From the NCBI GenBank assembly GCA_003116975.1, contig BGKB01000210.1, positions 1 through 64,000 of the forward strand: a DNA stretch of 64,000 nucleotides. The letters run 5' to 3'. The notes below the pieces were generated by a model. The model was not told the origin of the DNA, made no database searches, and worked only from the letters and a program-made list of their open reading frames with translations. The DNA comes from Aurantiochytrium sp. KH105. Its lineage: Eukaryota; Sar; Bigyra; Thraustochytrida; Thraustochytriidae. This document shows positions 1-64,000 of the stretch, in pieces. How positions within the stretch are numbered: position 1 is the stretch's first letter; every line of letters begins with the position of its first letter. The position numbers were made by a program, and so were the translations under genes.

Positions 1-212
1 CAAAAAAATTGTCCAAATTGAGGCCTATTTGTAATTTTTTTTTACAACCTTCAAGTGTTCATGTTCTATTGCCCCCCTCTGGCGAAAGGGTTCATGTTTT
101 GTTGCCCCCGGCCCGGAAGGGAAGAAAGTGAGAGGGACGTCTAAGAGTTATGGGGAAACCGACCCCAGGGCCGCCATGTGACCCTTTGACTGCTAAGAAG
201 GCAGCACGTCAA
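1..212. repeat. Repeat unit copy 1 (~210 bp)
   Basis: This stretch recurs with few changes at 707-936. Shared landmarks in the same order are a poly-T tract, a 'tcaagtgttcatgttctatt' block, a 'gggttcatgttttgttgccc' block and an end block containing 'gaaggcagcacgtcaa'. The copy begins at the window edge, so its left end is unknown. No convincing coding potential is seen. Confidence 0.85.
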
Positions 213-706
213 GTGCAAGCGAGTCCAGTCTTGCCTACAGTGGCAATGCCAGTGCTCACGCTAATGGCTCAGGTGGTCTGACGCTTGCTATACGTGCTGC
301 GCCACAAAATCAACTCCGGTGGCGGAGCCACGGCGCCACACACACAGAGAGAGAGAGGCCTGTGCAGAGCTTCGCGCCCGCTCGCTTCGCTTCCGGAGAC
401 TGCTTGCTTGCTTGCTTTTGCATTTGGTGCTTGATGAAAAAGTTTCCTCTGGGTGTTGGAGCGAGCATAAAAAGTTTAGTCAATCATGCTTGACCACAAG
501 GAGAGCATGACTTCAATAGCAAACCAAGCACGTAGTGAGCATTGATAATTGAGGTCTAAAAAGTTTCTTTACCCAATTTCGTCGGTCGTGACATCCGCCA
601 GCCGTTGAAGTATAATTTTCGAAAAGAAACGGGCCCTCCCTACTACGGTCAGAGGTGTGGGTAGGCGTTAGAATGTTGTGGTTATGCCTTCTTTGATGAA
701 TTTTGA
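213..706. other. Spacer between the two repeat copies
   Basis: About 490 bases separate the two copies of the left-edge repeat. Only a short low-complexity frame near 319-510 is present, with no recognisable domain. No RNA gene is visible. Confidence 0.5.
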
Positions 707-936
707 ACAAAAAAATTGTCGAAATTACCGTTGAAAAATTGAGGCCTATTCGTAATATTTTTTTCCAACCTTCAAGTGTTCATGTTCTATTGCCCCCCCT
801 CTGGCAAAAGGGTTCATGTTTTGTTGCCCCCGGCCTGGAAGGGAAGAAGGTGAGAGGGGCGTCTAGGAGCCATGGGGGAGAACGACCCCATGGGCCGCCA
901 TGTGACCCTTTGACTGCGAAGAAGGCAGCACGTCAA
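707..936. repeat. Repeat unit copy 2 (~230 bp)
   Basis: Second copy of the left-edge repeat. It differs by scattered substitutions and a short insertion near its start (around 720-740). The offset between copies is about 700 bp. It could be a diverged tandem duplication or two members of a dispersed family; the window alone cannot decide. Confidence 0.85.
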
Positions 937-2511
937 TATTCGGCAGGCACGCAATACGCACGAGGTCGGGAGTGCAACGGAAGGGGGCCCTTCCGAGCAC
1001 AGTGAATCTTGTTGTCTGCCAAAAGAACAAGTCGAGGAAGAGAACAATCACCGCTCCAGTCTTCCTCTCAAGCGTCCACCATGTCCCAACGCACAAGCAT
1101 GGCCGGAGGCGGTTAAAGGTAGGGTTCCAAGAACCTTGGCTGACAGACATGACCGCGCAACAATCCAATTCCTCGACTACATCTCTCAAAGCTAGACCTA
1201 CACACATTTTGCAAGGACTCTCCGACAGTCCTTGCGATATCAACAACACTGAGCACGCACACACGCTCGCTCGCTCTCGCACTCACACGAGCCCAGAACC
1301 TAGCGCGTGATAGTTTCACTGTCAGCTGCAACATTGTGCATTTTCGGCGAGCAGCGCAATGATTAAAGCTAAACACGCATGCGCAGCGCTCTGCGCTGCA
1401 CAAGTGAAGCGAATATGCCTGACCACCGTAGTCTAAGCACGTGTAATGAAGCTCGAAACGCACGCCACGAGCAGCAAGTTCGCGATGGATCGGTCGACAC
1501 TTGCACGCTGGTCCTCAGTCCGTGAGCTCGGCTCCGGGGGGGGGGGGAAGGAAAGCAAAAATGATGCGAATTTCTTCCAAGGTGCAGCATAGGCATGCTA
1601 CCTGCCTCGTAGCTTCTCTCGTACTCGAAGGCAGACGAAAATCGCTTATGAAGGCCATAAAAGCGAAAGAAGAAGAAGAAGAAGAAGATGATGATGAAGA
1701 GACTGTCGTCTGCAGGCAAGTTTTTCAATTTCGGAAAAGCTTCCCGACTCCTTGCTCGATATCTAAAACATCTACCATCGAATCAAACTCCATCTCGAGG
1801 GTGCAGAGAGGCTCAAGATCAATTCTCTTTCCATTTCTCGCCAAGGCAATTTCCGCAATACCTTTTTTTTTTAAATTTTAAAAACACATGGTCGTCCAAC
1901 TTCCACTTCTTTACCGGTGAGCTGTATCATTTGTGTTCAAGACCGATCTGCGCACCCCTCGACGACAAGTACCAGGAACGAGGCGCTCTACATGATTAAC
2001 GAGCTTAGCGCCAAGATGGTCGAGATAACATCGTCGTGGCACTGCAGGTCTGCCATGGACCCTGACTAGAACGGAAACCTGAGCGTCCCAGAGGGCGCGC
2101 CTTCTTAGGCGACAGCGGAAGAGTTTCTCGACCGCGATGTCAAAAAAAGGAGGGAACTTTCAATCAATAGCAACGGCATGAACGATGCACTTTACGCAAG
2201 GCGGTGAACACCCATGCCATCGTCGATCCGCATGCGGTTTCCCTCAAGCGTTCTGGCGTTGGAGCGCGCCGAAATTGGCACCTCTTTGCGGCAATAACTC
2301 TTGCTCATTTTCGTTTCAGAAGCCGCTCGTTGCGCTCGGTGCACATTGATCAAATTCATTTGTTGAGGTGACTCATCGTGCAAGCGCGAGCAAGAAGAAT
2401 GAAAACAACAGGAGAAACACATTATTCCATTGTTCAGGACTTGGCGTTGCACATTTTGAACGAGAGTTCCGCACACGGTTAAAATCAGGCTTGCTGGGGT
2501 GCTGGCAGTTG
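937..2511. other. Intergenic region without recognisable gene
   Basis: Short open frames on both strands are low in complexity and resemble no family I know. A short GAA-rich run lies near 1668-1690 and a G homopolymer at about 1538-1547. The right end is the 3' flank of the minus-strand FG-GAP gene. Confidence 0.5.
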
Positions 2512-4008
2512 TTACGCATTGGCCTCGGCTTTTCTCGCTTGCATCTCCTGCAACTCGCGTTGCGAGGGTGGGGGGGGCGGCGTGCTTGGAATGCGCGGCT
2601 TTACGCTAACGCCTGACGGACTGGTGTTGGTGGGGCCTTGTGGATTCACGGCGGAAAAGTATGATCCCGGCGCGTCTGCAGGGAGCGCAGAGGCGCGGCG
2701 GCGGGGCAAGCATGGAAGAAAGACAAAGAAGGAGAGTAGAGCAGCGAAAGGTGGGAAATTTGCAGCCGGCGGCACCGAAATTGTCTCCATAGGTGCAGAG
2801 GACAGAGGTGCACGAGGCGAAGGAGAGAAAGGAGCTGCAGGAGTCACCGAGGCAGCGAGTGTGGCGTTGCACATGGCAAAGATGAATGTTTCTTGAAGCG
2901 AGGTCACAAGAGCGATCCCAGAGGAGCCGAGCACGAGAGCAGCCCCAAATCCAGGGCTTTCACTTTCAAGAGTTGCTTGCAAGGTCCATGCTGGTCGCGG
3001 CGTGAAAGACTCTCGCTCATAGACGAAGACTTTGCGACTTTTGGGGGCACTTACAAGAGCCTTGCCTTGCACAGAAAGCGAGACGGCGCTCCCAAACTCC
3101 CGGTCCATTCCGCTTGGTGGTCTGAGAATTGCTTCGAGAGACCAGGTTTTTTGGAACTCTGCAAAAACTTGGGCTTGGCCCGCCGTATGATAACCTACCA
3201 AGAGCTTGTTGGCGGCGCCAAAGGAAATAGACGACCCGAAGGAGATGGAGGGTGAAAGAGGATCCCGTATTGGGTGCTGGTCTGCGTCCCACGCCATGGG
3301 CTCAAGTCTCTGCTCGATCTTCCAGGTTTCATGACTCGTTTTGCGATAAACAAAGACGGCCGCCGCTTCCGGTCCGGTGCTCTTGAGACTCGTGTTTTGA
3401 CTGCATATACCTGGCGCGGCCACAGCGGCGACCTGACTGCGGATGTCTACCGCGGTTCCAAAGTTCTCTACGCCGGGAGGCGCATTCAATATGGCCTCTG
3501 GGACCCAAATCTTGTGTTTTTGACGGTAAATGACGGCAAAACTTTGCTCATTGCGATCCGATGGGCTGCCGACGATGAGAACGTCTCCGTAGATCGCCAC
3601 GGATGTGCCAAAGCGAGACCCCGCAAATCCTTGCGGGTCTTTGAGGGTCTGATGCAAGGTATTGTTCGCAAAAGCGTGCACCGAGGCGCTCTCGGGCTGG
3701 CCGGCGAGCAACCACTTGCCATCAACAGCGACGACCGTTCCTCTCACAGGATCTGACGTATGATACGCCGAGAGGTCGAGATCATGAATCGTGCTTGTGG
3801 CCAGCTCGCTGGAAATGCCGCTCGCCGACGTGACGAGCGCGAGGTTGACGCCGTCGGTCGCAACGTCTTGCGCCACTATGGGGGCGTTATGGAGCAAGAT
3901 GGGCGCGGCGCTGCAGTTCTCTGCGCGGGCGCACCTGACGAGCAGGGTGGCGGCGACGAAGACTGCGGCGAGCCAAGGGCGGCGAGACGCGTCGCAGACC
4001 ATGGTCAT
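2512..4008 (-). CDS. FG-GAP repeat type I membrane protein
   Basis: Predicted secreted or surface protein of 498 residues. The start is the ATG at 4008; the frame stays open further upstream, but that stretch does not look conserved and the ATG is followed at once by a signal peptide (basic start, then hydrophobic core WLAAVFVAATLLV, cleavage near ARA at residue 29). Five spaced repeats of the FG-GAP/integrin beta-propeller type follow, at about residues 130-148, 182-199, 257-275, 304-322 and 352-370, each with a phenylalanine-glycine pair and a hydrophobic strand ending in a small residue. A Pro/Ser-rich linker leads to one transmembrane segment (about 418-434), then a proline-rich tail of ~64 residues. 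The family suggests extracellular ligand binding or adhesion; the ligand is unknown. Confidence 0.75.
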   Translation of the reverse strand: MTMVCDASRRPWLAAVFVAATLLVRCARAENCSAAPILLHNAPIVAQDVATDGVNLALVTSASGISSELATSTIHDLDLSAYHTSDPVRGTVVAVDGKWLLAGQPESASVHAFANNTLHQTLKDPQGFAGSRFGTSVAIYGDVLIVGSPSDRNEQSFAVIYRQKHKIWVPEAILNAPPGVENFGTAVDIRSQVAAVAAPGICSQNTSLKSTGPEAAAVFVYRKTSHETWKIEQRLEPMAWDADQHPIRDPLSPSISFGSSISFGAANKLLVGYHTAGQAQVFAEFQKTWSLEAILRPPSGMDREFGSAVSLSVQGKALVSAPKSRKVFVYERESFTPRPAWTLQATLESESPGFGAALVLGSSGIALVTSLQETFIFAMCNATLAASVTPAAPFSPSPRAPLSSAPMETISVPPAANFPPFAALLSFFVFLPCLPRRRASALPADAPGSYFSAVNPQGPTNTSPSGVSVKPRIPSTPPPPPSQRELQEMQARKAEANA

Positions 4009-5955
4009 CCCCCCCCCCCGGTGCTTACGCGGCACAAGCCGGCAAGGGCTCTGGCGTTTTCGGCTTATCGTCTCGTCTGAAAAAATCCCTCGCTGGGCAC
4101 TTGTGGGCGTGGGCCAAGTTTTGTAGACATTCACTCAATCGTTCGTTCAATCGATCACCACTGCCTGCAACCTTTGAAGCGTGTGCGCGCGCGGGTGCGA
4201 GGGGAAGGGAGCCAAACACCCATTCAAGCCGAGTCGGGCAAGTCGAGGAAGAGAGAATGTTAAAACTTATACATTGTTGAGCGGCCAAGTGTCGCAAGCA
4301 ACTTTTATTGTTTTCTCCGGTTTTCTCCTTTCGAATTAGACTCTTGTCTGTAAAATTCTAAATGCTGCAAATGGTGTGGCTTTATTGCCGCATCAGGACT
4401 GTCGAGGGGTCAAGTGTCGCACGCATTTACGTTGGCGCTAAAACTGAGGAGTGCGCAAGGCAACCCAAGGCTAGTCTACTTTTTCAAAAAATTAAAATAG
4501 TGCAAGAAAGAGATGGTTTTGGAGAAATCAAATGCTACAGTATTCTTTCAAGAGACGCGTCTTCGTTGCTAGACCAAGATTGTTAAACGATGAAGAGTCG
4601 CGCGCATCTATGTTAGTGAGGAACTAAATTGATGTATTGGAATGGACCGGATGTCAGGCGGGAAGTTGCTCTGCAAGAGACAAGTTACTGATGATGAATA
4701 TCGAAGAGGCATGACGCGGGAACAACGCACCGACCCGCGCCGTGGGAAAGTGGGAAAACGCGGAGTTGGGGACCAGCACAAGGCCGCGCCATAAGTCCGC
4801 GCCGAGCTTGGTCCACGCCCGAAATAACTTTAGTACAATCTTAGACCTACTTATTGATAGTAAAGTCAGACCGGGGTCGCGACCTGGGACCACTGAGCCG
4901 AAAGACATGGGGGAGACCAAAGTCGATGCCAGAAGCCGGCAGAATCGAAACCTATTCAAGTACACCAAAACATTGAGGCTAACTCCGAACAGCAGCGTGA
5001 GAAGCTCCCAACCTAGTTTCCCGTTTCGTGCCAACCACGAAGCGGAATGTCTTTTACGTTTCGTAAATTCAACTTCTTCTGATCTTACGTAAACAATGAT
5101 GAGCCCAATACTACTTTTCCTATTTTATGTGAATGCAAAAGCAGATGGTTCAAGATTACATTTTTCAATCAAAATTCGACAACGAAGACGACGACGCCCA
5201 CCAACGGGGGTGACTATAGTCTTATGACTTTGTTGACACAACATCATACCTTCCGCACCATCATTTCTCGCGTAAAAGCTAGCTTTATGGCCAAGACCAT
5301 GTGATATGTCCAAGACTGGAGCCCACTTTCGATACGAAACAAGACGGTCCAAGGAAAGATGGTATAATTTCCGGAAGGACAATCGGGTCTTGCGGGTCAT
5401 CTTGCAAGGCAACTCGGAGACTTGCAAACAACTTGACATCATAAATACCTGCCGAAAATGACTTGGCCAAGCAAGATGAGGGGACAAGCCCTCATTCTCA
5501 CAAGCCACCCCCAACAGAGATCTAATTCCGGGATGGGGAAGGGGCTGAGGCTCCAGGTATTGGGTGCAGTCTCCGCGTCTCTGCCATTGCGCCTCGACTC
5601 CCTCCATAGCCTCTCCCAGAACCCCTCCCGGCCCCTTGTCCCTTTCGCACACAGGGGCACGTCGCGTCTCCCCAGCGCCGCTCGATCGCAGCGGCCCGGC
5701 CAGCACGTGCCGCAGGGGCACGTGCAAGGAAGCCGCGCGGCCCGCCACCGCTGGCGATGCGACGTCTGCGCGGCCCGGCCGTACGCGGCGGCCTCCGCGC
5801 GCCTACGCCTCGTGCCGGCGCGCGGGGCTCGCCACGCCGCCTTTGACATCAGTGGTGTGGCAGGCGATCAGGATGTACGTGGCTGCAGGCCTCGCGTTGT
5901 AAAAGTTGCGTCAGGACTCTCCTGGCCGCAGCCGCTGCCGGCCAGGCATCCACCA

Positions 5956-5978
5956 TGGCCAGCCAGCCAGCCAGCCAG
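5956..5978. repeat. (CCAG)n microsatellite
   Basis: About five consecutive CCAG units, visible directly in the sequence. Confidence 0.85.
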
Positions 5979-7910
5979 GTCCCGGGGCCGGGAGCGGCCG
6001 CACGTCAGCGTGCCGCCTGCGGGCCCCATTTCTCCCGCAGTGCGCGGATGGGGAAGATCGCGTGGCGGTTCGCGCGCGTTCTCCTCTCTGGTCGGGAACA
6101 AGGCCGCTCGGAGCGTCTCAACAAAGAGGTCTGCTCTACCGCCCGGGAGGAGCTGAGGATCAAGGTCAGGTAGGAGGACTCGGATGCGGAGGGGGCGAGC
6201 GCGAACGTCGCGCCTCGAATCGGCTCGCGACCCCCCTCTGGCTCCTCGCCTTCGCAATTACAGTCGCTGTCGACGGCGCACACGGAGGCACCTTGCGGGG
6301 CCGGCTCCGGAGGGGCGGCAGTCTTGTGCCTCGTGCCCCCTTGCAGGACCCTCGTCTCCCGTCTTTGCGAATCTGCGGCGTCCGGTAAAGGGGCATTTCC
6401 GAAGTCAGCCTTCCGGCCGGTTCTGCGCCAACAGCCAGGCCGGCGATCTTTCAGCTCCTCCCACAGCGCGGCGGCCTCGGCTCGGCGACCGGCCGCTGTG
6501 GGCTCGCTCGTCAGCGCAGTGCAGCTCTGTTGGCTGCTGCTCTGCTAATGCACTGCTCCCCCTTCGTTGTCTAGGGCAAGGCTGGACCGCGCAGCGACGG
6601 TTAGACCTGCGGGCCCGCTGCGGGTTCGTTGTGAGACGGGCAGTCACGGCGGCCGATCCGATCCGTCCCGGCTCAGGGCGCCACAGCGCTTCGCTCTCTG
6701 TCTGTTTGTGTGTGCCGCCACGCCCACCATCCGTCCCCTTTTCGTTGCTTGGGCTGTTCGCCTTTCTTGGCATCGCAGCTTCTTTCTGCAGCTGTGCTGC
6801 CAGCTGCACTGACGGTCAGCACGTGTCTTTCTCTCTGTCTGTCTCCAAGCAGGAGGATTCCGGCGCCTCTTTGCTTGTCGTTGTTGCTCTTGCTCCTTCT
6901 TGCGTGACTCGCCCTTGTTCGCCTTTCTCCGCGCCGCGCGTGCTGGCTGGTGCTGCTTTTGACAGTGATCAGAGTGCAAGATCGCTCGACCCTTCTTTGG
7001 TTCGTTCGTTGGTTTGTTTCGTTGTTCGGATCGAGTGCGCTCGTGCGCTCGTGCACGGGATGCACGGCCGGGCCTCGACGCGTCTGCCGTAGCGAGCCTC
7101 CCACCCTCACATTATGAAGCAGAAAAACCCGAACAACCGGCCACCGACAGCGCAACGAAGTTGAGCACTCGTGCGGACAAGAACGCGAACGAGGCCCGCC
7201 CGCCCAGTCACTGCCGGCGCGTGCCGCTCGCACCGCCCGCCCCTTCACTGCGCGAGGGAGGCCCCGCCCGTCACGCTCACCCAGCCAGCCCCTGCCCTCG
7301 ACAACCACGAGCCAAGCCAACCTGCGCGTCCGGACCGCGCGTGCCGCCCTCCCCTTCCTCCCCTCCGCCCCGCCCCGCCGCGTCGCAGCGCAGCGCATCG
7401 CATCGCGCCGCAGCGCATCGCAGGCGCATTTGGGTGGTCGCCAGACAGGGCAGACAGCGCGGCCGCAGCCCTGCGGACGGTGAAAGACAGCGCCTCTCCA
7501 AAAAAAATGGAAAGCAAAGGAAAGGAAAGCAGCAGCAGCGGCAGCCCTTGCTTCCTTGCTTCGCGAGCGCGACTTGCCCTCGCTACCTTCTCCTTCTCCG
7601 CTCACAGTGGGGTGGGCTCTTTCTTTGCGTGCCTCAGCAGCGCAGCTTTACTCGCTCGGCTGCGCGATGCCGAACGCCTCGCTGGCCCTGCCGCTCGCTC
7701 GCTGGCTCCGCGCCGCCGCCGCGGGTAGGTAGGTACGCGGCCGGCGAGATCTTCGGCGCGCCTCGGCAGCCGCAGCAGCTGCAGCAACAGCAACCAGGCA
7801 AGCCGGCGAGCTGCAGCTGCATGGCTGCTGCCAGCTGCTTGCATTCTAGCGTCCCCCGCTCTCGCTTCCTCGCCCACCATTAGAAATCAACAAGAGCTGG
7901 CAGCCGTTCG

Positions 7911-7930
7911 ACTCGACTCGACTCGACTCG
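7911..7930. repeat. (ACTCG)n microsatellite
   Basis: Four perfect pentamer units, continuing into diverged CCTCG units on the right. Confidence 0.85.
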
Positions 7931-9286
7931 CCTCGCCTCGGCCCGACTCGGCCCGGCCTCTGACTGACACGGACAGCACGCACGCGTGGTTGCATAACGA
8001 GAGAAGGCAGCGCGAGTCGGTCGGCCATGGCGGCCGGCCGGACGGTCAGCCTTCCTTTCCTTCGTTGGCCGCAGCCGCCCTGGCCGCTGCCGGCGGTTCG
8101 ATCGTCCGTGGATCCAAGGATCGGCCGGCCGCTCGCGCGCCTCGCACCGGCCGGCCAGTGGACCGACGCGGCCCGGCCCGAACGGTCGCCCGCCGCCTTG
8201 GGCCGACGCGGGTCCAGGCCGACGCAGCTGGCCATTGGCAGCAGCCCAGCGCAGCCGGCAGGCAGCAGCAGTAACACGCACGCAGCGGGCGGGCGGGGCG
8301 TGCAGGCTCGCAGGGTTTCCTGCAGCGAGGCGGAAGGCGGCGCGGGGCAGAGGTGCAGCAGGAAGCAGGGCGCGAGCGAGGGGAAGGAGGAGGGGAAGGA
8401 AGAAGGGGAGACAGGAAGGAAGGAAGGGAGGAACAGGGAGAACCGCCTTGCTCAGCTGGGTGTGGCTGCTGGCTGGAAGACGAGGGAAAGGACAGCGAGA
8501 GCGCTGGGCTGATTTCGTTATAGGTTATAGAGTATAGTATAGTCCTCTCTTGTGCAACGGCAGGGCTCGCCCCTCGAGTTGCAGTTGTTGGTCGCCGAGT
8601 CGACTCATGTGAGTCACAAGCATCACCCCTGCGTCTCTCCCTCGGAGTCCCGCTCCAAGTCCCTCGCCTCGGTTCTTCCTCCCTGACTCCCTCCCTCCCG
8701 GTCCATTTCGTCCATTCTCGCGTGCGTCTGCGTGCCTATATTCTGTCAACTCGCCGCCACACCTCCAGCCAGCCGCGCGTCCAGCGCCGCCGCCGCCGCG
8801 TGTCGACTGCCGGAGCGAGCTCTTGTTGGGCGAGAGCGCGTGAGCCGCAGCCTCTGCTCAGCTCTGCTCTGCCCCGCCAGGCAGGCGCAGCAACGCTTCG
8901 CGCGCCCTGCATTGCTTTGCATCGCATTGCTCGCACCGCATCGCAGTCGCTCGCAGGCCCTCTCCCAGCCCAGCACGCAGGGCAGCCCGAGCCAGCCCAG
9001 GCTGGCCCAGACGCCGCCCGCAGTGCACTCGCCCCGCAGCACCGCGCAGCCCGCGCAGGCTTGTGGGTCGGCGAGTGGGGCGCGCCTCGCACCGAGTCAG
9101 AGCTCGCAATGCAAGCAAGGCTGCAGGGCAAGGCAAGGCAAGGCAAGGAAGGCGATGCATGCAAGATCGGGTACCCGGCGCGTTCGCACTCCAGGCTGCG
9201 TGCCGTGAGCCTGCTCTGCTCTGCAGCTGCTCTGCTCTACTCTACCAGCGTCTGGACCGGCGATGGATCCCACGACGCGACCGGTG

Positions 9287-9316
9287 GATCGATCGATCGA
9301 TCGATCGATCGATCGA
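9287..9316. repeat. (GATC)n microsatellite
   Basis: Seven and a half perfect GATC units. Degenerate GATC units continue to about 9352. The motif is self-complementary, so the run can fold on itself. Confidence 0.9.
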
Positions 9317-10225
9317 ACAAGCGCTCGACCGATCGATCGATCATTCGATCGAAGGCGATCGGTCCAAGTCTGCCAGGCCTCATGCACCTTTATGTTAGGA
9401 TGAAGTATAGTATAACACTGACACTGCAAAAGGTAATAGAGGCAGCGGAATGTGGACTCGCAATGTATCACTCATTGTCAATGCTTGCAAGTTAGATGTA
9501 AATGTCGCAGCTTGCAAGGGAAAATAGAGTGAGACAGAGCCGGAGAGGAAGACTCAGAAGGTCAGCGTCAGAAGCAGACCCGCGCAGTGTGCGAACAGCT
9601 CCCGCAGAGAGCGCTGCGGGGCGTTCTTGTCCTCCGAGCGCCACTGTTTTTCGGCACGGCGATAGATGACTGCCGCGCGGCACGCTCAGCGCGCTCGGAA
9701 ACCGCTTTTCGCGCCTCGCAAGTGCAGAATGCTGCCGCGGGCTGCGCGCAGTTCCCACAGCGTTCGTGCGGCCCCAATCCTTGCCGGGCCAGAGTTTTCC
9801 TCAGGCGCCGGATGCGCAGTGGAGATTAAAGGAGTGCTGCGGGACGCGACCGGTTCCGGTTCGCGTCCGTGCCGCTTCCAGCGAACAGGCCCAAAAAGCC
9901 AGATCGTCTGCGGGCTCGACTCGCGTTGTGCCCCCTCCGTTTCCACCTCGTATCCATCCTGCAGCTGTGCCACGCACGCCCTACCCCCCTCCCCGCCGCC
10001 GGCCCTCCCCGCATAGTCTCCCGTATGGTGTCTCCCCGCAGCCAACGCTGTGTGCGGGGTATTTCGGAAGCCAGACGAGGAGGAAGTAGCCGCAAGCGGC
10101 CTGCCTTCCTTTCTTCCTTCCCTTCTTCCCCTCCCCCTCTGGCCGCTGCTTCCCAGCCAGCCTCCTCGCCCGCCTCTGCAACCAGGCCTCTGTCCCCTCA
10201 ACCTACCTACTCGCCTTCCACTCTT

Positions 10226-10226
<1 letters not shown>

Positions 10227-10284
<58 letters not shown>

Positions 10285-10285
10285 G
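10227..10285. repeat. (CTGT)n microsatellite
   Basis: Nearly 15 perfect CTGT units, one of the longest pure arrays in the window. Confidence 0.95.
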
Positions 10286-10343
10286 ACTTTCTCTCCGAGG
10301 CGGGGCGAGTCCATCCCTCCCGGCACGGGCGGCGCAAGATTGA

Positions 10344-10371
10344 CTCGCTCGCTCGCTCGCTCGCTCGCTCG
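10344..10371. repeat. (CTCG)n microsatellite
   Basis: Seven perfect CTCG units about 60 bases after the CTGT array. Confidence 0.9.
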
Positions 10372-11120
10372 CCTGGCTGCCTCGGATCCGCTCCCGCCTC
10401 GCCTCGCCGTTCGCCACGCGCCGCTCCGGCTCTGGCAGCTTGCCTGGCCGCCCGGCCGCTGGCATCATCTGCGCGCGCCAGCGTCAGCGCCGCGCGCGAG
10501 CAAGCCCAGGCCGGCTTGGCACGTCCATCTCTACATATGGAGAAGAAGGCAAGCCGGCCTGCTCTGCTCTGCTCCGCTCTGCTCTGCTGCGCTCTGCCTC
10601 CTTTTTTTCCCTTTTTTCCCCTCCCCCTCTCGGCTTCCCCCCCCGCCCCTCCCTCTGCAGCCACTGCGCCCCGCAGTCCTCCGGCCCCTCTGGCGCGGCT
10701 AGGCTACCTCCTCCCAGCGCGCTCCGAGGGAAAAAAGAAAGGGAAGGAGGAGGAGGAGGCCGAGGGAGGGAGGGAGGGCGGCGGCGGAGTCCATTTCCGG
10801 ATTCCATTTCGCAAACGAACGAGACCGGCCCAGCGAAGTGGAGTCGCGTGGATTCGAGGCAGGCAGGCAGGCAAACAAGCAGCAAAAGCAGGCAGCGGAA
10901 GCAGCCAAAGCAGCAGTCGCGTGCACGAGCCCAGATAGGCAGCCAGACAGCAGGGAGGGAAGGAGGGAGGGAGGGAGTCAAGTTGTCGGCGAGCGGGCGA
11001 GCCTGGCCGCAAGGACTTGACCGAGAAGCTGGACTCAAGCAAGGAAGGGCCTATCCAGGCGGCCTAGCTAGCTAGCAGCCGCGGCAAAAGTGGAAAAACA
11101 GGACTCGCAGCCAGCAGGGT

Positions 11121-11147
11121 TGATTATATACTATATTATATAGTAGC
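11121..11147 (+). promoter_or_regulatory. AT-rich island, possible core promoter of the phosphatase gene
   Basis: A TATA-like island (ttatatactatattatatag) sits about 105-130 bases before the phosphatase ATG inside otherwise GC-rich DNA. Position and composition fit a core promoter; no transcript evidence is available. Confidence 0.35.
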
Positions 11148-11251
11148 ACGAGCCAGCAGGCAAGCAGCGCAGCAGGCGGGCTGGACCGCCGCCGCGCAGC
11201 AAAACTAGAAACAACATCGCAGACGCCGCCGGGAAACGCGCGCAGAGGTGG

Positions 11252-12355
11252 ATGCGACGCGTGGCGTCCAAGGCTAACAACCTCGCAAGACAAGCAGGCG
11301 CAGGCGCGAGGAGCAGCAGCAGCAGCAGCAGCAGCGCGAACGCGAACGCGAACTCCCCTGCCGCTGCAGCAGCAGCAGCAACGAGCGCGGCCAGCAAGAA
11401 ACAGCCCTCGCACGCACAAGCGGCCATGATCCGTCCGGGAGCCCACCCGACCACGATCGAGACCGGCGCCACGCGCAGCTACTCCCACAACGCGAGCGCG
11501 AGGGCCGGCGCGCAGGACAGCTCCCTGCCCCCCGTTAATGGACACCGCAACGTCTCGACAGACGCCAAGTCCGCCGCTGCAGCCAACGCCGCCAACGGGC
11601 CCAATCGCCGCAGGCGCCAGCCCCATGGACCCGGCGCAGCCACAGGCATCAACGCAAACGGCGTCGAGAAACCCTACACCAGCGCCAGACTCAACGCCGT
11701 GCGCAACAGCACCCTCTCCAGCCGACCGGCCATCCCGCCCCAGGCACCCCAGGACAAGGGAAAGCTCACGGTTGTCCTCGATGTCGACGAAACACTCATT
11801 CACAGCCGCCTCTCCGCCCACCAGGAGCAGTTCCGCCAGGCCGAAGAGCGAAAAGAGGCAACCGTAGCCGTCGAAGAGTTCACAATCACACTCGCCGACG
11901 GAGAAATCGTCCGCGTCAACAAGCGTCCCGGACTTGACAAGTTCCTCGCATACGCCTCGGAGCACTACGAGCTCTTTGCCTACACCGCAGGACTCGAAGA
12001 GTACGCCCGCCCTCTGCTCGACTGGCTCGACCCCAAGGGCACCATCTTCCGGGGAAGATTGTACCGCGACTCCTGCCTCTTCATGCGCGGATACTACCTC
12101 AAGGATCTCCAAAAGTTCGAGCGCCCGCTCTCGCGCGTGCTCCTCGTCGACAACAACGCCTTTTGCTTTTTGCCCCAGCTCTCCAATGGCGTACCCATCT
12201 CGAGCTGGTACGACGACCCCAACGACACTGCACTCAGTGTACTTGCCACCTTCCTCGAGCGCATTCGTGATGAGAAGGACGTCCGCCCATTCCTCCGCAA
12301 GAGCTTCAACCTCGAGACCCTCTTGCGCGAGCACCGTGAACAAATCGTTGGCTAA
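11252..12355 (+). CDS. FCP1/SCP-like (NIF domain) phosphatase
   Basis: Protein of 367 residues in the HAD superfamily of Ser/Thr phosphatases that includes the small CTD phosphatases and Dullard. Residues 1-165 are low in complexity (Ser, Ala, Asn runs) and probably disordered. The catalytic domain fills the rest: the nucleophile motif is DVDETLIHSR with D177 and D179, followed by the KRPGLDKFL segment, the YTAGLEEYA segment and a LLVDNNAFCF motif, all as expected for FCP1 homology domains. No BRCT domain is present, which argues against a full FCP1, and no transmembrane segment is seen, unlike Dullard. RNA polymerase II CTD or SMAD-type phosphoproteins are typical substrates; the substrate here is unknown. 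Confidence 0.85.
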   Translation: MRRVASKANNLARQAGAGARSSSSSSSSANANANSPAAAAAAATSAASKKQPSHAQAAMIRPGAHPTTIETGATRSYSHNASARAGAQDSSLPPVNGHRNVSTDAKSAAAANAANGPNRRRRQPHGPGAATGINANGVEKPYTSARLNAVRNSTLSSRPAIPPQAPQDKGKLTVVLDVDETLIHSRLSAHQEQFRQAEERKEATVAVEEFTITLADGEIVRVNKRPGLDKFLAYASEHYELFAYTAGLEEYARPLLDWLDPKGTIFRGRLYRDSCLFMRGYYLKDLQKFERPLSRVLLVDNNAFCFLPQLSNGVPISSWYDDPNDTALSVLATFLERIRDEKDVRPFLRKSFNLETLLREHREQIVG

Positions 12356-13481
12356 AACGACGTCGTCTCTATAGCGCGCGCAGCTCCGCCACCTCTTTTG
12401 CTCTCCCAGCTCCAGCCGTATGCGTTCGAAATGAACCGGTCGGGTCGGGAGGCCAAAGAGTGTCAACATCAAAAGAAAAACAACAGGGCTGCTGCCTGCG
12501 CAATGATGTTCAGGTCTTCTTCGAAAGACCCCTTTTCTGTATTTTAGAGGCCGCCCGAGCTTTCCACAATTCATGTACCAGTCTCGGCCCGCACCTAACT
12601 AACCATCATACATATTTTTTTGCTTACTTTTGTTTTTGGTTTGTTTGTTTTAGCCATGGTTGCTGTCTGCTCTGCGGCATTTGCCGACAAGAACAAAAGA
12701 GGACAGCAAGCCCCGCTGCCCTTGCAATGATGTTCCAGTCTTCTTCACAAGACGTCCGAGGTTTTTTTTTTGTTTTTGTTTTTCTTCAAAGTGGCTGCTT
12801 GAATTTTCCACAAGCCAGACTCAGCCTGTTTTTGCAAGCCCGCTGCCCTTGCAATGATGTTCCTGTCTTCTTCACAAGACGTCAGAGGTTTTCTGTTTTT
12901 TTGTTTTTTTCAAAGTGGCTGCTTGAATTTTCCACAAGCCAGACTCAGCCTGTATTTGCTTTCTTTACAATTTGCTTCACAACGCTGCCATATTTGTTTC
13001 GTTCATTGTTACGACAAATTCCTTCGATTTCTCCCCTTCAGTGGTCAACCATAACCTCCTCTCCCCCCCCCCCCAAAAAAAATTTAAGTAAGCTCGAATC
13101 TGGCTGGTATTCAGGCTGATTCGTGTCCCCAACGATCTGCAATCTGTCGCCTGGCTTGCACTCATAGAGATAAGTTGATCCATGTCCCCAACGGCGGAAA
13201 ACTTCTCCCATGATCTCTCTCCCTCTCTCTACTTGACCGCGGTCTGCGCAACCCAATATGGAAGCCAATCGCTGATGCAGACAGGAGGCTGCTACTTTTG
13301 CTATGGCTGTGGCTGTCGTAGAACGTAGAGTTGCCCTCCTCACACCCACGCACGCGCAAACACCGCATTGGAGCTGCTGTTGGTGCGACGGGTTCAGGAA
13401 CGCGCGTAAGGCACGAAGCCTTAGTCAAGACGCCCAGAAAGAAACGCGCAAGACGCCCTTTACATACACGCTTAGCGAAAA
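12356..13481. other. Intergenic region with tandem repeat
   Basis: 3' flank of the phosphatase gene and promoter of DPH2. It is pyrimidine-rich with long T runs. It contains the 128-bp tandem repeat listed separately. A partial third relative lies near 12490-12530 (an 'aatgatgttcaggtcttctt' block). No gene is recognised. Confidence 0.6.
12706..12960. repeat. 128-bp tandem repeat, two copies
   Basis: Copies begin at 12706 and 12834. Both contain, in order, 'gctgcccttgcaatgatgtt', 'cttcttcacaagacgt', a T-rich run and 'caaagtggctgcttgaattt', with few differences. The T run differs in length between copies. Confidence 0.9.
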
Positions 13482-15068
13482 ATGGCAATTGACGACAGTG
13501 GCGAGCGCGCTGTCACTCGCGAGCTCGACGCCGCACTCGATGAAGCTGCACTCGATGACGCGACGCGACTACTCGCGGCGGACTCCGAAGCTTTTGCTCA
13601 TGAACTGCGCGTCCAAGAGTCAGTAGACATTGTTCGCGACCACGGCTTCCGTCGCGTCGCGCTGCAAATTCCAGACGAACTCTTCCCCATCGCACTACGC
13701 CTCGCCCAAACTCTTCGCGACCGCATCAATGACCCAGAAGTACATCTCTTTGTGCTTGGAGATACCTCCTTTGGAAGCTGCTGTGTGGATGAGGTCGCCG
13801 CAGAACACAACACTGCCGACTTTGTCATTCATTTCGGCCACTCTTGTCTCTCCCGCACAAGCCGTCTCCCTGTCCAGCTCGTCTTTGGCGACAGGCCACT
13901 TGCTGTAGATCAGGTTGCCGCAGCAATTGCTACAGCCCTAGAGAACAACAAGGGCCAAGACGAGGCAACACCACTGCCTTCTCGCGTTGTCATCATTCGC
14001 GACGTTCGATATGAGCATGCTATCCCCGACCTCGCCAGCGCACTCACAAACGATCATGGCCTCGAAGCCGTTGTCCCTGTCGTTAACCAAGGATTTCAAC
14101 CCGTCGAGACCTTTGCGCCCAAGACAGCCGAAAACGAAGACCTTTCCCAGGACGAAAAGAAAGACGTTGTTGCCGTCGCCCTCGGTCAAGAGGTGCGCGA
14201 GTCCCGAGACTTTGTCGCCATTTACCTTGGCGCAAACGACGACCACTTTGCGCAAATCGCCCTCACGCTCGGCATTGAGCCCTGCAAATGTCTTCTCGCT
14301 TGCGATCCGGCCACTGGATTGTGCGCGCCCCCGACCCGAAGGGTTACCAATCTTATCGCCAAGCGTTTTCTCAAAGTGCAGCAAACGCGCGACGCGCCCA
14401 TGATTGGCTTGCTCGTTGGTACCATGGGTGTTCAAGGCTACGCCACCGTCATCCAAAGCCTTTCGCGTCTTGCGCAGAGCGCAGGGAAAAAAACCTATAC
14501 CTTTCTCATGGGCAAAATTAATCCCCAAAAGCTCGCAAACTTTGCCCACATTGACGCCTACGTCCTCGTCGCATGCCCTTTAAACAGTCTGCTTGATTCC
14601 AAAGACTTTTTCAAACCCGTCGTCACGCCCTTTGAGCTCGAAGTCGCTCTCAATGCGCGCTCTTGGTCCACACGCTTCGAGCTCGCCTTTTCCAACCTCG
14701 CATCCATTCAGCCTTCTTCCACAGACCAAGACGCTGCACAGCATGAAGCAGAAAATGACGATGATGCGGACGCACCGCACTTCTCGCTTGCCACAGGAAG
14801 TTTTGTTCGCGCCGCCGTCGCTCAGCCTCTTCCCGCCCACGCTGCAGCCCCAGCCGCTGCATCAGCTCCCGACGCTCTCGTAGAACACGGCAACGACCGG
14901 CACATTACCATCCGCTACGCAAGCCCCGCAGCCGATGCGCTCGCAAGTCAGACGTTCCGTGGACTTGATCCCGCCAAAGGTGACAAGGCCCCACAAGCGG
15001 CGCAAAAAGGGCAATCCGGAACGGCTTCTGGACTTCATGCGCTCGACGATCCGCACAAAAAGGTTTGA
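13482..15068 (+). CDS. DPH2: Diphthamide biosynthesis protein 2
   Basis: Protein of 528 residues. DPH2 partners DPH1 in the radical reaction that moves the 3-amino-3-carboxypropyl group of S-adenosylmethionine to a histidine of elongation factor 2, the first step of diphthamide synthesis in the cytosol. Family signature blocks are present: ALQIPDELFPIA, LGDTSFGSCCVDEVAAEH and FIHFGHSCLS-like sequence in the first domain, then a QGYATVIQSL block, and a late LVACPLNSL block. The LGDTxxGSCCVD form favours DPH2 over DPH1. The C-terminal ~110 residues are Ala/Asp-rich and probably disordered. The start ATG has a good context (aaaATGG). It converges on RPA43 with 363 bases between the stop codons. 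Confidence 0.9.
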   Translation: MAIDDSGERAVTRELDAALDEAALDDATRLLAADSEAFAHELRVQESVDIVRDHGFRRVALQIPDELFPIALRLAQTLRDRINDPEVHLFVLGDTSFGSCCVDEVAAEHNTADFVIHFGHSCLSRTSRLPVQLVFGDRPLAVDQVAAAIATALENNKGQDEATPLPSRVVIIRDVRYEHAIPDLASALTNDHGLEAVVPVVNQGFQPVETFAPKTAENEDLSQDEKKDVVAVALGQEVRESRDFVAIYLGANDDHFAQIALTLGIEPCKCLLACDPATGLCAPPTRRVTNLIAKRFLKVQQTRDAPMIGLLVGTMGVQGYATVIQSLSRLAQSAGKKTYTFLMGKINPQKLANFAHIDAYVLVACPLNSLLDSKDFFKPVVTPFELEVALNARSWSTRFELAFSNLASIQPSSTDQDAAQHEAENDDDADAPHFSLATGSFVRAAVAQPLPAHAAAPAAASAPDALVEHGNDRHITIRYASPAADALASQTFRGLDPAKGDKAPQAAQKGQSGTASGLHALDDPHKKV

Positions 15069-15431
15069 TTGATCCTGTCAGTCAAACATCGTAAATATTT
15101 GAGTCCAGTCCAGCACACAACACAACAACGAGACAAAAAGTAGACAAGTAAAAAAGTGAGCACAACATGTTCGTTAATAGTCACAGATCTTTCTCTTCTT
15201 CAGCACCGATGTTTGTTGTCCGTTTCCCTTTTGAGCGGGGACAGAGTTTAGCATTTTTGGCGTTGGACGCAACAAATTTGGCACGGCATAATTCTTCATA
15301 CGAATAACCAGGAGAAACGAGTAAGAACATCAGAGGTATTGTGAATAATTTACAGGAGGTGTGTGGGGGGGGGGCTATTGACACGGGGTATTACAGAAAA
15401 AAGCAAATCAGCGAAAAGGGATCTCTTCCAT
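15069..15431. other. Convergent 3' flanks of DPH2 and RPA43
   Basis: Holds both 3' untranslated regions. A G homopolymer lies near 15365-15373. Nothing else is recognised. Confidence 0.6.
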
Positions 15432-16214
15432 TCAGTGCTTCTCCTTTTTTGCCTTCTTTTCCTTCTTGGCCTTCTTTTCTTTCTTGGCCTTCTTCTCTTT
15501 CTTGACTTTCTTTTCCTTCTTGACCTTCTTCGTTGAAGGCTCGGCCTCGTCCGCATCCGCGTCCGCAAAACGAGAGGCCAAATCACTCTCGCGGACAGGG
15601 CCCAAGTCGGCATCTGCCATGGTACCTTCAATGAACCAGTCCGTCGGACTCGTTGTATCGACAGCATGCACTCGAAACGAGACACTTACGTCCGGAGCAA
15701 GAATATCCTCACTGTCTGACGAAGATACATAGTTGCCTGTCGCGCCCGAGAACTGATACTTGGACTGCAGCCGCTCTCGGATAATCGACACAGGAAAGGC
15801 GCCAAACACAAGCAAGCCAATGTGTCCGGCCGACACTTGATTGATCCGGCCAGTCAAGCGAGACCCCTTTGAAGCCATGAACAGCAGTGCACGGTACTTG
15901 ATACGATACCGAATCTCAGGACAGTCCTCGAAGACCGCTCCATGACTGCCTTCCACGCGGAGGCTCGAATAGGAAAGCATCACGCCACCAAAACGAGCGT
16001 CATACTTGAGAAGTCGGTCGTTCAAAAGCTCAGTCGCACCCAGATGCGCGCGACCCAAATAGGCCGGCGGCAAGCTCACAGTCGACTCAAGCTTGGCGAT
16101 ACGAAAGGGTGAATCGGTTGCGGGCACGCTGCTCACAGAATCGGAACGTGCGCGCTTCCGCCCTGCAGTCGCAGGCCCGGAAGAAATCACATCTGCTACA
16201 GCACTAGAGAGCAT
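15432..16214 (-). CDS. RPA43: RNA polymerase I subunit RPA43
   Basis: Protein of 260 residues. RPA43 forms the stalk of RNA polymerase I and helps recruit the initiation factor Rrn3. The N-terminal RPB7-like part shows SLPPAYLGR and a GVMLSYSSLRV block; the OB-fold part shows LTGRINQVSAGHIGLLVFGAFPVSI, closely resembling fungal and animal RPA43. Residues ~195-235 are acidic. The last ~30 residues are five to six tandem KKEKK/KKEKKA units, a strongly basic tail typical of nucleolar proteins. Length agrees with the family (yeast and animal proteins are about 330). The start ATG is supported by the adjacent promoter and no earlier conserved sequence. Confidence 0.88.
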   Translation of the reverse strand: MLSSAVADVISSGPATAGRKRARSDSVSSVPATDSPFRIAKLESTVSLPPAYLGRAHLGATELLNDRLLKYDARFGGVMLSYSSLRVEGSHGAVFEDCPEIRYRIKYRALLFMASKGSRLTGRINQVSAGHIGLLVFGAFPVSIIRERLQSKYQFSGATGNYVSSSDSEDILAPDVSVSFRVHAVDTTSPTDWFIEGTMADADLGPVRESDLASRFADADADEAEPSTKKVKKEKKVKKEKKAKKEKKAKKEKKAKKEKH

Positions 16215-18128
16215 CTGTGCATTATGTTATAAACGTTGTCAGTCAATCCCATTTCTTCTTTTGAAACATAACGAACACAAACGTCGAGCGGAAAAAACTA
16301 TCTCTCTCTCACGCACTCTCTCCCTCTTGCCTCTCGCTTCCTCGCACCGTGCACACGCAGGTAGATCGGCTGTCAGGGGTCATAGGACCGCGTCGCTACC
16401 GGCAGACGTGAGCCTGCCAGCGACACGGCCAGACAATATGGACGCATCCTCATTCCTGTGGCCCAATTTTGACGCTGTGCACATCGATGGGTAGGGTTCG
16501 AGAGGCACAGATAACACGGTTGGGCGGCCCTTGCTCTTGCTCCTCTCTCTTTCTCTCTCTTTCTTTTGCGCGTGCCATGTTGTGCACTTGCATCATCACG
16601 GTCAGCCCATGATCTATATCTTTCGGAATCGACAGGTCGTCAGCGAGACGTAGGATAATTGTCACGCGGACGGTTTATGACTCCGGACTTCGATCTTAGC
16701 TGAAAGACGACATAATCGATGGCCATCGTCCGCGCATCGTCCTGTTTGACAAAAGCCAAACAAGCCGTACCGCGAACCGCGCACAGACCAGTTCATCAGC
16801 TGTCCACCACTTTCTGCTTCTCTTGCCCCTCCATGCATGCTCTTGCAATCTCTCTATCCATCATACAAATGCCTCGAAGTATTCTCAATGGTCGTGAACG
16901 GAAGGCATAACGCTCCCCGCCCACGTTCAATCTCGTCATCTATTTTTTGTAATCAGCTGGACAGCGCGATGTTTTCGCTCGCTTCATTCGCTGCTGCATG
17001 GCCTGCCCTTTCTTTGCAAACACGTCTCGCGCGTCTGCTCACCCGAACAGAACGTTGCCTATCACGTCCATCCTCGTCCAAGTCCTGCCGCCAACCAATT
17101 TTTTCCCTCGCCATCCAGCCCCAGCCAACCAAACAGCCAGTCGGAAAAGCTTTCGACGTTGGTGCACAGCGGCGACGATAGCCGCCATACTCTATTCGAC
17201 TCTTCTGAGCAACGGAGCGGCCAAGCCAGCTCTCGCGCGCTCCTCGCGTCCGCGCTCACAAAGAAGTCCTCCGCGCCTCTGGAGCTACGCCTCTTGGCGC
17301 GCGTTCACAAACACCTACCGTCATGCTCCCTGCCTCGAATCAGGATTTGCTGGTTGCCTCCAGCTTTGCCGGCCGCCTCGCCTGCCTCGCGACCAACAAA
17401 ACCTCACAACCAACAAATCCGCGCGACCTCCAACTTGCGCTTTTGCGTGCCCTCCTCGCCATTGATCTTCTGCGCCCTGCTCTCGGCCACCCATCTCTTT
17501 TGAGTCCCTTTGTAAGTTGCGCGCCCTCCCATTTAGGTCTCTTTTCAATTTAGAACCCTTGGGCGGAACACTTGCAGATCCAACATGGAACCAAGTTGCT
17601 CCTTAATCTTTCCTCGTGTGCACCTGCTGTAGAACGCACGGAATAAGGTGGAACGGGTCACGAGAAGAGCAAAAAGCTTGACAAAGCGAGAGCTCGGCGA
17701 GAGCGTACGAGCGAGCGAGCGAGCAAACGAGCAAGCAGGTTGGCAGCAGGCAGGCAGGCAGGCAGGCCGGCAAGCAGGCCTGCAGGAGCGGCGCGACTCG
17801 TAGACTCCTTGGCGTATCTCTGTTCTGCCGCGTCTGCTCGTTTCGCAACTCTGATCGCCCCGGAAGGGCCTTTCCATCCAGAGCGAGCGGGGCCTAACCA
17901 TCGGCAGCGGCGTCGTGACGTCCTGACTGACAGCTGTATCAGAGGTCGACATTGCGCACGTTCAGGCGTGTTGACCACAAGGGCGTTGAAGCTTCGGCAT
18001 GAAAAGGACGCGGGTACGTTCCACGTTAGGAAGGACTTGCTCTCCGAAACCCGATTGGCACCAAACCTGAGTTTCTCACAACGACGAACCCATCGCAGCG
18101 CCAAGCATCGACTTCGTCAAACGACAAC
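16215..18128. other. 1.9-kb divergent spacer between RPA43 and NSE3
   Basis: Two outward promoters. The short open frames overlap on both strands and match no family. Repeats of GCGA type (17709-17724) and GGCA type (17743-17766) are present, followed by a purine/pyrimidine-mixed segment up to the NSE3 ATG. Confidence 0.5.
17709..17766. repeat. Adjacent GCGA and GGCA tetranucleotide runs
   Basis: Four perfect GCGA units followed within 20 bases by about six GGCA units. Confidence 0.8.
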
Positions 18129-19121
18129 ATGGGTCGTCGAGTTCGCGCGTCACGTCGAACAAAGGACGTCGACCACGCCGAGGACCATGAGGAAGACGAA
18201 GAAGAAGAGCATCAAGAAGATGATGAGAACGAGGGCAGTGAGGGCGACGATGATGAGAACGACGAGGACGAGGACGAGGAGCTCGGCAGAGGCCAAAAGC
18301 GAAAGGCACTCGGCCTCGGTGATTGGGACGGCGGCGAATGGGAGGTGGAGGCCATCGTCAAGGGTGCTGCTGCGAAACAGCAAAAAATCCTCCGCGAGAC
18401 GGTCCCAGATACGGTCCCGGATAAAATCAAGGGACTCGAGGACGCAGACAGCCGAAAACTCATCAGCGAAGTCATGCGCTATATCCTCTTTAGGAATCTA
18501 GCGCGCAAGCAATGCCGGACGTCCCACATCATCGAACACGTCATCACGCCCAGCAACATCAAGGTCACTGCCAACCAGCGCAAAACCCTCCTCGCCATCA
18601 TCCAGCATCGCTTCGCCGACGTGTTTGGTTACCATCTCGTGAGTACATCGGACGCGCCAGCGGAAAAAATCCAAGATGAAAACTGGATGCTTCTCAGCCT
18701 CAACGAGTCGCCTGAATTGCGAGAGGACAAAGGTAAAGAAAATGAAGCCAACACCGTTCGCGGCATGGCCATGGTCATCCTTTCGCTCATCATGCTCAAC
18801 GATGGGGCCATCTCCGAAAAGAAGCTCACACAAGAGCTTGGTAAGCTCGGAGTTCCGGCAACATCGGAAAAGTCTGGGAAAAGCAAACTCGTCTTTCCCG
18901 ATGTAGCCAAGGCCACGAAGCAGGTCCGAGATCTCGGCTTCATTTCCAGAAGAAAATCTGATCGCGTCAACGATGACAACAGCACTATTTTCGAATACGT
19001 TTTTGGGCCCAACGCAAAGCTGGAAATCGGCCTGCCCAATATCATTCGCTTCATGGAGTCTATGACCAACACCAAACTCAAGCAAAAGGATGTGGATAGG
19101 TTCCTTAAACCTGAAACCTGA
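18129..19121 (+). CDS. NSE3: NSE3/MAGE-family subunit of the SMC5-SMC6 complex
   Basis: Protein of 330 residues. NSE3 pairs with NSE1 and NSE4 and bridges the SMC5-SMC6 heads in DNA repair. Residues ~15-55 are a strongly acidic run. The MAGE homology domain follows: an alpha-helical first half (LISEVMRYILFRNLARKQ, then HRFADVFGYHLV), the MAGE hallmark MAMVILSLIMLNDGAISEKKL, and a second winged-helix half ending with FEYVFGPNAKLEIG and IIRFMESM. Single-copy MAGE genes outside mammals act as NSE3, so that role is assigned. Length is close to fungal and protist NSE3. The acidic N-terminus is unusual in length but not unique. Confidence 0.85.
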   Translation: MGRRVRASRRTKDVDHAEDHEEDEEEEHQEDDENEGSEGDDDENDEDEDEELGRGQKRKALGLGDWDGGEWEVEAIVKGAAAKQQKILRETVPDTVPDKIKGLEDADSRKLISEVMRYILFRNLARKQCRTSHIIEHVITPSNIKVTANQRKTLLAIIQHRFADVFGYHLVSTSDAPAEKIQDENWMLLSLNESPELREDKGKENEANTVRGMAMVILSLIMLNDGAISEKKLTQELGKLGVPATSEKSGKSKLVFPDVAKATKQVRDLGFISRRKSDRVNDDNSTIFEYVFGPNAKLEIGLPNIIRFMESMTNTKLKQKDVDRFLKPET

Positions 19122-19455
19122 CTCTGCTCGTTGACAACAGAAATGGGTTTCGCTCACGTAGCGAAGAAACGTATCGTTTGTGAGCGACCAACAGACTGGC
19201 GTATCTGCGCAGCTTTTCCGATCTCTACAACTGTCCACACCAACATTAATCTCATTTTTTTTTACCTTGGGCCTATTTGCTTTGCTGCTCACGAAAAAAA
19301 AAAAAAAAAAAGACACTCAAAAGGAAATAAACAAAGGAAACAAAAATTCTAACATGATTGACAAACGATCTCCAGGCATCCTAACTATTTACCATCATCC
19401 AACACCCAGCTGGCGGATCCATATCCATACTTATCTCCCCGCCTTTTAGTATACA
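19122..19455. other. Convergent 3' flanks of NSE3 and the USP gene
   Basis: Contains an A run of about 18 at 19298-19315 and a T run near 19255. No gene is seen. Confidence 0.6.
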
Positions 19456-21150
19456 TTATGCTCTTGTCGAGTCTTCGAACGAGGCATCTGTTGTGCAGGC
19501 ACCGCTCGAACTCGCTGCAGCATCGCCTACGATCGTCTCGAGCTCGTTCGCAGGGAGCTTGTGCGGCCAATTGGAAGGGTTGCTCACAGACTGCCGCCGG
19601 TAACCAACGTCCGCCATCGCTCTACGCTGGAAAAACAAGAGATATGCGTTGCGATCCTGCACGTTGGACTCACTCGCCGTTGACCGTCTCGCATCGTCAA
19701 AGAGAGTCCACTGGTGCGCCGACCGTCCGCGCACAATGGCATTATAGTGCCCGCTCCCAGCACCCCCCATGTGGCGGGAAACTGCGTACAGGTCGTACGT
19801 AGGATGATCGCGTTGTGCTGCAAAGGTTTGACCTTCGAGATCCCAATTTTGCAGAGGAAACCGCACGAGCGTGTTGAGTTTTTGCGTGCGAATACCCAGG
19901 CGACTGTACTTGAACCGCTTCAAGTGAATAATCAACACGGGCGGAAGCTTCCACAAATCGAACTTCTTCACTGCGTCGACGTGCTTTTTACATTTGCTGC
20001 AAAACCATTGCTCGTCACCCGTCAGCTCCTCGGGTTCGAGGAAGGCCTCGAGCAGAGCGTCCAAGTCCACCTCCGCTGCGTCGCCACCGGTCTTCTCCGC
20101 CGATGTCGCTGCCGCCGACACTGGTAAAGAGAGATACATGAATGGATCGAATTTGACCGATACGAATCCACACGTCTGGCACGTCAGGGTCGACTTGAGC
20201 TGGCCTTGCATGATGTCCACAATAATGCTACGATTCCGCAAAAGATGTAACTTCCACTGCTCGGCAGCAACAACTTCATCGGGCCGGCCGTTTGCGTCCG
20301 GGATCTCATTGTACGGTTTTTTCGAGACGCGATTCAGGTCCTCGTGCAAGCCATCCAGGAGATAAGACATGAATTCTTGGCAATCGTGCTGTCTCGTGCC
20401 CGAGAACTGGGGCGCAAAGCGGCTTACCGTGTTCTTAAAGGCGCGAGGGTTGATGGCCTGCTTGTTGGACGATTCGGCGAATAGGTCGCTCAGCAACGCC
20501 GCGAACGCCTCGGCAAGCTTGCCTCCCGTGCCATTCGGGTTCTCTCGGTGCACGTCCTTTTGCCACAAGAGCGTTCCCACAAAAAAGTCCGTCAGCGGAG
20601 CCGTGTGTGAAAGGCATTGCAGCGCTGCGTTCATGAAGCACGTGTTGCCCAAATTCCGTAGGCCCGCTCCAAGTTCGTTTCCAGGCGTCCACAGGCTTTC
20701 TTTGCGCAGACGAATGAACTCTTTGGTCAGCCCTGGCTGAAATTGGTTTTCCCAAGACGACGACCGGTGCCTGAGGGTCGGTGCCAGATTCTTGGAGGAC
20801 GAGGCCTCCCCGCCATTCTTCTTTTTCTCCTCCTTCTCCTCCTCCTCCTCCTCCTCCTCTGCGCCCTCGCCCTGGCCCTCGGCCTCGTCCAAGCCGGCCT
20901 CGAAGGTGCGGTACCGCCGCTTCTCGCCCGCGCGTCGAGGCTCTCCTCTGCGGAATCTCGCCGCCGCTTGCGCCACCGCGCGGTGCCTGCGAGCGAGCTC
21001 CTTCTCCTCCCGGGCCTCCCGCCGCGCCTCGAGCTCCTCGGGCTCCAGGTCCTTCTCCTCGTCGTCGTCGCCGTCCGCCGAGGTCTGCGAGGGCGCGCGC
21101 AGCAGCGTCGACATCGGCCGCGACGCCAGCGCCGACGAGACCACGCCCAT
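19456..21150 (-). CDS. Ubiquitin-specific protease, probably N-myristoylated
   Basis: Cysteine deubiquitinase of 564 residues from the ATG at 21150. The frame is open another 171 codons upstream, but that part is Arg-rich and non-conserved, whereas this ATG gives MGVVSSA, a good N-myristoylation signal (Gly2, Ser6). Residues 85-125 are Glu/Lys-rich. The USP domain runs from ~163 to 510: Cys box GLRNLGNTCFMN with C171, QHDCQEFMSYLL at 254-265, CXXC pairs at 324/327 and 384/387 for zinc, His box GSGHYNAIV with H468, and D485/D486 as third catalytic residue. The catalytic core is compact with no UBL insertion. Closest style is USP4/15 or fungal Ubp, but orthology is uncertain. Confidence 0.88.
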   Translation of the reverse strand: MGVVSSALASRPMSTLLRAPSQTSADGDDDEEKDLEPEELEARREAREEKELARRHRAVAQAAARFRRGEPRRAGEKRRYRTFEAGLDEAEGQGEGAEEEEEEEEKEEKKKNGGEASSSKNLAPTLRHRSSSWENQFQPGLTKEFIRLRKESLWTPGNELGAGLRNLGNTCFMNAALQCLSHTAPLTDFFVGTLLWQKDVHRENPNGTGGKLAEAFAALLSDLFAESSNKQAINPRAFKNTVSRFAPQFSGTRQHDCQEFMSYLLDGLHEDLNRVSKKPYNEIPDANGRPDEVVAAEQWKLHLLRNRSIIVDIMQGQLKSTLTCQTCGFVSVKFDPFMYLSLPVSAAATSAEKTGGDAAEVDLDALLEAFLEPEELTGDEQWFCSKCKKHVDAVKKFDLWKLPPVLIIHLKRFKYSRLGIRTQKLNTLVRFPLQNWDLEGQTFAAQRDHPTYDLYAVSRHMGGAGSGHYNAIVRGRSAHQWTLFDDARRSTASESNVQDRNAYLLFFQRRAMADVGYRRQSVSNPSNWPHKLPANELETIVGDAAASSSGACTTDASFEDSTRA

Positions 21151-21881
21151 CTCCGCGCGCGGGTCCGCCGCGAGCCCTCCCTCCTCCCTGCGCGCGGCGA
21201 GCGAGCGTCCTCGGCCGCGACTCGAATCGCGCGCGCTCGCGCGAGGTCGCGGGAATGGACTTTGCTTTCTCGCCCGCCTCGTCCACCTCGACCAGGTGCC
21301 GGGGAGGCAGGACTTGGTACAGAACGCAAAGCGCTCTGCTCTGCAGTGCGGGTCACTCACGGTCGCTGCGCGAGGACTCAGACTCGGACGCGAGCGCCCG
21401 CGGCGTCTTCGCGGAGCGGGGGACTCGTGCGAGCGAGCACGAAGCGACTCGGGTGCGGAGCTCCGGCGAGTGCAAGCGGGAGCAGCAACTCCGTCTGCTG
21501 CCGGTCGCCAGAATGGATGCCGCCGCATCTTGGACGGGAACGCGAACGTAAGGACATGTGACACTGTGAATGAATGTTGGTTGTGCAAACTTTGACATGT
21601 GAATGCGTGCATGCACAACTGGCGGGAAACATGCACACACACACCCACATGGCCGGACTTCAAGTTTCGGCTGCAGCGCGCAAGTCGGGAATGGGCCCGC
21701 GCTCAGTGGCCGAAAGCCGCGGGACTTGAGTGGACCTCGGCCGCGGTCGCGCGCAGTTCTTGCTTGCTTGCTTTTATCGGCCTGGGAGTGAGCAGTGGTC
21801 GCGGCGCTGCGGCAGCAGAGCGCAAGGCGAGCTTGCGAGCTCGGAGTGGAGGAGATGCGCGCGGTCGAGGCCGCGAAGACC
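21151..21881. other. Divergent promoter region, USP / BMT2
   Basis: Shared 5' region of two outward genes. Open frames extend into it on both strands but start without conserved sequence. An AT-rich, purine-mixed stretch around 21545-21640 may hold core promoters. Nothing else is recognised. Confidence 0.5.
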
Positions 21882-22889
21882 ATGGGCGGGAAAAGACGAA
21901 GACCCCAGCAGCAAGAGCAAGAGCTGGAGCTAGAGCAAGAGCAAGAGCAAGAGCTAGAGCAAGTGGAAAGGACAGCGGAAACAGCAGAGGCGCCACCACC
22001 GCGAGAACCAGACCAACCGCGCAAGAAGAAACGCAAGAGGCCAAAAAAGACCGCGGCAGGTGCAAGCGTCCCGCTGCAAGGATGGAGGCCGCTCACTTCG
22101 CAAAAGGAGGCACGCAAGGTGACGTCCAAGTTTCACGACCTCACGCGCCAACTTGAGCAACTCGACGAGGGACCTGCCAATGCGCAGACCAAGGCCGAAC
22201 GTGCAAAGGTCCAAGCGCAGCTCGACAATCTTGGCGGCAGAAAGAGATACCAAGAGGCATCGATGCTGCTAACTTCACTCAACAAGAGCTCATCCAAATG
22301 GGTCTTCCAAAACATTACCAGACTTGGTATGCGACCGGCCCGAGGCGAACCTCTGCTCCGCGTACTCGAGGTCGGCGCCATTAATACTCAGCTGTTGTCA
22401 TGTCCTTGGCTTGATGTCATGGCCATTGATCTCAAATCCCGGAATCCTGCCATCAAGGAGCTCGATTTCTTTGACGTCTCCGTAAAGGAACCCGCGCGAT
22501 TTGACGTCATCTGCAATGCCATGGTTGTCAACTGCGTCCCAACAGAGACGGCAAGGGGTGACATGCTCGTGCGGTGTGCAAGGTTGCTCAAAGCGGACGG
22601 CCTCTTCTGTCTTGTTCTTCCTTTACGTTGTGTCGGTGCCCCTTCGAAGAGCGCCATGTCGCGCATGCTCGAGTGTCTTGGGCTTAGCGTTGTGCACACA
22701 AGCGAGAGCCCCAAGATTGCCTTTTTTGCAGCACGAAAAACACGTCCATGCTGGCACCTCTCCTCTGATGATGGTGCTTGTCCGTCGACTCGCCTCAATG
22801 CCATCAAGCTTCGCGCGCAAGATGCTTCCTTTACGGTACGCTTTTCGCCCCAAACATTATCTGACCTGTGCTGCTGTGAAAAAGACTAA
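21882..22889 (+). CDS. BMT2: BMT2-like 25S rRNA adenine-N1 methyltransferase
   Basis: Protein of 335 residues from the ATG at 21882, which has an excellent context (gaccATGG); two in-frame ATGs at 21795 and 21855 would add up to 29 residues. The first ~60 residues are basic with Glu/Gln repeats, as in nucleolar proteins. A helical region with VTSKFHDLTRQLEQL precedes the SAM-dependent fold: LRVLEVGAINTQL as motif I, VMAIDLKS as motif II, and the family hallmark ICNAMVVNCVPTETARGDML. Yeast Bmt2 makes m1A2142 in 25S rRNA; the mammalian relative SAMTOR is a SAM sensor for TORC1. The basic N-terminus and block spacing favour the rRNA enzyme. Confidence 0.8.
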   Translation: MGGKRRRPQQQEQELELEQEQEQELEQVERTAETAEAPPPREPDQPRKKKRKRPKKTAAGASVPLQGWRPLTSQKEARKVTSKFHDLTRQLEQLDEGPANAQTKAERAKVQAQLDNLGGRKRYQEASMLLTSLNKSSSKWVFQNITRLGMRPARGEPLLRVLEVGAINTQLLSCPWLDVMAIDLKSRNPAIKELDFFDVSVKEPARFDVICNAMVVNCVPTETARGDMLVRCARLLKADGLFCLVLPLRCVGAPSKSAMSRMLECLGLSVVHTSESPKIAFFAARKTRPCWHLSSDDGACPSTRLNAIKLRAQDASFTVRFSPQTLSDLCCCEKD

Positions 22890-23191
22890 AACTGTTTGAA
22901 AAGAGGAAAGACTTGCAATTCTCAAACCCTGAGCAACAAATAGACCGTCATAGGCCTGAGCTGAGCAAGAAGCCTTCAGAAAACTATGCTAGAGACCTCC
23001 ATAGGCCTGAGCCAGAGAGGCCTGTGCTAGAGAGACCTCCATAGTTTTTCCTTTTCGCATGAATCACGTAATGATTGATAGAGTGCTCAGCAGACGTTCG
23101 AAGAAGATCTCATTTTCCTCCCCCAAAATTTTGCAAGTGCAAATATACGAAAATTACATGCATGAGCCTGAACAGGTCAGATTCTACCATT
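22890..23191. other. Convergent 3' flanks of BMT2 and CEP131
   Basis: A local imperfect repeat built on 'ataggcctgagc' and 'agagacctccata' occurs between about 22949 and 23044. No gene is seen. Confidence 0.6.
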
Positions 23192-25516
23192 TTATGAACT
23201 GATGTCGGAACCACCCACAAAGTCCTGGCGCTGTTTCTCGAGGAGTTCGTCATACGTGGCAAAACGTGCCTCCATGTCCTCGATCTGCGCGCGCATAGCC
23301 CGAATCGTCTCGTCTTTGCGCGCCAACGTCGCGCGCACTCTGCGGTGAATTTCGGCAGTTTCCTCCTCAAAGTTCGCCTCCAGCTCAGTTTCTGCTTTTT
23401 TACGCGCTGCGCGCTCTCGAGCAAGCTCATCGTGGGCTGCCTCCACTCTGTCCTGTAGCTCCGCCTGTCTTCGAATCTGGTTCGCATTTCTCTCGGCATA
23501 CTCGGCACGAATCTGCTGCTCCCGCTCGGCAAGCAAGTCGTTCGTGGAGGCCGTCTTTGCACTCAGCTCAACGATACGTCGCTCGCGGGCCTCCGCTTGC
23601 CGCTCCAGATCGCGAACACGCGCCTCGGCAGAGGAAAATGTCTGCTTCTCCGCTTGGCGCGTGTCTCGCAGCCGCTCAAACTTGGCGCGCCACTCGGCCG
23701 CTTCCGCCTCCGCCTCACGCGCAGCCGCCTCGGCGCGTGCTTCAGCGGCGCGAATCGATTCCCGCAGCTCAGAGTCCTTTTCCGCGGCCTTGGACTCCTG
23801 TTCCGCGTACAGCTTGCCAATGACGGCGTCGATTTGCTTGTCGCGCTGAGCAGTCAGCTTCTCGCGGAGCTTCCTCTCTTCTGTGGCAGCCTTTTCCTCG
23901 AGCTTGCGCACCACGCGAGCTTGCCACTGTTCCTTTTCCAAGGCCCACTTTTGCTCAAGGCCCTCGAGCTGCGCTTCGAGACGACGCTTTTCCACTTCGA
24001 GCTCGGACTCCCGCTGCCGCGCGGCGTCTGCTACGCGTTGCTTCAGAGCGTCTTGCGCCTCGCGCAGTTCCTCGCGATGTCTTTTGCGAAGGTCTTCGAA
24101 CTCGCCCTCGAGACGCGCTCGCTGTGCCTGCAGATCCTCTTGGTGTCGCTCTTCCATTTGTCGCAATTTGCCTAGCATGGAGGTTCGCTCGCCACTTCGA
24201 ACCTCCTCAAGGTCGCTCAGGTGTCGCGCACGCAATTCCGCCAGTGCACGTTCCTTTTCACGCTCCTGGGCGTCCCGTATGGCCCGAGCCTCATCCTTGA
24301 AGCGATCTTCAATAACGCGTAAATCATCCTTGTGCTTGGCCAAAATGCTCTGTACCTCGGGCTCGAGGCCTTTAATAGTGAGCTCCTTGAGCTCTTTGGT
24401 CTTTTCTTTTTGCCATCGCTGCCGTTTCGCTGCGTCCGCAGCAGCCATAGTATCCTTGAGACGCGATAACTCGCGCGCATGTTTCTCTTCGGTATCGCGC
24501 AACTTGCGTGCCATGTCTTCCTCGCCACGCTTGATACGACTCGCGAGTTCCTCGACTTTTGCAGCAAGTTGCTTCTTGTCCGCGAGGAGCTTGTCTATGA
24601 AACCGAGATGCCGCGCAACTGCTTGCTCGTGCTCGGCACGTTGTCGTTCCATGCCCTCCTTCGTTGCTGCAGCTGCTTTGTGAGCGGCTTCTGCTTTCTC
24701 TCGTCGAGTCCTTTCAAGAGCCTGTTTGAGAGCCTCAATCGTCTTGCGTTTGTCCTCGAGCTCGAGCTTGAGTGAGCTGTACCTTGCCGACGTTGACGAG
24801 GTTCCCATCGAAGATGCTGACGCAGACCGCATGCCTCCCGTGGCCAAGGTCGCTCGCGACATGGGCGAGTCCTCCGCAAAATGCGAACGTGTTTCGTCGT
24901 CCTCGTCAAGCTGAGCAGGGATGCGTCGAACGCCTTCGCGCATTTTTCGCGATCGAGATGGCCCATGTGATCCATGATTTCTGTTGCTGGACTGCGCTCG
25001 CATGTGCTTCGAGATTGGATGACTCTCGATGGACGGCGTGAGCCCCCTGGAGACCTCGGCGATATCGTTTGCGGCGTCGACGCTATCGTCATTTCCAGAC
25101 AAGTCCAGTGCATGCTCTTCTTCCTCGTTCTCTTCGTCAACTTCCCAATCGTACCGTTTGGCGCCTTCCTTGTACCCTAGTCTTGAGATTGTGGCGTCAC
25201 GTTCGCCTGCGGCGGAGGCGGCGGCCTCGTCCAAGAACGAGAAAAGCTCGTCTTTGATGCCCGTTTCCGTGGCACGAACCACCTTGGGTGGCTTTTCTGC
25301 AAAAGCAATGCGCGGTTTGGAGTGATTTTCGCGGGAACCAAGATTCTCTGCGTCGTCCTCATACTTGCTCTCGCGCATGCTATTTTCGTTCTTGCTTCGC
25401 GCCGACATCGTCTTGACACGGTCTACATCATCATGACGCGGCGTGCTCGCGAGTCGCTCACGGTTCAACTTGAGCGAGTCCGTGAGGTTCTCCTTGCGTA
25501 GTTTTCGCGACACCAT
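23192..25516 (-). CDS. CEP131: CEP131/AZI1-like centriolar satellite protein
   Basis: Coiled-coil protein of 774 residues from the ATG at 25516 (purine at -3, G at +4); the longer frame adds 29 non-conserved residues. The N-terminal ~230 residues are acidic and disordered. From about 250 the protein is continuous coiled coil. Two blocks identify it: QKEKTKELKELTIKGLEPEV followed by QSILAKHKDDL, matching the AZI1 'EKTKKIKEVTVRGLEPEI' region, and near the C-terminus EIHRRVRATLARKDETIRAM with YDELLEKQRQ, matching the AZI1 end. CEP131 acts at centriolar satellites and basal bodies in ciliogenesis. Length is shorter than human (about 1,080). No IQ motif is obvious. Confidence 0.8.
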   Translation of the reverse strand: MVSRKLRKENLTDSLKLNRERLASTPRHDDVDRVKTMSARSKNENSMRESKYEDDAENLGSRENHSKPRIAFAEKPPKVVRATETGIKDELFSFLDEAAASAAGERDATISRLGYKEGAKRYDWEVDEENEEEEHALDLSGNDDSVDAANDIAEVSRGLTPSIESHPISKHMRAQSSNRNHGSHGPSRSRKMREGVRRIPAQLDEDDETRSHFAEDSPMSRATLATGGMRSASASSMGTSSTSARYSSLKLELEDKRKTIEALKQALERTRREKAEAAHKAAAATKEGMERQRAEHEQAVARHLGFIDKLLADKKQLAAKVEELASRIKRGEEDMARKLRDTEEKHARELSRLKDTMAAADAAKRQRWQKEKTKELKELTIKGLEPEVQSILAKHKDDLRVIEDRFKDEARAIRDAQEREKERALAELRARHLSDLEEVRSGERTSMLGKLRQMEERHQEDLQAQRARLEGEFEDLRKRHREELREAQDALKQRVADAARQRESELEVEKRRLEAQLEGLEQKWALEKEQWQARVVRKLEEKAATEERKLREKLTAQRDKQIDAVIGKLYAEQESKAAEKDSELRESIRAAEARAEAAAREAEAEAAEWRAKFERLRDTRQAEKQTFSSAEARVRDLERQAEARERRIVELSAKTASTNDLLAEREQQIRAEYAERNANQIRRQAELQDRVEAAHDELARERAARKKAETELEANFEEETAEIHRRVRATLARKDETIRAMRAQIEDMEARFATYDELLEKQRQDFVGGSDISS

Positions 25517-25813
25517 CTCAGCGTAGCGTGCCTCACGCGCAAGCTTGCACGCACTTGTCAACACGCATACACGAGCGCGTACGCACGCAGACGATGCAAG
25601 CAAAGAGGTCTCAGCGTGGGTGGACGTATGTATGCTTGGCTCCGTAGGCAGTCAGTCAGCCCGTCAGTCAGACAGACAGACACGCACCTCTCTAAATCAC
25701 GTGCAGCGAAAAGGTTCGAGCACCAAGCGCCCCAATTCCAATGTAGCAGAATAATTCTGGGCTTCAACGGTCATATTTTTCTTTCCTGAACTTGCGGTCT
25801 ACCACTCTCTCCA

Positions 25814-25849
<36 letters not shown>

Positions 25850-26384
25850 GATCCAGTCCTTCTTGTTAACGAGCCCGAGGGATGGATGTTTATTCATTCG
25901 ACGACTTTAAGGGCTAGTACATGTGCAGCGTGTCGATCACTTGCAATCTCATTCTCGTTCTCTCTTACGTCATTATCGACGAGAAAGAGAGAGAAAGAAA
26001 TCCTATGCTTCTTCAGAAGATCTAAAACAACAACCCAGCCATCCCTGTTCCGCCAGTGAGCTTGCAAACCATAAGCGTGTCCAGTTCATTTCCAGACCGA
26101 CGAGAGTCTCCGTTCCCCCAAAACATGAAAATGCACGAAGTGGAGTTCAACATCCATCATTCAGTTGGGTGCCCGAACTGGCACTAAAAATAAAAACAAA
26201 AGTTGACCTAACCGTAGCCGCCATCGAAACGAGCTCATTTCGCCAATCCAATCGGAGGCGGAGTCCCGGCGCGAGGAAAAGGAGCAGAGAGGGGGCATTA
26301 CGGCGCGGGCAGCGTCCATCGAGCAAAGACGTTGTAGCGACAGACATTACGTCAGGCGACGCGGAGAAAAAGCATAAAAACGCC
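25517..26384. other. Divergent spacer with (TC)n run
   Basis: Promoter region for CEP131 (-) and the AT-hook orphan (+). A (TC)14 array lies at 25817-25845. The frame of the plus gene is open back to 25923 but begins without an ATG in that stretch and shows no conserved-looking segment. Confidence 0.5.
25817..25845. repeat. (TC)n dinucleotide microsatellite
   Basis: About 14 perfect TC units, the only long dinucleotide array in the window. Confidence 0.9.
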
Positions 26385-28631
26385 ATGAAGCGCGGCAGGC
26401 CTCGCGTGTACCTTGAGGACAGCGACAACAGCGACTCCAGAGACAGCGCAAGTGGCAGCGACGGAGAATACGAAGCAGATGCGCGGGGTTGGGCCCCAAG
26501 CGAAGACGAGAGCGCCCAACTCTTGTATTGGTTGAGTAATCTCGCCGAGTTCATCCCCCCGAATGAGTGGAACATTGATGGCCTCGCACGCCATCTGGCC
26601 GTACGCATCGTTGACATGCACACGCGACGGGATGACTACCGACCGCGTCAAGGAAGACTTTCCAGCCTATTCCGTGACCTGGTTAATCTTGAAGAAGACC
26701 CGAGAGCACTGGTCATTCGGCCATGGCTCATCAAAACCTTGCGTGCCGATAAGATCGAGCCAAGGCATGAGCTTTGGGCTGCGCCAGATCCTGAGCGCCA
26801 TTACACGTATCCAAATATCGCTGCGACGCCAGAGGAGAGAATCAATCAACTCGAAATGGTGCTCACTTCCGTGCCCGCGGGCGCCCAAAAGGCGTTTTGT
26901 AGGACGCAGGAATGGTTTGATCTGCTCGAAGCTTTTATTGCAACGTCCGACGTCAGGCTTTTGGACTTTATCATCGTGCAGCATCCCCCGTTATGGGTGG
27001 AATTTGACATTATTTTTGGAGCGAAACGGTGCAGCGCGGACGTCAAAGCGGAATCATCCAACGCCAAGCTGCCCGAAGTAGCCAGCGTTTCATCGAAAGA
27101 CAAAGTGAAAAATGAAGCGCAAACCCCACATGACGCCTCGAAAGACAACGCGCCCGACACGTCCAAGAATGGTGACAAAGATCACGGCAAAGAGACCAGC
27201 CAAAATGAGGCTCCCTCCATGGCGTCAAAGGACAAAAAAGAGATTACAAAGACTGATTCGAAAGCCACGGATACGATCAAGGTAGAAAAGTCGCTGCAAG
27301 AAATTCTTGACATCTGCCATCAGCGTGCGCGTCCCGGGCAAGGCATCATTCCGCCCGACGCAAGAGAGCTGCACGCGCAAGGCCTTTGGCCCGCGCTAGC
27401 ACGCGATGTTGAGTCTGTCTCGCAGTTCATGTCAGAGCTAGACAAAGCAAAAGCCGACGGTGCTCTTGTCAGCGAGCTCCATGCGCGTACTCTTCAGGTT
27501 ACGGATGGAAACTTTGATTTTTTGACCAAAGAATGGGCGATTCTCGATGAAATTGCAGCGAAAGCAGACTTGCCTCAAGTTGTGCATTGGCAGCGCCTCT
27601 CGAATGGATTTGTGCCACTGCAGGACTGGTGGGCACGCAAATTGCGGCAAGTGAGCGCGGGCCTTCGCCAGATGGATGCGCTCGATGCGGGCCAGCAGAA
27701 TACTGTGCTACTTCGCAGCGACCGCATATCGTGGATTCGGCGCATTCTTTTTGAAGACCCGGCTCCTTCCGCAGAAGACCTTGCCAAGGATTACAAGACT
27801 CGCGCCATCAACGCGTACCATGCGCACATTTTGGCATCACTCCTCGAACCCATTGAGGCTGATCCCGTTGTACTTGGCGCCCTGCGTCACAGCGTGCCGC
27901 TTTCGCAAATTATACCTGCCTCCAAGAAGCACCGGGCGCTTGGCATTCTTTTTGCTCTTGCAAAAGGTCTTACTTCCAAGCTGCAATCTCGAAAGGAGAC
28001 ATTTTGGCCATCACTATCCTCACGAGCCCTTGTACCAGTCATTGCACGACTGCTCGACAAAGGAGAGGCCGTGACAGAGACAGCCTTAGAAGCAGCCTCG
28101 GTGCGCGTGAATCGCCTAATCCGTAACAGGGTACGCAAGCTCCGCGATAATGCTTTCGTGGAACAAGCTGAGGAAAGTGTGGCGCGAAAAAAGGGAGCTT
28201 GGGCCGAGCAACGTGATCAGGTTGCCATGGTGTACAGATGTGCTGACCAGGGAATGTTGGATGAGGACGTCTTGCTCGCATTCTTGGCGCAAGATGCGCG
28301 CGAAATGTCCTTTATAAGCAAGGAGTCACCTGAATCGACGATTGCTACGGAAAAGGCTTCAACTGTTGATGTACTGCCTTCAATTTGGGCCAGTCTCGAG
28401 GCGATAGAGCCGAGCACGAGTGCTACTGCCCCAGACGACGACGAGCCAACCTTGAGCGCGCAAAATCTTGCAAGCGTCGCTCTCACGGCCCAGACGCGCG
28501 TGGTTAAGACGTACGAGATCGGAAAAGACGTGCGTTGTATTCTTCGCAAATACCCGGCGTCGATTCGTTGGCGCGAGTGCCTTGTCCTGGAGGAGCTCGC
28601 GTATTTAGAAGCCATGTTGAAAAGTGAATGA
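26385..28631 (+). CDS. Unrecognised 748-residue protein with AT-hook-like N-terminus
   Basis: I do not recognise this family. The chosen ATG at 26385 gives MKRGRPRVY, an AT-hook core (RGRP with basic flanks) at the very N-terminus, followed by an Asp/Ser-rich acidic patch, which suggests a nuclear DNA-associated protein. The frame is open 154 codons upstream without another ATG except a non-standard beginning. Residues ~40-220 look globular (LLYWLSNLAEFIPPNEWNI, RPWLIKTLRADKIEP). A Lys/Asp/Ser-rich linker at ~225-300 separates this from a long alpha-helical second half with many Leu/Ala-rich segments. No transmembrane segment is seen. It ends 67 bases before the stop of the convergent neighbour. 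Confidence 0.75.
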   Translation: MKRGRPRVYLEDSDNSDSRDSASGSDGEYEADARGWAPSEDESAQLLYWLSNLAEFIPPNEWNIDGLARHLAVRIVDMHTRRDDYRPRQGRLSSLFRDLVNLEEDPRALVIRPWLIKTLRADKIEPRHELWAAPDPERHYTYPNIAATPEERINQLEMVLTSVPAGAQKAFCRTQEWFDLLEAFIATSDVRLLDFIIVQHPPLWVEFDIIFGAKRCSADVKAESSNAKLPEVASVSSKDKVKNEAQTPHDASKDNAPDTSKNGDKDHGKETSQNEAPSMASKDKKEITKTDSKATDTIKVEKSLQEILDICHQRARPGQGIIPPDARELHAQGLWPALARDVESVSQFMSELDKAKADGALVSELHARTLQVTDGNFDFLTKEWAILDEIAAKADLPQVVHWQRLSNGFVPLQDWWARKLRQVSAGLRQMDALDAGQQNTVLLRSDRISWIRRILFEDPAPSAEDLAKDYKTRAINAYHAHILASLLEPIEADPVVLGALRHSVPLSQIIPASKKHRALGILFALAKGLTSKLQSRKETFWPSLSSRALVPVIARLLDKGEAVTETALEAASVRVNRLIRNRVRKLRDNAFVEQAEESVARKKGAWAEQRDQVAMVYRCADQGMLDEDVLLAFLAQDAREMSFISKESPESTIATEKASTVDVLPSIWASLEAIEPSTSATAPDDDEPTLSAQNLASVALTAQTRVVKTYEIGKDVRCILRKYPASIRWRECLVLEELAYLEAMLKSE

Positions 28632-28698
28632 AATGACACAAGGAGAAAACGAAGTCAAGTTGATTGTTATATTCTTTTTTTGGTATGATTAGTGATGA

Positions 28699-30246
28699 TT
28701 AGACGAAAAAGGATGCGGCATAGAGGGACGGGCCGAGAGACTCTTGGGAAAAAGGTGCGCGCCAGAGCCCTGCGTGGACGCCGTAGGAGGCGAAAATATC
28801 CAAGGGGTTGCGCAAGGCGACCTCTGGGTTAGCCGGGCTCTTCTTGTCCACAAGATCGTGCACTAGCAAAAGAGCCATCATGCTGCGCGCTGTGGCCGGG
28901 TCGAACGAGGTGAGTGGCGGGAAGGCCTCAAATCCACGCACACCGCGTGCCACGGCTGGCACATGCATGACCGAGTCTGTGCGACTGGAGGGCGCCATGT
29001 TGACCGAGACAAGGGCCTTGTTCACCTCACGCGCGACCATGGCGCGCCAATTTTGTAGCGTCTTGGCAAGAAGATAGTTGGGTCCCTGCATGTTGACGAT
29101 TCCGTTGAACATGTAAATCTCCTTTGAAGCGTCAGCAGCGTCGGTGTTGACGCTCTCGGCAACGACAGGGTCTTCATTGTTCGGAGCATAAGACCGGAGA
29201 AAGAGGCCAAGCGCGTTTTGCCAAAAGGTGGGGCCCTTTTTAAAGTTTGACATGGAAACTTCCCAGGAGGCTTGCGGAATCGGATATGCGACGGCAGGCG
29301 ACCCGAGGTATGCCAATGCGGTATCGGGCCTCTTTTCGAGCACGCGCTGGAGCACAGCGTCCATGGCTACCGAGGCACGCACGTGATTGGCTCCATCGAG
29401 GTAGATGTAGGAGCCAATGACGAGACGCTTGCCTGGGTAGAGACTCACGAGCCAGTTGGCCACTTCCGGCATATTCTCGACAATATCAACGCCGACAATA
29501 TCTGCGGCCTTGGACGGGTCGGTGAGATCCGCCGGATCGTCAACTGCACCCATGACCGGAAAGCTGAGCGAGGCGCCTTCGGGTGCGTTTTGGGCGAGCG
29601 CGACGAGCTTGGCTTGACGCGCAGGGCTTGGGCGCGATACAGCCACGACATTGAGGCCCATCTCCAGCAGAGGCTCGAGCGGACACAGCTCCGAGGTGGC
29701 ACCGAGAATGACAAAGTAGGTGTTCGCAAGCGCGGAAAAACAGTCCTCGCCCGAGGCATTGAGTTCCTTGATGGCCTCGAGCACGTCGGGCTCGACGTGA
29801 TCGTTCGCAACGAGCTCCTCCACGCGCTTTTCGAGCGCATCGCCCGAGGCGATCTCACCCTTGGAAAAGGGAACGCTGAGTGCTGCAGCCTCGACAACGG
29901 GGCGTTTGGCCTCGGACTTGACGACCGCCGTCTTGGGCACATTCGAAAAGGTATCAAGAGCTTCGGGAATGGAGTATGACTTTCCGTCGCGCACAAACTC
30001 AAAGGTGTCCTGCACGGCCTCGAGACCCTGCTGCGCGACCTTGAGCGTGAGCTCCGGCGCGCGCGCGCTCTTGCGTGTCAGCTCATAGACGTGGCCGGCG
30101 TAGGCCTTGCGCCAGTTCTTCTCGGCGACGAGCGCTTTCACGCCGTCGTCATCGACGCCGGCGAAGGCGCGCTCCCAGATCTTCTTGGCGGGCGCTGTCG
30201 TGCTGCGTCGCCCCTCGGCGTCCGCGGGAAACTGCACGCCAGACAT
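28699..30246 (-). CDS. Unrecognised protein with Rossmann-like segment
   Basis: Protein of 515 residues from the ATG at 30246 (MSGVQFPAD); 27 codons upstream are open but Arg-rich. I do not know the family. At about residues 175-205 the sequence YFVILGATSELCPLEPLLEMGLNVVAVSRP has the beta-strand, glycine turn, helix and second strand with a basic end of an NAD(P)-binding Rossmann fold, although the glycine pattern is G-A-T-S-E rather than the textbook GxGxxG. Later segments (KRLVIGSYIYLDGANHVR, ALAYLGSPAVAYPIP, EIYMFNGIVNMQGPNYLLAK) look well conserved and globular. No signal peptide or organelle tag is seen. An oxidoreductase or short-chain dehydrogenase relative is possible but not shown. 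Confidence 0.75.
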   Translation of the reverse strand: MSGVQFPADAEGRRSTTAPAKKIWERAFAGVDDDGVKALVAEKNWRKAYAGHVYELTRKSARAPELTLKVAQQGLEAVQDTFEFVRDGKSYSIPEALDTFSNVPKTAVVKSEAKRPVVEAAALSVPFSKGEIASGDALEKRVEELVANDHVEPDVLEAIKELNASGEDCFSALANTYFVILGATSELCPLEPLLEMGLNVVAVSRPSPARQAKLVALAQNAPEGASLSFPVMGAVDDPADLTDPSKAADIVGVDIVENMPEVANWLVSLYPGKRLVIGSYIYLDGANHVRASVAMDAVLQRVLEKRPDTALAYLGSPAVAYPIPQASWEVSMSNFKKGPTFWQNALGLFLRSYAPNNEDPVVAESVNTDAADASKEIYMFNGIVNMQGPNYLLAKTLQNWRAMVAREVNKALVSVNMAPSSRTDSVMHVPAVARGVRGFEAFPPLTSFDPATARSMMALLLVHDLVDKKSPANPEVALRNPLDIFASYGVHAGLWRAPFSQESLGPSLYAASFFV

Positions 30247-30783
30247 GTTGCGCGCGTTGGGTCCTCTCTTGCGGCTCTTCGTCCGTCCGCAGCAAATTCT
30301 TGGACTGGATTCGGATATCTCCACCATTTGAGCTTCTTCGCCGCGTCTGTGCCTGACGACTGAGCTCAGCTACTTTACTTTATTATAAGGCGGGCTTCTT
30401 TTCCACGAACTCACTCTGATCACTGTCACAAGTGAGCGCAAGCCAACTAGCCTTGCCAGAGTTCCACGTATAAGCAACGAACGCAGCACGAACGAACGAA
30501 CGAACGCCGCCACGCCAGCCAGATCGCGTCGTCAGCTGCAGGAGAGAGAGGGTTACAGGTCTGCTGCTGGTTGCGCGAGACAGGGGACACGGACCGTCGC
30601 TCTTTCTGTGTGGATATGAATACCATGAGACAAGCCTTGTTCGTCGCTCCTAATTATTAGGAGATTGACAAAGCTTGGCTTGAAGGGAAGTACCATGGTA
30701 TTGTCGGATCGGATGCGCTCAACAAGGTTGGCGTAAAAAGTGGGTTCATCATAGAAGAAGTAGTACGTAGTAGTAAGTGTGTG
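30247..30783. other. Intergenic, promoter of the Rossmann-like gene
   Basis: A GAACGAACGAACGAACG run lies near 30488-30506 and an AT-rich block (ctttactttattataag) at 30370-30388, a possible core promoter for the minus-strand gene to its left. The right part is the 3' flank of the Sec1/Munc18 gene. Confidence 0.5.
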
Positions 30784-33177
30784 TTAATTGCCAAAACAGC
30801 CGCAGCCAAAAATGCCGCCAGAAGACTTGGGGCGCTTGCGGGGCGAGATGGGCCTGGGCCCTCCGTCCGAGACAGCATCCGGATCTTCGTCTTCGACGTC
30901 GCGTGCGGCCTCCTTCTTGAGACGTGCCTCGATAGCCTCCTTCTTGGCGCGCTCAAAATCGGCGAGCTCGGTAAAGTAAGCCATATCGCGGTTATGCTCG
31001 AGAAACTTGAGACTGTGCAAAAAGCTCTCTGGGTTGAGCAAATGCGTGGAGCCAACGACGACGTCCCTGTTGAACGTACGCATGACCTTGTGAATGGCAG
31101 CGAGCTCGGCGTGAGTGGCGCCACCGGCAACAAAGACAATCACGCGCGACCCGCGAGGATTGCGTTTTTCTGTGACGGCCTTGCGAAGGCCGGCGCTCTC
31201 GGCCTCCTCCTTTTTACGCGCAGTGGCAGCTCCGCCATTTTTAGGTCGTGTGCGGGCCGAAAGTGGAGCGCCTTCGGGCGGCGTGGGCGGTGAGGGCGGT
31301 GAAGGCGTCGACGACGGCTCGTCTGTCTTGCGCGTGGCACGAAACGCCTTGACAAAGGCTGAGCCAAAAGAGGACTTGGGCTCCTCCATGCCGGCGGTCA
31401 TTGACCCGCTACTCGAGGGCGCAATGATGCCGTCATCCACAGAGACGGGCGGGTCCATGACGTACGGATAGTCTTCGCGAGGAAGCTGTTTGCTGCACAG
31501 CTTGGCGAGAATCTCGGCAAGGAGAGGCGTGTGTCGGCTGCGTGCGTCCGTCGTGGTCTCGGCGAGTTGCTTGGCAGCCTTGATGCGCTCCTTGCGCGCC
31601 GCATCCTTGACCTTGCGCGAGCTCGTGCTGGTGCTTAGCTGCACGCCTAGGTACGAGAGATTGAGCAGCATGGTCTGCACCGCGAGCGGAAGCGGGGGAT
31701 TGGCCGATTCAAGAATGTGCCTGCGGTCGTCCTCGCGAATGCCCGCCTGGGTAATCATGTAGATTCCAACCAATCGCGCAGTCTCCATGTGGCCCACCGT
31801 AGGATCGCGCACGAGCGTCATAATCTCCGTGGCCAATGCAGATCCGGAGAGCTCTCGGGCGTTCTCTGTGACGCCTGTGAGCATGGTTTGCTCCAAAAGA
31901 GCAAGATCAAGAATGCGGCGCATGGTGATCTTGTGCATACATAGCCGCACGAGTTGCAAGTGCGTGCCGTGACGCGCAATGAGCTCTTTGTATTCAGGTA
32001 GCTCACGTACAGCGCGTTGGAGGTCCTCGACGCTGAGCTCTCCGTTGGGCTCTGCGCCCGAGCGATTCATCTTGTGCACCGACGTGCCCATGTAAGTTTG
32101 AAGGTCAGCGTTGAGGTTTTCAATAACTTGGCGAATGTGCAGGTGGCGAAAGTCGACCCAAAGTGGGTCATCCTCGTTGAGCAGGCACGCCCCAATTTCT
32201 GAATCCTTGTCTGGGATGGGTTCGAGCACGAGGCGCGGGTCCTCATCCTGGCCATTGTACCTGTCGACGGGGCCCTTAAAGTACCGACAAAGACCATCAT
32301 GCACATTGAGCACGTCGTTGGCCAAGGCCTGGTACACGAAAGAATGGAGAAGGGGCGTGGCAGGGTCAGCGGCGCGATCGAGTACAATGAGGGTGGCGCG
32401 CATGGACTGGTTGCCATTGGCCCCGCTGCCGCGCCAGGTAAAATCGCTGTTGGAGTTGATAAAAGTCTTGAAGCGTTGATCAAAGGTGTTGGCCAACTCA
32501 ACGCTGAGCGGACTGTCGGCATCGTATCTAACAAAGGGGTACTCGTTGAGCGTGGCGCAAAGCGTCACCAAATTCTCGGCCATGGACGAAATACAGGCAG
32601 AGCGGTAGGTGCGGCCCTCATTGTACAGCTCGACGAGCGCAGCTGGACGGTCAAAGTGAAAGACGTTTTCCTCGACGGCCATGTAGTTGAGATTGACCTC
32701 GCTGAGCGTGGCGAGACGACGCGTCAGCGCAGGCGTAGATTTGATCTTGGCCAGTTCTTCATCCCCGACAGTGCGAAGAAAAAACACGTGCACGCGACCA
32801 TAGCGAGCCTTTTGCGCGTCCTCAAAGTCGCTACAGAGATGATCGACGGAGACCGCCGTGGGGTCGATGACGTAGACGGCCTCGAGTTCCGGGAAAGGTT
32901 GGCGCTTTTTTTCGAGCGACTCCACAAGGGCGATACCAGCGTCGGTAATGTCAAAGACGCGGACAGCCGCGCCCAGGACGCGCGTGGCGCGCTGGTCCAG
33001 CACGAGCACTCTGTAGGCCGCCTCTTTGGCCCCGCGGTTGAGCGACCGCAGCATATCGTCCAGGATGGCGCGCCTCGTAATCTCGCGCATACTCTGCCAC
33101 TCGCCGCCCTGGCTCAGCTCTGACCCGGAGAAGGCCATCATGGACGCCGACGAGGCCGGCGCCGCAGAGTACGCCAT
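30784..33177 (-). CDS. SEC1: Sec1/Munc18-family protein (Sec1-type)
   Basis: SM protein of 797 residues that binds syntaxins and SNARE bundles to promote vesicle fusion, most like the exocytic Sec1/Munc18-1 branch. The N-terminal block YRVLVLDQRATRVLGAAVRVFDI and ELEAVYVIDPTAVSVDHLCSDF are the family domain 1; ALIVLDRAADPATPLLHSFVYQALANDVL-like sequence marks domain 3a, and GSRVIVFVAGGATHAELAAI with FNRDVVVGSTHLLNPESFL the C-terminal part. A Pro/Ser/Lys-rich insert of ~90 residues precedes the last block and explains the extra length (usual 590-700). The C-terminus ends GGIFGCGCFGN, a Cys pair that could be lipidated, unusual for SM proteins. Confidence 0.88.
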   Translation of the reverse strand: MAYSAAPASSASMMAFSGSELSQGGEWQSMREITRRAILDDMLRSLNRGAKEAAYRVLVLDQRATRVLGAAVRVFDITDAGIALVESLEKKRQPFPELEAVYVIDPTAVSVDHLCSDFEDAQKARYGRVHVFFLRTVGDEELAKIKSTPALTRRLATLSEVNLNYMAVEENVFHFDRPAALVELYNEGRTYRSACISSMAENLVTLCATLNEYPFVRYDADSPLSVELANTFDQRFKTFINSNSDFTWRGSGANGNQSMRATLIVLDRAADPATPLLHSFVYQALANDVLNVHDGLCRYFKGPVDRYNGQDEDPRLVLEPIPDKDSEIGACLLNEDDPLWVDFRHLHIRQVIENLNADLQTYMGTSVHKMNRSGAEPNGELSVEDLQRAVRELPEYKELIARHGTHLQLVRLCMHKITMRRILDLALLEQTMLTGVTENARELSGSALATEIMTLVRDPTVGHMETARLVGIYMITQAGIREDDRRHILESANPPLPLAVQTMLLNLSYLGVQLSTSTSSRKVKDAARKERIKAAKQLAETTTDARSRHTPLLAEILAKLCSKQLPREDYPYVMDPPVSVDDGIIAPSSSGSMTAGMEEPKSSFGSAFVKAFRATRKTDEPSSTPSPPSPPTPPEGAPLSARTRPKNGGAATARKKEEAESAGLRKAVTEKRNPRGSRVIVFVAGGATHAELAAIHKVMRTFNRDVVVGSTHLLNPESFLHSLKFLEHNRDMAYFTELADFERAKKEAIEARLKKEAARDVEDEDPDAVSDGGPRPISPRKRPKSSGGIFGCGCFGN

Positions 33178-33702
33178 CGCGCCTGCTCGCGTATCTTCGC
33201 GCCGCGTCGAGCAGCAGAGCGAGCGAAGCGCCTTTGTTTTCCTTCCTTCGTGCCGAGCCGGTGCCGCTGAAGCTCGCTCGAAGGACGGTCGACCTGGTTG
33301 AAATCAACCAACTCGACTCTGACCGTCGTCCTCGCTCCGCGTCGCTTCGTACGCGCGCCTCGAGGCCCGAGCTGCGCGCAACGAGCGAGCGAATGAGCGA
33401 GCGAGCGAGCGAGCTTTGCTCTGCTCCGCTGCGAGGCGTCGGATGAATGAGGATGATACTATGCGGTGTGACCGGAAATCTTTTTGCCACTCCCTTCATC
33501 CATCAACACAACGACACCAATAACAACAAAAACGAGGAGGAAGCAAGGAGGGATGAACCGAGGAAGGAGAAAATGCGAATGTGCGCAGAAGGCAGGCAGA
33601 ACCAGCAAGCTTTTTGCGACGGTGGCCAGACCCGGAGAGTTTAGTGCAAGTGGTCGAAACGGGGAGAGCGAGTGGACGGAGAAGAAAGGAAGAGAAAAGA
33701 AA
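33178..33702. other. Intergenic, Sec1 promoter and RAI1 3' flank
   Basis: GC-rich, with GCGA runs at about 33382-33414. The left part should hold the Sec1 promoter. No gene is recognised. Confidence 0.5.
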
Positions 33703-34938
33703 TTACAAGTAGATGTTGAGATCGTCAAAGACTTCCTCGGGGAGGCGATAGTCCTGGAAAAGCTCGAGATCGCCGTCCAGCGTGGTCTTGAGAAGGTAGA
33801 TGGGACTGGCGTTGATCGAAGAGCGAGGAATGTTGGGAATGAGACGAATGAGCCAGGCGAGAACGTGATCGAGGAATTTGATACACAAAACAGAATCCCA
33901 GTGCGGCTCCTTGAGCCCATTGGGAATGTCAAGCGTCTTGAGGAATTGCGTCTTGCGCAAGCTGCCATTATCATCCCGGAAGCCAACAAGAATATAAGGA
34001 ACTCCGGAAAGAAAACTTTGGCAGTACCACTTGAGCAGCTTGAAGCGCTCAAAAGATCGCACGTTGGACGGCGTCTCGAGCAAGCGGGTGACCTTGAGTT
34101 CCACGTCGCTGCCACGTGGATCGCGGCAGTCCATCTCCGCCGCAGCAACGACGAGCTTATCGGCAACGCGTGTCTTGAAGACGCGGCAATAGCACTCGCT
34201 GGGATCGACAGCGCGTGCTTCGGTTTCCTTGCCCTGAGGCCGCGTCATGACCTCCTCGAACTTGTAGCCATAGTACATGAAGCGTTTGAGCTTGGAGGAC
34301 ATGTTCTTGTCATCTTCGACCTTGGACGGCGGTTCACGATTTGACAAGTAAAGAACCCCGTCGCATTTCCACACAGCCATCTCAAAGGTGTCGCGCCGTA
34401 GGAAAGGGGCACACATGAGCTTGGTGAGAATGCCGCGCCATGCCACGACTGCGGGTTTGCGCTCGAAGCCAGCCTTTTGGAGCGACCGCAAAATGTGGTC
34501 GAGTGAGTCGGGCACGGGTGGCGTCCACGCACGCTCAAAGTCATCAAAGCCTTCGTTGAGATCGCGACCGAATTTGCCTCCGAGCATATTGAGCAATCCG
34601 TACCCTGAATTGTCTCCGTATTGCCATTCGCGTTGGGCGTTTCGCGTCATGCACCCAACCTCGACCGGCTGCTGGAGGCCAACTTGGATCTGCGACCTGC
34701 GCAGGGCTTTAAGGCACTCTGCGACATCAAGTGTCTCCTTGTGCGCCGCCAGGGCTGGGCGTTTGGGCGTCTTGGGCGTCTTGGCTCGCTGCTGCTCGTC
34801 GTCGTCGTCATCTCTTTCGCCTGTCGTCGCCGCCGCCGTCGTCTGGGACCTGCTGCTCTTTGCGGCTGCGGTCGCTGCAGACGAGGCGGACGGGGCCGCG
34901 CGCGGCCGTTTGTTGGGCCGCGGCCGACCCGCCTCCAT
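33703..34938 (-). CDS. RAI1: RAI1/DXO decapping nuclease
   Basis: Protein of 411 residues in the RAI1/DXO family, which removes incomplete or non-canonical caps (unmethylated, NAD and others) from RNA in nuclear quality control and stimulates the 5'-3' exonuclease Rat1. The first ~65 residues are basic/acidic and disordered, with a likely nuclear signal (RPRPNKRPR). Conserved blocks follow: GYGLLNMLGGKFGRDLNEGFDDF, AWRGILTKLMCAPF, a TFEMAVWKCDGVLYL block with E186, an E-M-D motif (E268, D270) and an E-L-K motif (E280, K282) that supply metal ligands, then KWYCQSFLSGVPYILVGFRD. All catalytic acidic motifs expected for activity appear intact. The start ATG is the first in a GC-rich leader. Confidence 0.9.
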   Translation of the reverse strand: MEAGRPRPNKRPRAAPSASSAATAAAKSSRSQTTAAATTGERDDDDDEQQRAKTPKTPKRPALAAHKETLDVAECLKALRRSQIQVGLQQPVEVGCMTRNAQREWQYGDNSGYGLLNMLGGKFGRDLNEGFDDFERAWTPPVPDSLDHILRSLQKAGFERKPAVVAWRGILTKLMCAPFLRRDTFEMAVWKCDGVLYLSNREPPSKVEDDKNMSSKLKRFMYYGYKFEEVMTRPQGKETEARAVDPSECYCRVFKTRVADKLVVAAAEMDCRDPRGSDVELKVTRLLETPSNVRSFERFKLLKWYCQSFLSGVPYILVGFRDDNGSLRKTQFLKTLDIPNGLKEPHWDSVLCIKFLDHVLAWLIRLIPNIPRSSINASPIYLLKTTLDGDLELFQDYRLPEEVFDDLNIYL

Positions 34939-35430
34939 GGCGCCGCGGCGCGCGTGGGCTCTGCGCGGTCTTTTGTTGCTGTGCTGACGTTGTTATTGAT
35001 GCCGTCAAATCAAAACTATACTATCCAAAAGATCCGTTCAATTTTTTTTGGTCGCCTTGGCACTGCGCTGCACTGCTGGCGCTGCCCGCCGGCTGGCCGA
35101 GGCGATAGATAACATGCGGACCGTGGGAAAGAACAGCAGCAGAGAGCGCTTGTTGTGTTTTGCCTCGCCTCGCCTCGCCTCGCCTCGTCTATCTGAGAAG
35201 CTACCGATTCGATGGTCACGCTGCTCCCGTATCGCAAAAGGTGCAACACGAGCTCGATCGATTTTTTATTTTTCTAGGAGTAGAACTACTACGCTATTGC
35301 TGCTTGTTTACATACATGTCTGGTGTTGCGAGGAAGCTGGGTGTTAGTTCTTGATCACATACAGATTGACGAAGTTCTCCGTCTCGGCCATTCGCGCAAA
35401 ACCTCGTTTACTCAAAGCAAGGTTGGCACC
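34939..35430. other. Divergent spacer RAI1 / orphan
   Basis: Contains a (CCTCG)n run at 35163-35187 and an AT-rich stretch around 35010-35050 (ctatactatccaaaagatcc) that could be the RAI1 core promoter. No gene is recognised. Confidence 0.5.
35163..35187. repeat. (CCTCG)n microsatellite
   Basis: About five pentamer units. Confidence 0.85.
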
Positions 35431-36459
35431 ATGAGCGACACGCAAGTCCAGCGGACGTACTGGGAGACCTCGAGAGTCGAGAAGCGGCGCAGCACGCTTG
35501 GAAGAGGTGTGTCTGCGCCTGTGGCGCAACGCAAGGGGGCACGCAAGAAGCCTTTGCATAACGCGCGAAGCGAAGACGCACAACATCACCGACAAGAGCA
35601 GCAGCAGCAGCGCAAGCCTGCACAGCAGGATGCGCTCAAACTCGTTCCAGAAAACACGTATTCACAACAAGCGCCATGGGAAAACGGCAGTCGAAACGTG
35701 ACGGGTTCGCGAATGAAGAGTGCACCACGCATGGCGCCTTTGCTGGGTCCAATACATGCTTCGGCACGTCTGCAAGACGAAAGTGAAGGTGATTTGCCCT
35801 GTTATCGCTTGGGTACGGTCCTTCCTAAATTTGGACGAGCGCAAAGTCCGCCAAGACGTCACCCAGAAGCAAGCGCGCGAGCTACAGCTTCGCTGCGTTG
35901 CGTCACGCCGGATCCTTTCCGAGACTCCGAGTCTCGCTCGACATTGAGGTCGCCCTCGCCCATGCCTTTGGCCGGCAACAATCATGCCGCCGCCCGGCAA
36001 AACAAGGACCCTGCACAGCCTCAGCAACGTCGACCGTGGACCGCGGTGCGCGAGAGCGAGGGCTTGACGCTGGAGCAGGAAGTTCGCGTTCGCTCTCGCA
36101 CAGTGAATTCAATCTGCAGAGACATTGAGCGTCGACGGCACGCCGCTCGACAGCAGCTCAAGATCCGTGACCTGACGGAACGCGTCCAGACGCAGGCCAA
36201 GGCCTCGATGGATCGCGAAATCGAGATGCGCGAGCGCCTTGCGCGCGAATTTCCAAATTTCCCCATTCCCCTGCAAAAGAGCTGGGAGCTCGCGCTGGAA
36301 CGCCGTAGTCAGGGGGGTCCTTTGGGGTTCAAAGACCCTAGCGGCATGGAAGAAGCGAAAGGCGGGATGCCTCCCGCTCCTCGTTTTCACGATGAGTCGA
36401 GCAATACCACCGAAGAGCCTTTGTATCTGCGCTATCTGCGTGCGAAAAAGTATCATTGA
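35431..36459 (+). CDS. Unrecognised basic protein
   Basis: Protein of 342 residues from the ATG at 35431, which has a good context (accATGA) and begins MSDTQVQRTYW; the frame is open 36 codons further left. I do not recognise a family. The first ~220 residues are Arg/Ser/Gln/Pro-rich and probably disordered. The last ~120 residues look folded and helical: EQEVRVRSRTVNSICRDIE, QQLKIRDLTERVQTQAKAS, then a Phe/Pro motif REFPNFPIPLQKSWELALERR and a YLRYLRAKKYH end. The helix plus Phe-Pro pattern could be a short interaction module, for example with the cytoskeleton, but that is only a guess. Confidence 0.65.
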   Translation: MSDTQVQRTYWETSRVEKRRSTLGRGVSAPVAQRKGARKKPLHNARSEDAQHHRQEQQQQRKPAQQDALKLVPENTYSQQAPWENGSRNVTGSRMKSAPRMAPLLGPIHASARLQDESEGDLPCYRLGTVLPKFGRAQSPPRRHPEASARATASLRCVTPDPFRDSESRSTLRSPSPMPLAGNNHAAARQNKDPAQPQQRRPWTAVRESEGLTLEQEVRVRSRTVNSICRDIERRRHAARQQLKIRDLTERVQTQAKASMDREIEMRERLAREFPNFPIPLQKSWELALERRSQGGPLGFKDPSGMEEAKGGMPPAPRFHDESSNTTEEPLYLRYLRAKKYH

Positions 36460-36781
36460 GTTCCAATTGGACTCTCAAGAGGAAGAGGCGAAAGTTGGAG
36501 GGCGGGCGGTGACTGTGTTTTTGTCTGTCAATCTGTGTGGCCATCGATCGGTAAAGCATGATGTGGTGTGTTGTAGTCTAGATAATTCATGTTATTATGT
36601 GTTCATATGTTGCAGCGTCTTCCAGCGTGATGCGGGTCTTCACGACACGTGCAGAGCGAGCGCCCTTTTCTTTTATTCACTGATGATCAGTCGTACAATA
36701 TTTGAGGGGAGATCTTGTCGGCAATGAGTTCCTGATTGACCGTGGGGCGCGCAAAAGGAAATGGTAGAGGAGTGTATGTGC
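36460..36781. other. Convergent 3' flanks
   Basis: 322 bases between the stop codons of two orphan genes. AT-rich relative to surroundings. Nothing recognised. Confidence 0.55.
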
Positions 36782-37684
36782 TCACGAGTATTCGTTGACA
36801 ATCTTTGTCCACGGGATAAAGAGTGTCTTGGAGAGCCTGTTCATCTTCCAGTTATTTTGCATAATGACTTTGTCGTGCGCGGACTCGGGGCCGTCGCGAA
36901 TAGGTTGCAGTATGTAGTCAGAGTTCATTTGCGAGCGCAATGCCTCGCGGACGGCTTCGAGACCTGGGGATACAAAGACAATCCGCGTGCCGTCGGGAAG
37001 GACCTCGTCAAAGTGGGGCGCTTTAGATTCCACGACCTCGGGAACGCAGAGGCGCTCAGAGTGCAGCGCCTCGCGGAACTGCGAGAGGTGGCCGCTCTCC
37101 CAAATGAACTTTGCGAGACGGTCGAGGTCGGCGTACACCTCTCGATGGTGGTCCTCGAGCGCGACGACCTCTTGCGCGCGCAGCGAGAAAAGGAGGAAAA
37201 GCTCGACCCAGTTTCTCGGGTTCCGTCGCACCGTCCTGGTCACGCTGTCAAAGACGAAGCGAATGCAGGCGTCGTTTTGCGCCTGGTAGCGGAGGTCCGC
37301 CTCGCTCGCCTCGACGCCCATTGCCGCGCAGCGGTCCAGGAAGAGCTCGGTGTGCGACGCGAAGGCGAAGACCTCGCCCTTGGGGAAGTTCTCGCGCTCG
37401 GTCTCCAGCGCCAGGGGGGTCGCGGGCCGGCATCGTCGTCGTTCCGCCTTGGGCACGTCTGGAGGAGGCGTGAAGGCCGCCGCTGCGGCGACAGCGGCGG
37501 CCGTGGCGGGGATCTCCTTGGTCCTGCCGCTGAGGGCTGCTGCGCGGGACTGGGCTTCGAGGTAGTATCTGCCGCGGCTGAGGCGCTGCTCGCGTTTCGA
37601 GTGGCCGAGCTGCGGCTTCGCCTCGACCCATCCCGCCTGGCCTTGCGCGCGGCCCGACCCCGCGTCCGACTGCGCCGCGCCCAT
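36782..37684 (-). CDS. Unrecognised protein with possible N-myristoylation signal
   Basis: Protein of 300 residues from the ATG at 37684, giving MGAAQSDAG (Gly2, Ser6: a plausible myristoylation signal). The frame is open 105 codons upstream, but that part is Arg/Gly/Leu runs from low-complexity DNA. I do not recognise the family. Residues ~1-100 are Ala/Arg-rich. From ~105 to the end the sequence looks globular: KGEVFAFASHTELFLDRCAA, NDACIRFVFDSVTRTVRRNP, WVELFLLFSLRAQEVVALED, HFDEVLPDGTRIVFVSPGLE and a C-terminal KTLFIPWTKIVNEYS. A long plus-strand frame over the same DNA (36761-38812) is judged a shadow because its translation is compositionally biased. Confidence 0.6.
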   Translation of the reverse strand: MGAAQSDAGSGRAQGQAGWVEAKPQLGHSKREQRLSRGRYYLEAQSRAAALSGRTKEIPATAAAVAAAAAFTPPPDVPKAERRRCRPATPLALETERENFPKGEVFAFASHTELFLDRCAAMGVEASEADLRYQAQNDACIRFVFDSVTRTVRRNPRNWVELFLLFSLRAQEVVALEDHHREVYADLDRLAKFIWESGHLSQFREALHSERLCVPEVVESKAPHFDEVLPDGTRIVFVSPGLEAVREALRSQMNSDYILQPIRDGPESAHDKVIMQNNWKMNRLSKTLFIPWTKIVNEYS

Positions 37685-39575
37685 GCGTCCTCCGCGCCTG
37701 CGCTCAAGAACGAGAACGAGCAGAAGCAGAAGCAGAAGAAGAAGCAGCTGCAGAAGCAGAAGCAGAAGCGAGCTTCGCCGCGAGGATCGCCTTCCCAAGC
37801 AAGCAGGCAAGCAATCGCGCCGGGGATCGCCCGCCGCCTTCGCCTCCGCCGCCTCCGCCGCCTCCGCCCTCGCCGCCTCCGGCCTCCGCCGGCCTCCTCC
37901 TCCTCCTCCCGCGCCGCGCCCGCCGCTCCTCCGCCGGCGGCCTCGCGCGATCCGGGTCTGCGCGCCGCGCGTCGCCGCCGCGGATGGGATGGCGGGCACC
38001 CTATCCTAGCCTCGCCGCCTTCCTTCGCGGGCAGCGAGCGAGCGCCGCCGCGCAGATCAGATGCAGAGAGCGCGATGCCGTGCCGCCCGCACGGCCGCTC
38101 GCGACCCCGCGCCTCGGAGCCGCGCCTGCCCGCTGGCCCGCGCCTCCCGCGCCTCCTGGCTGCGGACGAGGCGCGGCCGCCGGGAGGGACGAGGCGGGAG
38201 GGACGAGGAGGGAGGGATGAGGAGGCAGGGATGAGGGATGAGGCGGGGCGTGTGCCGCGGCACGTGGCACACCGCGGGGCCTCGCTCCTCTGCGCGACGC
38301 CCCGCGGTGCGGAGGGCGAGCGAGGGAGGGAGGCGGGAGGGGGCGAGGCGAGGCGAGGCGCGGGTCTTGGCGCGGCTGGCTGGCGGGCGGGCGGGCGGGC
38401 GGGCTGGCTGGCCTGGGAGCGAGGGGCGAGGCGATCGATGTCTGGCGAGGGTGAAGGAAGAGCGCGTGGCCCACCCACCCACCCAACCACCCGCAGAATA
38501 AAGGGAGGGAGAAGAGAAGAGAAGAGCGGCAGAGCACGCGACGCTCCGGGAAGGGAGGCCGGGCCGGAGGCTGGCTGGCTGGCGGGCGCGAGAGGCGAGA
38601 GGCGAGAGGAGAGAGGAGAGGCGCCGAAGACCGGCCAACGCGCGGCGCGAGCTGCGCTGCGCCCAAGTTGCTTTCTCACTCACTCACTAACTCACTCACT
38701 CACTCACTCACTCACTCACTCACAGGCAGTCACTCATTCGCTCAAACGACGTGTGCACTTTTTCGAGCTCACCAAGCTTTGTTTACTCTACACAAGAGCG
38801 ACTGGTGGCTGACGAACTGCCCGCCGAGAGACCATCCGCCCATTCAAGAACAGAGCTCGAGCAGACGGACGGACGACGACCGTCCGCAAGAGCAGCCCCG
38901 GGCGAGCGACCGACGATGGACCACGAGCACGAGGCCTGGGAGTGTGCGACTGCGGCTCTTTACTCGTGTTGACTGATGATGGGCTCGAGCTCTCGATCGA
39001 CGGTGACGTGACGTCAAGCACGTCCGCAGAGAAACGAGTTGGAACTCGCTGGCCTAGAGGCGTGAGCGGCTGCGAGAGGCATCGGAGTCTAGCTTGCCGA
39101 GCTGCAGCGGCAATTCGTGTCCTGCAATCGGCGGCGACCACTACTGCCATCGCTGCTGCTGCTGCTGCTGCTACGTTCGAAGACTCTTTGTCGATGCCGC
39201 CCGTGTTGCTTGCCTCTGGCTCGCCGTGGTGGGCTCGCTCGCTGGCTGCGCGCGCCCTTGCTCGTCTCAAAGTCGCTGTCGACGCTGCCGCCAGACAAAC
39301 GTCTCGCGGTCCGGTTCTAGCCGCGCCTCGCGCGCACCAGACCCGGCGGCATCCGCGTCGAGCGCGGAGAGCGAGCACGTGCCGGGCGCGCTCAGCGGCA
39401 ACCAGCGACTGTGCAGATGCCGATCGATGCGCGGGCCTCGCGGGGGACGCGGCGCAGCCAGGAGACGGCCAAGTTTATGGAGTAGCCCGACGCCCCTGAA
39501 GGGACGGATTTGACGGCGAGAACGAGAAACAGGGCACGCCTGGGCGGTCCTTGCCTGCGCGAGACCGACGACAGC
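37685..39575. other. 1.9-kb GC-rich divergent spacer
   Basis: Composed largely of repeated CCGCCT, GGGAGG and GGCT/GGGC motifs and an (ACTC)n array (38675-38723). Open frames on both strands are Arg/Pro/Ala/Ser-rich and non-conserved. It must hold the promoters of the two flanking genes. Confidence 0.5.
38675..38723. repeat. (ACTC)n microsatellite
   Basis: About 12 units of ACTC with one interrupting ACTAA, visible directly. Confidence 0.9.
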
Positions 39576-40922
39576 ATGGCGGTCTGCGACAGGTGCGGGT
39601 GCACCAGGTACGTGAGAGAGCGCGCGCGCGCGCGCGCAAGGCAGAGGGGAGCTTAGCAGGGCAACAGGAAATGGAGGCTTAACAGACAGACTGACGGATT
39701 GATTGGCCGGCGAAACTCGGCTTGCGGCGGCTCCAGTCTGGGTGACGACTTCCCGTACGCCAAGCCGTGGCGAGACAGGACCGTAACCGCCGCGACGTGT
39801 TGCTCCCCATTCAGCAAAAATGCCATGCGCATGCAAGAGGAAAAGAACATTTGTGTCCAGGGTAACCATGAAGACTTTTCGCATAATGAAACCCTGGCAC
39901 ACGCCTATGACTTCGACATACCGGTTGGCACGGACGTCTTGGCAGCTCGAGAAGGTGTTGTTGTCGACGCGGCCTCATTCTTTCGACGCGGAGGACTTCA
40001 GCCAAAGTATAAATCCCGAGCCAACTTTGTCGTCATTCGCCACGATGACGGCACGTATGGTCGCTACTTTCATTTACAAGCACGCAGCATCGTCGTTGAG
40101 AAGGGCCAGCATGTTGCGCTAGGCGACATCCTGGCCAAGTCGGGTGCCACGGGCTATGTTGGTGGACCACATCTTCACTTTGACGTAACCGATTTGTATA
40201 TAAAGGAGACCTCGCGACTATGCTGTTTCTTACGCCATGAATCCTCACGCGCGCTTGCACGACGTCTCGTGCAACGCTGCGAATCAGCGAACGTCGCATC
40301 GCCATCACCACGTCAGAATGATATAGGAACAAGGACCGATGACAGCGAGGCAAAGAATGACCAGGATTCTGACTCCGCGCAAAACCAGACAATCATAGAA
40401 ATCGAGTCCGGATTCGCCACCTTTAGCGTTGACATGGTCGTGGGCGACAGCATTTGTGGGTCCTGCGTTTTTGCTGATCCGCCAACGGTGCCAGTAGGGC
40501 GCCAATTGCGAAACGCGCAGGACGTTGCCGGCAAGATTGCCTGTTGCAGGCGTGGGGGCGATTCGACTTTCATTGAAAAAGCAGCCGCGCTCGAAGCTGC
40601 AGGTGCTCTTGCAGTTGTAATTATTGATTCTGACAAAAGCATGCGCAGCGTACTTCGTCTCATCGGCACCACGCAATCCGACCAGACTTCGTGCGCGGTT
40701 CCTGTCGTGCTGGTCAGTTTCCAAGCGGGGACATTAATCGAACGAGCACTTCGCGAATCACTTAAAATCGATGCCGCGCTAGAGCTCGAGCTCGCACGCC
40801 ATGAGCACTTTGCTTCATCAGAGCGGAAAAAAACTCAGAATCCATCTCTACCATTCGTCAAGCCCATGACCCAGCCCATTCACTTTGGCACCAATGTCTT
40901 TCTTTCCAAGGTCTCACGATGA
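39576..40922 (+). CDS. M23 metallopeptidase plus PA-domain protein, probable two exons
   Basis: The frame from the ATG at 39825 encodes 365 residues and is certain. A second start is likely at 39576: a short exon to 39607 (MAVCDRCGCT) ends in AG before GTACGTGAG, and an acceptor at 39685 (ttaacag) rejoins the frame, removing 78 bases and a stop codon at 39654. From Met39825 an M23 (LytM-like) zinc peptidase domain spans ~8-125: QGNHEDFSHN, HAYDFDIPVGTDVLAAREGV, a YFHL motif and GGPHLHFDV, retaining the histidines and aspartate expected for zinc binding and catalysis. Residues ~200-330 form a protease-associated domain (KIACCRRGGDSTFIEKA, GALAVVIID, VPVVLVS). No signal peptide is visible. M23 enzymes cut peptidoglycan-type peptides in bacteria; the substrate here is unknown. 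Confidence 0.8.
39608..39685 (+). other. Candidate intron in the M23-PA gene
   Basis: Donor CAG|GTACGTGAG is close to consensus; acceptor ttaacag| keeps phase 2 and restores the reading frame. An alternative acceptor at 39667 (caacag) is also in frame. Without splicing the frame hits TAG at 39654. No transcript evidence is available. Confidence 0.5.
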
Positions 40923-40996
40923 GATAGCGTAAGCGAAGAAGATGATTTCTGTAACATCCAAACGCACTTTGCTCTGAAAAATCTAACTCTATCAGA

Positions 40997-41038
40997 CGCC
41001 AGTCCATTTGCTTTGGCGCCAGGGTCTTTCTTTTGAAA
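40997..41038. repeat. Diverged copy of the M23-PA gene 3' end
   Basis: 'cagtccatttgctttggcgc' here resembles 'cagcccattcactttggcac' at 40872-40891, and both are followed by a 'gtctttctttt' run. Spacing is about 127 bases. It lies after the stop codon and looks like a decayed local duplication. Confidence 0.6.
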
Positions 41039-41136
41039 AATCCATCCACATTAGACAAAGGGATCTTTTCATTCTCGCTGCTCCATTCCAACAACAATGC
41101 AAAAGGCAAAGGAAAGGAAAAAGAAAGAAAAAAGGT

Positions 41137-44100
41137 TTATTTGAAGCCAGGGACAAAGTTAGGATGCACGACGAGCATACGCTTTTCGTCGGGAAAAAGA
41201 TCGTCGTCGGCGTCTGCCTCATCATGAGACGTATCGTTTTCCGGGTCTGCACTTGCTGCATCGTCAGCATCAACGTCGACCTGCATGAGAATATTATCCT
41301 TTTCAATGAGACGCCGGATAATCTGGTTAATGAGGCGGCGCTCCGTGACGAGCTGTTCCTCTGAAGTAATGTCGTTTCGCTGCATGAGGTAGAATCGGAC
41401 AACCTCGCGCTGACGCACCGCCACGACCTGCGCCTTGGACGCACGCGCAGCGTCTTCTTTGTTTCGTAAAAAGGTTGCGAGCATGTTGGCAATGCGCATG
41501 TACTCTTCGTACGTCATCCGACGGCTCGCCCTTGTCGAAGATGCCTTGGGCCGCATGCGCTTGCGTGGTTTGCGCGATGCACGCTTACCGTTCCCATCGT
41601 TGTCCTCGTCGTCACCGCTCGATGCATTGTCGTCGTCGTTGTCGTCGCCATCGTTGTCGCTTTCGCTATCGTTGTCGCCACCCAGGCCGTTGTTGCGACG
41701 TCGACGGCTGCCGGCGCTACTCCTCGACGGATGACTCGCGCCCTCTCCCAGGTCCTCCGTGTCGCTATCTTCAGTATGCTGAAAGGCTTCGGCAGCATGC
41801 ACGACTGCGCTTCCGGGCTGAGCTTCTGCACCTGGGTCATCGAAGCGAACGTCGGCAGAGTCTACATGGACGATGCTTGTCCGTAACAAGTGATACGCCC
41901 AGTCGACGTAGCGCGGACGCACGCATTCGTCAAGGTGTAGTCTGGCAAGGGCTTCGGCAAGGCGAATGAGAGCCTCGAGCTGGCGCACTGTGATGCGGTA
42001 GGCGCTTCGGTTCTGGCCTGCCGAGTCGCCCTGGCGCAATTTACGGTAGCACTCGACAAGTTTTGGCTGGACGTCGGGCGGGATGATGGGATCAATCGTC
42101 CGCGCAAAGCGAATGTACATTTGCAACTGCGTCTTGGAAAAGACGTGTTCCTGCTGGCGCTCCATTTGCGAGACTTCGTGATCATGGGAATCCGGGTCTT
42201 GCTGCAATAGCCTCGCCGTGGCTTCGAGCGTCTCTTCGCGCTCGTCCATGTCCTCCGGATCGCGATCTGCCAACAGTCTATGAATCCGGCGTTGGTGGAC
42301 GCGGATGATGTGCTCTGCGATGATGCGGTCCTGGGCCTCATCGCATTCGTCGAGGACAACAAAAAACATGTCAAACCGACTCATAATGGGCGCCGACAGC
42401 TGAACGTTGGCGCGTAGGGTCTTGGAGCGGTCGTAGCGACCGTGGATCGGGTTGGCGGCGGCGAGGATGGACGTGCGCGCGTTGAGCGTGGCCTGGATAC
42501 CGGCTTTGGTAATGGAGATGGTCTGCTGCTCCATGGCTTCGTGAATCGCCACTTGGTCCACATCGTCCATTTTGTCAAACTCGTCAATGCAGCAAATGCC
42601 GTTGTCGGCAAGCATCAGCGCGCCGGCCTCCACGCAATACTCCCCAGTTTCCGGGTCCTTGACAACGCTGGCCGTGAGACCTGCTGCGGAAGAGGCCTTA
42701 CCGGAGGTGTAAATGGCGCGAGGGAGAAAAGAGCACACGTATTTGAGAAACTGCGACTTGGCCGTGGAAGGGTCGCCAACAATGCAAACGTTGATATCGC
42801 CGCGTAGTTTGATGCCCTCAGGCGTCCGTTTGTGCACGCCACCAAAGAGCATGAGGAGGATGCCAAGCTTGATGTCCTCATGCCCAAAGACTGCGGGTGC
42901 AATACTGCGTCGCATCTTGGCCAAGAGATTCGGTTGCTGTGCCATCCGCCCAAGCTCGGCAATGTCTTCCTCGTTAAACTGCCGCCGTACAGACTCAGCC
43001 GTTTCCTCCTCGAGACCGTCCGAATTATAAGCCTGTTGCTGCTGCGTCATCCGCAAGAGGTGCTGCTCCATGGTCATGGCTTCTGCCCCATTTGCAAGGC
43101 CCGTGCCTGGGTCGAAGCGGGCTCCGACTGAGTGCACGGAGCACGCCAAAAAGGCCAGGCGATATGACATTTCCCGCACACCGAGCTGCTTGAGACCCGT
43201 AACGCCCTCGGACTCATTGCGCTGATTTGCGCCCCGTGCCTTGACAAGCCCAGTGCTCTCGCCAGGAGACTTGAGTCGCGAAACATCGGGAATGGCAATG
43301 AGCATCCCCGTGAAAATGCACTTGTCACCGGGTTTCGCCCGTTCCACGGCCTCGTGGCGCAGGATAACTTCTACAGAGCGCGGCATACTTCCGGCGGGAA
43401 CCTCGTTAGAGTTTTCCTGGACGCGGAGCTTTTGCCAGTCAACGAACTTGCTCAAGTTTGCTTGCAATTTCCAGTTCTTTCGGTTTTTGCATTCTGCATT
43501 GGTGCACGCAAGCGGTGTGGTGAGCTTGAAATGCTGCTCGACACCTTCAATCCGCCGCGAGCATTCGAGGCAGTCAAAGGTTCCGAACATGAGCTCCGGT
43601 CGCACCTCCGAGGACCGGGTGACTGTGCCCGAGATGGAGCAAAGCTCTCCGATGCGACCAGTACGCAGATTACGGATGCGCTCTACGGAGGGGAGGTCAT
43701 AAAAGGCCACAAAGTATTCTTGCTTTTGTCTTTCGTCGTCTTGGGCTGGCTCCTCCGCGTTGCCAGGGTTGCCGTTCGCGTTCTCACTCCCGTCCGTGTT
43801 GTTGTTCGTCGAAAGGACCGCGGCCGCAAAGACCTGAAGAGCCTGATTCAAAAAGGGGCTAAATTGGTAATACGCCGTAAGAATCGCCTCAGCGAGAACG
43901 GCATCCTTCATCAAGAGGTGCGAAAAGTCCACGTGCAGCGTGGTGTGCTCGTTCTTGTGCATCTCGAGTACCTGTTGGCGATACAAGCGCAAGCGCCGCA
44001 TGCGTCGCTGCATGCGAAGTTGTCGCTGCGCAGGCGTCAAGTATTCGTCGTCTTCATCGTCCTCCTGCTCACCATTGTCAAGATCGTCATCGTCGAGATC

Positions 44101-44277
44101 GTCGTCGTCGTCGTCATCGTCATTGAGGCCCTCGCCGCTTGTACCGCGCGCGAGGTCACGCATGCTAAAGGTTTTGAGGAAGTGAAGGAAACGCTTTCGG
44201 ACTTCGATACCTGTTTCGTCTTGCACCATTTGCGTGCCCTGCACGACATCGTTCATCCCGTACGGGTCGGCCGCCAT
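41137..44277 (-). CDS. MCM6: MCM6 replicative helicase subunit
   Basis: Protein of 1,046 residues; animal and yeast MCM6 have about 820-1,020. MCM6 is one of six subunits of the MCM2-7 ring that unwinds DNA at replication forks. Acidic run at 52-78; N-terminal domain ~105-330 with zinc-finger cysteines C236, C239, C258, C263; AAA+ domain with Walker A GDPSTAKS (501-508), Walker B CIDEFD (563-568) and arginine finger SRFD (633-636). MCM6-specific blocks such as GTFDCLECSRRIEGVEQHFK, VDWQKLRVQE and AMEQQTISITKAGIQATLNA identify the subunit. A ~140-residue Asp/Asn/Ser/Arg-rich insert before the C-terminal winged helix (RMTYEEYMRIANML, INQIIRRLIEKDNI) explains the extra length. Confidence 0.95.
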   Translation of the reverse strand: MAADPYGMNDVVQGTQMVQDETGIEVRKRFLHFLKTFSMRDLARGTSGEGLNDDDDDDDDLDDDDLDNGEQEDDEDDEYLTPAQRQLRMQRRMRRLRLYRQQVLEMHKNEHTTLHVDFSHLLMKDAVLAEAILTAYYQFSPFLNQALQVFAAAVLSTNNNTDGSENANGNPGNAEEPAQDDERQKQEYFVAFYDLPSVERIRNLRTGRIGELCSISGTVTRSSEVRPELMFGTFDCLECSRRIEGVEQHFKLTTPLACTNAECKNRKNWKLQANLSKFVDWQKLRVQENSNEVPAGSMPRSVEVILRHEAVERAKPGDKCIFTGMLIAIPDVSRLKSPGESTGLVKARGANQRNESEGVTGLKQLGVREMSYRLAFLACSVHSVGARFDPGTGLANGAEAMTMEQHLLRMTQQQQAYNSDGLEEETAESVRRQFNEEDIAELGRMAQQPNLLAKMRRSIAPAVFGHEDIKLGILLMLFGGVHKRTPEGIKLRGDINVCIVGDPSTAKSQFLKYVCSFLPRAIYTSGKASSAAGLTASVVKDPETGEYCVEAGALMLADNGICCIDEFDKMDDVDQVAIHEAMEQQTISITKAGIQATLNARTSILAAANPIHGRYDRSKTLRANVQLSAPIMSRFDMFFVVLDECDEAQDRIIAEHIIRVHQRRIHRLLADRDPEDMDEREETLEATARLLQQDPDSHDHEVSQMERQQEHVFSKTQLQMYIRFARTIDPIIPPDVQPKLVECYRKLRQGDSAGQNRSAYRITVRQLEALIRLAEALARLHLDECVRPRYVDWAYHLLRTSIVHVDSADVRFDDPGAEAQPGSAVVHAAEAFQHTEDSDTEDLGEGASHPSRSSAGSRRRRNNGLGGDNDSESDNDGDDNDDDNASSGDDEDNDGNGKRASRKPRKRMRPKASSTRASRRMTYEEYMRIANMLATFLRNKEDAARASKAQVVAVRQREVVRFYLMQRNDITSEEQLVTERRLINQIIRRLIEKDNILMQVDVDADDAASADPENDTSHDEADADDDLFPDEKRMLVVHPNFVPGFK

Positions 44278-44879
44278 CTTGCTTGGGGTTGTTTTTGGAC
44301 TCCCAACCGCTGCCTAATGCGCGCGTGAGCCTTTGCCGACGGAGATCAACAAGGACCGACAAAGAGCACAATCGCAAGGTCGGGGCGAGCGGAAGTCGAG
44401 CGGGGCGCCCGGAGCCGAGCGGAGGACGTGCAGCTCCCGAGACGAAGCGCGCACGCTCGCGCGCAAAGAACGGCGCTTTCTTGCTTTGTCTGGCACATCG
44501 ACGACCAACCTAACCACCTGATGGGAACGCGGGGAACGATAATCAAGCGTCCGAGTGGGACAAGCAGGCAAGTAAGCAACGAACCTTTTATAACAGTATA
44601 GCAAGTAGGCAAGCCAGCAACCAAAGAAGCTACCAAGCAAATAAGCAAGGAAACAAGTATCAGAAGAACGAGATACACTTGCATTCACAGTCAGAGTTGT
44701 TCGTGTTTTTCGTTTTTTTTTTTTCGCCAAAGCAACAACAACAGAAACACATTTAGAACTTGATAACAACAACAACAACAACAACAACAACACATTTATA
44801 ATCTGATAACAACTTGACAGTGAAGGTATGGTATGGATGTATCGAAACTTGGAGCCATCCCGGAGCTAGGTCGCGCGGT
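44278..44879. other. Intergenic, MCM6 promoter and Mob 3' flank
   Basis: Contains an (AAC)n run at 44765-44792, flanked by two similar segments ('aacacattta..a.ct.gataa' at about 44748 and 44790). No gene is recognised. Confidence 0.55.
44765..44792. repeat. (AAC)n microsatellite
   Basis: Nine to ten AAC units. Confidence 0.9.
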
Positions 44880-45518
44880 CTAAGGAGCGGACTCTTCGTA
44901 CTGCTTTCGATACCGTTCAAAAACGCTACGTGCGGCCAGGATCTCTTGCTCGTCGGGAACCAGGTCGTGCTCTAAGATGAAAAAAACAAAGTGCTTGAAG
45001 CAGGTATTTATGTGCGCCGCTCCTCCCAGAATCTCAATGGTCTCGAAATGCTGATGGAAGAGGATGGCGAAGATGCGAAACATCAGTTTGAACATCTTCC
45101 GGGCATACACATCAACAAATTCATCTGGGAAATCTTGCTCCACACTGACGGGGAAAATCTCCTCGTTGTCAATGGTGTCTTCCATCCACGTAAAGGCGTA
45201 TTCGACGTACTCGGGCGATGACAAGCGAAGTGTCTTGCCTCCCCCAACAGGCCAACGATACTCGACATTGGGCGGAAATCCCTCGCCGGGCCTGGCGAAC
45301 CGTTCCGCATCATCTACGACGTAGCCGTAGAGGAAGGAGAGCTCGTTGTAAAAGTCAACCGCGTTGGCTGCGATCCATTCATTCACATCTTCATCTGAAG
45401 GGGTTTGGACTGCACGCCGGAGATGACCCTTTCCGAACGTGCGACGAGTGAGATTTGACAACGTCGGTCGCCCATTCTCCCTTGATTTTAGAGGTCTGTA
45501 CGGTTCTTTCTCAATCAT
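44880..45518 (-). CDS. Mob-family kinase activator lacking the zinc site
   Basis: Protein of 212 residues. Mob proteins bind and activate NDR/LATS kinases in Hippo/mitotic-exit type pathways. The family fold is clear: NEWIAANAVDFYNELSFLYG, YRWPVGGGKTLRLSSPEYVEYAFTWMED, IFPV, LMFRIFAILFHQHFETI, AAHINTCFKHFVFFILEHDLV. Canonical Mob1 binds zinc with two cysteines in an FCTEESCPVM loop and two histidines. Here the loop (residues 66-83) contains no cysteine, and the position of the first histidine is isoleucine 152; only the last (H157) remains. Length equals Mob1. It is complete from ATG to stop with a divergent sequence, so it is a functional paralogue rather than a damaged gene. Another Mob-like fragment lies upstream at 46521-46619. 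Confidence 0.88.
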   Translation of the reverse strand: MIEKEPYRPLKSRENGRPTLSNLTRRTFGKGHLRRAVQTPSDEDVNEWIAANAVDFYNELSFLYGYVVDDAERFARPGEGFPPNVEYRWPVGGGKTLRLSSPEYVEYAFTWMEDTIDNEEIFPVSVEQDFPDEFVDVYARKMFKLMFRIFAILFHQHFETIEILGGAAHINTCFKHFVFFILEHDLVPDEQEILAARSVFERYRKQYEESAP

Positions 45519-46520
45519 TGTCCTTCTCTCGTCAGAAACCTCGTTGACATCGGAACTTCTCCGACTTTTGAAAGAGCTTTGGAAGTATCATTTTCGCCAG
45601 TTAGTACGAGTCAGCAATGAAGTTGTCAACGTGGGAAACGTACAGTCTTTTGAACATGATGATCAACGTCGTTCACGAGCTCGGGACTTTTTGTTCTTAA
45701 ATGGGCTGGCGATCTTTGCTTCCCAGCTATGCGACGATATACACGGTTGCGTCTTCCAGCCTAGCGTACGATGACCGTGCGGCCAGTCTATTACGTTATG
45801 AACGTGCCTTCAAGCAGTCGCGACCCCTTCGTGTCCGCTCAAGGCCACTCACACACGCAGCGCAGAATTGGGTCCTTGTTCAAGCGCTCTCCTTTGCCAC
45901 ATATACATATACGGGGTCTGCAACTTGCACCTGCTGCAGCGTGCAACGAGCGGCTCTGTTCGCGGGCAAGGCAGTTTGAGGTCTGCGAGCTCGTCTGTTC
46001 ATTTACGGTGCATCGCTGTCCGAGCCGGCGGTTTGTTTACGTCGACTCTCCGAGTGCACTTTTCTTTTCCCTAAGCGCTGCGCACACACACCTTCTACGC
46101 TACACACGCTTAGAAAACACCGAAAAACATCGGAAAATGAAACGAAACACTGCTCAGCCGCTAGGGGCGCACAGCTAGCTGGCCGATACCACTGCTGCGC
46201 GTGCTTCTTACTAAAAAATGCCAGCCAGTTCCAGTCACGTGTTTGATTCACAAGAGGCACACCCGTGTTTTTCACATTGATGGTGCACTTTCTTCTCAGA
46301 GAGAAACTTGTGATTGCGCATTTCAGGCCTGCTACGACGTTTATAAGAAGATCAACCTATACCCTCGGCGAGGATTAAGCAGATTGCGAATTCGGCAATG
46401 ACAATGGAGAAAAAGAAAAAATGGGATGACAAAGTGTACGTGAGACTGCTGCATTGACAGTGAGGCCTTATTCTGGTAGGCCTAGGTAGGCCTAGGCAGG
46501 GGGTCTACAGGGCTTTTGAT
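45519..46520. other. Mob upstream region
   Basis: About 1 kb with no recognisable gene, holding the Mob promoter. Short frames on both strands have no conserved-looking sequence. Confidence 0.5.
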
Positions 46521-46619
46521 AAAGTTCGAAAGGCTTTGTAAAGCCAAGACCTTCTCATCCTCGGGAACGGAATTAAATTCCAGCATAAACATGACAAATT
46601 CCCGGAAAGACAGTGAAAA
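46521..46619 (-). pseudogene. Remnant of a Mob-family C-terminus
   Basis: Translation SFREFVMFMLEFNSVPEDEK aligns with CFKHFVFFILEHDLVPDEQE of the Mob gene 1 kb away; over 24 positions about 11 are identical and most others conservative. Only the last helix of the Mob fold is present. The surrounding frame (46482-46697) has no other Mob block, and no neighbouring exon with the kinase-binding part was found. It looks like a decayed duplicate; an exon of an unrecognised spliced gene is the alternative. Confidence 0.55.
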
Positions 46620-46798
46620 TACGACAAGTCTTTCCTTGAGAAGAACCATCAGAGACCTAGGATGAAATGGAAAAGAGGACCTACCATCCTCACGCATAGA
46701 CAAATCTGGGGTTAGAATTATAGGTGATATATTTCAGGATTTGCGCGAGTTGGGGGAGAGCAGAGGTGGTGGTTTGTTATAAAATTCCTTTGCACGTC

Positions 46799-46919
46799 GT
46801 CGGCGTCCGCCGCAGGATCGTGCGCATTGTAGGTACTTGGGAGTTGTTTCACCCCGGCTTGTCGGCGTCCGCCGCAGGATCGTGAGCATTGAGAGTACTT
46901 TTAAAGAGTTATTGCACCC
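46799..46919. repeat. 62-bp tandem repeat, two copies
   Basis: Copies start at 46799 and 46861 with the block 'gtcggcgtccgccgcaggat' followed by 'cgtg.gcattg'. Similarity continues to 'ttgcaccc'/'tttcacccc'. It lies just past the stop codon of the LRR gene and before the Mob remnant. Confidence 0.9.
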
Positions 46920-46970
46920 GCTTCGTCCTTTTTCCGAACAACGGTATAATGTACAGGAGGTAGAATAGAA

Positions 46971-49130
46971 TTAGTCGTCGCATTCTCGGGGTCCGGACTC
47001 GTACTCGCGTCCGCTGGGCCGGGATTTCTGTGACTTGAGGTTCTTCAAGAGCCAGCACCTAGATTGGCTACCTCGAAACGTCCAGTACACACAGTCCGAT
47101 GTCTCTTGACAAAGAGAATGACACTCCCCAGCATTGGCAACGCCCGAGGTGAATGTCTTTTTGCTGGGCATCTTGATTTTTGAGCCCCGAAACTCGACAT
47201 CGCGCGAGTAGCAGCCCTCCGTCGCAACCACAGGGCTCAGAGTCGGCGCGGGCGTCGGATGCGCGCACTGCTCCTGAACCATGTCCAGAATCTCGGCAGC
47301 GAGAGTGTCGACGTCGTCCGCGTCATCCATATTTGGTACCTGAAGATACGAGGAGAGCGCACCTTGGGGCTCACGCGTCGCGTCACCCAACGGCACATAG
47401 ATAACTACCAAACCATCCGTTTCTGCGGCTTCAGCGACTGCATCCATCAGGCATTCATGTAGTGCTTCAGTAGTCGCATCGGCTATGCTGTCAATCTCCG
47501 AGCATACGTCAAAGACGAGCTCGGAGGTGGGATTGGAGATACTGGAAGTGCCTTGCGTAAGAATGACCACAACGCGCGTAGCACTTGTCGACCTTTGATT
47601 ACTGTCATGAAGGCCCACGGCATGAGAGAACGCAAATGGCAGATTAGCATCCCATTCAGTACTGTGTTTCATCGAAGAGATGAGCTGCTGCGCTTTCTTG
47701 TAGTTTTTGACTTTGGGCAAGGGCTTGGATTTGACCACGTCATCGGCAAAGTTGAAAGCAGTAAATCGGTCCTGCGATGCGTCTTTACCAATTTCCAATC
47801 CGCTTGCAATGGCCTTGGCAATGTTTTGCGCATGCTCAAAGTCCTGAAGCGAGGCATCCATCATGAGCACCACATCTGAAGGACTGCATTCCAGCGTTGG
47901 CGCTTGCGTTGGGCTCAGTGTCGTGGGTGCTGCAGTCGGACTCTCCGATGGGGAAGGCGTCGGTCTTGGTGTCGGCATTTCCGTCGGAGACAGCGTTGGC
48001 CGCAGCGTCGTTGGTGCAGCTGTCGTGCCGTCGCAGAGCTCTGGATTCTTATAATCGTCGCCTCCCTCGACAAATTCAAAGTCTAAGTCGGAGAGATCGG
48101 GCTGCGGGCCGCAAAACGGATTTCCCTGCACCCGGAGCCAACGAAGACTACTGAGGGCTGTGAACGAATCAGGAAGTTGCGTCAATAGGTTCGACGACAC
48201 GTCTAAATACTCCATACTTTCCAGAGACCCAAACGACGAGGGAAGTTCCGCCAGCAAATTGTTCGCAAGGAAGAGATCTGTCAATGAGAGAAGCTTTACA
48301 AGCTCTGTCGGCAGCGATAAAAGTTCGTTGCCTTCAAAGTCTGCGTACTCGAGTGCAGAAAGGCGATGAATCTTCTCAGGCAAAGAAACGAGGTCATTGT
48401 CCCAAAGGTCGAGTTCACGAAGCTTGGTGAGCGCTGTAAACCCTGATGGGAGCGCGGCTAGTTTGTTGCTACCCACATGGAGCGAGGTGAGCGAGGTCAG
48501 AGCAGAAATGCCCTCTGGCAAATTTTCCAGCCCGCATGACTCAATTTCTAGACGAGCAAGCTTGGACAGCTGCTTGATCGAGCTCGGAAGGCTTGAAAGG
48601 TCCGAATTATAGCTGACGACCAGACGTGTCAGCAGACGAAGGCTGCCGAGCGATGATGGCAGTGCCGTAAGTTTGTTGCTCTGCACATTCAGTTTGCGCA
48701 AATTAGAGAGCGCACTGATCTCCTCAGGAATCACGCTGAGCTCATTGCTTTTGAGCTTGAGGCGCGTGAGCGTCTTGAGCTTTTTGATGCTGGCCGGTAA
48801 GGCGACGAGATGATTCGAGGACAGATCAAGGCTCTTGAGGTTTGTCAACTGTGAGATTGAATCCGGCACAGAATCAAGCCAGCTGTCTCGTATGCTCAAG
48901 TCTTCGAGGGCCGTGAATGCCTCAAGGTCCGGGAAATCCACAACATCATGACAAGAGACCCATGTCGTATCCGTGGCGTAGTCGCTCAGATCGCAAATTC
49001 CTGGCGAGCCGATTCCGCCATCGTCGCTGCTGTATTCACTCTCCTCGAGCTGCTCGCAGTCGCACCACACCGCTTGCGCATGACGCACAGTCCAGCTCGC
49101 GAGGACCGCGAGCACGAGCGTCCTTCGCAT
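46971..49130 (-). CDS. LRR / Ser-Pro-Thr stalk / vWA / PAN surface protein
   Basis: Secreted protein of 719 residues. The ATG at 49130 starts a signal peptide (MRRTLVLAVLASWTVRHAQA); the open frame reaches 49220 but the extra part is not conserved. Cys-rich cap 22-60, then about 11 leucine-rich repeats of 23 residues (73-338) with LxxLPxxI spacing, a Thr/Pro/Ser stalk (368-412) with SPT and APT units, a von Willebrand A-like domain (~416-640) and a C-terminal PAN/apple-like domain (~645-719) with six cysteines around ECHSLCQETSDCVYW. The metal site of the vWA domain is degenerate: DASLQ at 425-429 instead of DxSxS. No membrane anchor is visible. Likely cell-surface or wall recognition; ligand unknown. 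Confidence 0.82.
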   Translation of the reverse strand: MRRTLVLAVLASWTVRHAQAVWCDCEQLEESEYSSDDGGIGSPGICDLSDYATDTTWVSCHDVVDFPDLEAFTALEDLSIRDSWLDSVPDSISQLTNLKSLDLSSNHLVALPASIKKLKTLTRLKLKSNELSVIPEEISALSNLRKLNVQSNKLTALPSSLGSLRLLTRLVVSYNSDLSSLPSSIKQLSKLARLEIESCGLENLPEGISALTSLTSLHVGSNKLAALPSGFTALTKLRELDLWDNDLVSLPEKIHRLSALEYADFEGNELLSLPTELVKLLSLTDLFLANNLLAELPSSFGSLESMEYLDVSSNLLTQLPDSFTALSSLRWLRVQGNPFCGPQPDLSDLDFEFVEGGDDYKNPELCDGTTAAPTTLRPTLSPTEMPTPRPTPSPSESPTAAPTTLSPTQAPTLECSPSDVVLMMDASLQDFEHAQNIAKAIASGLEIGKDASQDRFTAFNFADDVVKSKPLPKVKNYKKAQQLISSMKHSTEWDANLPFAFSHAVGLHDSNQRSTSATRVVVILTQGTSSISNPTSELVFDVCSEIDSIADATTEALHECLMDAVAEAAETDGLVVIYVPLGDATREPQGALSSYLQVPNMDDADDVDTLAAEILDMVQEQCAHPTPAPTLSPVVATEGCYSRDVEFRGSKIKMPSKKTFTSGVANAGECHSLCQETSDCVYWTFRGSQSRCWLLKNLKSQKSRPSGREYESGPRECDD

Positions 49131-50343
49131 GGTGGCTTCACGCTGCGCTGTTTTTTTTTTTTTGTAATGTAACTCCGAGTGCTCGCTCGCCAGCTCGCTC
49201 GCACGCAAGCTCGCCCTCAAACTATCACGCTCGCTCTCAAACTTTCAAGCAATGTCCTTCCGTTCGGGGAATGGTTTCCTGGTCCGGCCTCTTGGCGATC
49301 ATCGGAGCGCGCGGAGCCCGACCTCATTCACTCCTACAAACATTCGTTCGTTCATTCATTCAATCACCTTCAGAAACGAACGGGCCCTCCTCCTCCACAT
49401 TCCACTGACAGCGGGAGACTGTCCTACTCCGCACGCACACACCTCCACAACCAGCCTCATCCCAACTTTCTCCTTTCCTTTCGTTCCATTCCGGAGCGAC
49501 AGTTTCATCTCGACCCAAGCGGACGCGCGCCGACCAGACACGCACATTCGTTCATCCCTTTACCCGCTCCCCATGGCACGAGGACTCGCCGCTGCTTGCT
49601 CTCCTTGCTCTCCTCGAGCTCCTCGAAGAGCTCTGAGAGCGCTGAGAGCGCTGAGAGCGCCTTGCGCACATCCAGCCAGCCAGCAGCCAGCCTCGCCGCG
49701 CCCAGCCGGTCCGCGCGTCCCACCGCGGGGCGTGTTCAGCGGCGCGGCGCGGACTCCGCGCACCCGCGGAAGACTGACTCGCCGCGAGACCTGAGAGCGC
49801 GTGCAGCCGCAGCGGCAATGCAATCGCAATCGCAGCGGGCGAAGCAGTCGTAACAGCCGGAGCGATGCCCCCGGGCGGTGAAACGGACCGGACAGCGAGG
49901 TAAAGCATGCATCGCGTCGCTCGCGGGAGAGGCCAAGAGGCCAACGACTCGCACCGAGGGGAGGCGGAGGAGAGGACCGAGACGGAAACGTGCGTAGCTA
50001 CAAGCTATTGCGTCGACGGTAGAGAGAGTTTCACGGCAGCGAGGGAAACGCCTTCGGCCAGGCGGGCCCTTAGCGGTGTGGAGTGCTTTTGGGGGGTGGT
50101 CCATGGGGGGAAAATGGCATGAGGTGAAGTTCTTGCGCGAGCGAGGGCGAGGACGAGATCCGAGGACCCCGCGCGCTGCCTTCCGCGCGACTCCCCCCTC
50201 AATTCTGCCCTCGTTCCCCTCTCTCACAGCATGACTCTGCAGGATATGCATTACTGCATGGCATCATAACAATGGCACGACGGCGCCGCGCCCAAAACTC
50301 ACCGGATAAATTTATGTTGAGACAGGGACTGGCTAGTCTAGGC
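49131..50343. other. 1.2-kb intergenic region, LRR promoter and HECT 3' flank
   Basis: Starts with a T run (49151-49162) close to the LRR start. Repeated CTCG, CATT and GAGAGCGCT short motifs occur. Open frames on both strands are low in complexity. No gene is recognised. Confidence 0.5.
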
Positions 50344-52899
50344 CTACATGGTGCCAAAGCCTTCGGCGTGATCTATGGCGAGTAAGAGCTTGCGCTCGAG
50401 GTCATCTTTGGTGGTGTACGCGGGCAGAATAAGGTAGTTAAAGCACGTGGAAGATGTCGGAAGCTGGTTGGCGTTGTTGTTCTTGGAAATAGTGAGCTGG
50501 AGCGAGCGCAAACCGCGGATGGGCACGCGATCTGAACCAGTAGTGAACTGGAGGAAACGCTTTTTTTGCTCCTCGGTGAACTCGCTCACGACCTCCCAAA
50601 ATAGAGAGATTGTTGGACTGTCCGCGTCATAGCCCTCGTAGCGGCACGAAGAGCGCAAATCTGCAAAGTCGAGCTTGTCGCTCGTATTGCCGCAGAGCAA
50701 AAGCTCCATCTCGGCCGGCTTGAACACCCGCAGAAGAGTATTTTCGCAGACGAGGTAGAAACCCTTGTTGAATGGCCGAAAAAGGTGTTCCACGGACCGG
50801 TTCAAGTGATAGTCAACATAGAGCTGCACGTATTCGGCACGGTTCTCGTTCGTGACGGCCTTGTTTGCGCCGTCTGGGACCAGATCCACGGTCTTGATTT
50901 CGCCAAATGCCTCGTACGAGACCTGAAAGTTGCGGCAAAAGGTTTGTTCGACATCGCCATCAAAGGCAAGCAAATCCTCAAGTCCTTTGGCAAGCTGAGG
51001 ACTCAAATCTTTCAGGTCATCGAGCGTTGGCGAAACGCCGAGAAGCTTCTTGTACATGGCGCTGGGGAACGTGAGATCCAAAATCACACCGTTGAAAATG
51101 GCAAGACCCAAGATAACACCCACCAACTCAAACTTGAGGCTTGGCTCAAATGTATTCGGATTGAACCAAAGCTTGCGGCTGTCCTCGTCCATGCTGAACA
51201 TACCAAAGTTGGGGTCCAGCAGCTGTCGGACCATGAGCAAGAAGAACTCCTTTTGCACACCGCCCTCATCCACCCCTTCCTCGCCCACGAATTCTACGCG
51301 AAGGGAGCGCTTGAACTCTTCTGGCCTGGAACGCGCGATGATGTCGAGGACATCGTCCACGAGATGGTCGCGGCGCACCCGAATTGCGAAGATTGGCAGC
51401 ATGGGGCGCATTCGAGCAATGCGCAAGGAATTTCCCTGCATAAATTGCTGTGCGCGCGCCTCAAGCTGCAAGAGCCGAGCCTTGCTACCAGGGTCGAGCA
51501 TGAATGCATTTTCGCAGAATGAAGTCTTGCGTCCATTCTGTGCGTGATTTGTCAGAGTGCCCTGTTGCTCATCGAAATGCTTCTTGAGCCACGTTCGCAG
51601 ATCGTCGCTCAGAAAATAGTCATCTTCCGTTGCAAGCTCATTCACGGCACTATTGTAAAACTCCGTGTAGTCCTCAATAAAGGGCGTCTCTGCTGCGTCA
51701 TTGGCGTCATGAAGCTCGCTCAGAAGCACAATGCCCTCCTCGAGGTAAGCATAGTCCACCTCGGCCCCGCTCTCCGAGCCCATAGTCGCTGCCAGTGTAA
51801 TGTACATTTGCGCCTGCATCACGAGACGCACGAGATACTCATCTGAGCACTTGTTGCGGAGGAACCACCGCAGGTGCTCCAGCGTCGCAGATGGGCCCTT
51901 GGTCAGTGCCTTGAGCAGATTAGATTCCGTTGTGAGCAAATCCGGGTCGTACTGAAAAGCCTCGTATTCTAAAGCCACCAGTGATGGAATGATACGTCTC
52001 TTATTGCTCCGCGTAAAAGGGTACGACAGCTGCGAGGCCAGCCCGCGCAGCGCCGTGCGGAGAGCATTGTCAACGAGCCCCTCCTCATCGTGGACAGCTG
52101 CCAGTGTTTCAAATACCTGCGCGGCCATGGCCAAGTCTGGCTCCTCGTCGCCTGTGCGAAAGGCAGCAACCAGGTGCAACGGGTCGCTAAAGACAGCGCC
52201 GACACGACGAATCAAAGGCCGCAGCGCATCGATGCTTGTGGCACTCTCTGACGCCCCACTTGCTTTCTCAACGAGCTCCGAAAGCTCGGCCAGCGTGAAA
52301 ACAGGCCCCGAGAGAGGCTCGTCAGCGGGCTCGGGAATAGCTTGCGTGGCCGTTGATGGTGGTGCATTTGAAGTTTCCGACGACAAAGATGTCTCCATTG
52401 GCGCGGAAGACGGTGCAGACGATACGTCCGCGGAAGGTGTTTTAGGTGCTGGTGGTGGGGACGAAGGCTGCTCGACCCCCTCGACCTCGGCATCTGCCAT
52501 GGGCACGTCATCATTCGTCTTTGCAAGGTCTTGTTCATTCTCGTTTCCAAACGTGCTTTCTTTCGCGTCCACGTTGTCCGTTTCAGTATTTTCTTCTTCT
52601 TTGTTGTCATCTTCCTCGTTGTTCTTGTTGCTGTCATCGTCATTTTCGTTGTCAGCCGCTTCCTCGGCCCCGGCGCTGCCCCGTTTCATATCCTCGAGCG
52701 CAAGAGCTGCAGCTTTCGTGCGATCGATGCCTTTGGCCACATAGCCGTCAAACGCGCGCTGGAATTGCAATCGTAAATCCTTGTGCCGCGCGTCATCGCC
52801 GGCCCGAGTTGTCGAGGCCGAGGCTGCAGACGCCGAGCCCGACGACGTCGAGGCCGAGGCCGAGGCCCCCGGCGACTTGTTCTCCTCGTCGACATCCAT
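50344..52899 (-). CDS. UBE3A/E6AP-type HECT ubiquitin ligase
   Basis: E3 ligase of 851 residues. The ATG at 52899 is the first in frame; the open frame further upstream begins without ATG. Residues ~1-250 are Ser/Ala then Asp/Glu/Asn-rich and disordered. A helical region (~250-490) contains the E6AP-type blocks YPFTRSNKRRIIPSLVALEYEAF-like and LFRFFNNKC-like sequence (HLRWFLRNKCSDEYL). The HECT domain starts near 500: FAIRVRRDHLVDDVLDII, EFVGEEGVDEGGVQKEFF, FWFNP-like LWFNPNTFE, LVGVILGLAIFNGVILDLTFP, and ends with LPTSSTCFNYLILPAY, catalytic C819. All blocks match UBE3A better than NEDD4 types. The N-terminal AZUL zinc finger of animal UBE3A is absent. No WW or C2 domain occurs. Confidence 0.92.
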   Translation of the reverse strand: MDVDEENKSPGASASASTSSGSASAASASTTRAGDDARHKDLRLQFQRAFDGYVAKGIDRTKAAALALEDMKRGSAGAEEAADNENDDDSNKNNEEDDNKEEENTETDNVDAKESTFGNENEQDLAKTNDDVPMADAEVEGVEQPSSPPPAPKTPSADVSSAPSSAPMETSLSSETSNAPPSTATQAIPEPADEPLSGPVFTLAELSELVEKASGASESATSIDALRPLIRRVGAVFSDPLHLVAAFRTGDEEPDLAMAAQVFETLAAVHDEEGLVDNALRTALRGLASQLSYPFTRSNKRRIIPSLVALEYEAFQYDPDLLTTESNLLKALTKGPSATLEHLRWFLRNKCSDEYLVRLVMQAQMYITLAATMGSESGAEVDYAYLEEGIVLLSELHDANDAAETPFIEDYTEFYNSAVNELATEDDYFLSDDLRTWLKKHFDEQQGTLTNHAQNGRKTSFCENAFMLDPGSKARLLQLEARAQQFMQGNSLRIARMRPMLPIFAIRVRRDHLVDDVLDIIARSRPEEFKRSLRVEFVGEEGVDEGGVQKEFFLLMVRQLLDPNFGMFSMDEDSRKLWFNPNTFEPSLKFELVGVILGLAIFNGVILDLTFPSAMYKKLLGVSPTLDDLKDLSPQLAKGLEDLLAFDGDVEQTFCRNFQVSYEAFGEIKTVDLVPDGANKAVTNENRAEYVQLYVDYHLNRSVEHLFRPFNKGFYLVCENTLLRVFKPAEMELLLCGNTSDKLDFADLRSSCRYEGYDADSPTISLFWEVVSEFTEEQKKRFLQFTTGSDRVPIRGLRSLQLTISKNNNANQLPTSSTCFNYLILPAYTTKDDLERKLLLAIDHAEGFGTM

Positions 52900-53321
52900 C
52901 CTCGCGCGACCCGCTCGAGACCCCGAAAAGGCGAGGAGCACAAGCGACCTGCCTGTGCGCGCCACGCGGTCGCGACCGCCGCCCTCTCGCTCCCTCGCTC
53001 GCTTGCTCGCTGCGCGCTTGCTCCCTCCCTGCGCAGCGGCGGCCTCTTCGATGTTTGTTCGTCTCCGTTTTCTCCGCGGAAAAACGGTGGCCCCGTTAAA
53101 GATACGGAGAAGCTCCTCGCTCTGTGCGTGCGCAAGCAGACCCGGATCGCCTGCGCGACGGACGCCTGCCGCCTCGCGCCCGCGACCCCGGCTCGGCTGC
53201 GAGCTGCGTTGCGCGGCTCTGCGCGGCTTCGGTGCTTTTCTCGTGCAAGGGTGGCGCGCGCAAGCTAGGTAGGCGCTGCGTACGTCGTACGTCACACGTC
53301 GTACGGATACTCTGCCGCACC
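52900..53321. other. Divergent spacer HECT / ankyrin
   Basis: 422 bases with both promoters. GC-rich; a palindromic-looking 'tacgtcgtacgtcacacgtc' block lies at 53281-53300, 20-40 bases before the ankyrin ATG. Confidence 0.5.
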
Positions 53322-54395
53322 ATGGAGGTCGTGGACCCCGTGGTGCGCGCCCTGCGCGAGTGTGGCGTGGACGTGGACGACGAGCGGCAGCGGCGCCAAC
53401 TCACACCCGTGCATCGCGCCATTGTGCTGGACCAGATCGACCTTCTCGGCGAGTTCCGCGACAACATTGACGCCAGGGACGCCTTTGGGTACACGCCACT
53501 GCACCTCGCTGTGATATGCGCAAGCCTCGAGGGCGTGCGCGACCTCCTCGCATTGGGCGCCGACCCAAACATTCAAGACAAAACATTGGATGGCTATACT
53601 CCGCTCCACATCGCCTGCAAAGAGGGAAACTACTCGATGGCGGATGCTCTCCTCAGCGCACACGTCGACATTGACCTCCCCTCGCGCAGGCACGGAACGG
53701 CCTTGCACCTTGCGACCCGATCTGGCAACGCCATACTTGTTGCCTCGCTTGTCAAGCTCGTCGTAGCTAACATCAATGCCAAGGACGCCAACGGCCGCCG
53801 ACCTCTGCATCTTGTGGCCCTCGAGCCAGCATCGTTTGTAGAAGTTAGCCCTGATCGGCAACCCGGTCGCCAGCCGCGCTCGCTCTTACCAGAGCTTTTG
53901 AGCGGCAAGACCAAACCAGAGATTGACGTGCGCGACAACGAAGGGTGCACGCCTCTCCACTACGCCGCCATGACGGGCAATTCCATGGTTCTCGCCAAGC
54001 TTATTCAACTCAAGGCTGATGTCAATGCACGCGACGCCCAGGAGCGCACGCCACTTCATTATGCCGTTTGCGGTGACACTGTGGCCGTAGATTCCGGGGC
54101 AGCTTCGTGCGTGCAGCTGCTTCTTCAAGCCAACGCCACCATGGACGCTCGAGATGCCTTGGGGCAAACGCCTCAAGATGTTTTGCAAATTATTCTCGAG
54201 TCGCGACGCTGGCGCAAGAGCGAGGAAACGGTCTTGAAAGTGGCCAAAAGTCGCCTCAAGAAAGCGCACGAGTTGCAGATGGAGTCCGCCCGTGCTGAGC
54301 TTGCTGCGCAGCAAGTTGCGGACCAGCTCTTGCAGGAAGAGAATCTGCTTGGCGCAAATCGAGGCTCTCGCAAATCATCTGCGCGGCGCAAGTAA
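53322..54395 (+). CDS. Ankyrin-repeat protein
   Basis: Protein of 357 residues. The ATG at 53322 (accATGG) is chosen over the upstream open frame, which is Arg/Ala-rich without ATG. Six to seven ankyrin repeats span residues ~25-300, with hallmarks GYTPLHLAVICASLEGVRDLL, GYTPLHIACKEGNYSMADAL, GTALHLATRSGNAILVASL, GRRPLHLVAL, GCTPLHYAAMTGNSMVLAKL and RTPLHYAVCGD. The repeat after GRRPLHLVAL carries a ~35-residue Pro/Arg-rich insertion. The C-terminal ~60 residues are a charged helix, probably coiled coil, ending in a basic tail. A protein-interaction scaffold is the likely role; the partner is unknown. Confidence 0.88.
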   Translation: MEVVDPVVRALRECGVDVDDERQRRQLTPVHRAIVLDQIDLLGEFRDNIDARDAFGYTPLHLAVICASLEGVRDLLALGADPNIQDKTLDGYTPLHIACKEGNYSMADALLSAHVDIDLPSRRHGTALHLATRSGNAILVASLVKLVVANINAKDANGRRPLHLVALEPASFVEVSPDRQPGRQPRSLLPELLSGKTKPEIDVRDNEGCTPLHYAAMTGNSMVLAKLIQLKADVNARDAQERTPLHYAVCGDTVAVDSGAASCVQLLLQANATMDARDALGQTPQDVLQIILESRRWRKSEETVLKVAKSRLKKAHELQMESARAELAAQQVADQLLQEENLLGANRGSRKSSARRK

Positions 54396-54739
54396 ACTGT
54401 GTAAAAAATCAAGAACAAGACCTGGTTTCGTTTTACAGATTCTTTGGTCGTCAACCAAGATGACCATTTAGACCTCAGCTCAGAGTGTTCTGAGAAAGAC
54501 TCTTTCCAAATTCGTATCCACAGTGTGTCAAAAGCACAATAATCAGAGTGTTTTAATTTTAAAAAACAGACATTCTGTTCGAGTGAAGATGCAGTGGTCA
54601 CCACCGCAGAAGGGGCAAAGTATTTGGTTGCAGCAACAGCAGCAAAAGCAACAGAAACAGCATCACCACCACCACCATCACCTCCAGCATTCGCGTCAAG
54701 CAAAAAAACTGCAATTATTGTAAAAGAATTTCAAAATGA
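54396..54739. other. Convergent 3' flanks ankyrin / Maf
   Basis: 344 bases with CAGCAA- and CACCAC-type triplet runs near 54630-54685. No gene is seen. Confidence 0.55.
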
Positions 54740-55459
54740 TCATGACTCGTCTGTCTGCATTGATTGGCGCAGGAGATCTTGCGTCAACCGTACGGGCATT
54801 CCCTGAACGCTCTCCATTTCACCACGGCGCACCCCAAGGTACGGCTCGAGCAGTGGATCTTCAGCGACAAAAGAGCCTGCGCAGTACATGATATCCCCTT
54901 TGGCAATGAGGGCGTCGGCAATGTCATCGGGAACAGGTTTGAAGGCCTGCGTCGCAACGTCAACGCCATTGACCCGCTTCCTCGTCGCCAGATTAGTAAC
55001 CACAAGTCCCGTCGTGCACTCAGCTGGCTTGTCCTCAGCTCCGTAGCTTTGAAGATGACTCTTGGCTTCGGCAGCATCAACGGGCTTTTCGCGAACCGTG
55101 CCATCAAAGACAATCACTTGGTCTGCGCAAATGACAACATCGGGCCGCGCAGCCTCCGCAGGTCTTGCGTCCAGAATCTCGAGCAGCCGATCCGTCTTGG
55201 CCTGAGCGATGGCAGTCACCAGCTCGTGCGGGTCGTCTCTTCGGATCGCCTTCTCGTCGATATCAGGCGCAACCTGTTCTGGAAAAAGCTCAAAGCCCTC
55301 GGGCAGCACGCCCGCCACGAGCTTGGCGCGCCACTTCGACGAGGACCCCAGCATCACCTTGACGGTCTTCGTCGTCGTCGTCGTCATTTCGCTGGCCGTG
55401 TCAGGCGCCGCGGCCGCCGGCGCTGCCTCTGCGTTCCCCTCCGCCTGCGTCGCGCTCAT
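54740..55459 (-). CDS. Maf-family nucleotide pyrophosphatase
   Basis: Protein of 239 residues from the ATG at 55459; the longer frame begins without ATG. Maf proteins hydrolyse dTTP, UTP and modified nucleotides to monophosphates and are thought to clean the nucleotide pool. Residues ~1-33 are Ala/Thr-rich. Then the family blocks KVMLGSSSKWRAKLV (phosphate-binding loop), PDVVICADQVIVFDG with the catalytic aspartate, REKPVDAAEAKSHLQSY, CTTGLVVTNLAT and a final GEMESVQGMPVRLTQDLL. The CADQV form with REKP is like plant and protist Maf. Promoter shared with ThrRS contains a long CTTT array. Length is close to the usual 190-230. Confidence 0.88.
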   Translation of the reverse strand: MSATQAEGNAEAAPAAAAPDTASEMTTTTTKTVKVMLGSSSKWRAKLVAGVLPEGFELFPEQVAPDIDEKAIRRDDPHELVTAIAQAKTDRLLEILDARPAEAARPDVVICADQVIVFDGTVREKPVDAAEAKSHLQSYGAEDKPAECTTGLVVTNLATRKRVNGVDVATQAFKPVPDDIADALIAKGDIMYCAGSFVAEDPLLEPYLGVRRGEMESVQGMPVRLTQDLLRQSMQTDES

Positions 55460-55619
55460 CTCTCCTGTCGCGCTCTCGCGCAAAGTTCTGGCATCGGTGC
55501 CTCGGCGCCGCCACGGCCAGCCCGATCGCCAAGAGCGAAGTAGTACACGACAAAGCAAGCAACAGCGCCGAAACGGCGCGCACCGTTCCTCACCGTATTC
55601 GTAACGCTGCCTGGTTTCT

Positions 55620-55753
<134 letters not shown>

Positions 55754-55917
55754 GCCAATGACAGCTGCAGACAGTGTGTGGCTGGCTGGCTGGCTGGCTG
55801 GCGGCCGTTCGTTCCGCGCAAGTGCGGCGCCGGCCGCGGCAAGTGCAGAATGGGGCCAAAGTCCACTTGCGGGGCGCCGCGGCGGGTGAAATCAAATCGC
55901 AAAGTGGCATGCGCGGT

Positions 55918-56015
55918 TGATTGATCGATTGATTGATTGAGCGATTGATTGATCGAGCGATTGATTGAGCGATTGATCGATTGAGCGATTGATTGATTGA
56001 GCGATTGATTGATCG
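55918..56015. repeat. GATT/GAGC/GATC tetranucleotide array
   Basis: About 24 four-base units, most GATT, mixed with GAGC and GATC, all in the same four-base register. Confidence 0.9.
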
Positions 56016-56183
56016 AGCAACATAAAGATCAATCCACCCATCTGGCTCGGCGGCTCGCCAGTCAGGCAACCGAGCGAGCGACCGCGCTGCGCTGCGCAGC
56101 TCGCGGACGCGAGGCCCCGGAGGGAGACGCGCGGCGAAGGAGAGGCCCGAGGCAGGGGAAAAGGCGAAGATAGGATAAGCAAG

Positions 56184-58670
56184 ATGGCGGGCGAAGGGCT
56201 CGAGGCCGAGGTGGAGCAGCTGCGCGCCCGCGTGGCGGAGCTCGAGCTCCAGCTCGAGGCCAAGAACGAGGAGAATGTGAACGTCAGCGGCGAGAAGGAC
56301 CAGGAGGCTGCGCAGAAACAGCGCACCGAACACGCGCGTATGACCAAGAGCGCCGGCGCGGAAATCGGCGCAGACGAGGGCCGCCTCGGCGGCGAGTTCG
56401 CCTTTTCGGAAAACCCCGAGTTCATCGCTGCCCGCCAGGCCAAGTACGAGGAGCTCAAGGCGCGCAAGGATGAAGAGTACAAGGCGATGCCCCGCGAAGC
56501 CATCAAGGTGACTCTTCCCGACGGCGCCGTGGTCGACGGCACCTCGTACGAGACCTCGCCTATGGACATTGCCAATGGCATCAGTGTGGGTCTCGCCCAG
56601 TCGTGCGTCGTGGCCAAGGTCTTTTACACGCGCCGCGTCGGTGACACGGTCGTCATTGCCGACAGCAGTGGCTTCGAGGAAGACGAAGAGGGCGAAGCTG
56701 AAGTAAATAAGGGCGAGCTCTGGGACATGGAGCGCCCCCTCGAAGGCGACTGCAAGCTCGAACTGCTCAAGTTCGGCGAGCGCGAGGCGAACATGGTCTT
56801 TTGGCACTCTTCCGCCCACATTCTCGGAGAGTGCATCGAATGCGAGCTTGGCTCGCACCTCACGGTTGGCCCGCCCGTTGACCCTGGCTTCTACTACGAT
56901 ACCTACGTGGGCAGCGAGGGCATCACCGAGGACAAGAAGAAGAAGCTCGAGGCCAAGGCAAAGAAGATTATCAAGGAGAAGCAAAAGTTCGAGCGCATCG
57001 TCCTTACCAAGGACGAGGCCCTCGAGCTCTTTGCCGAGAACCCCTTCAAGCTGTCCATCATCCGCAACAAGGTCAAGGATGGCAGCCTCACCACGGCGTA
57101 CCGCTGCGGACCCCTCATCGATCTGTGCATGGGCCCCCACATCCCGCACACGGGCAAGGTCAAGGCCTTTGAGGTGACGCAGGCCACCACCGCCTTTTGG
57201 CTCGGTTCTGTCGACAATGATGCTCTTCAGCGCGTCTACGGTATTTCCTTCCCGGACAAGAAGCTTTTGGCCGAGCACAAGGAGTTCATGAAACAGGCTG
57301 CCGAGAACGATCACCGCCGCAAGGGTGTCGAGCAAGACCTCTTCTTCTTCCACGACTTTAGTCCTGGCAGTGCCTTCTTCAAGCCGCATGGCGCACGCAT
57401 TTACACGACCCTTCTCGCCTTTATGCGCGAGGAGTACATCAAGCGCGGATACACCGAGGTTGTGACACCCAACATTTACAATGCCAAGCTGTGGAAGGTC
57501 TCAGGTCACTGGGACCACTACAAGGACGACATGTTCACCTTTCAGGACGGCGACAAGGAAATGTTTGGCCTCAAGCCGATGAACTGCCCCGGCCACTGCC
57601 TCATGTTCGCTGACTCGAAGCACTCGTTCCGCGAGCTCCCACTCCGTCTGGCCGACTTTGGCGTCTTGCATCGCAACGAGGCCAGCGGCGCGCTTTCCGG
57701 CCTCACCCGCGTGCGCCGCTTCCAGCAGGATGATGGCCACATCTTTTGCGCCGCCTCGCAGCTCGAAGACGAGCTTCTCGGCGCGCTCAACTTCATGAAG
57801 CACGTCTACGAGACCTTTGGCATGACCTACAAGCTCGAGCGCTCCACGCGGCCGAAAAAGGCCGTCGGTCTCGAGGAGGCTGAGGGCGTCGCGCTTTGGG
57901 ACACTGCCGAGGCCGCCCTGTCCACCGTACTTGACAAATTCGCGGGCCCTGGCAACTGGCGTGACAACCCGGGCGATGGTGCCTTTTACGGCCCGAAGAT
58001 TGACATCAAGGTCATGGATAGCATGCGCCGCGTGCACCAGTGTGCCACCGTGCAGCTCGACTTCCAGCTCCCCAAGCGCTTCAACCTTTCGTTCCAGACC
58101 TCCGAGGGAAGCTACGAGCGTCCGGTCATGATTCACCGCGCCATGCTCGGCTCGCTCGAGCGCATGATCGCTGTGCTTACGGAGCACTTTAAGGGCAAGT
58201 GGCCCTTTTGGCTCTCGCCCCGTCAGGCCATTGTCATCCCAATTCACCCGGACCACAACGAGTACTGCGATGGCATTCGCGACCGTCTCCGCGCAGCCGG
58301 CTTCTTTTGCGATGCCGACACTTCCAAGGGCAAGACGCTCAACAAGAAGATTCTCTTGGCCCAGCACGCACAGTATAACTTTATGCTCGTTGTTGGACCC
58401 ACGGAGAAGGAATGCGACTCAGTGAACATCCGCACGCGTCTTGACCGCAAGATGGGCGTCAAGACTGTCGACGAAGTTGTTCAGCTCTTTACCAAGTGGA
58501 AGGAGGAGCGCACTCTGGTGACTGAGCCCGAGCCCACGGCTGAGGAGCTCGAGCGTGCTGCTGCTCTTGCAGCCAAGGGCAAGTCGCGTAACACCAAGCA
58601 GCCCAAGAAGAAGAACGCCGAAGCCAAGGACGCCGCCGCACCGGCACCAGAACCTCCTGCGGATGCTTAA
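56184..58670 (+). CDS. Threonyl-tRNA synthetase
   Basis: Class II synthetase of 828 residues; attaches threonine to tRNA-Thr. The start has a strong context (aagATGGC). A Leu/Glu-rich helix (residues 6-30) and a Gln/Glu linker come first, then the TGS domain (~106-170, AIKVTLPDGAVVDGTSY), the second additional domain with the HxxxH editing motif HSSAH near 208, the catalytic core with C468 in MNCPGHC, motif 2 (RVRRFQQDDGH, ~510) and motif 3 (IHRAMLGSLERM, ~649), and an anticodon-binding domain (~675-790, WLSPRQAIVIPI, ADTSKGKTLNKKI). The C-terminal ~40 residues are Lys/Ala-rich. No cleavable targeting peptide is visible, so it is probably cytosolic. Confidence 0.95.
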   Translation: MAGEGLEAEVEQLRARVAELELQLEAKNEENVNVSGEKDQEAAQKQRTEHARMTKSAGAEIGADEGRLGGEFAFSENPEFIAARQAKYEELKARKDEEYKAMPREAIKVTLPDGAVVDGTSYETSPMDIANGISVGLAQSCVVAKVFYTRRVGDTVVIADSSGFEEDEEGEAEVNKGELWDMERPLEGDCKLELLKFGEREANMVFWHSSAHILGECIECELGSHLTVGPPVDPGFYYDTYVGSEGITEDKKKKLEAKAKKIIKEKQKFERIVLTKDEALELFAENPFKLSIIRNKVKDGSLTTAYRCGPLIDLCMGPHIPHTGKVKAFEVTQATTAFWLGSVDNDALQRVYGISFPDKKLLAEHKEFMKQAAENDHRRKGVEQDLFFFHDFSPGSAFFKPHGARIYTTLLAFMREEYIKRGYTEVVTPNIYNAKLWKVSGHWDHYKDDMFTFQDGDKEMFGLKPMNCPGHCLMFADSKHSFRELPLRLADFGVLHRNEASGALSGLTRVRRFQQDDGHIFCAASQLEDELLGALNFMKHVYETFGMTYKLERSTRPKKAVGLEEAEGVALWDTAEAALSTVLDKFAGPGNWRDNPGDGAFYGPKIDIKVMDSMRRVHQCATVQLDFQLPKRFNLSFQTSEGSYERPVMIHRAMLGSLERMIAVLTEHFKGKWPFWLSPRQAIVIPIHPDHNEYCDGIRDRLRAAGFFCDADTSKGKTLNKKILLAQHAQYNFMLVVGPTEKECDSVNIRTRLDRKMGVKTVDEVVQLFTKWKEERTLVTEPEPTAEELERAAALAAKGKSRNTKQPKKKNAEAKDAAAPAPEPPADA

Positions 58671-59232
58671 CTAAAATTAAGATTGAAGATTCTTTTTCTG
58701 ATGTTTTTGTTTTTGAAAAACAACGAATGGCACGACATTCATCCGCCTTCGCTGCTATTTCATATTCTTGGGGTGTGTGTGTGTGTTGGGGGGTGGAGGC
58801 TGAAGAGCGGGCGAGAACGAGATCGTCTCCTTTGTGCGGACGCGCCGCGCATAGAGCTATAGGTGCGATGATGTGTGCTTCAAATCGATTCACGCTCTGT
58901 AATTCTTTCGCTTTGGCTGACGGCTGGTGTCACTCTGCGCAATAAAAGATTTCCCTTACATCTCATTCTCCATTCTCGTATCTCGATCGTTTATTATTAT
59001 TCGCAGAGGACGCAAAAAAAGATTTCCCTTGCATCTCATTCTTCTTTCTCGAATCTCGATCGTTGAATATTTTTCGCAAAAGACGCATCTCCCGTCCTCG
59101 TCCCCCCCCCCCCCCCCCCAAAAAAAAAGAAGTAAATGGAAGCAAAGGTTGAGTGAAAGGTGAATATGAAGTACTAACTTGGCACGCAAACAAGCTTGCT
59201 TGCTCCATTTGTTTTAGAAACGATATCAATTT
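58671..59232. other. Convergent 3' flanks ThrRS / METTL13
   Basis: 562 bases including the 73-bp tandem repeat and a C16/A10 homopolymer junction at about 59103-59128. No gene is seen. Confidence 0.6.
58944..59087. repeat. 73-bp tandem repeat, two copies
   Basis: Both copies contain 'aaaagatttccctt.catctc' then 'ctcgatcgtt' and a T-rich block ending 'cgca.a.gacgca'. Copies start at 58944 and about 59017. Confidence 0.88.
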
Positions 59233-61470
59233 TTAATCGGTCGGTGCAAACGTGCCGTCCTCCTTGACGACACGTACATCGTCGAGAACCTCTGCAAAGT
59301 CATGATGCACCGGCCGCTCCTCGGTGGCGCCAGCAACCGCCGCCTTGGCGCGCTCGAGAGCCGCAGCGCAAAGATCTTCAGCCTTGCCCTCATTCGAAGC
59401 ACCCTTGAAGGCAAAGACGATGCAGTTCGCATCACCAATTGCCTGCAAAGGAATACAGAGCACCTGAACAAATTGCTTGCGCAGGTCGCTCAAAATGCTC
59501 TTTTGCTTTTCAGCGGACTTGCAAGCCAGATTAAGTATCAACATACCCTCCTCCGTGAGCACGCGCTTGACGTTCTCAATGGCAGATTCCTCCAAAAATG
59601 CGCGCGGCGGAAAGAGAACAGGCTGCGTGAGGTCTTTGGCGTCGACATCGAGAAACACAGCCTCGTAGGCCCCCGGCGCCGACGTGGCAGCGTCCGCCAA
59701 CCATGCAGAGCCATCGCCCACGTGGACGTCGAGCGCGCCTTCTTTGGGCGCAAAGTCAAACCATGTCTTGGCCGTCTCCACGACCTCGATATCAAGCTCT
59801 ACGGCCTGAACCTTGACCTCCGGAGCGAACCACCCACACTGCGTTGCAACGTATGACGCAAGAGCGCCTCCACCGAGACCCACGACCACGGCACGCGCAG
59901 GCGAGTCCTTCGGCTTGAGAAAACACAGACCCGAGACCATGGCTCGATGGAATTCGAACGCAAGATACGACTTGTCGATAAAGTACGACACGCTCGAAGC
60001 GTTCTTCTTGCCCTTGGCATTCTTCTTCTTGCCCTTGGCGCTCTTTTGCGCACGCCGCTTTGCAATACGCGCCTCCGATTGGATCACATCCGAAGCTTGC
60101 AAGAATACCAAGCGACGATGCGTCACAGTCTTGCCTGTGCTCTCGTCGGTGACCTCAACATCCTCAACCATAAAATCCCCGCTTGCCTCGGAAGATGTCT
60201 TGGCCACAGGCTTGCGCGTGCCAAGATCAGGACCCAGAGTCATGTACGGGACCTTGGTCGTAGCGTCGAGGTCAGACGGGTAAAGCTGCGTCATGGAAGG
60301 CGAGAGCTCCGTCTGCACCGCTTCAATCGAGGCAAACGAGTGGCTGCGACCGAGGCTGACCACGATGAGACGACCGATCCCGTTGCTTTTGGCCACCTGC
60401 ATTTGACCCTCCGCGCTGGCGAACGTCCATTCGTGCTCACGACCCTGCGGAACCAAGAAGACAGCGCATGCAATCGCAGCGTCCTTGAGAGAGCGTCCAG
60501 AATCCACTACGCTGACCAGGAAGCGAGGCAGATTCGTCGAGGACGAGGCGTCCCAGAGCGCAAAGCGCGCCCGAAGACCTTGGCCCATGTTTTGGATATT
60601 GCGCTGCATGTGGTACACGAGTCTCCGGTCGTCCACTGCGCTCTCTACATCCTCGCGCGATGACGCGAGCTCACCCTTGGTCTGCGAGCCATCGGAAAAT
60701 ACGTACATCCCAGGCTCGTCGGCCGCCTTGCGCGCGCAGATAAGAAAAGGGGCAATAAGAGAGCCAGCTTCTGGGTCAAAGGCGCGAATCTCGAGCGCAA
60801 ATCCGCGCGAGGGTTCGAACTTCTCCATGAGAAGCTCCAGAATGTGCTCCTGGGCAAGAGTCACACACAAATACGTGCCCCCCGGTCGCAGGACGCGCTC
60901 AATTTCGGCAAGCATTTTGGCGCCTTGGTCGGCGGCTGAGGCATCGGTCATGAGCGCGTCGAGAGCACCCTTGTCAAAGACCATGTCGAACTGGTCATTC
61001 CATGCGTCGTCCATCGCGAGGAAATCCATGACCTTGTACTCGAGTCCGGGCTTGTCAGTGGCCCGTGCGCGCATCTCGTCAATGACAACCTCACTAAAAT
61101 CAATGCTCGTCACCTTGCGGAACCCCGAGGCGTACATGTCTTCGCTCAGGGTCGAGTTACCGCAGCCGACGACAAGAACGTCGGTGGCGTCGCGGGACGC
61201 GGCCTTGGAGGGCATGCGTTCGACCTGGTCGGCAAAATCCGACCAGGCGCCGTACCACTCAAAGGCGCCATCTCTGCCGTCCTTTTCGCGCAGCTTGTTG
61301 AAGAACTGGTCCCAGTACGTCCGCGTCGCGAACTGCTGGTGCGTCTGCGGCAGCAGCTTGAGCGCCTCCTCCGGGTTCGGGTCCATGAGCGGCACCGCGC
61401 GCCCATCCTCCGCGCCCCGCGGGGGTCTCGGCGGCATCACGCCCCGCTGCGCGTCCTGCCGCCCTGCCAT
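59233..61470 (-). CDS. METTL13: METTL13/eEF1A-KNMT dual methyltransferase
   Basis: Protein of 745 residues from the ATG at 61470 (purine at -3, G at +4); further upstream the frame is Arg/Ala-rich and has no ATG. METTL13 methylates the N-terminus and a lysine of elongation factor eEF1A. Two SAM-binding domains: the first begins with LPQTHQQFATRTYWDQFF, GAFEWYGAW, motif I VLVVGCGNSTLSEDMY (GCG at 102-104), DKGALDALMTD and VLRPGGTYLCVTLAQEHIL; the second, spermidine-synthase-like, has DKSYLAFEFHRAMVSGL, VVVGLGGGALASYV (~530), VQAVELDIEVVETAKTWFDF and VFLDVDAKDL. The linker RRLVFLQASDVIQSEARI is also family-specific. Both motifs are intact. Its promoter is divergent to the pseudo-kinesin. Confidence 0.93.
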   Translation of the reverse strand: MAGRQDAQRGVMPPRPPRGAEDGRAVPLMDPNPEEALKLLPQTHQQFATRTYWDQFFNKLREKDGRDGAFEWYGAWSDFADQVERMPSKAASRDATDVLVVGCGNSTLSEDMYASGFRKVTSIDFSEVVIDEMRARATDKPGLEYKVMDFLAMDDAWNDQFDMVFDKGALDALMTDASAADQGAKMLAEIERVLRPGGTYLCVTLAQEHILELLMEKFEPSRGFALEIRAFDPEAGSLIAPFLICARKAADEPGMYVFSDGSQTKGELASSREDVESAVDDRRLVYHMQRNIQNMGQGLRARFALWDASSSTNLPRFLVSVVDSGRSLKDAAIACAVFLVPQGREHEWTFASAEGQMQVAKSNGIGRLIVVSLGRSHSFASIEAVQTELSPSMTQLYPSDLDATTKVPYMTLGPDLGTRKPVAKTSSEASGDFMVEDVEVTDESTGKTVTHRRLVFLQASDVIQSEARIAKRRAQKSAKGKKKNAKGKKNASSVSYFIDKSYLAFEFHRAMVSGLCFLKPKDSPARAVVVGLGGGALASYVATQCGWFAPEVKVQAVELDIEVVETAKTWFDFAPKEGALDVHVGDGSAWLADAATSAPGAYEAVFLDVDAKDLTQPVLFPPRAFLEESAIENVKRVLTEEGMLILNLACKSAEKQKSILSDLRKQFVQVLCIPLQAIGDANCIVFAFKGASNEGKAEDLCAAALERAKAAVAGATEERPVHHDFAEVLDDVRVVKEDGTFAPTD

Positions 61471-61834
61471 CGCGCTCCCTCGCCCTCGCCGCGCCGCCCG
61501 CTCCGCTCGCTCCGCTCGCCCGCTCCACGCCGCGCAGCTCGCTCGCTCTCGCTCCCAATCTGCTCTGCTCTGCTCCGCTCTGCTCTGCTGCGCTCCGCTG
61601 CTCTGCTGCTCGCTTGCTTTCCTGGCCAGCCGTGGCGCCGCACCGCCGCGGAACCGGCGCGGAACCCGGTTCTGCGCAACCCCAATCCACCCCTTCGCAA
61701 GGACCCAGCAGCAGCCAGAGGGCCAGAGAGCGCAACCCAATTGTGCGCAACCCAATTGTGCGCAACCCCAATTTTCAACGGGCTTCTTTCTGGCTGCTGT
61801 TTTCGAAGGATGATGCTTCGGCGGCAAAAACAGA

Positions 61835-61869
<35 letters not shown>

Positions 61870-62120
61870 AACGAGCGCGAGGAGGAGGACGAGGACGCAC
61901 GAGGCAGGCGGGCGCGGAGGCAGGCGGGCCTCGGTCGCGGCGGCGGGCGACGGGCGGCGCGCCCTCGTCTCGTCCCGGCCTGCCCTGTCTCGTCCCGCGT
62001 CGTGCCGTGTTGGCTAGTGTCGTGCTGTGCCGAGCAGGGAGGCCGCGCCGTTTCGACACGTGAAAAGTCGGCAAGACCGCTCGGGCGACGCAGCATACAG
62101 GCAGACACGGCGGCTGCGCG
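61471..62120. other. Divergent spacer METTL13 / kinesin-like
   Basis: 650 bases. Three near-perfect copies of a 'gcgcaacccaattgt' unit lie at about 61731-61771, and a GAGGAC hexamer run at 61838-61869. GC-rich to the right. Both promoters must lie here. Confidence 0.55.
61731..61771. repeat. Triple 'gcgcaacccaattgt' repeat
   Basis: Two exact copies and a third with 'aaccccaatttt', spaced 15 bases apart, each with an inverted CAATTG core. About 260-300 bases upstream of METTL13 on the minus strand; a possible protein-binding array. Confidence 0.7.
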
Positions 62121-64000
62121 ATGGCCTCAGCCGCGGGAGGCGCTGCGGCATGGTCGGTGGGGTGCCGGCTCGTGCGGCCTCCTCGCGAGGCGCCCGCGAG
62201 ACGTTTGGGGAAAGAAGGCCTCTCGAACCTGGACAACCCCAGCTGGTCCCGGCCGGGCAGCAGCAGCAGCAGCAGCAGTAGCAGCAGCAACAAGATCGGC
62301 GAAAGCGATCGCTTTCTTGCGGCCAAACCCGAGGGATTGGGCATTCCCACAAGCTCGCCCTCGTCCCTCACATCCTCTGCGCGATGGAAATGTGCGTCGC
62401 TCGAGGCCGAGCGCACGGTGATCATTCAGCAACGCCTCGGCACCGAAGATTCTCTGCAAAAAGTGAGCGGCTTTGACCGCGTCTTTCGCGAACAAGTCAC
62501 TGATGAGGTCGTTTTCCAGCGTACTGAAGAACCTCTCCTCAATGACGTTTGGAATGGTGCCGACACTTGCGCAGTGGTTTGCGGCGCGGTCAGGGAAAAA
62601 AAGGATGCCGCTGCCGCATCGCTGCAGCGACCGCTCGAATACTTATTCACGCGCATCGATGATGCTACAGATACAGCCGCAAGTGTTTTACGCTTCAAAG
62701 TTTTCCTCTCCGTGCTCTATGTATATCCCGATCAAGTTGTCGATGCCTTAGCTCCCGCGCCTCGTCGCCTTCAGCTCGGTTCAGACGGTGCAGTCAACCC
62801 ACTGCCAAATGCCGTGCAAATCGACTCCGCCGCAGAAGGTGTCGATCGCATCGCAGACTTACAGCCACCCATGCGGTCTCGCACCGCTGCACCTGCTCCC
62901 ATGCATAGAGTCGTCTGCCTTCGTCTCGAGCGGTGGGTCCGCTCACGAAAAAGGGGTCTGCTCACCCCGGATCGCGATCGCATTGCTTTACGCGACATGG
63001 GACCACCGCCATCCGAGCTTCTTCCCGAGTCCACCGACGATTGGACCGTGACCAGCTCCGTCTTTCGCAAAGTCAATGTACAGCTCCTCGAGGCCAACCT
63101 CTCAAGCACAAGCAACCCCGTCGCCGATGCACTTGGTGCGCATGCGAGTGCGCACAGTCACAAGCTTCATCGCGATGTAGCGCAGACACTTACCTCTTTC
63201 TGCCGCTGTTTGCAGGAAGACGGAGGGCCCTTTCGAGATGCCAAGCTTACCCATGTGCTCAAGCCCGTTTTTCTCGAAGCTTCGCGCTGTTCGCTCATTG
63301 CCTACGTGGAAACGCCTTCAAATAGCTATTGCAAGAGTGCCGGGCCGCTGCGCTTTGCAGAGCGCGCATTGCGTGCCGTACGCGCGCGGCAAGCTGCACC
63401 GCGGTTGGAAACTTCTTCAATTGACATATCTCATGCCACTGACACTAATCCCGACGGTGCGTACCTACTTGACGATGGCACAGGATTTCGTCACGAGAGT
63501 CTTCTTCTCAATACTTCTCCTCGAAGAAGAGGAGGTCGAAGACGCAACGCTAGCTTCAGCAGCATGACCAGTAGTGTGGAGACCAAGCTTGATCGCGGGT
63601 CAGACTACAGTCGACCAGGAACAGGATCATCGGCAACGCGGGCCTTCGAACGCTCACGCACTCGTGTTCTCGACATTCTGCAGGATCTACGCCAAGATTT
63701 ACAAACAGGAGACGAAGACGCGCATGATGGAATCACCAAATCACTTGGCCAGCAGCATCAGCGACAGCAAAGCCTACCATCCTCCCCGCGACGTTGCTTT
63801 GCCGAAGCAGGTACCGGTGTTGGCAGTCTAGATGATGAGGACCTTGCAGCATCGAGAGAGGCCCTGCGCCAGCAGCTCTCTCGCTTCCAAGTCGAAAAGG
63901 AACTTCTTGCAAAGATACGCGATGGACCACGCGCTCTTGTGCCGGACGAGGCCAAAGAAGCTGTCGGCGACCTTGTGCAGCGCTTGGAAGATGAACGTCG
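62121..64000 (+). CDS. Kinesin-like protein with degenerate motor domain (partial, runs off the window)
   Basis: Open frame of at least 626 codons from the ATG at 62121 (in-frame stop TGA at 62061) to the window edge. Ser run near residue 48, then a recognisable kinesin motor fold: FDRVFREQVTDEVVF (118-132), the P-loop position VVCGAVREKKD (152-162), a switch-II position KVNVQLLEANLSS (317-329), PFRDAKLTHVL (370-380) and LRFAERALRAVR (410-421). The family features FDRVF, FRDSKLT and LRFA are kept but the catalytic ones are lost: P-loop GxxxxGK[ST] is GAVREKKD, and DLAGSE is LLEANL. A Ser/Arg-rich linker and predicted coiled coil follow (LREALRQQ.. to LVQRLEDERR). Inference: a non-ATPase microtubule-binding or regulatory protein. 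Confidence 0.8.
   Translation, partial: MASAAGGAAAWSVGCRLVRPPREAPARRLGKEGLSNLDNPSWSRPGSSSSSSSSSSNKIGESDRFLAAKPEGLGIPTSSPSSLTSSARWKCASLEAERTVIIQQRLGTEDSLQKVSGFDRVFREQVTDEVVFQRTEEPLLNDVWNGADTCAVVCGAVREKKDAAAASLQRPLEYLFTRIDDATDTAASVLRFKVFLSVLYVYPDQVVDALAPAPRRLQLGSDGAVNPLPNAVQIDSAAEGVDRIADLQPPMRSRTAAPAPMHRVVCLRLERWVRSRKRGLLTPDRDRIALRDMGPPPSELLPESTDDWTVTSSVFRKVNVQLLEANLSSTSNPVADALGAHASAHSHKLHRDVAQTLTSFCRCLQEDGGPFRDAKLTHVLKPVFLEASRCSLIAYVETPSNSYCKSAGPLRFAERALRAVRARQAAPRLETSSIDISHATDTNPDGAYLLDDGTGFRHESLLLNTSPRRRGGRRRNASFSSMTSSVETKLDRGSDYSRPGTGSSATRAFERSRTRVLDILQDLRQDLQTGDEDAHDGITKSLGQQHQRQQSLPSSPRRCFAEAGTGVGSLDDEDLAASREALRQQLSRFQVEKELLAKIRDGPRALVPDEAKEAVGDLVQRLEDER

Follow-up and report, generated by a model that had tools for sequence, protein, structure and literature searches.

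Loss of the kinesin ATPase is itself already known from published work. In the portion of PMC4338441 on which we draw, yeast Cik1 and Vik1, the partners of the kinesin-14 Kar3, carry a motor homology domain without the elements that bind and hydrolyze ATP, and this domain binds microtubules and acts as a foothold. Trypanosoma brucei KIN-B, which pairs with KIN-A in the chromosomal passenger complex, lacks many residues of alpha4-L12, and no microtubule binding was seen for its head. Among animal proteins, KIF26A is a kinesin reported to have no motor activity (PMC10585591, excerpt), and Cos2 and VAB8 are suspected of having none or of being very divergent (PMC2867816, excerpt). A fungal group has been named "pseudoKinesin-21" (PMC5076506, excerpt).

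Here, we analyze a pseudo-kinesin gene in a window of 64,000 nucleotides from the thraustochytrid Aurantiochytrium sp. KH105 (positions 1 to 64,000 of contig BGKB01000210.1). Compared by description, its product resembles Cik1 and Vik1 in having a motor domain without the ATP elements; unlike them, it has its head at the N terminus, its kinesin domain is still found by sequence profiles, and microtubule binding is predicted for its head, whereas theirs is described as a microtubule-binding foothold (PMC4338441, excerpt). A first, sequence-only reading had suggested that loss of switch II sets this protein apart from known dead kinesins; that suggestion fails, since Cik1 and Vik1 are likewise described as having no ATP-binding or hydrolysis elements (PMC4338441, excerpt). 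The likeness to KIN-B is also one of description, and in the present family conservation is highest in alpha4-L12-alpha5, by a narrow margin. VAB-8/KIF26 and Costal-2 are comparable in their reported or suspected loss of motor activity. In the part of the open-licence PMC literature covered, we found no published record of this family and no description of its lineage, its conserved L11-alpha4 block, or its His/Cys set.

An open frame under purifying selection

The window holds the 5' part of the gene (62121..64000, plus strand, like all features of the gene given below), encoding residues 1-626 of 1278. The frame at 62121-63998 reaches the window end without a stop, and the contig carries it on as a single frame to 65957, the end of the stop codon. 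A haplotype copy on contig C114 is open over 1275 codons, so that the long frame noticed in the first reading is borne out by both copies. In this assembly of 76 Mb and 367 contigs the gene is present twice, as are most other kinesins (matches paired by eye), and when the first 626 residues were searched against the genome, the two haplotype copies were the sole matches, with no intact paralogue among them.

Comparison of the haplotypes gives an overall dN/dS of 0.166, with 0.09 for residues 90-425, 0.095 for 426-600, 0.135 for 601-1100, and 0.117 beyond 1100. The exception is residues 1-89, with a ratio of 2.1 on 14 changes (10 amino acid differences in 86 codons; dN 0.065, dS 0.031). They include a variable, weakly constrained Ser-rich stretch (residues 30-89; 62208..62387), and either the segment is a Ser-rich linker or the start codon has been wrongly assumed. 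Nearer the N terminus, WSVGCRLVRP (residues 11-20; 62151..62180) may be the first strand, beta-1; it looks like the RxRP element with one extra residue when set by eye against WQVVGRVTGP of a relative, P0003, and MAFFT placed it without confidence.

Searches of 5.8 billion proteins, the last with a four-row profile, gave P0002 to P0005 as the sole relatives at an E value of 0.001, with only the candidates sharing most words scored in part of the searches; one of them, run to an E value of 10, added three ordinary kinesins (E values of 0.74 to 1.3). P0002 is the same gene in Hondaea fermentalgiana, by taxonomy a thraustochytrid (Stramenopiles, Labyrinthulomycetes), and over 1041 columns its identity is 96.2% with the window copy and 97.8% with the other haplotype. 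The deposited gene model begins at residue 117 of the window frame, lacks a stretch of about 66 residues (1157-1222) in the C-terminal tail, and is probably incomplete. Its name, "Kinesin-like protein 5," is silent on the lost ATP site, and annotations of this sort can conceal non-motors. P0003 (44% identity, 1157 aa) comes from a transcriptome project, MMETSP0098, described as a strain from New York of QPX, a parasite of clams (PMC6011583, excerpt). P0004 (45% identity, 933 aa) and P0005 (73% identity over its part) come from JGI. We take QPX to be Mucochytrium quahogii, which the taxonomy places among the thraustochytrids. The relatives share a layout in which the motif SRxALxxQLxRFQ, with nine positions identical in all six family rows, is combined with a long charged stalk.

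These data bear on whether the gene is a decaying pseudogene or an assembly or frame error. Its motifs are divergent, at first sight as decay would leave them, and residues 1-89 are unconstrained between haplotypes. Against this stand two open haplotypes of 1278 and 1275 codons with a dN/dS of 0.166, a 98% identical Hondaea protein, and two relatives at 44 to 45% identity, one of 1157 aa from a transcriptome and one of 933 aa. We regard decay as negligibly probable; the argument against it that the first reading drew from the open frame is strengthened by the selection and the relatives, and haplotypes, dN/dS, and relatives together rule out an assembly or frame error. An intact paralogue or orthologue representing the true state of the gene was sought and not found in the protein and genome searches. 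Orthologues with a working motor next to a copy broken by stop codons, which would have spoken for decay, did not turn up either: P0003 and P0004 have lost the P-loop as well. We conclude that this non-catalytic kinesin family is real and under selection; wherever the source can be named, its members so far come from labyrinthulomycetes.

A kinesin fold without an ATP site

Homology to kinesins is supported by Pfam profile PF00225, which gives the window frame 51.3 bits where the cut-off is 29.3 (E value of 1.1e-13), contrary to the outcome that would have undone the kinesin assignment. The scores are 49.5 bits for the full-length protein, 41.1 for the haplotype twin, 39.1 for P0002, 60.4 for P0003, and 47.1 for P0004; P0005, from which most of the head is absent, gave no match to this profile. 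The blocks on which the first reading relied are there in kinesin order: FDRVF (residues 118-122; 62472..62486), FRDAKLTHVL of L12-alpha5, YRDSKLT in kinesins (residues 371-380; 63231..63260), and LRFAERA of alpha6 (residues 410-416; 63348..63368). Structure models predict a kinesin motor fold at low confidence (mean pLDDT of 54.8 and 58.1, below 50 at residues 324-373 in the first model and 325-349 in the second). Fold searches with them found kinesins of many families at tied Z scores and therefore assign no subfamily; the absence of Cik1/Vik1 structures from the best 50 rows excludes nothing.

The ATP site was compared in a MAFFT alignment that included 62 further kinesin rows from this genome, two of which (L036 and L078) are near-identical; 63 conserved columns were defined on 60 rows, after exclusion of the highly divergent L080 and L081. 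At residues 155-162 (62583..62606) the protein has GAVREKKD, as first read, aligned with GATGAGKT/GQTGxGKT; the P-loop columns read GAVREKK-, and the catalytic GxxxxGK(T/S) is absent. At this site P0003 has CGFV followed by ENYAA and P0004 has VGQGRNN. Of the switch I motif NxxSSRSH, the only survivor is the His (residues about 255-262, ending in MH; 62883..62906), in agreement with the serine pair having been reported missing. Switch II is degenerate as well, reading NVQLLEANL (residues 319-327; 63075..63101): of DLAGxE, the final Glu alone is kept in the window protein and P0004, and nothing in P0003. The loss of this motif stands, but its register has shifted, as MAFFT pairs DLAGSE with NVQLLE (319-324), three residues before the LLEANL (from 322) initially proposed; Asp-x-x-Gly is absent from both.

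Could a nucleotide still be bound in a remodelled pocket? The fold is kept, and in the window protein a Lys occupies the Walker A lysine position of GAVREKKD. This position is a gap in P0003 and an Arg in P0004, however, and the P-loop varies in both length and sequence across the family, so we consider retained binding very improbable. We are highly confident that the gene encodes a selected, non-ATPase kinesin fold, and the profile, the alignment, and dN/dS all favor the first reading of a kinesin fold with a ruined nucleotide site over decay. With the P-loop and both switches missing, a mechanochemical cycle is not expected.

Among 80 other kinesin loci of the genome (some genes counted as both haplotype copies), 76 have G-x-T-x-GK(T/S), in frames chosen by a motif score that itself includes the P-loop. 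The remaining four are L075 (GQSGSGKT), L081 (GLSGSGKT), L083, which by position and score is the second copy of L081, and L068, whose frame begins 3' of the P-loop. Other kinesins examined in this genome retain the P-loop, and the gene apparently adds one more case of a kinesin that has lost its ATPase. L080 and L081 are two more highly divergent kinesins, with tree end branches of >4, and both keep the P-loop (GQTGTGKT and GLSGSGKT).

The conserved L11-alpha4 face

In kinesins, the L11-alpha4-L12-alpha5 region contacts tubulin. Columns identical in the three family rows compared make up 3 of 22 in the nucleotide motifs versus 19 of 41 among the other conserved columns (Fisher p = 0.008), a contrast picked after the test of canonical residues. 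In that test, canonical residues were kept outside the motifs at 15, 15, and 14 of 41 columns, not significantly above the level inside (p = 0.32, 0.11, and 0.40); the RxRP part of the family rows' count (2, 2, and 1) rests on an unsure alignment. The idea that canonical residues were lost preferentially from the motifs, compared with the remaining conserved columns, was therefore dropped. Since canonical residues are no better kept outside the motifs, the tubulin face is also altered and is conserved in a changed form: the conserved N-x-S-L-x-x-L of kinesins has become A-x-T-L-x-x-F, and (F/Y)RDxxLT is kept in three of four distinct relatives, with YRETKLT in P0005.

The densest invariant stretch is residues 336-376 (22/40), a narrow lead given that three other 20-column blocks reach 10/20. 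It includes the L11-alpha4 block DALGAHASAHSHKLHRDVAQTLTSFCRCLQ (residues 336-365; 63126..63215). H341, H345, and H347 (GAHASAHxH), C361 and C363 (FCRC), and C390 are invariant in all six aligned family rows. This His/Cys set spans 63126-63290 (residues 336-390), in L11-alpha4 and beta8, and the genome's remaining kinesins seldom have these residues at the corresponding sites. Of the 62 other rows, 60 have a gap and 1 has His at position 341, and 9 have Cys at position 363; at 345, 347, 361, and 390, the six commonest letters include neither His nor Cys. One highly speculative explanation is that the ATP switch has been replaced, with the His/Cys set binding metal or sensing redox and thereby gating the grip of a nucleotide-free head on tubulin.

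The stalk

A conserved segment, SREALRQQLSRFQ (residues 578-590; 63852..63890), begins a charged, probably coiled-coil stalk (about 600-1100). In eight 56-residue blocks covering 655-1102, the D/E/K/R/Q content is 32 to 55%, with 0 to 4 Pro plus Gly. Heptad periodicity is clearly above 500 shuffles in two blocks alone (991-1102), which is why we grade the coiled coil as likely. The likely coiled coil, which the first reading placed behind the motor, lies nearly all outside the window; the charged, Pro/Gly-poor composition agrees with it, and the heptad signal does so clearly at 991-1102 alone. Apart from the two copies, no paralogue of the stalk (residues 560-1278) was found in the genome at an E value of 1e-5 (62 of 127 candidates scored).

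A head that may grip instead of walk

With the ATP-burning part gone, the protein probably grips microtubules or a partner instead of walking. We propose, with a probability of about 0.5 for the statement as a whole, that it is a non-catalytic Labyrinthulomycetes kinesin that does not use ATP and combines a docking head with a dimerizing stalk into a static foothold, anchor, or cross-linker. ATP would be neither bound nor hydrolyzed; the head would dock through its L11-alpha4-L12-alpha5 face, independently of a nucleotide cycle, onto tubulin or a ligand replacing tubulin; the long stalk would join the protein to itself or to an active kinesin; and the dimer would serve as the foothold, anchor, or cross-linker. 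Our confidence in the docking mechanism itself falls slightly short of even. The most economical version would be a static head on a dimeric stalk, like the Cik1/Vik1 foothold for Kar3 (PMC4338441, excerpt). The role of microtubule anchor or dimer partner suggested at the outset is plausible.

The head might instead have no microtubule binding of its own and belong to an obligate partner, a dead head of the KIN-B kind that stabilizes or targets a heterodimer and whose conserved face binds the partner or a cargo. Some 60 kinesins with intact P-loops are available in the genome as possible partners. KIN-B, however, has lost many alpha4-L12 residues, whereas this family conserves alpha4 and, in three of four relatives, (F/Y)RDxxLT; the stalk, moreover, is without a genome paralogue in the search above. 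We judge this explanation unlikely, if worth serious attention. A scaffold engaging neither tubulin nor a motor partner would fit the much altered canonical surface and has a precedent in KIF26A, reported to act in signalling without motor activity (PMC10585591, excerpt), but the best conserved block is the kinesin microtubule face and not a new surface, and such an adaptor seems improbable to us. The relatives are numerous enough to show what selection maintains in the fold once ATP is unused, which sets the fold's binding role apart from its catalytic one. The family also lends itself naturally to asking whether a kinesin head without catalysis can hold on to microtubules.

Origin, kinesin complement, and neighboring genes

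Sequence comparisons favor a kinesin-8 origin. Kinesin-8 structures (KIF19, which we assume to be a kinesin-8, Kip3, and Plasmodium kinesin-8B) are the best 8 of 67 PDB sequences for the window protein (32.7 to 23.6 bits; next, 22.4) and the best 8 of 150 for the family profile (52.4 to 49.8 bits; next, KIF13B at 48.0). L035, for which KIF19 is the best PDB match, is the nearest kinesin of the genome to the profile, the window protein, and P0003; P0004 alone is nearer to others, with L035 tenth. L035 and L026, the latter a putative kinesin-8 by its P-loop letters and tree position, keep GATGAGKT, unlike the pseudo-kinesin family.

A quick tree of 65 rows joined the family to the long row L070 plus L026 and L035, with a long-branch warning. 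In a careful tree of 58 rows, from which seven long rows (L070, L072, L073, L074, L075, L080, and L081) had been dropped, the family stands beside L035 and L026 with support of 65/89; going outward from the family itself, good support is first reached by a set of eight rows that also includes L060, L076, and L077 (99/92). Relative to the free tree, constraining the family to group with L060/L076/L077 raised the log-likelihood by 1.96 (AU p = 0.56), and constraining it to group with L005/L007 lowered it by 8.03 (AU p = 0.29). Given this support and the unrejected rival placements, kinesin-8 is favored at most.

The genome has 126 PF00225 matches (122 of 137 candidates scored), a very large set that reduces to about 60 distinct kinesin genes once the haplotype copies are matched up by eye. 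The pseudo-kinesin gene itself is missing from these matches, so the list can overlook such divergent heads.

Just downstream, outside the window and convergent with the pseudo-kinesin gene, lies an open frame of 1098 aa on the minus strand (L003, 4611-7907), with no Pfam match at 0.01. On the other side, a divergently transcribed neighbor (59233-61827, minus strand) encodes a methyltransferase domain (PF13847; 8.4e-15) and, by eye, a second methyltransferase-like half, an arrangement that presumably resembles METTL13-type double methyltransferases.
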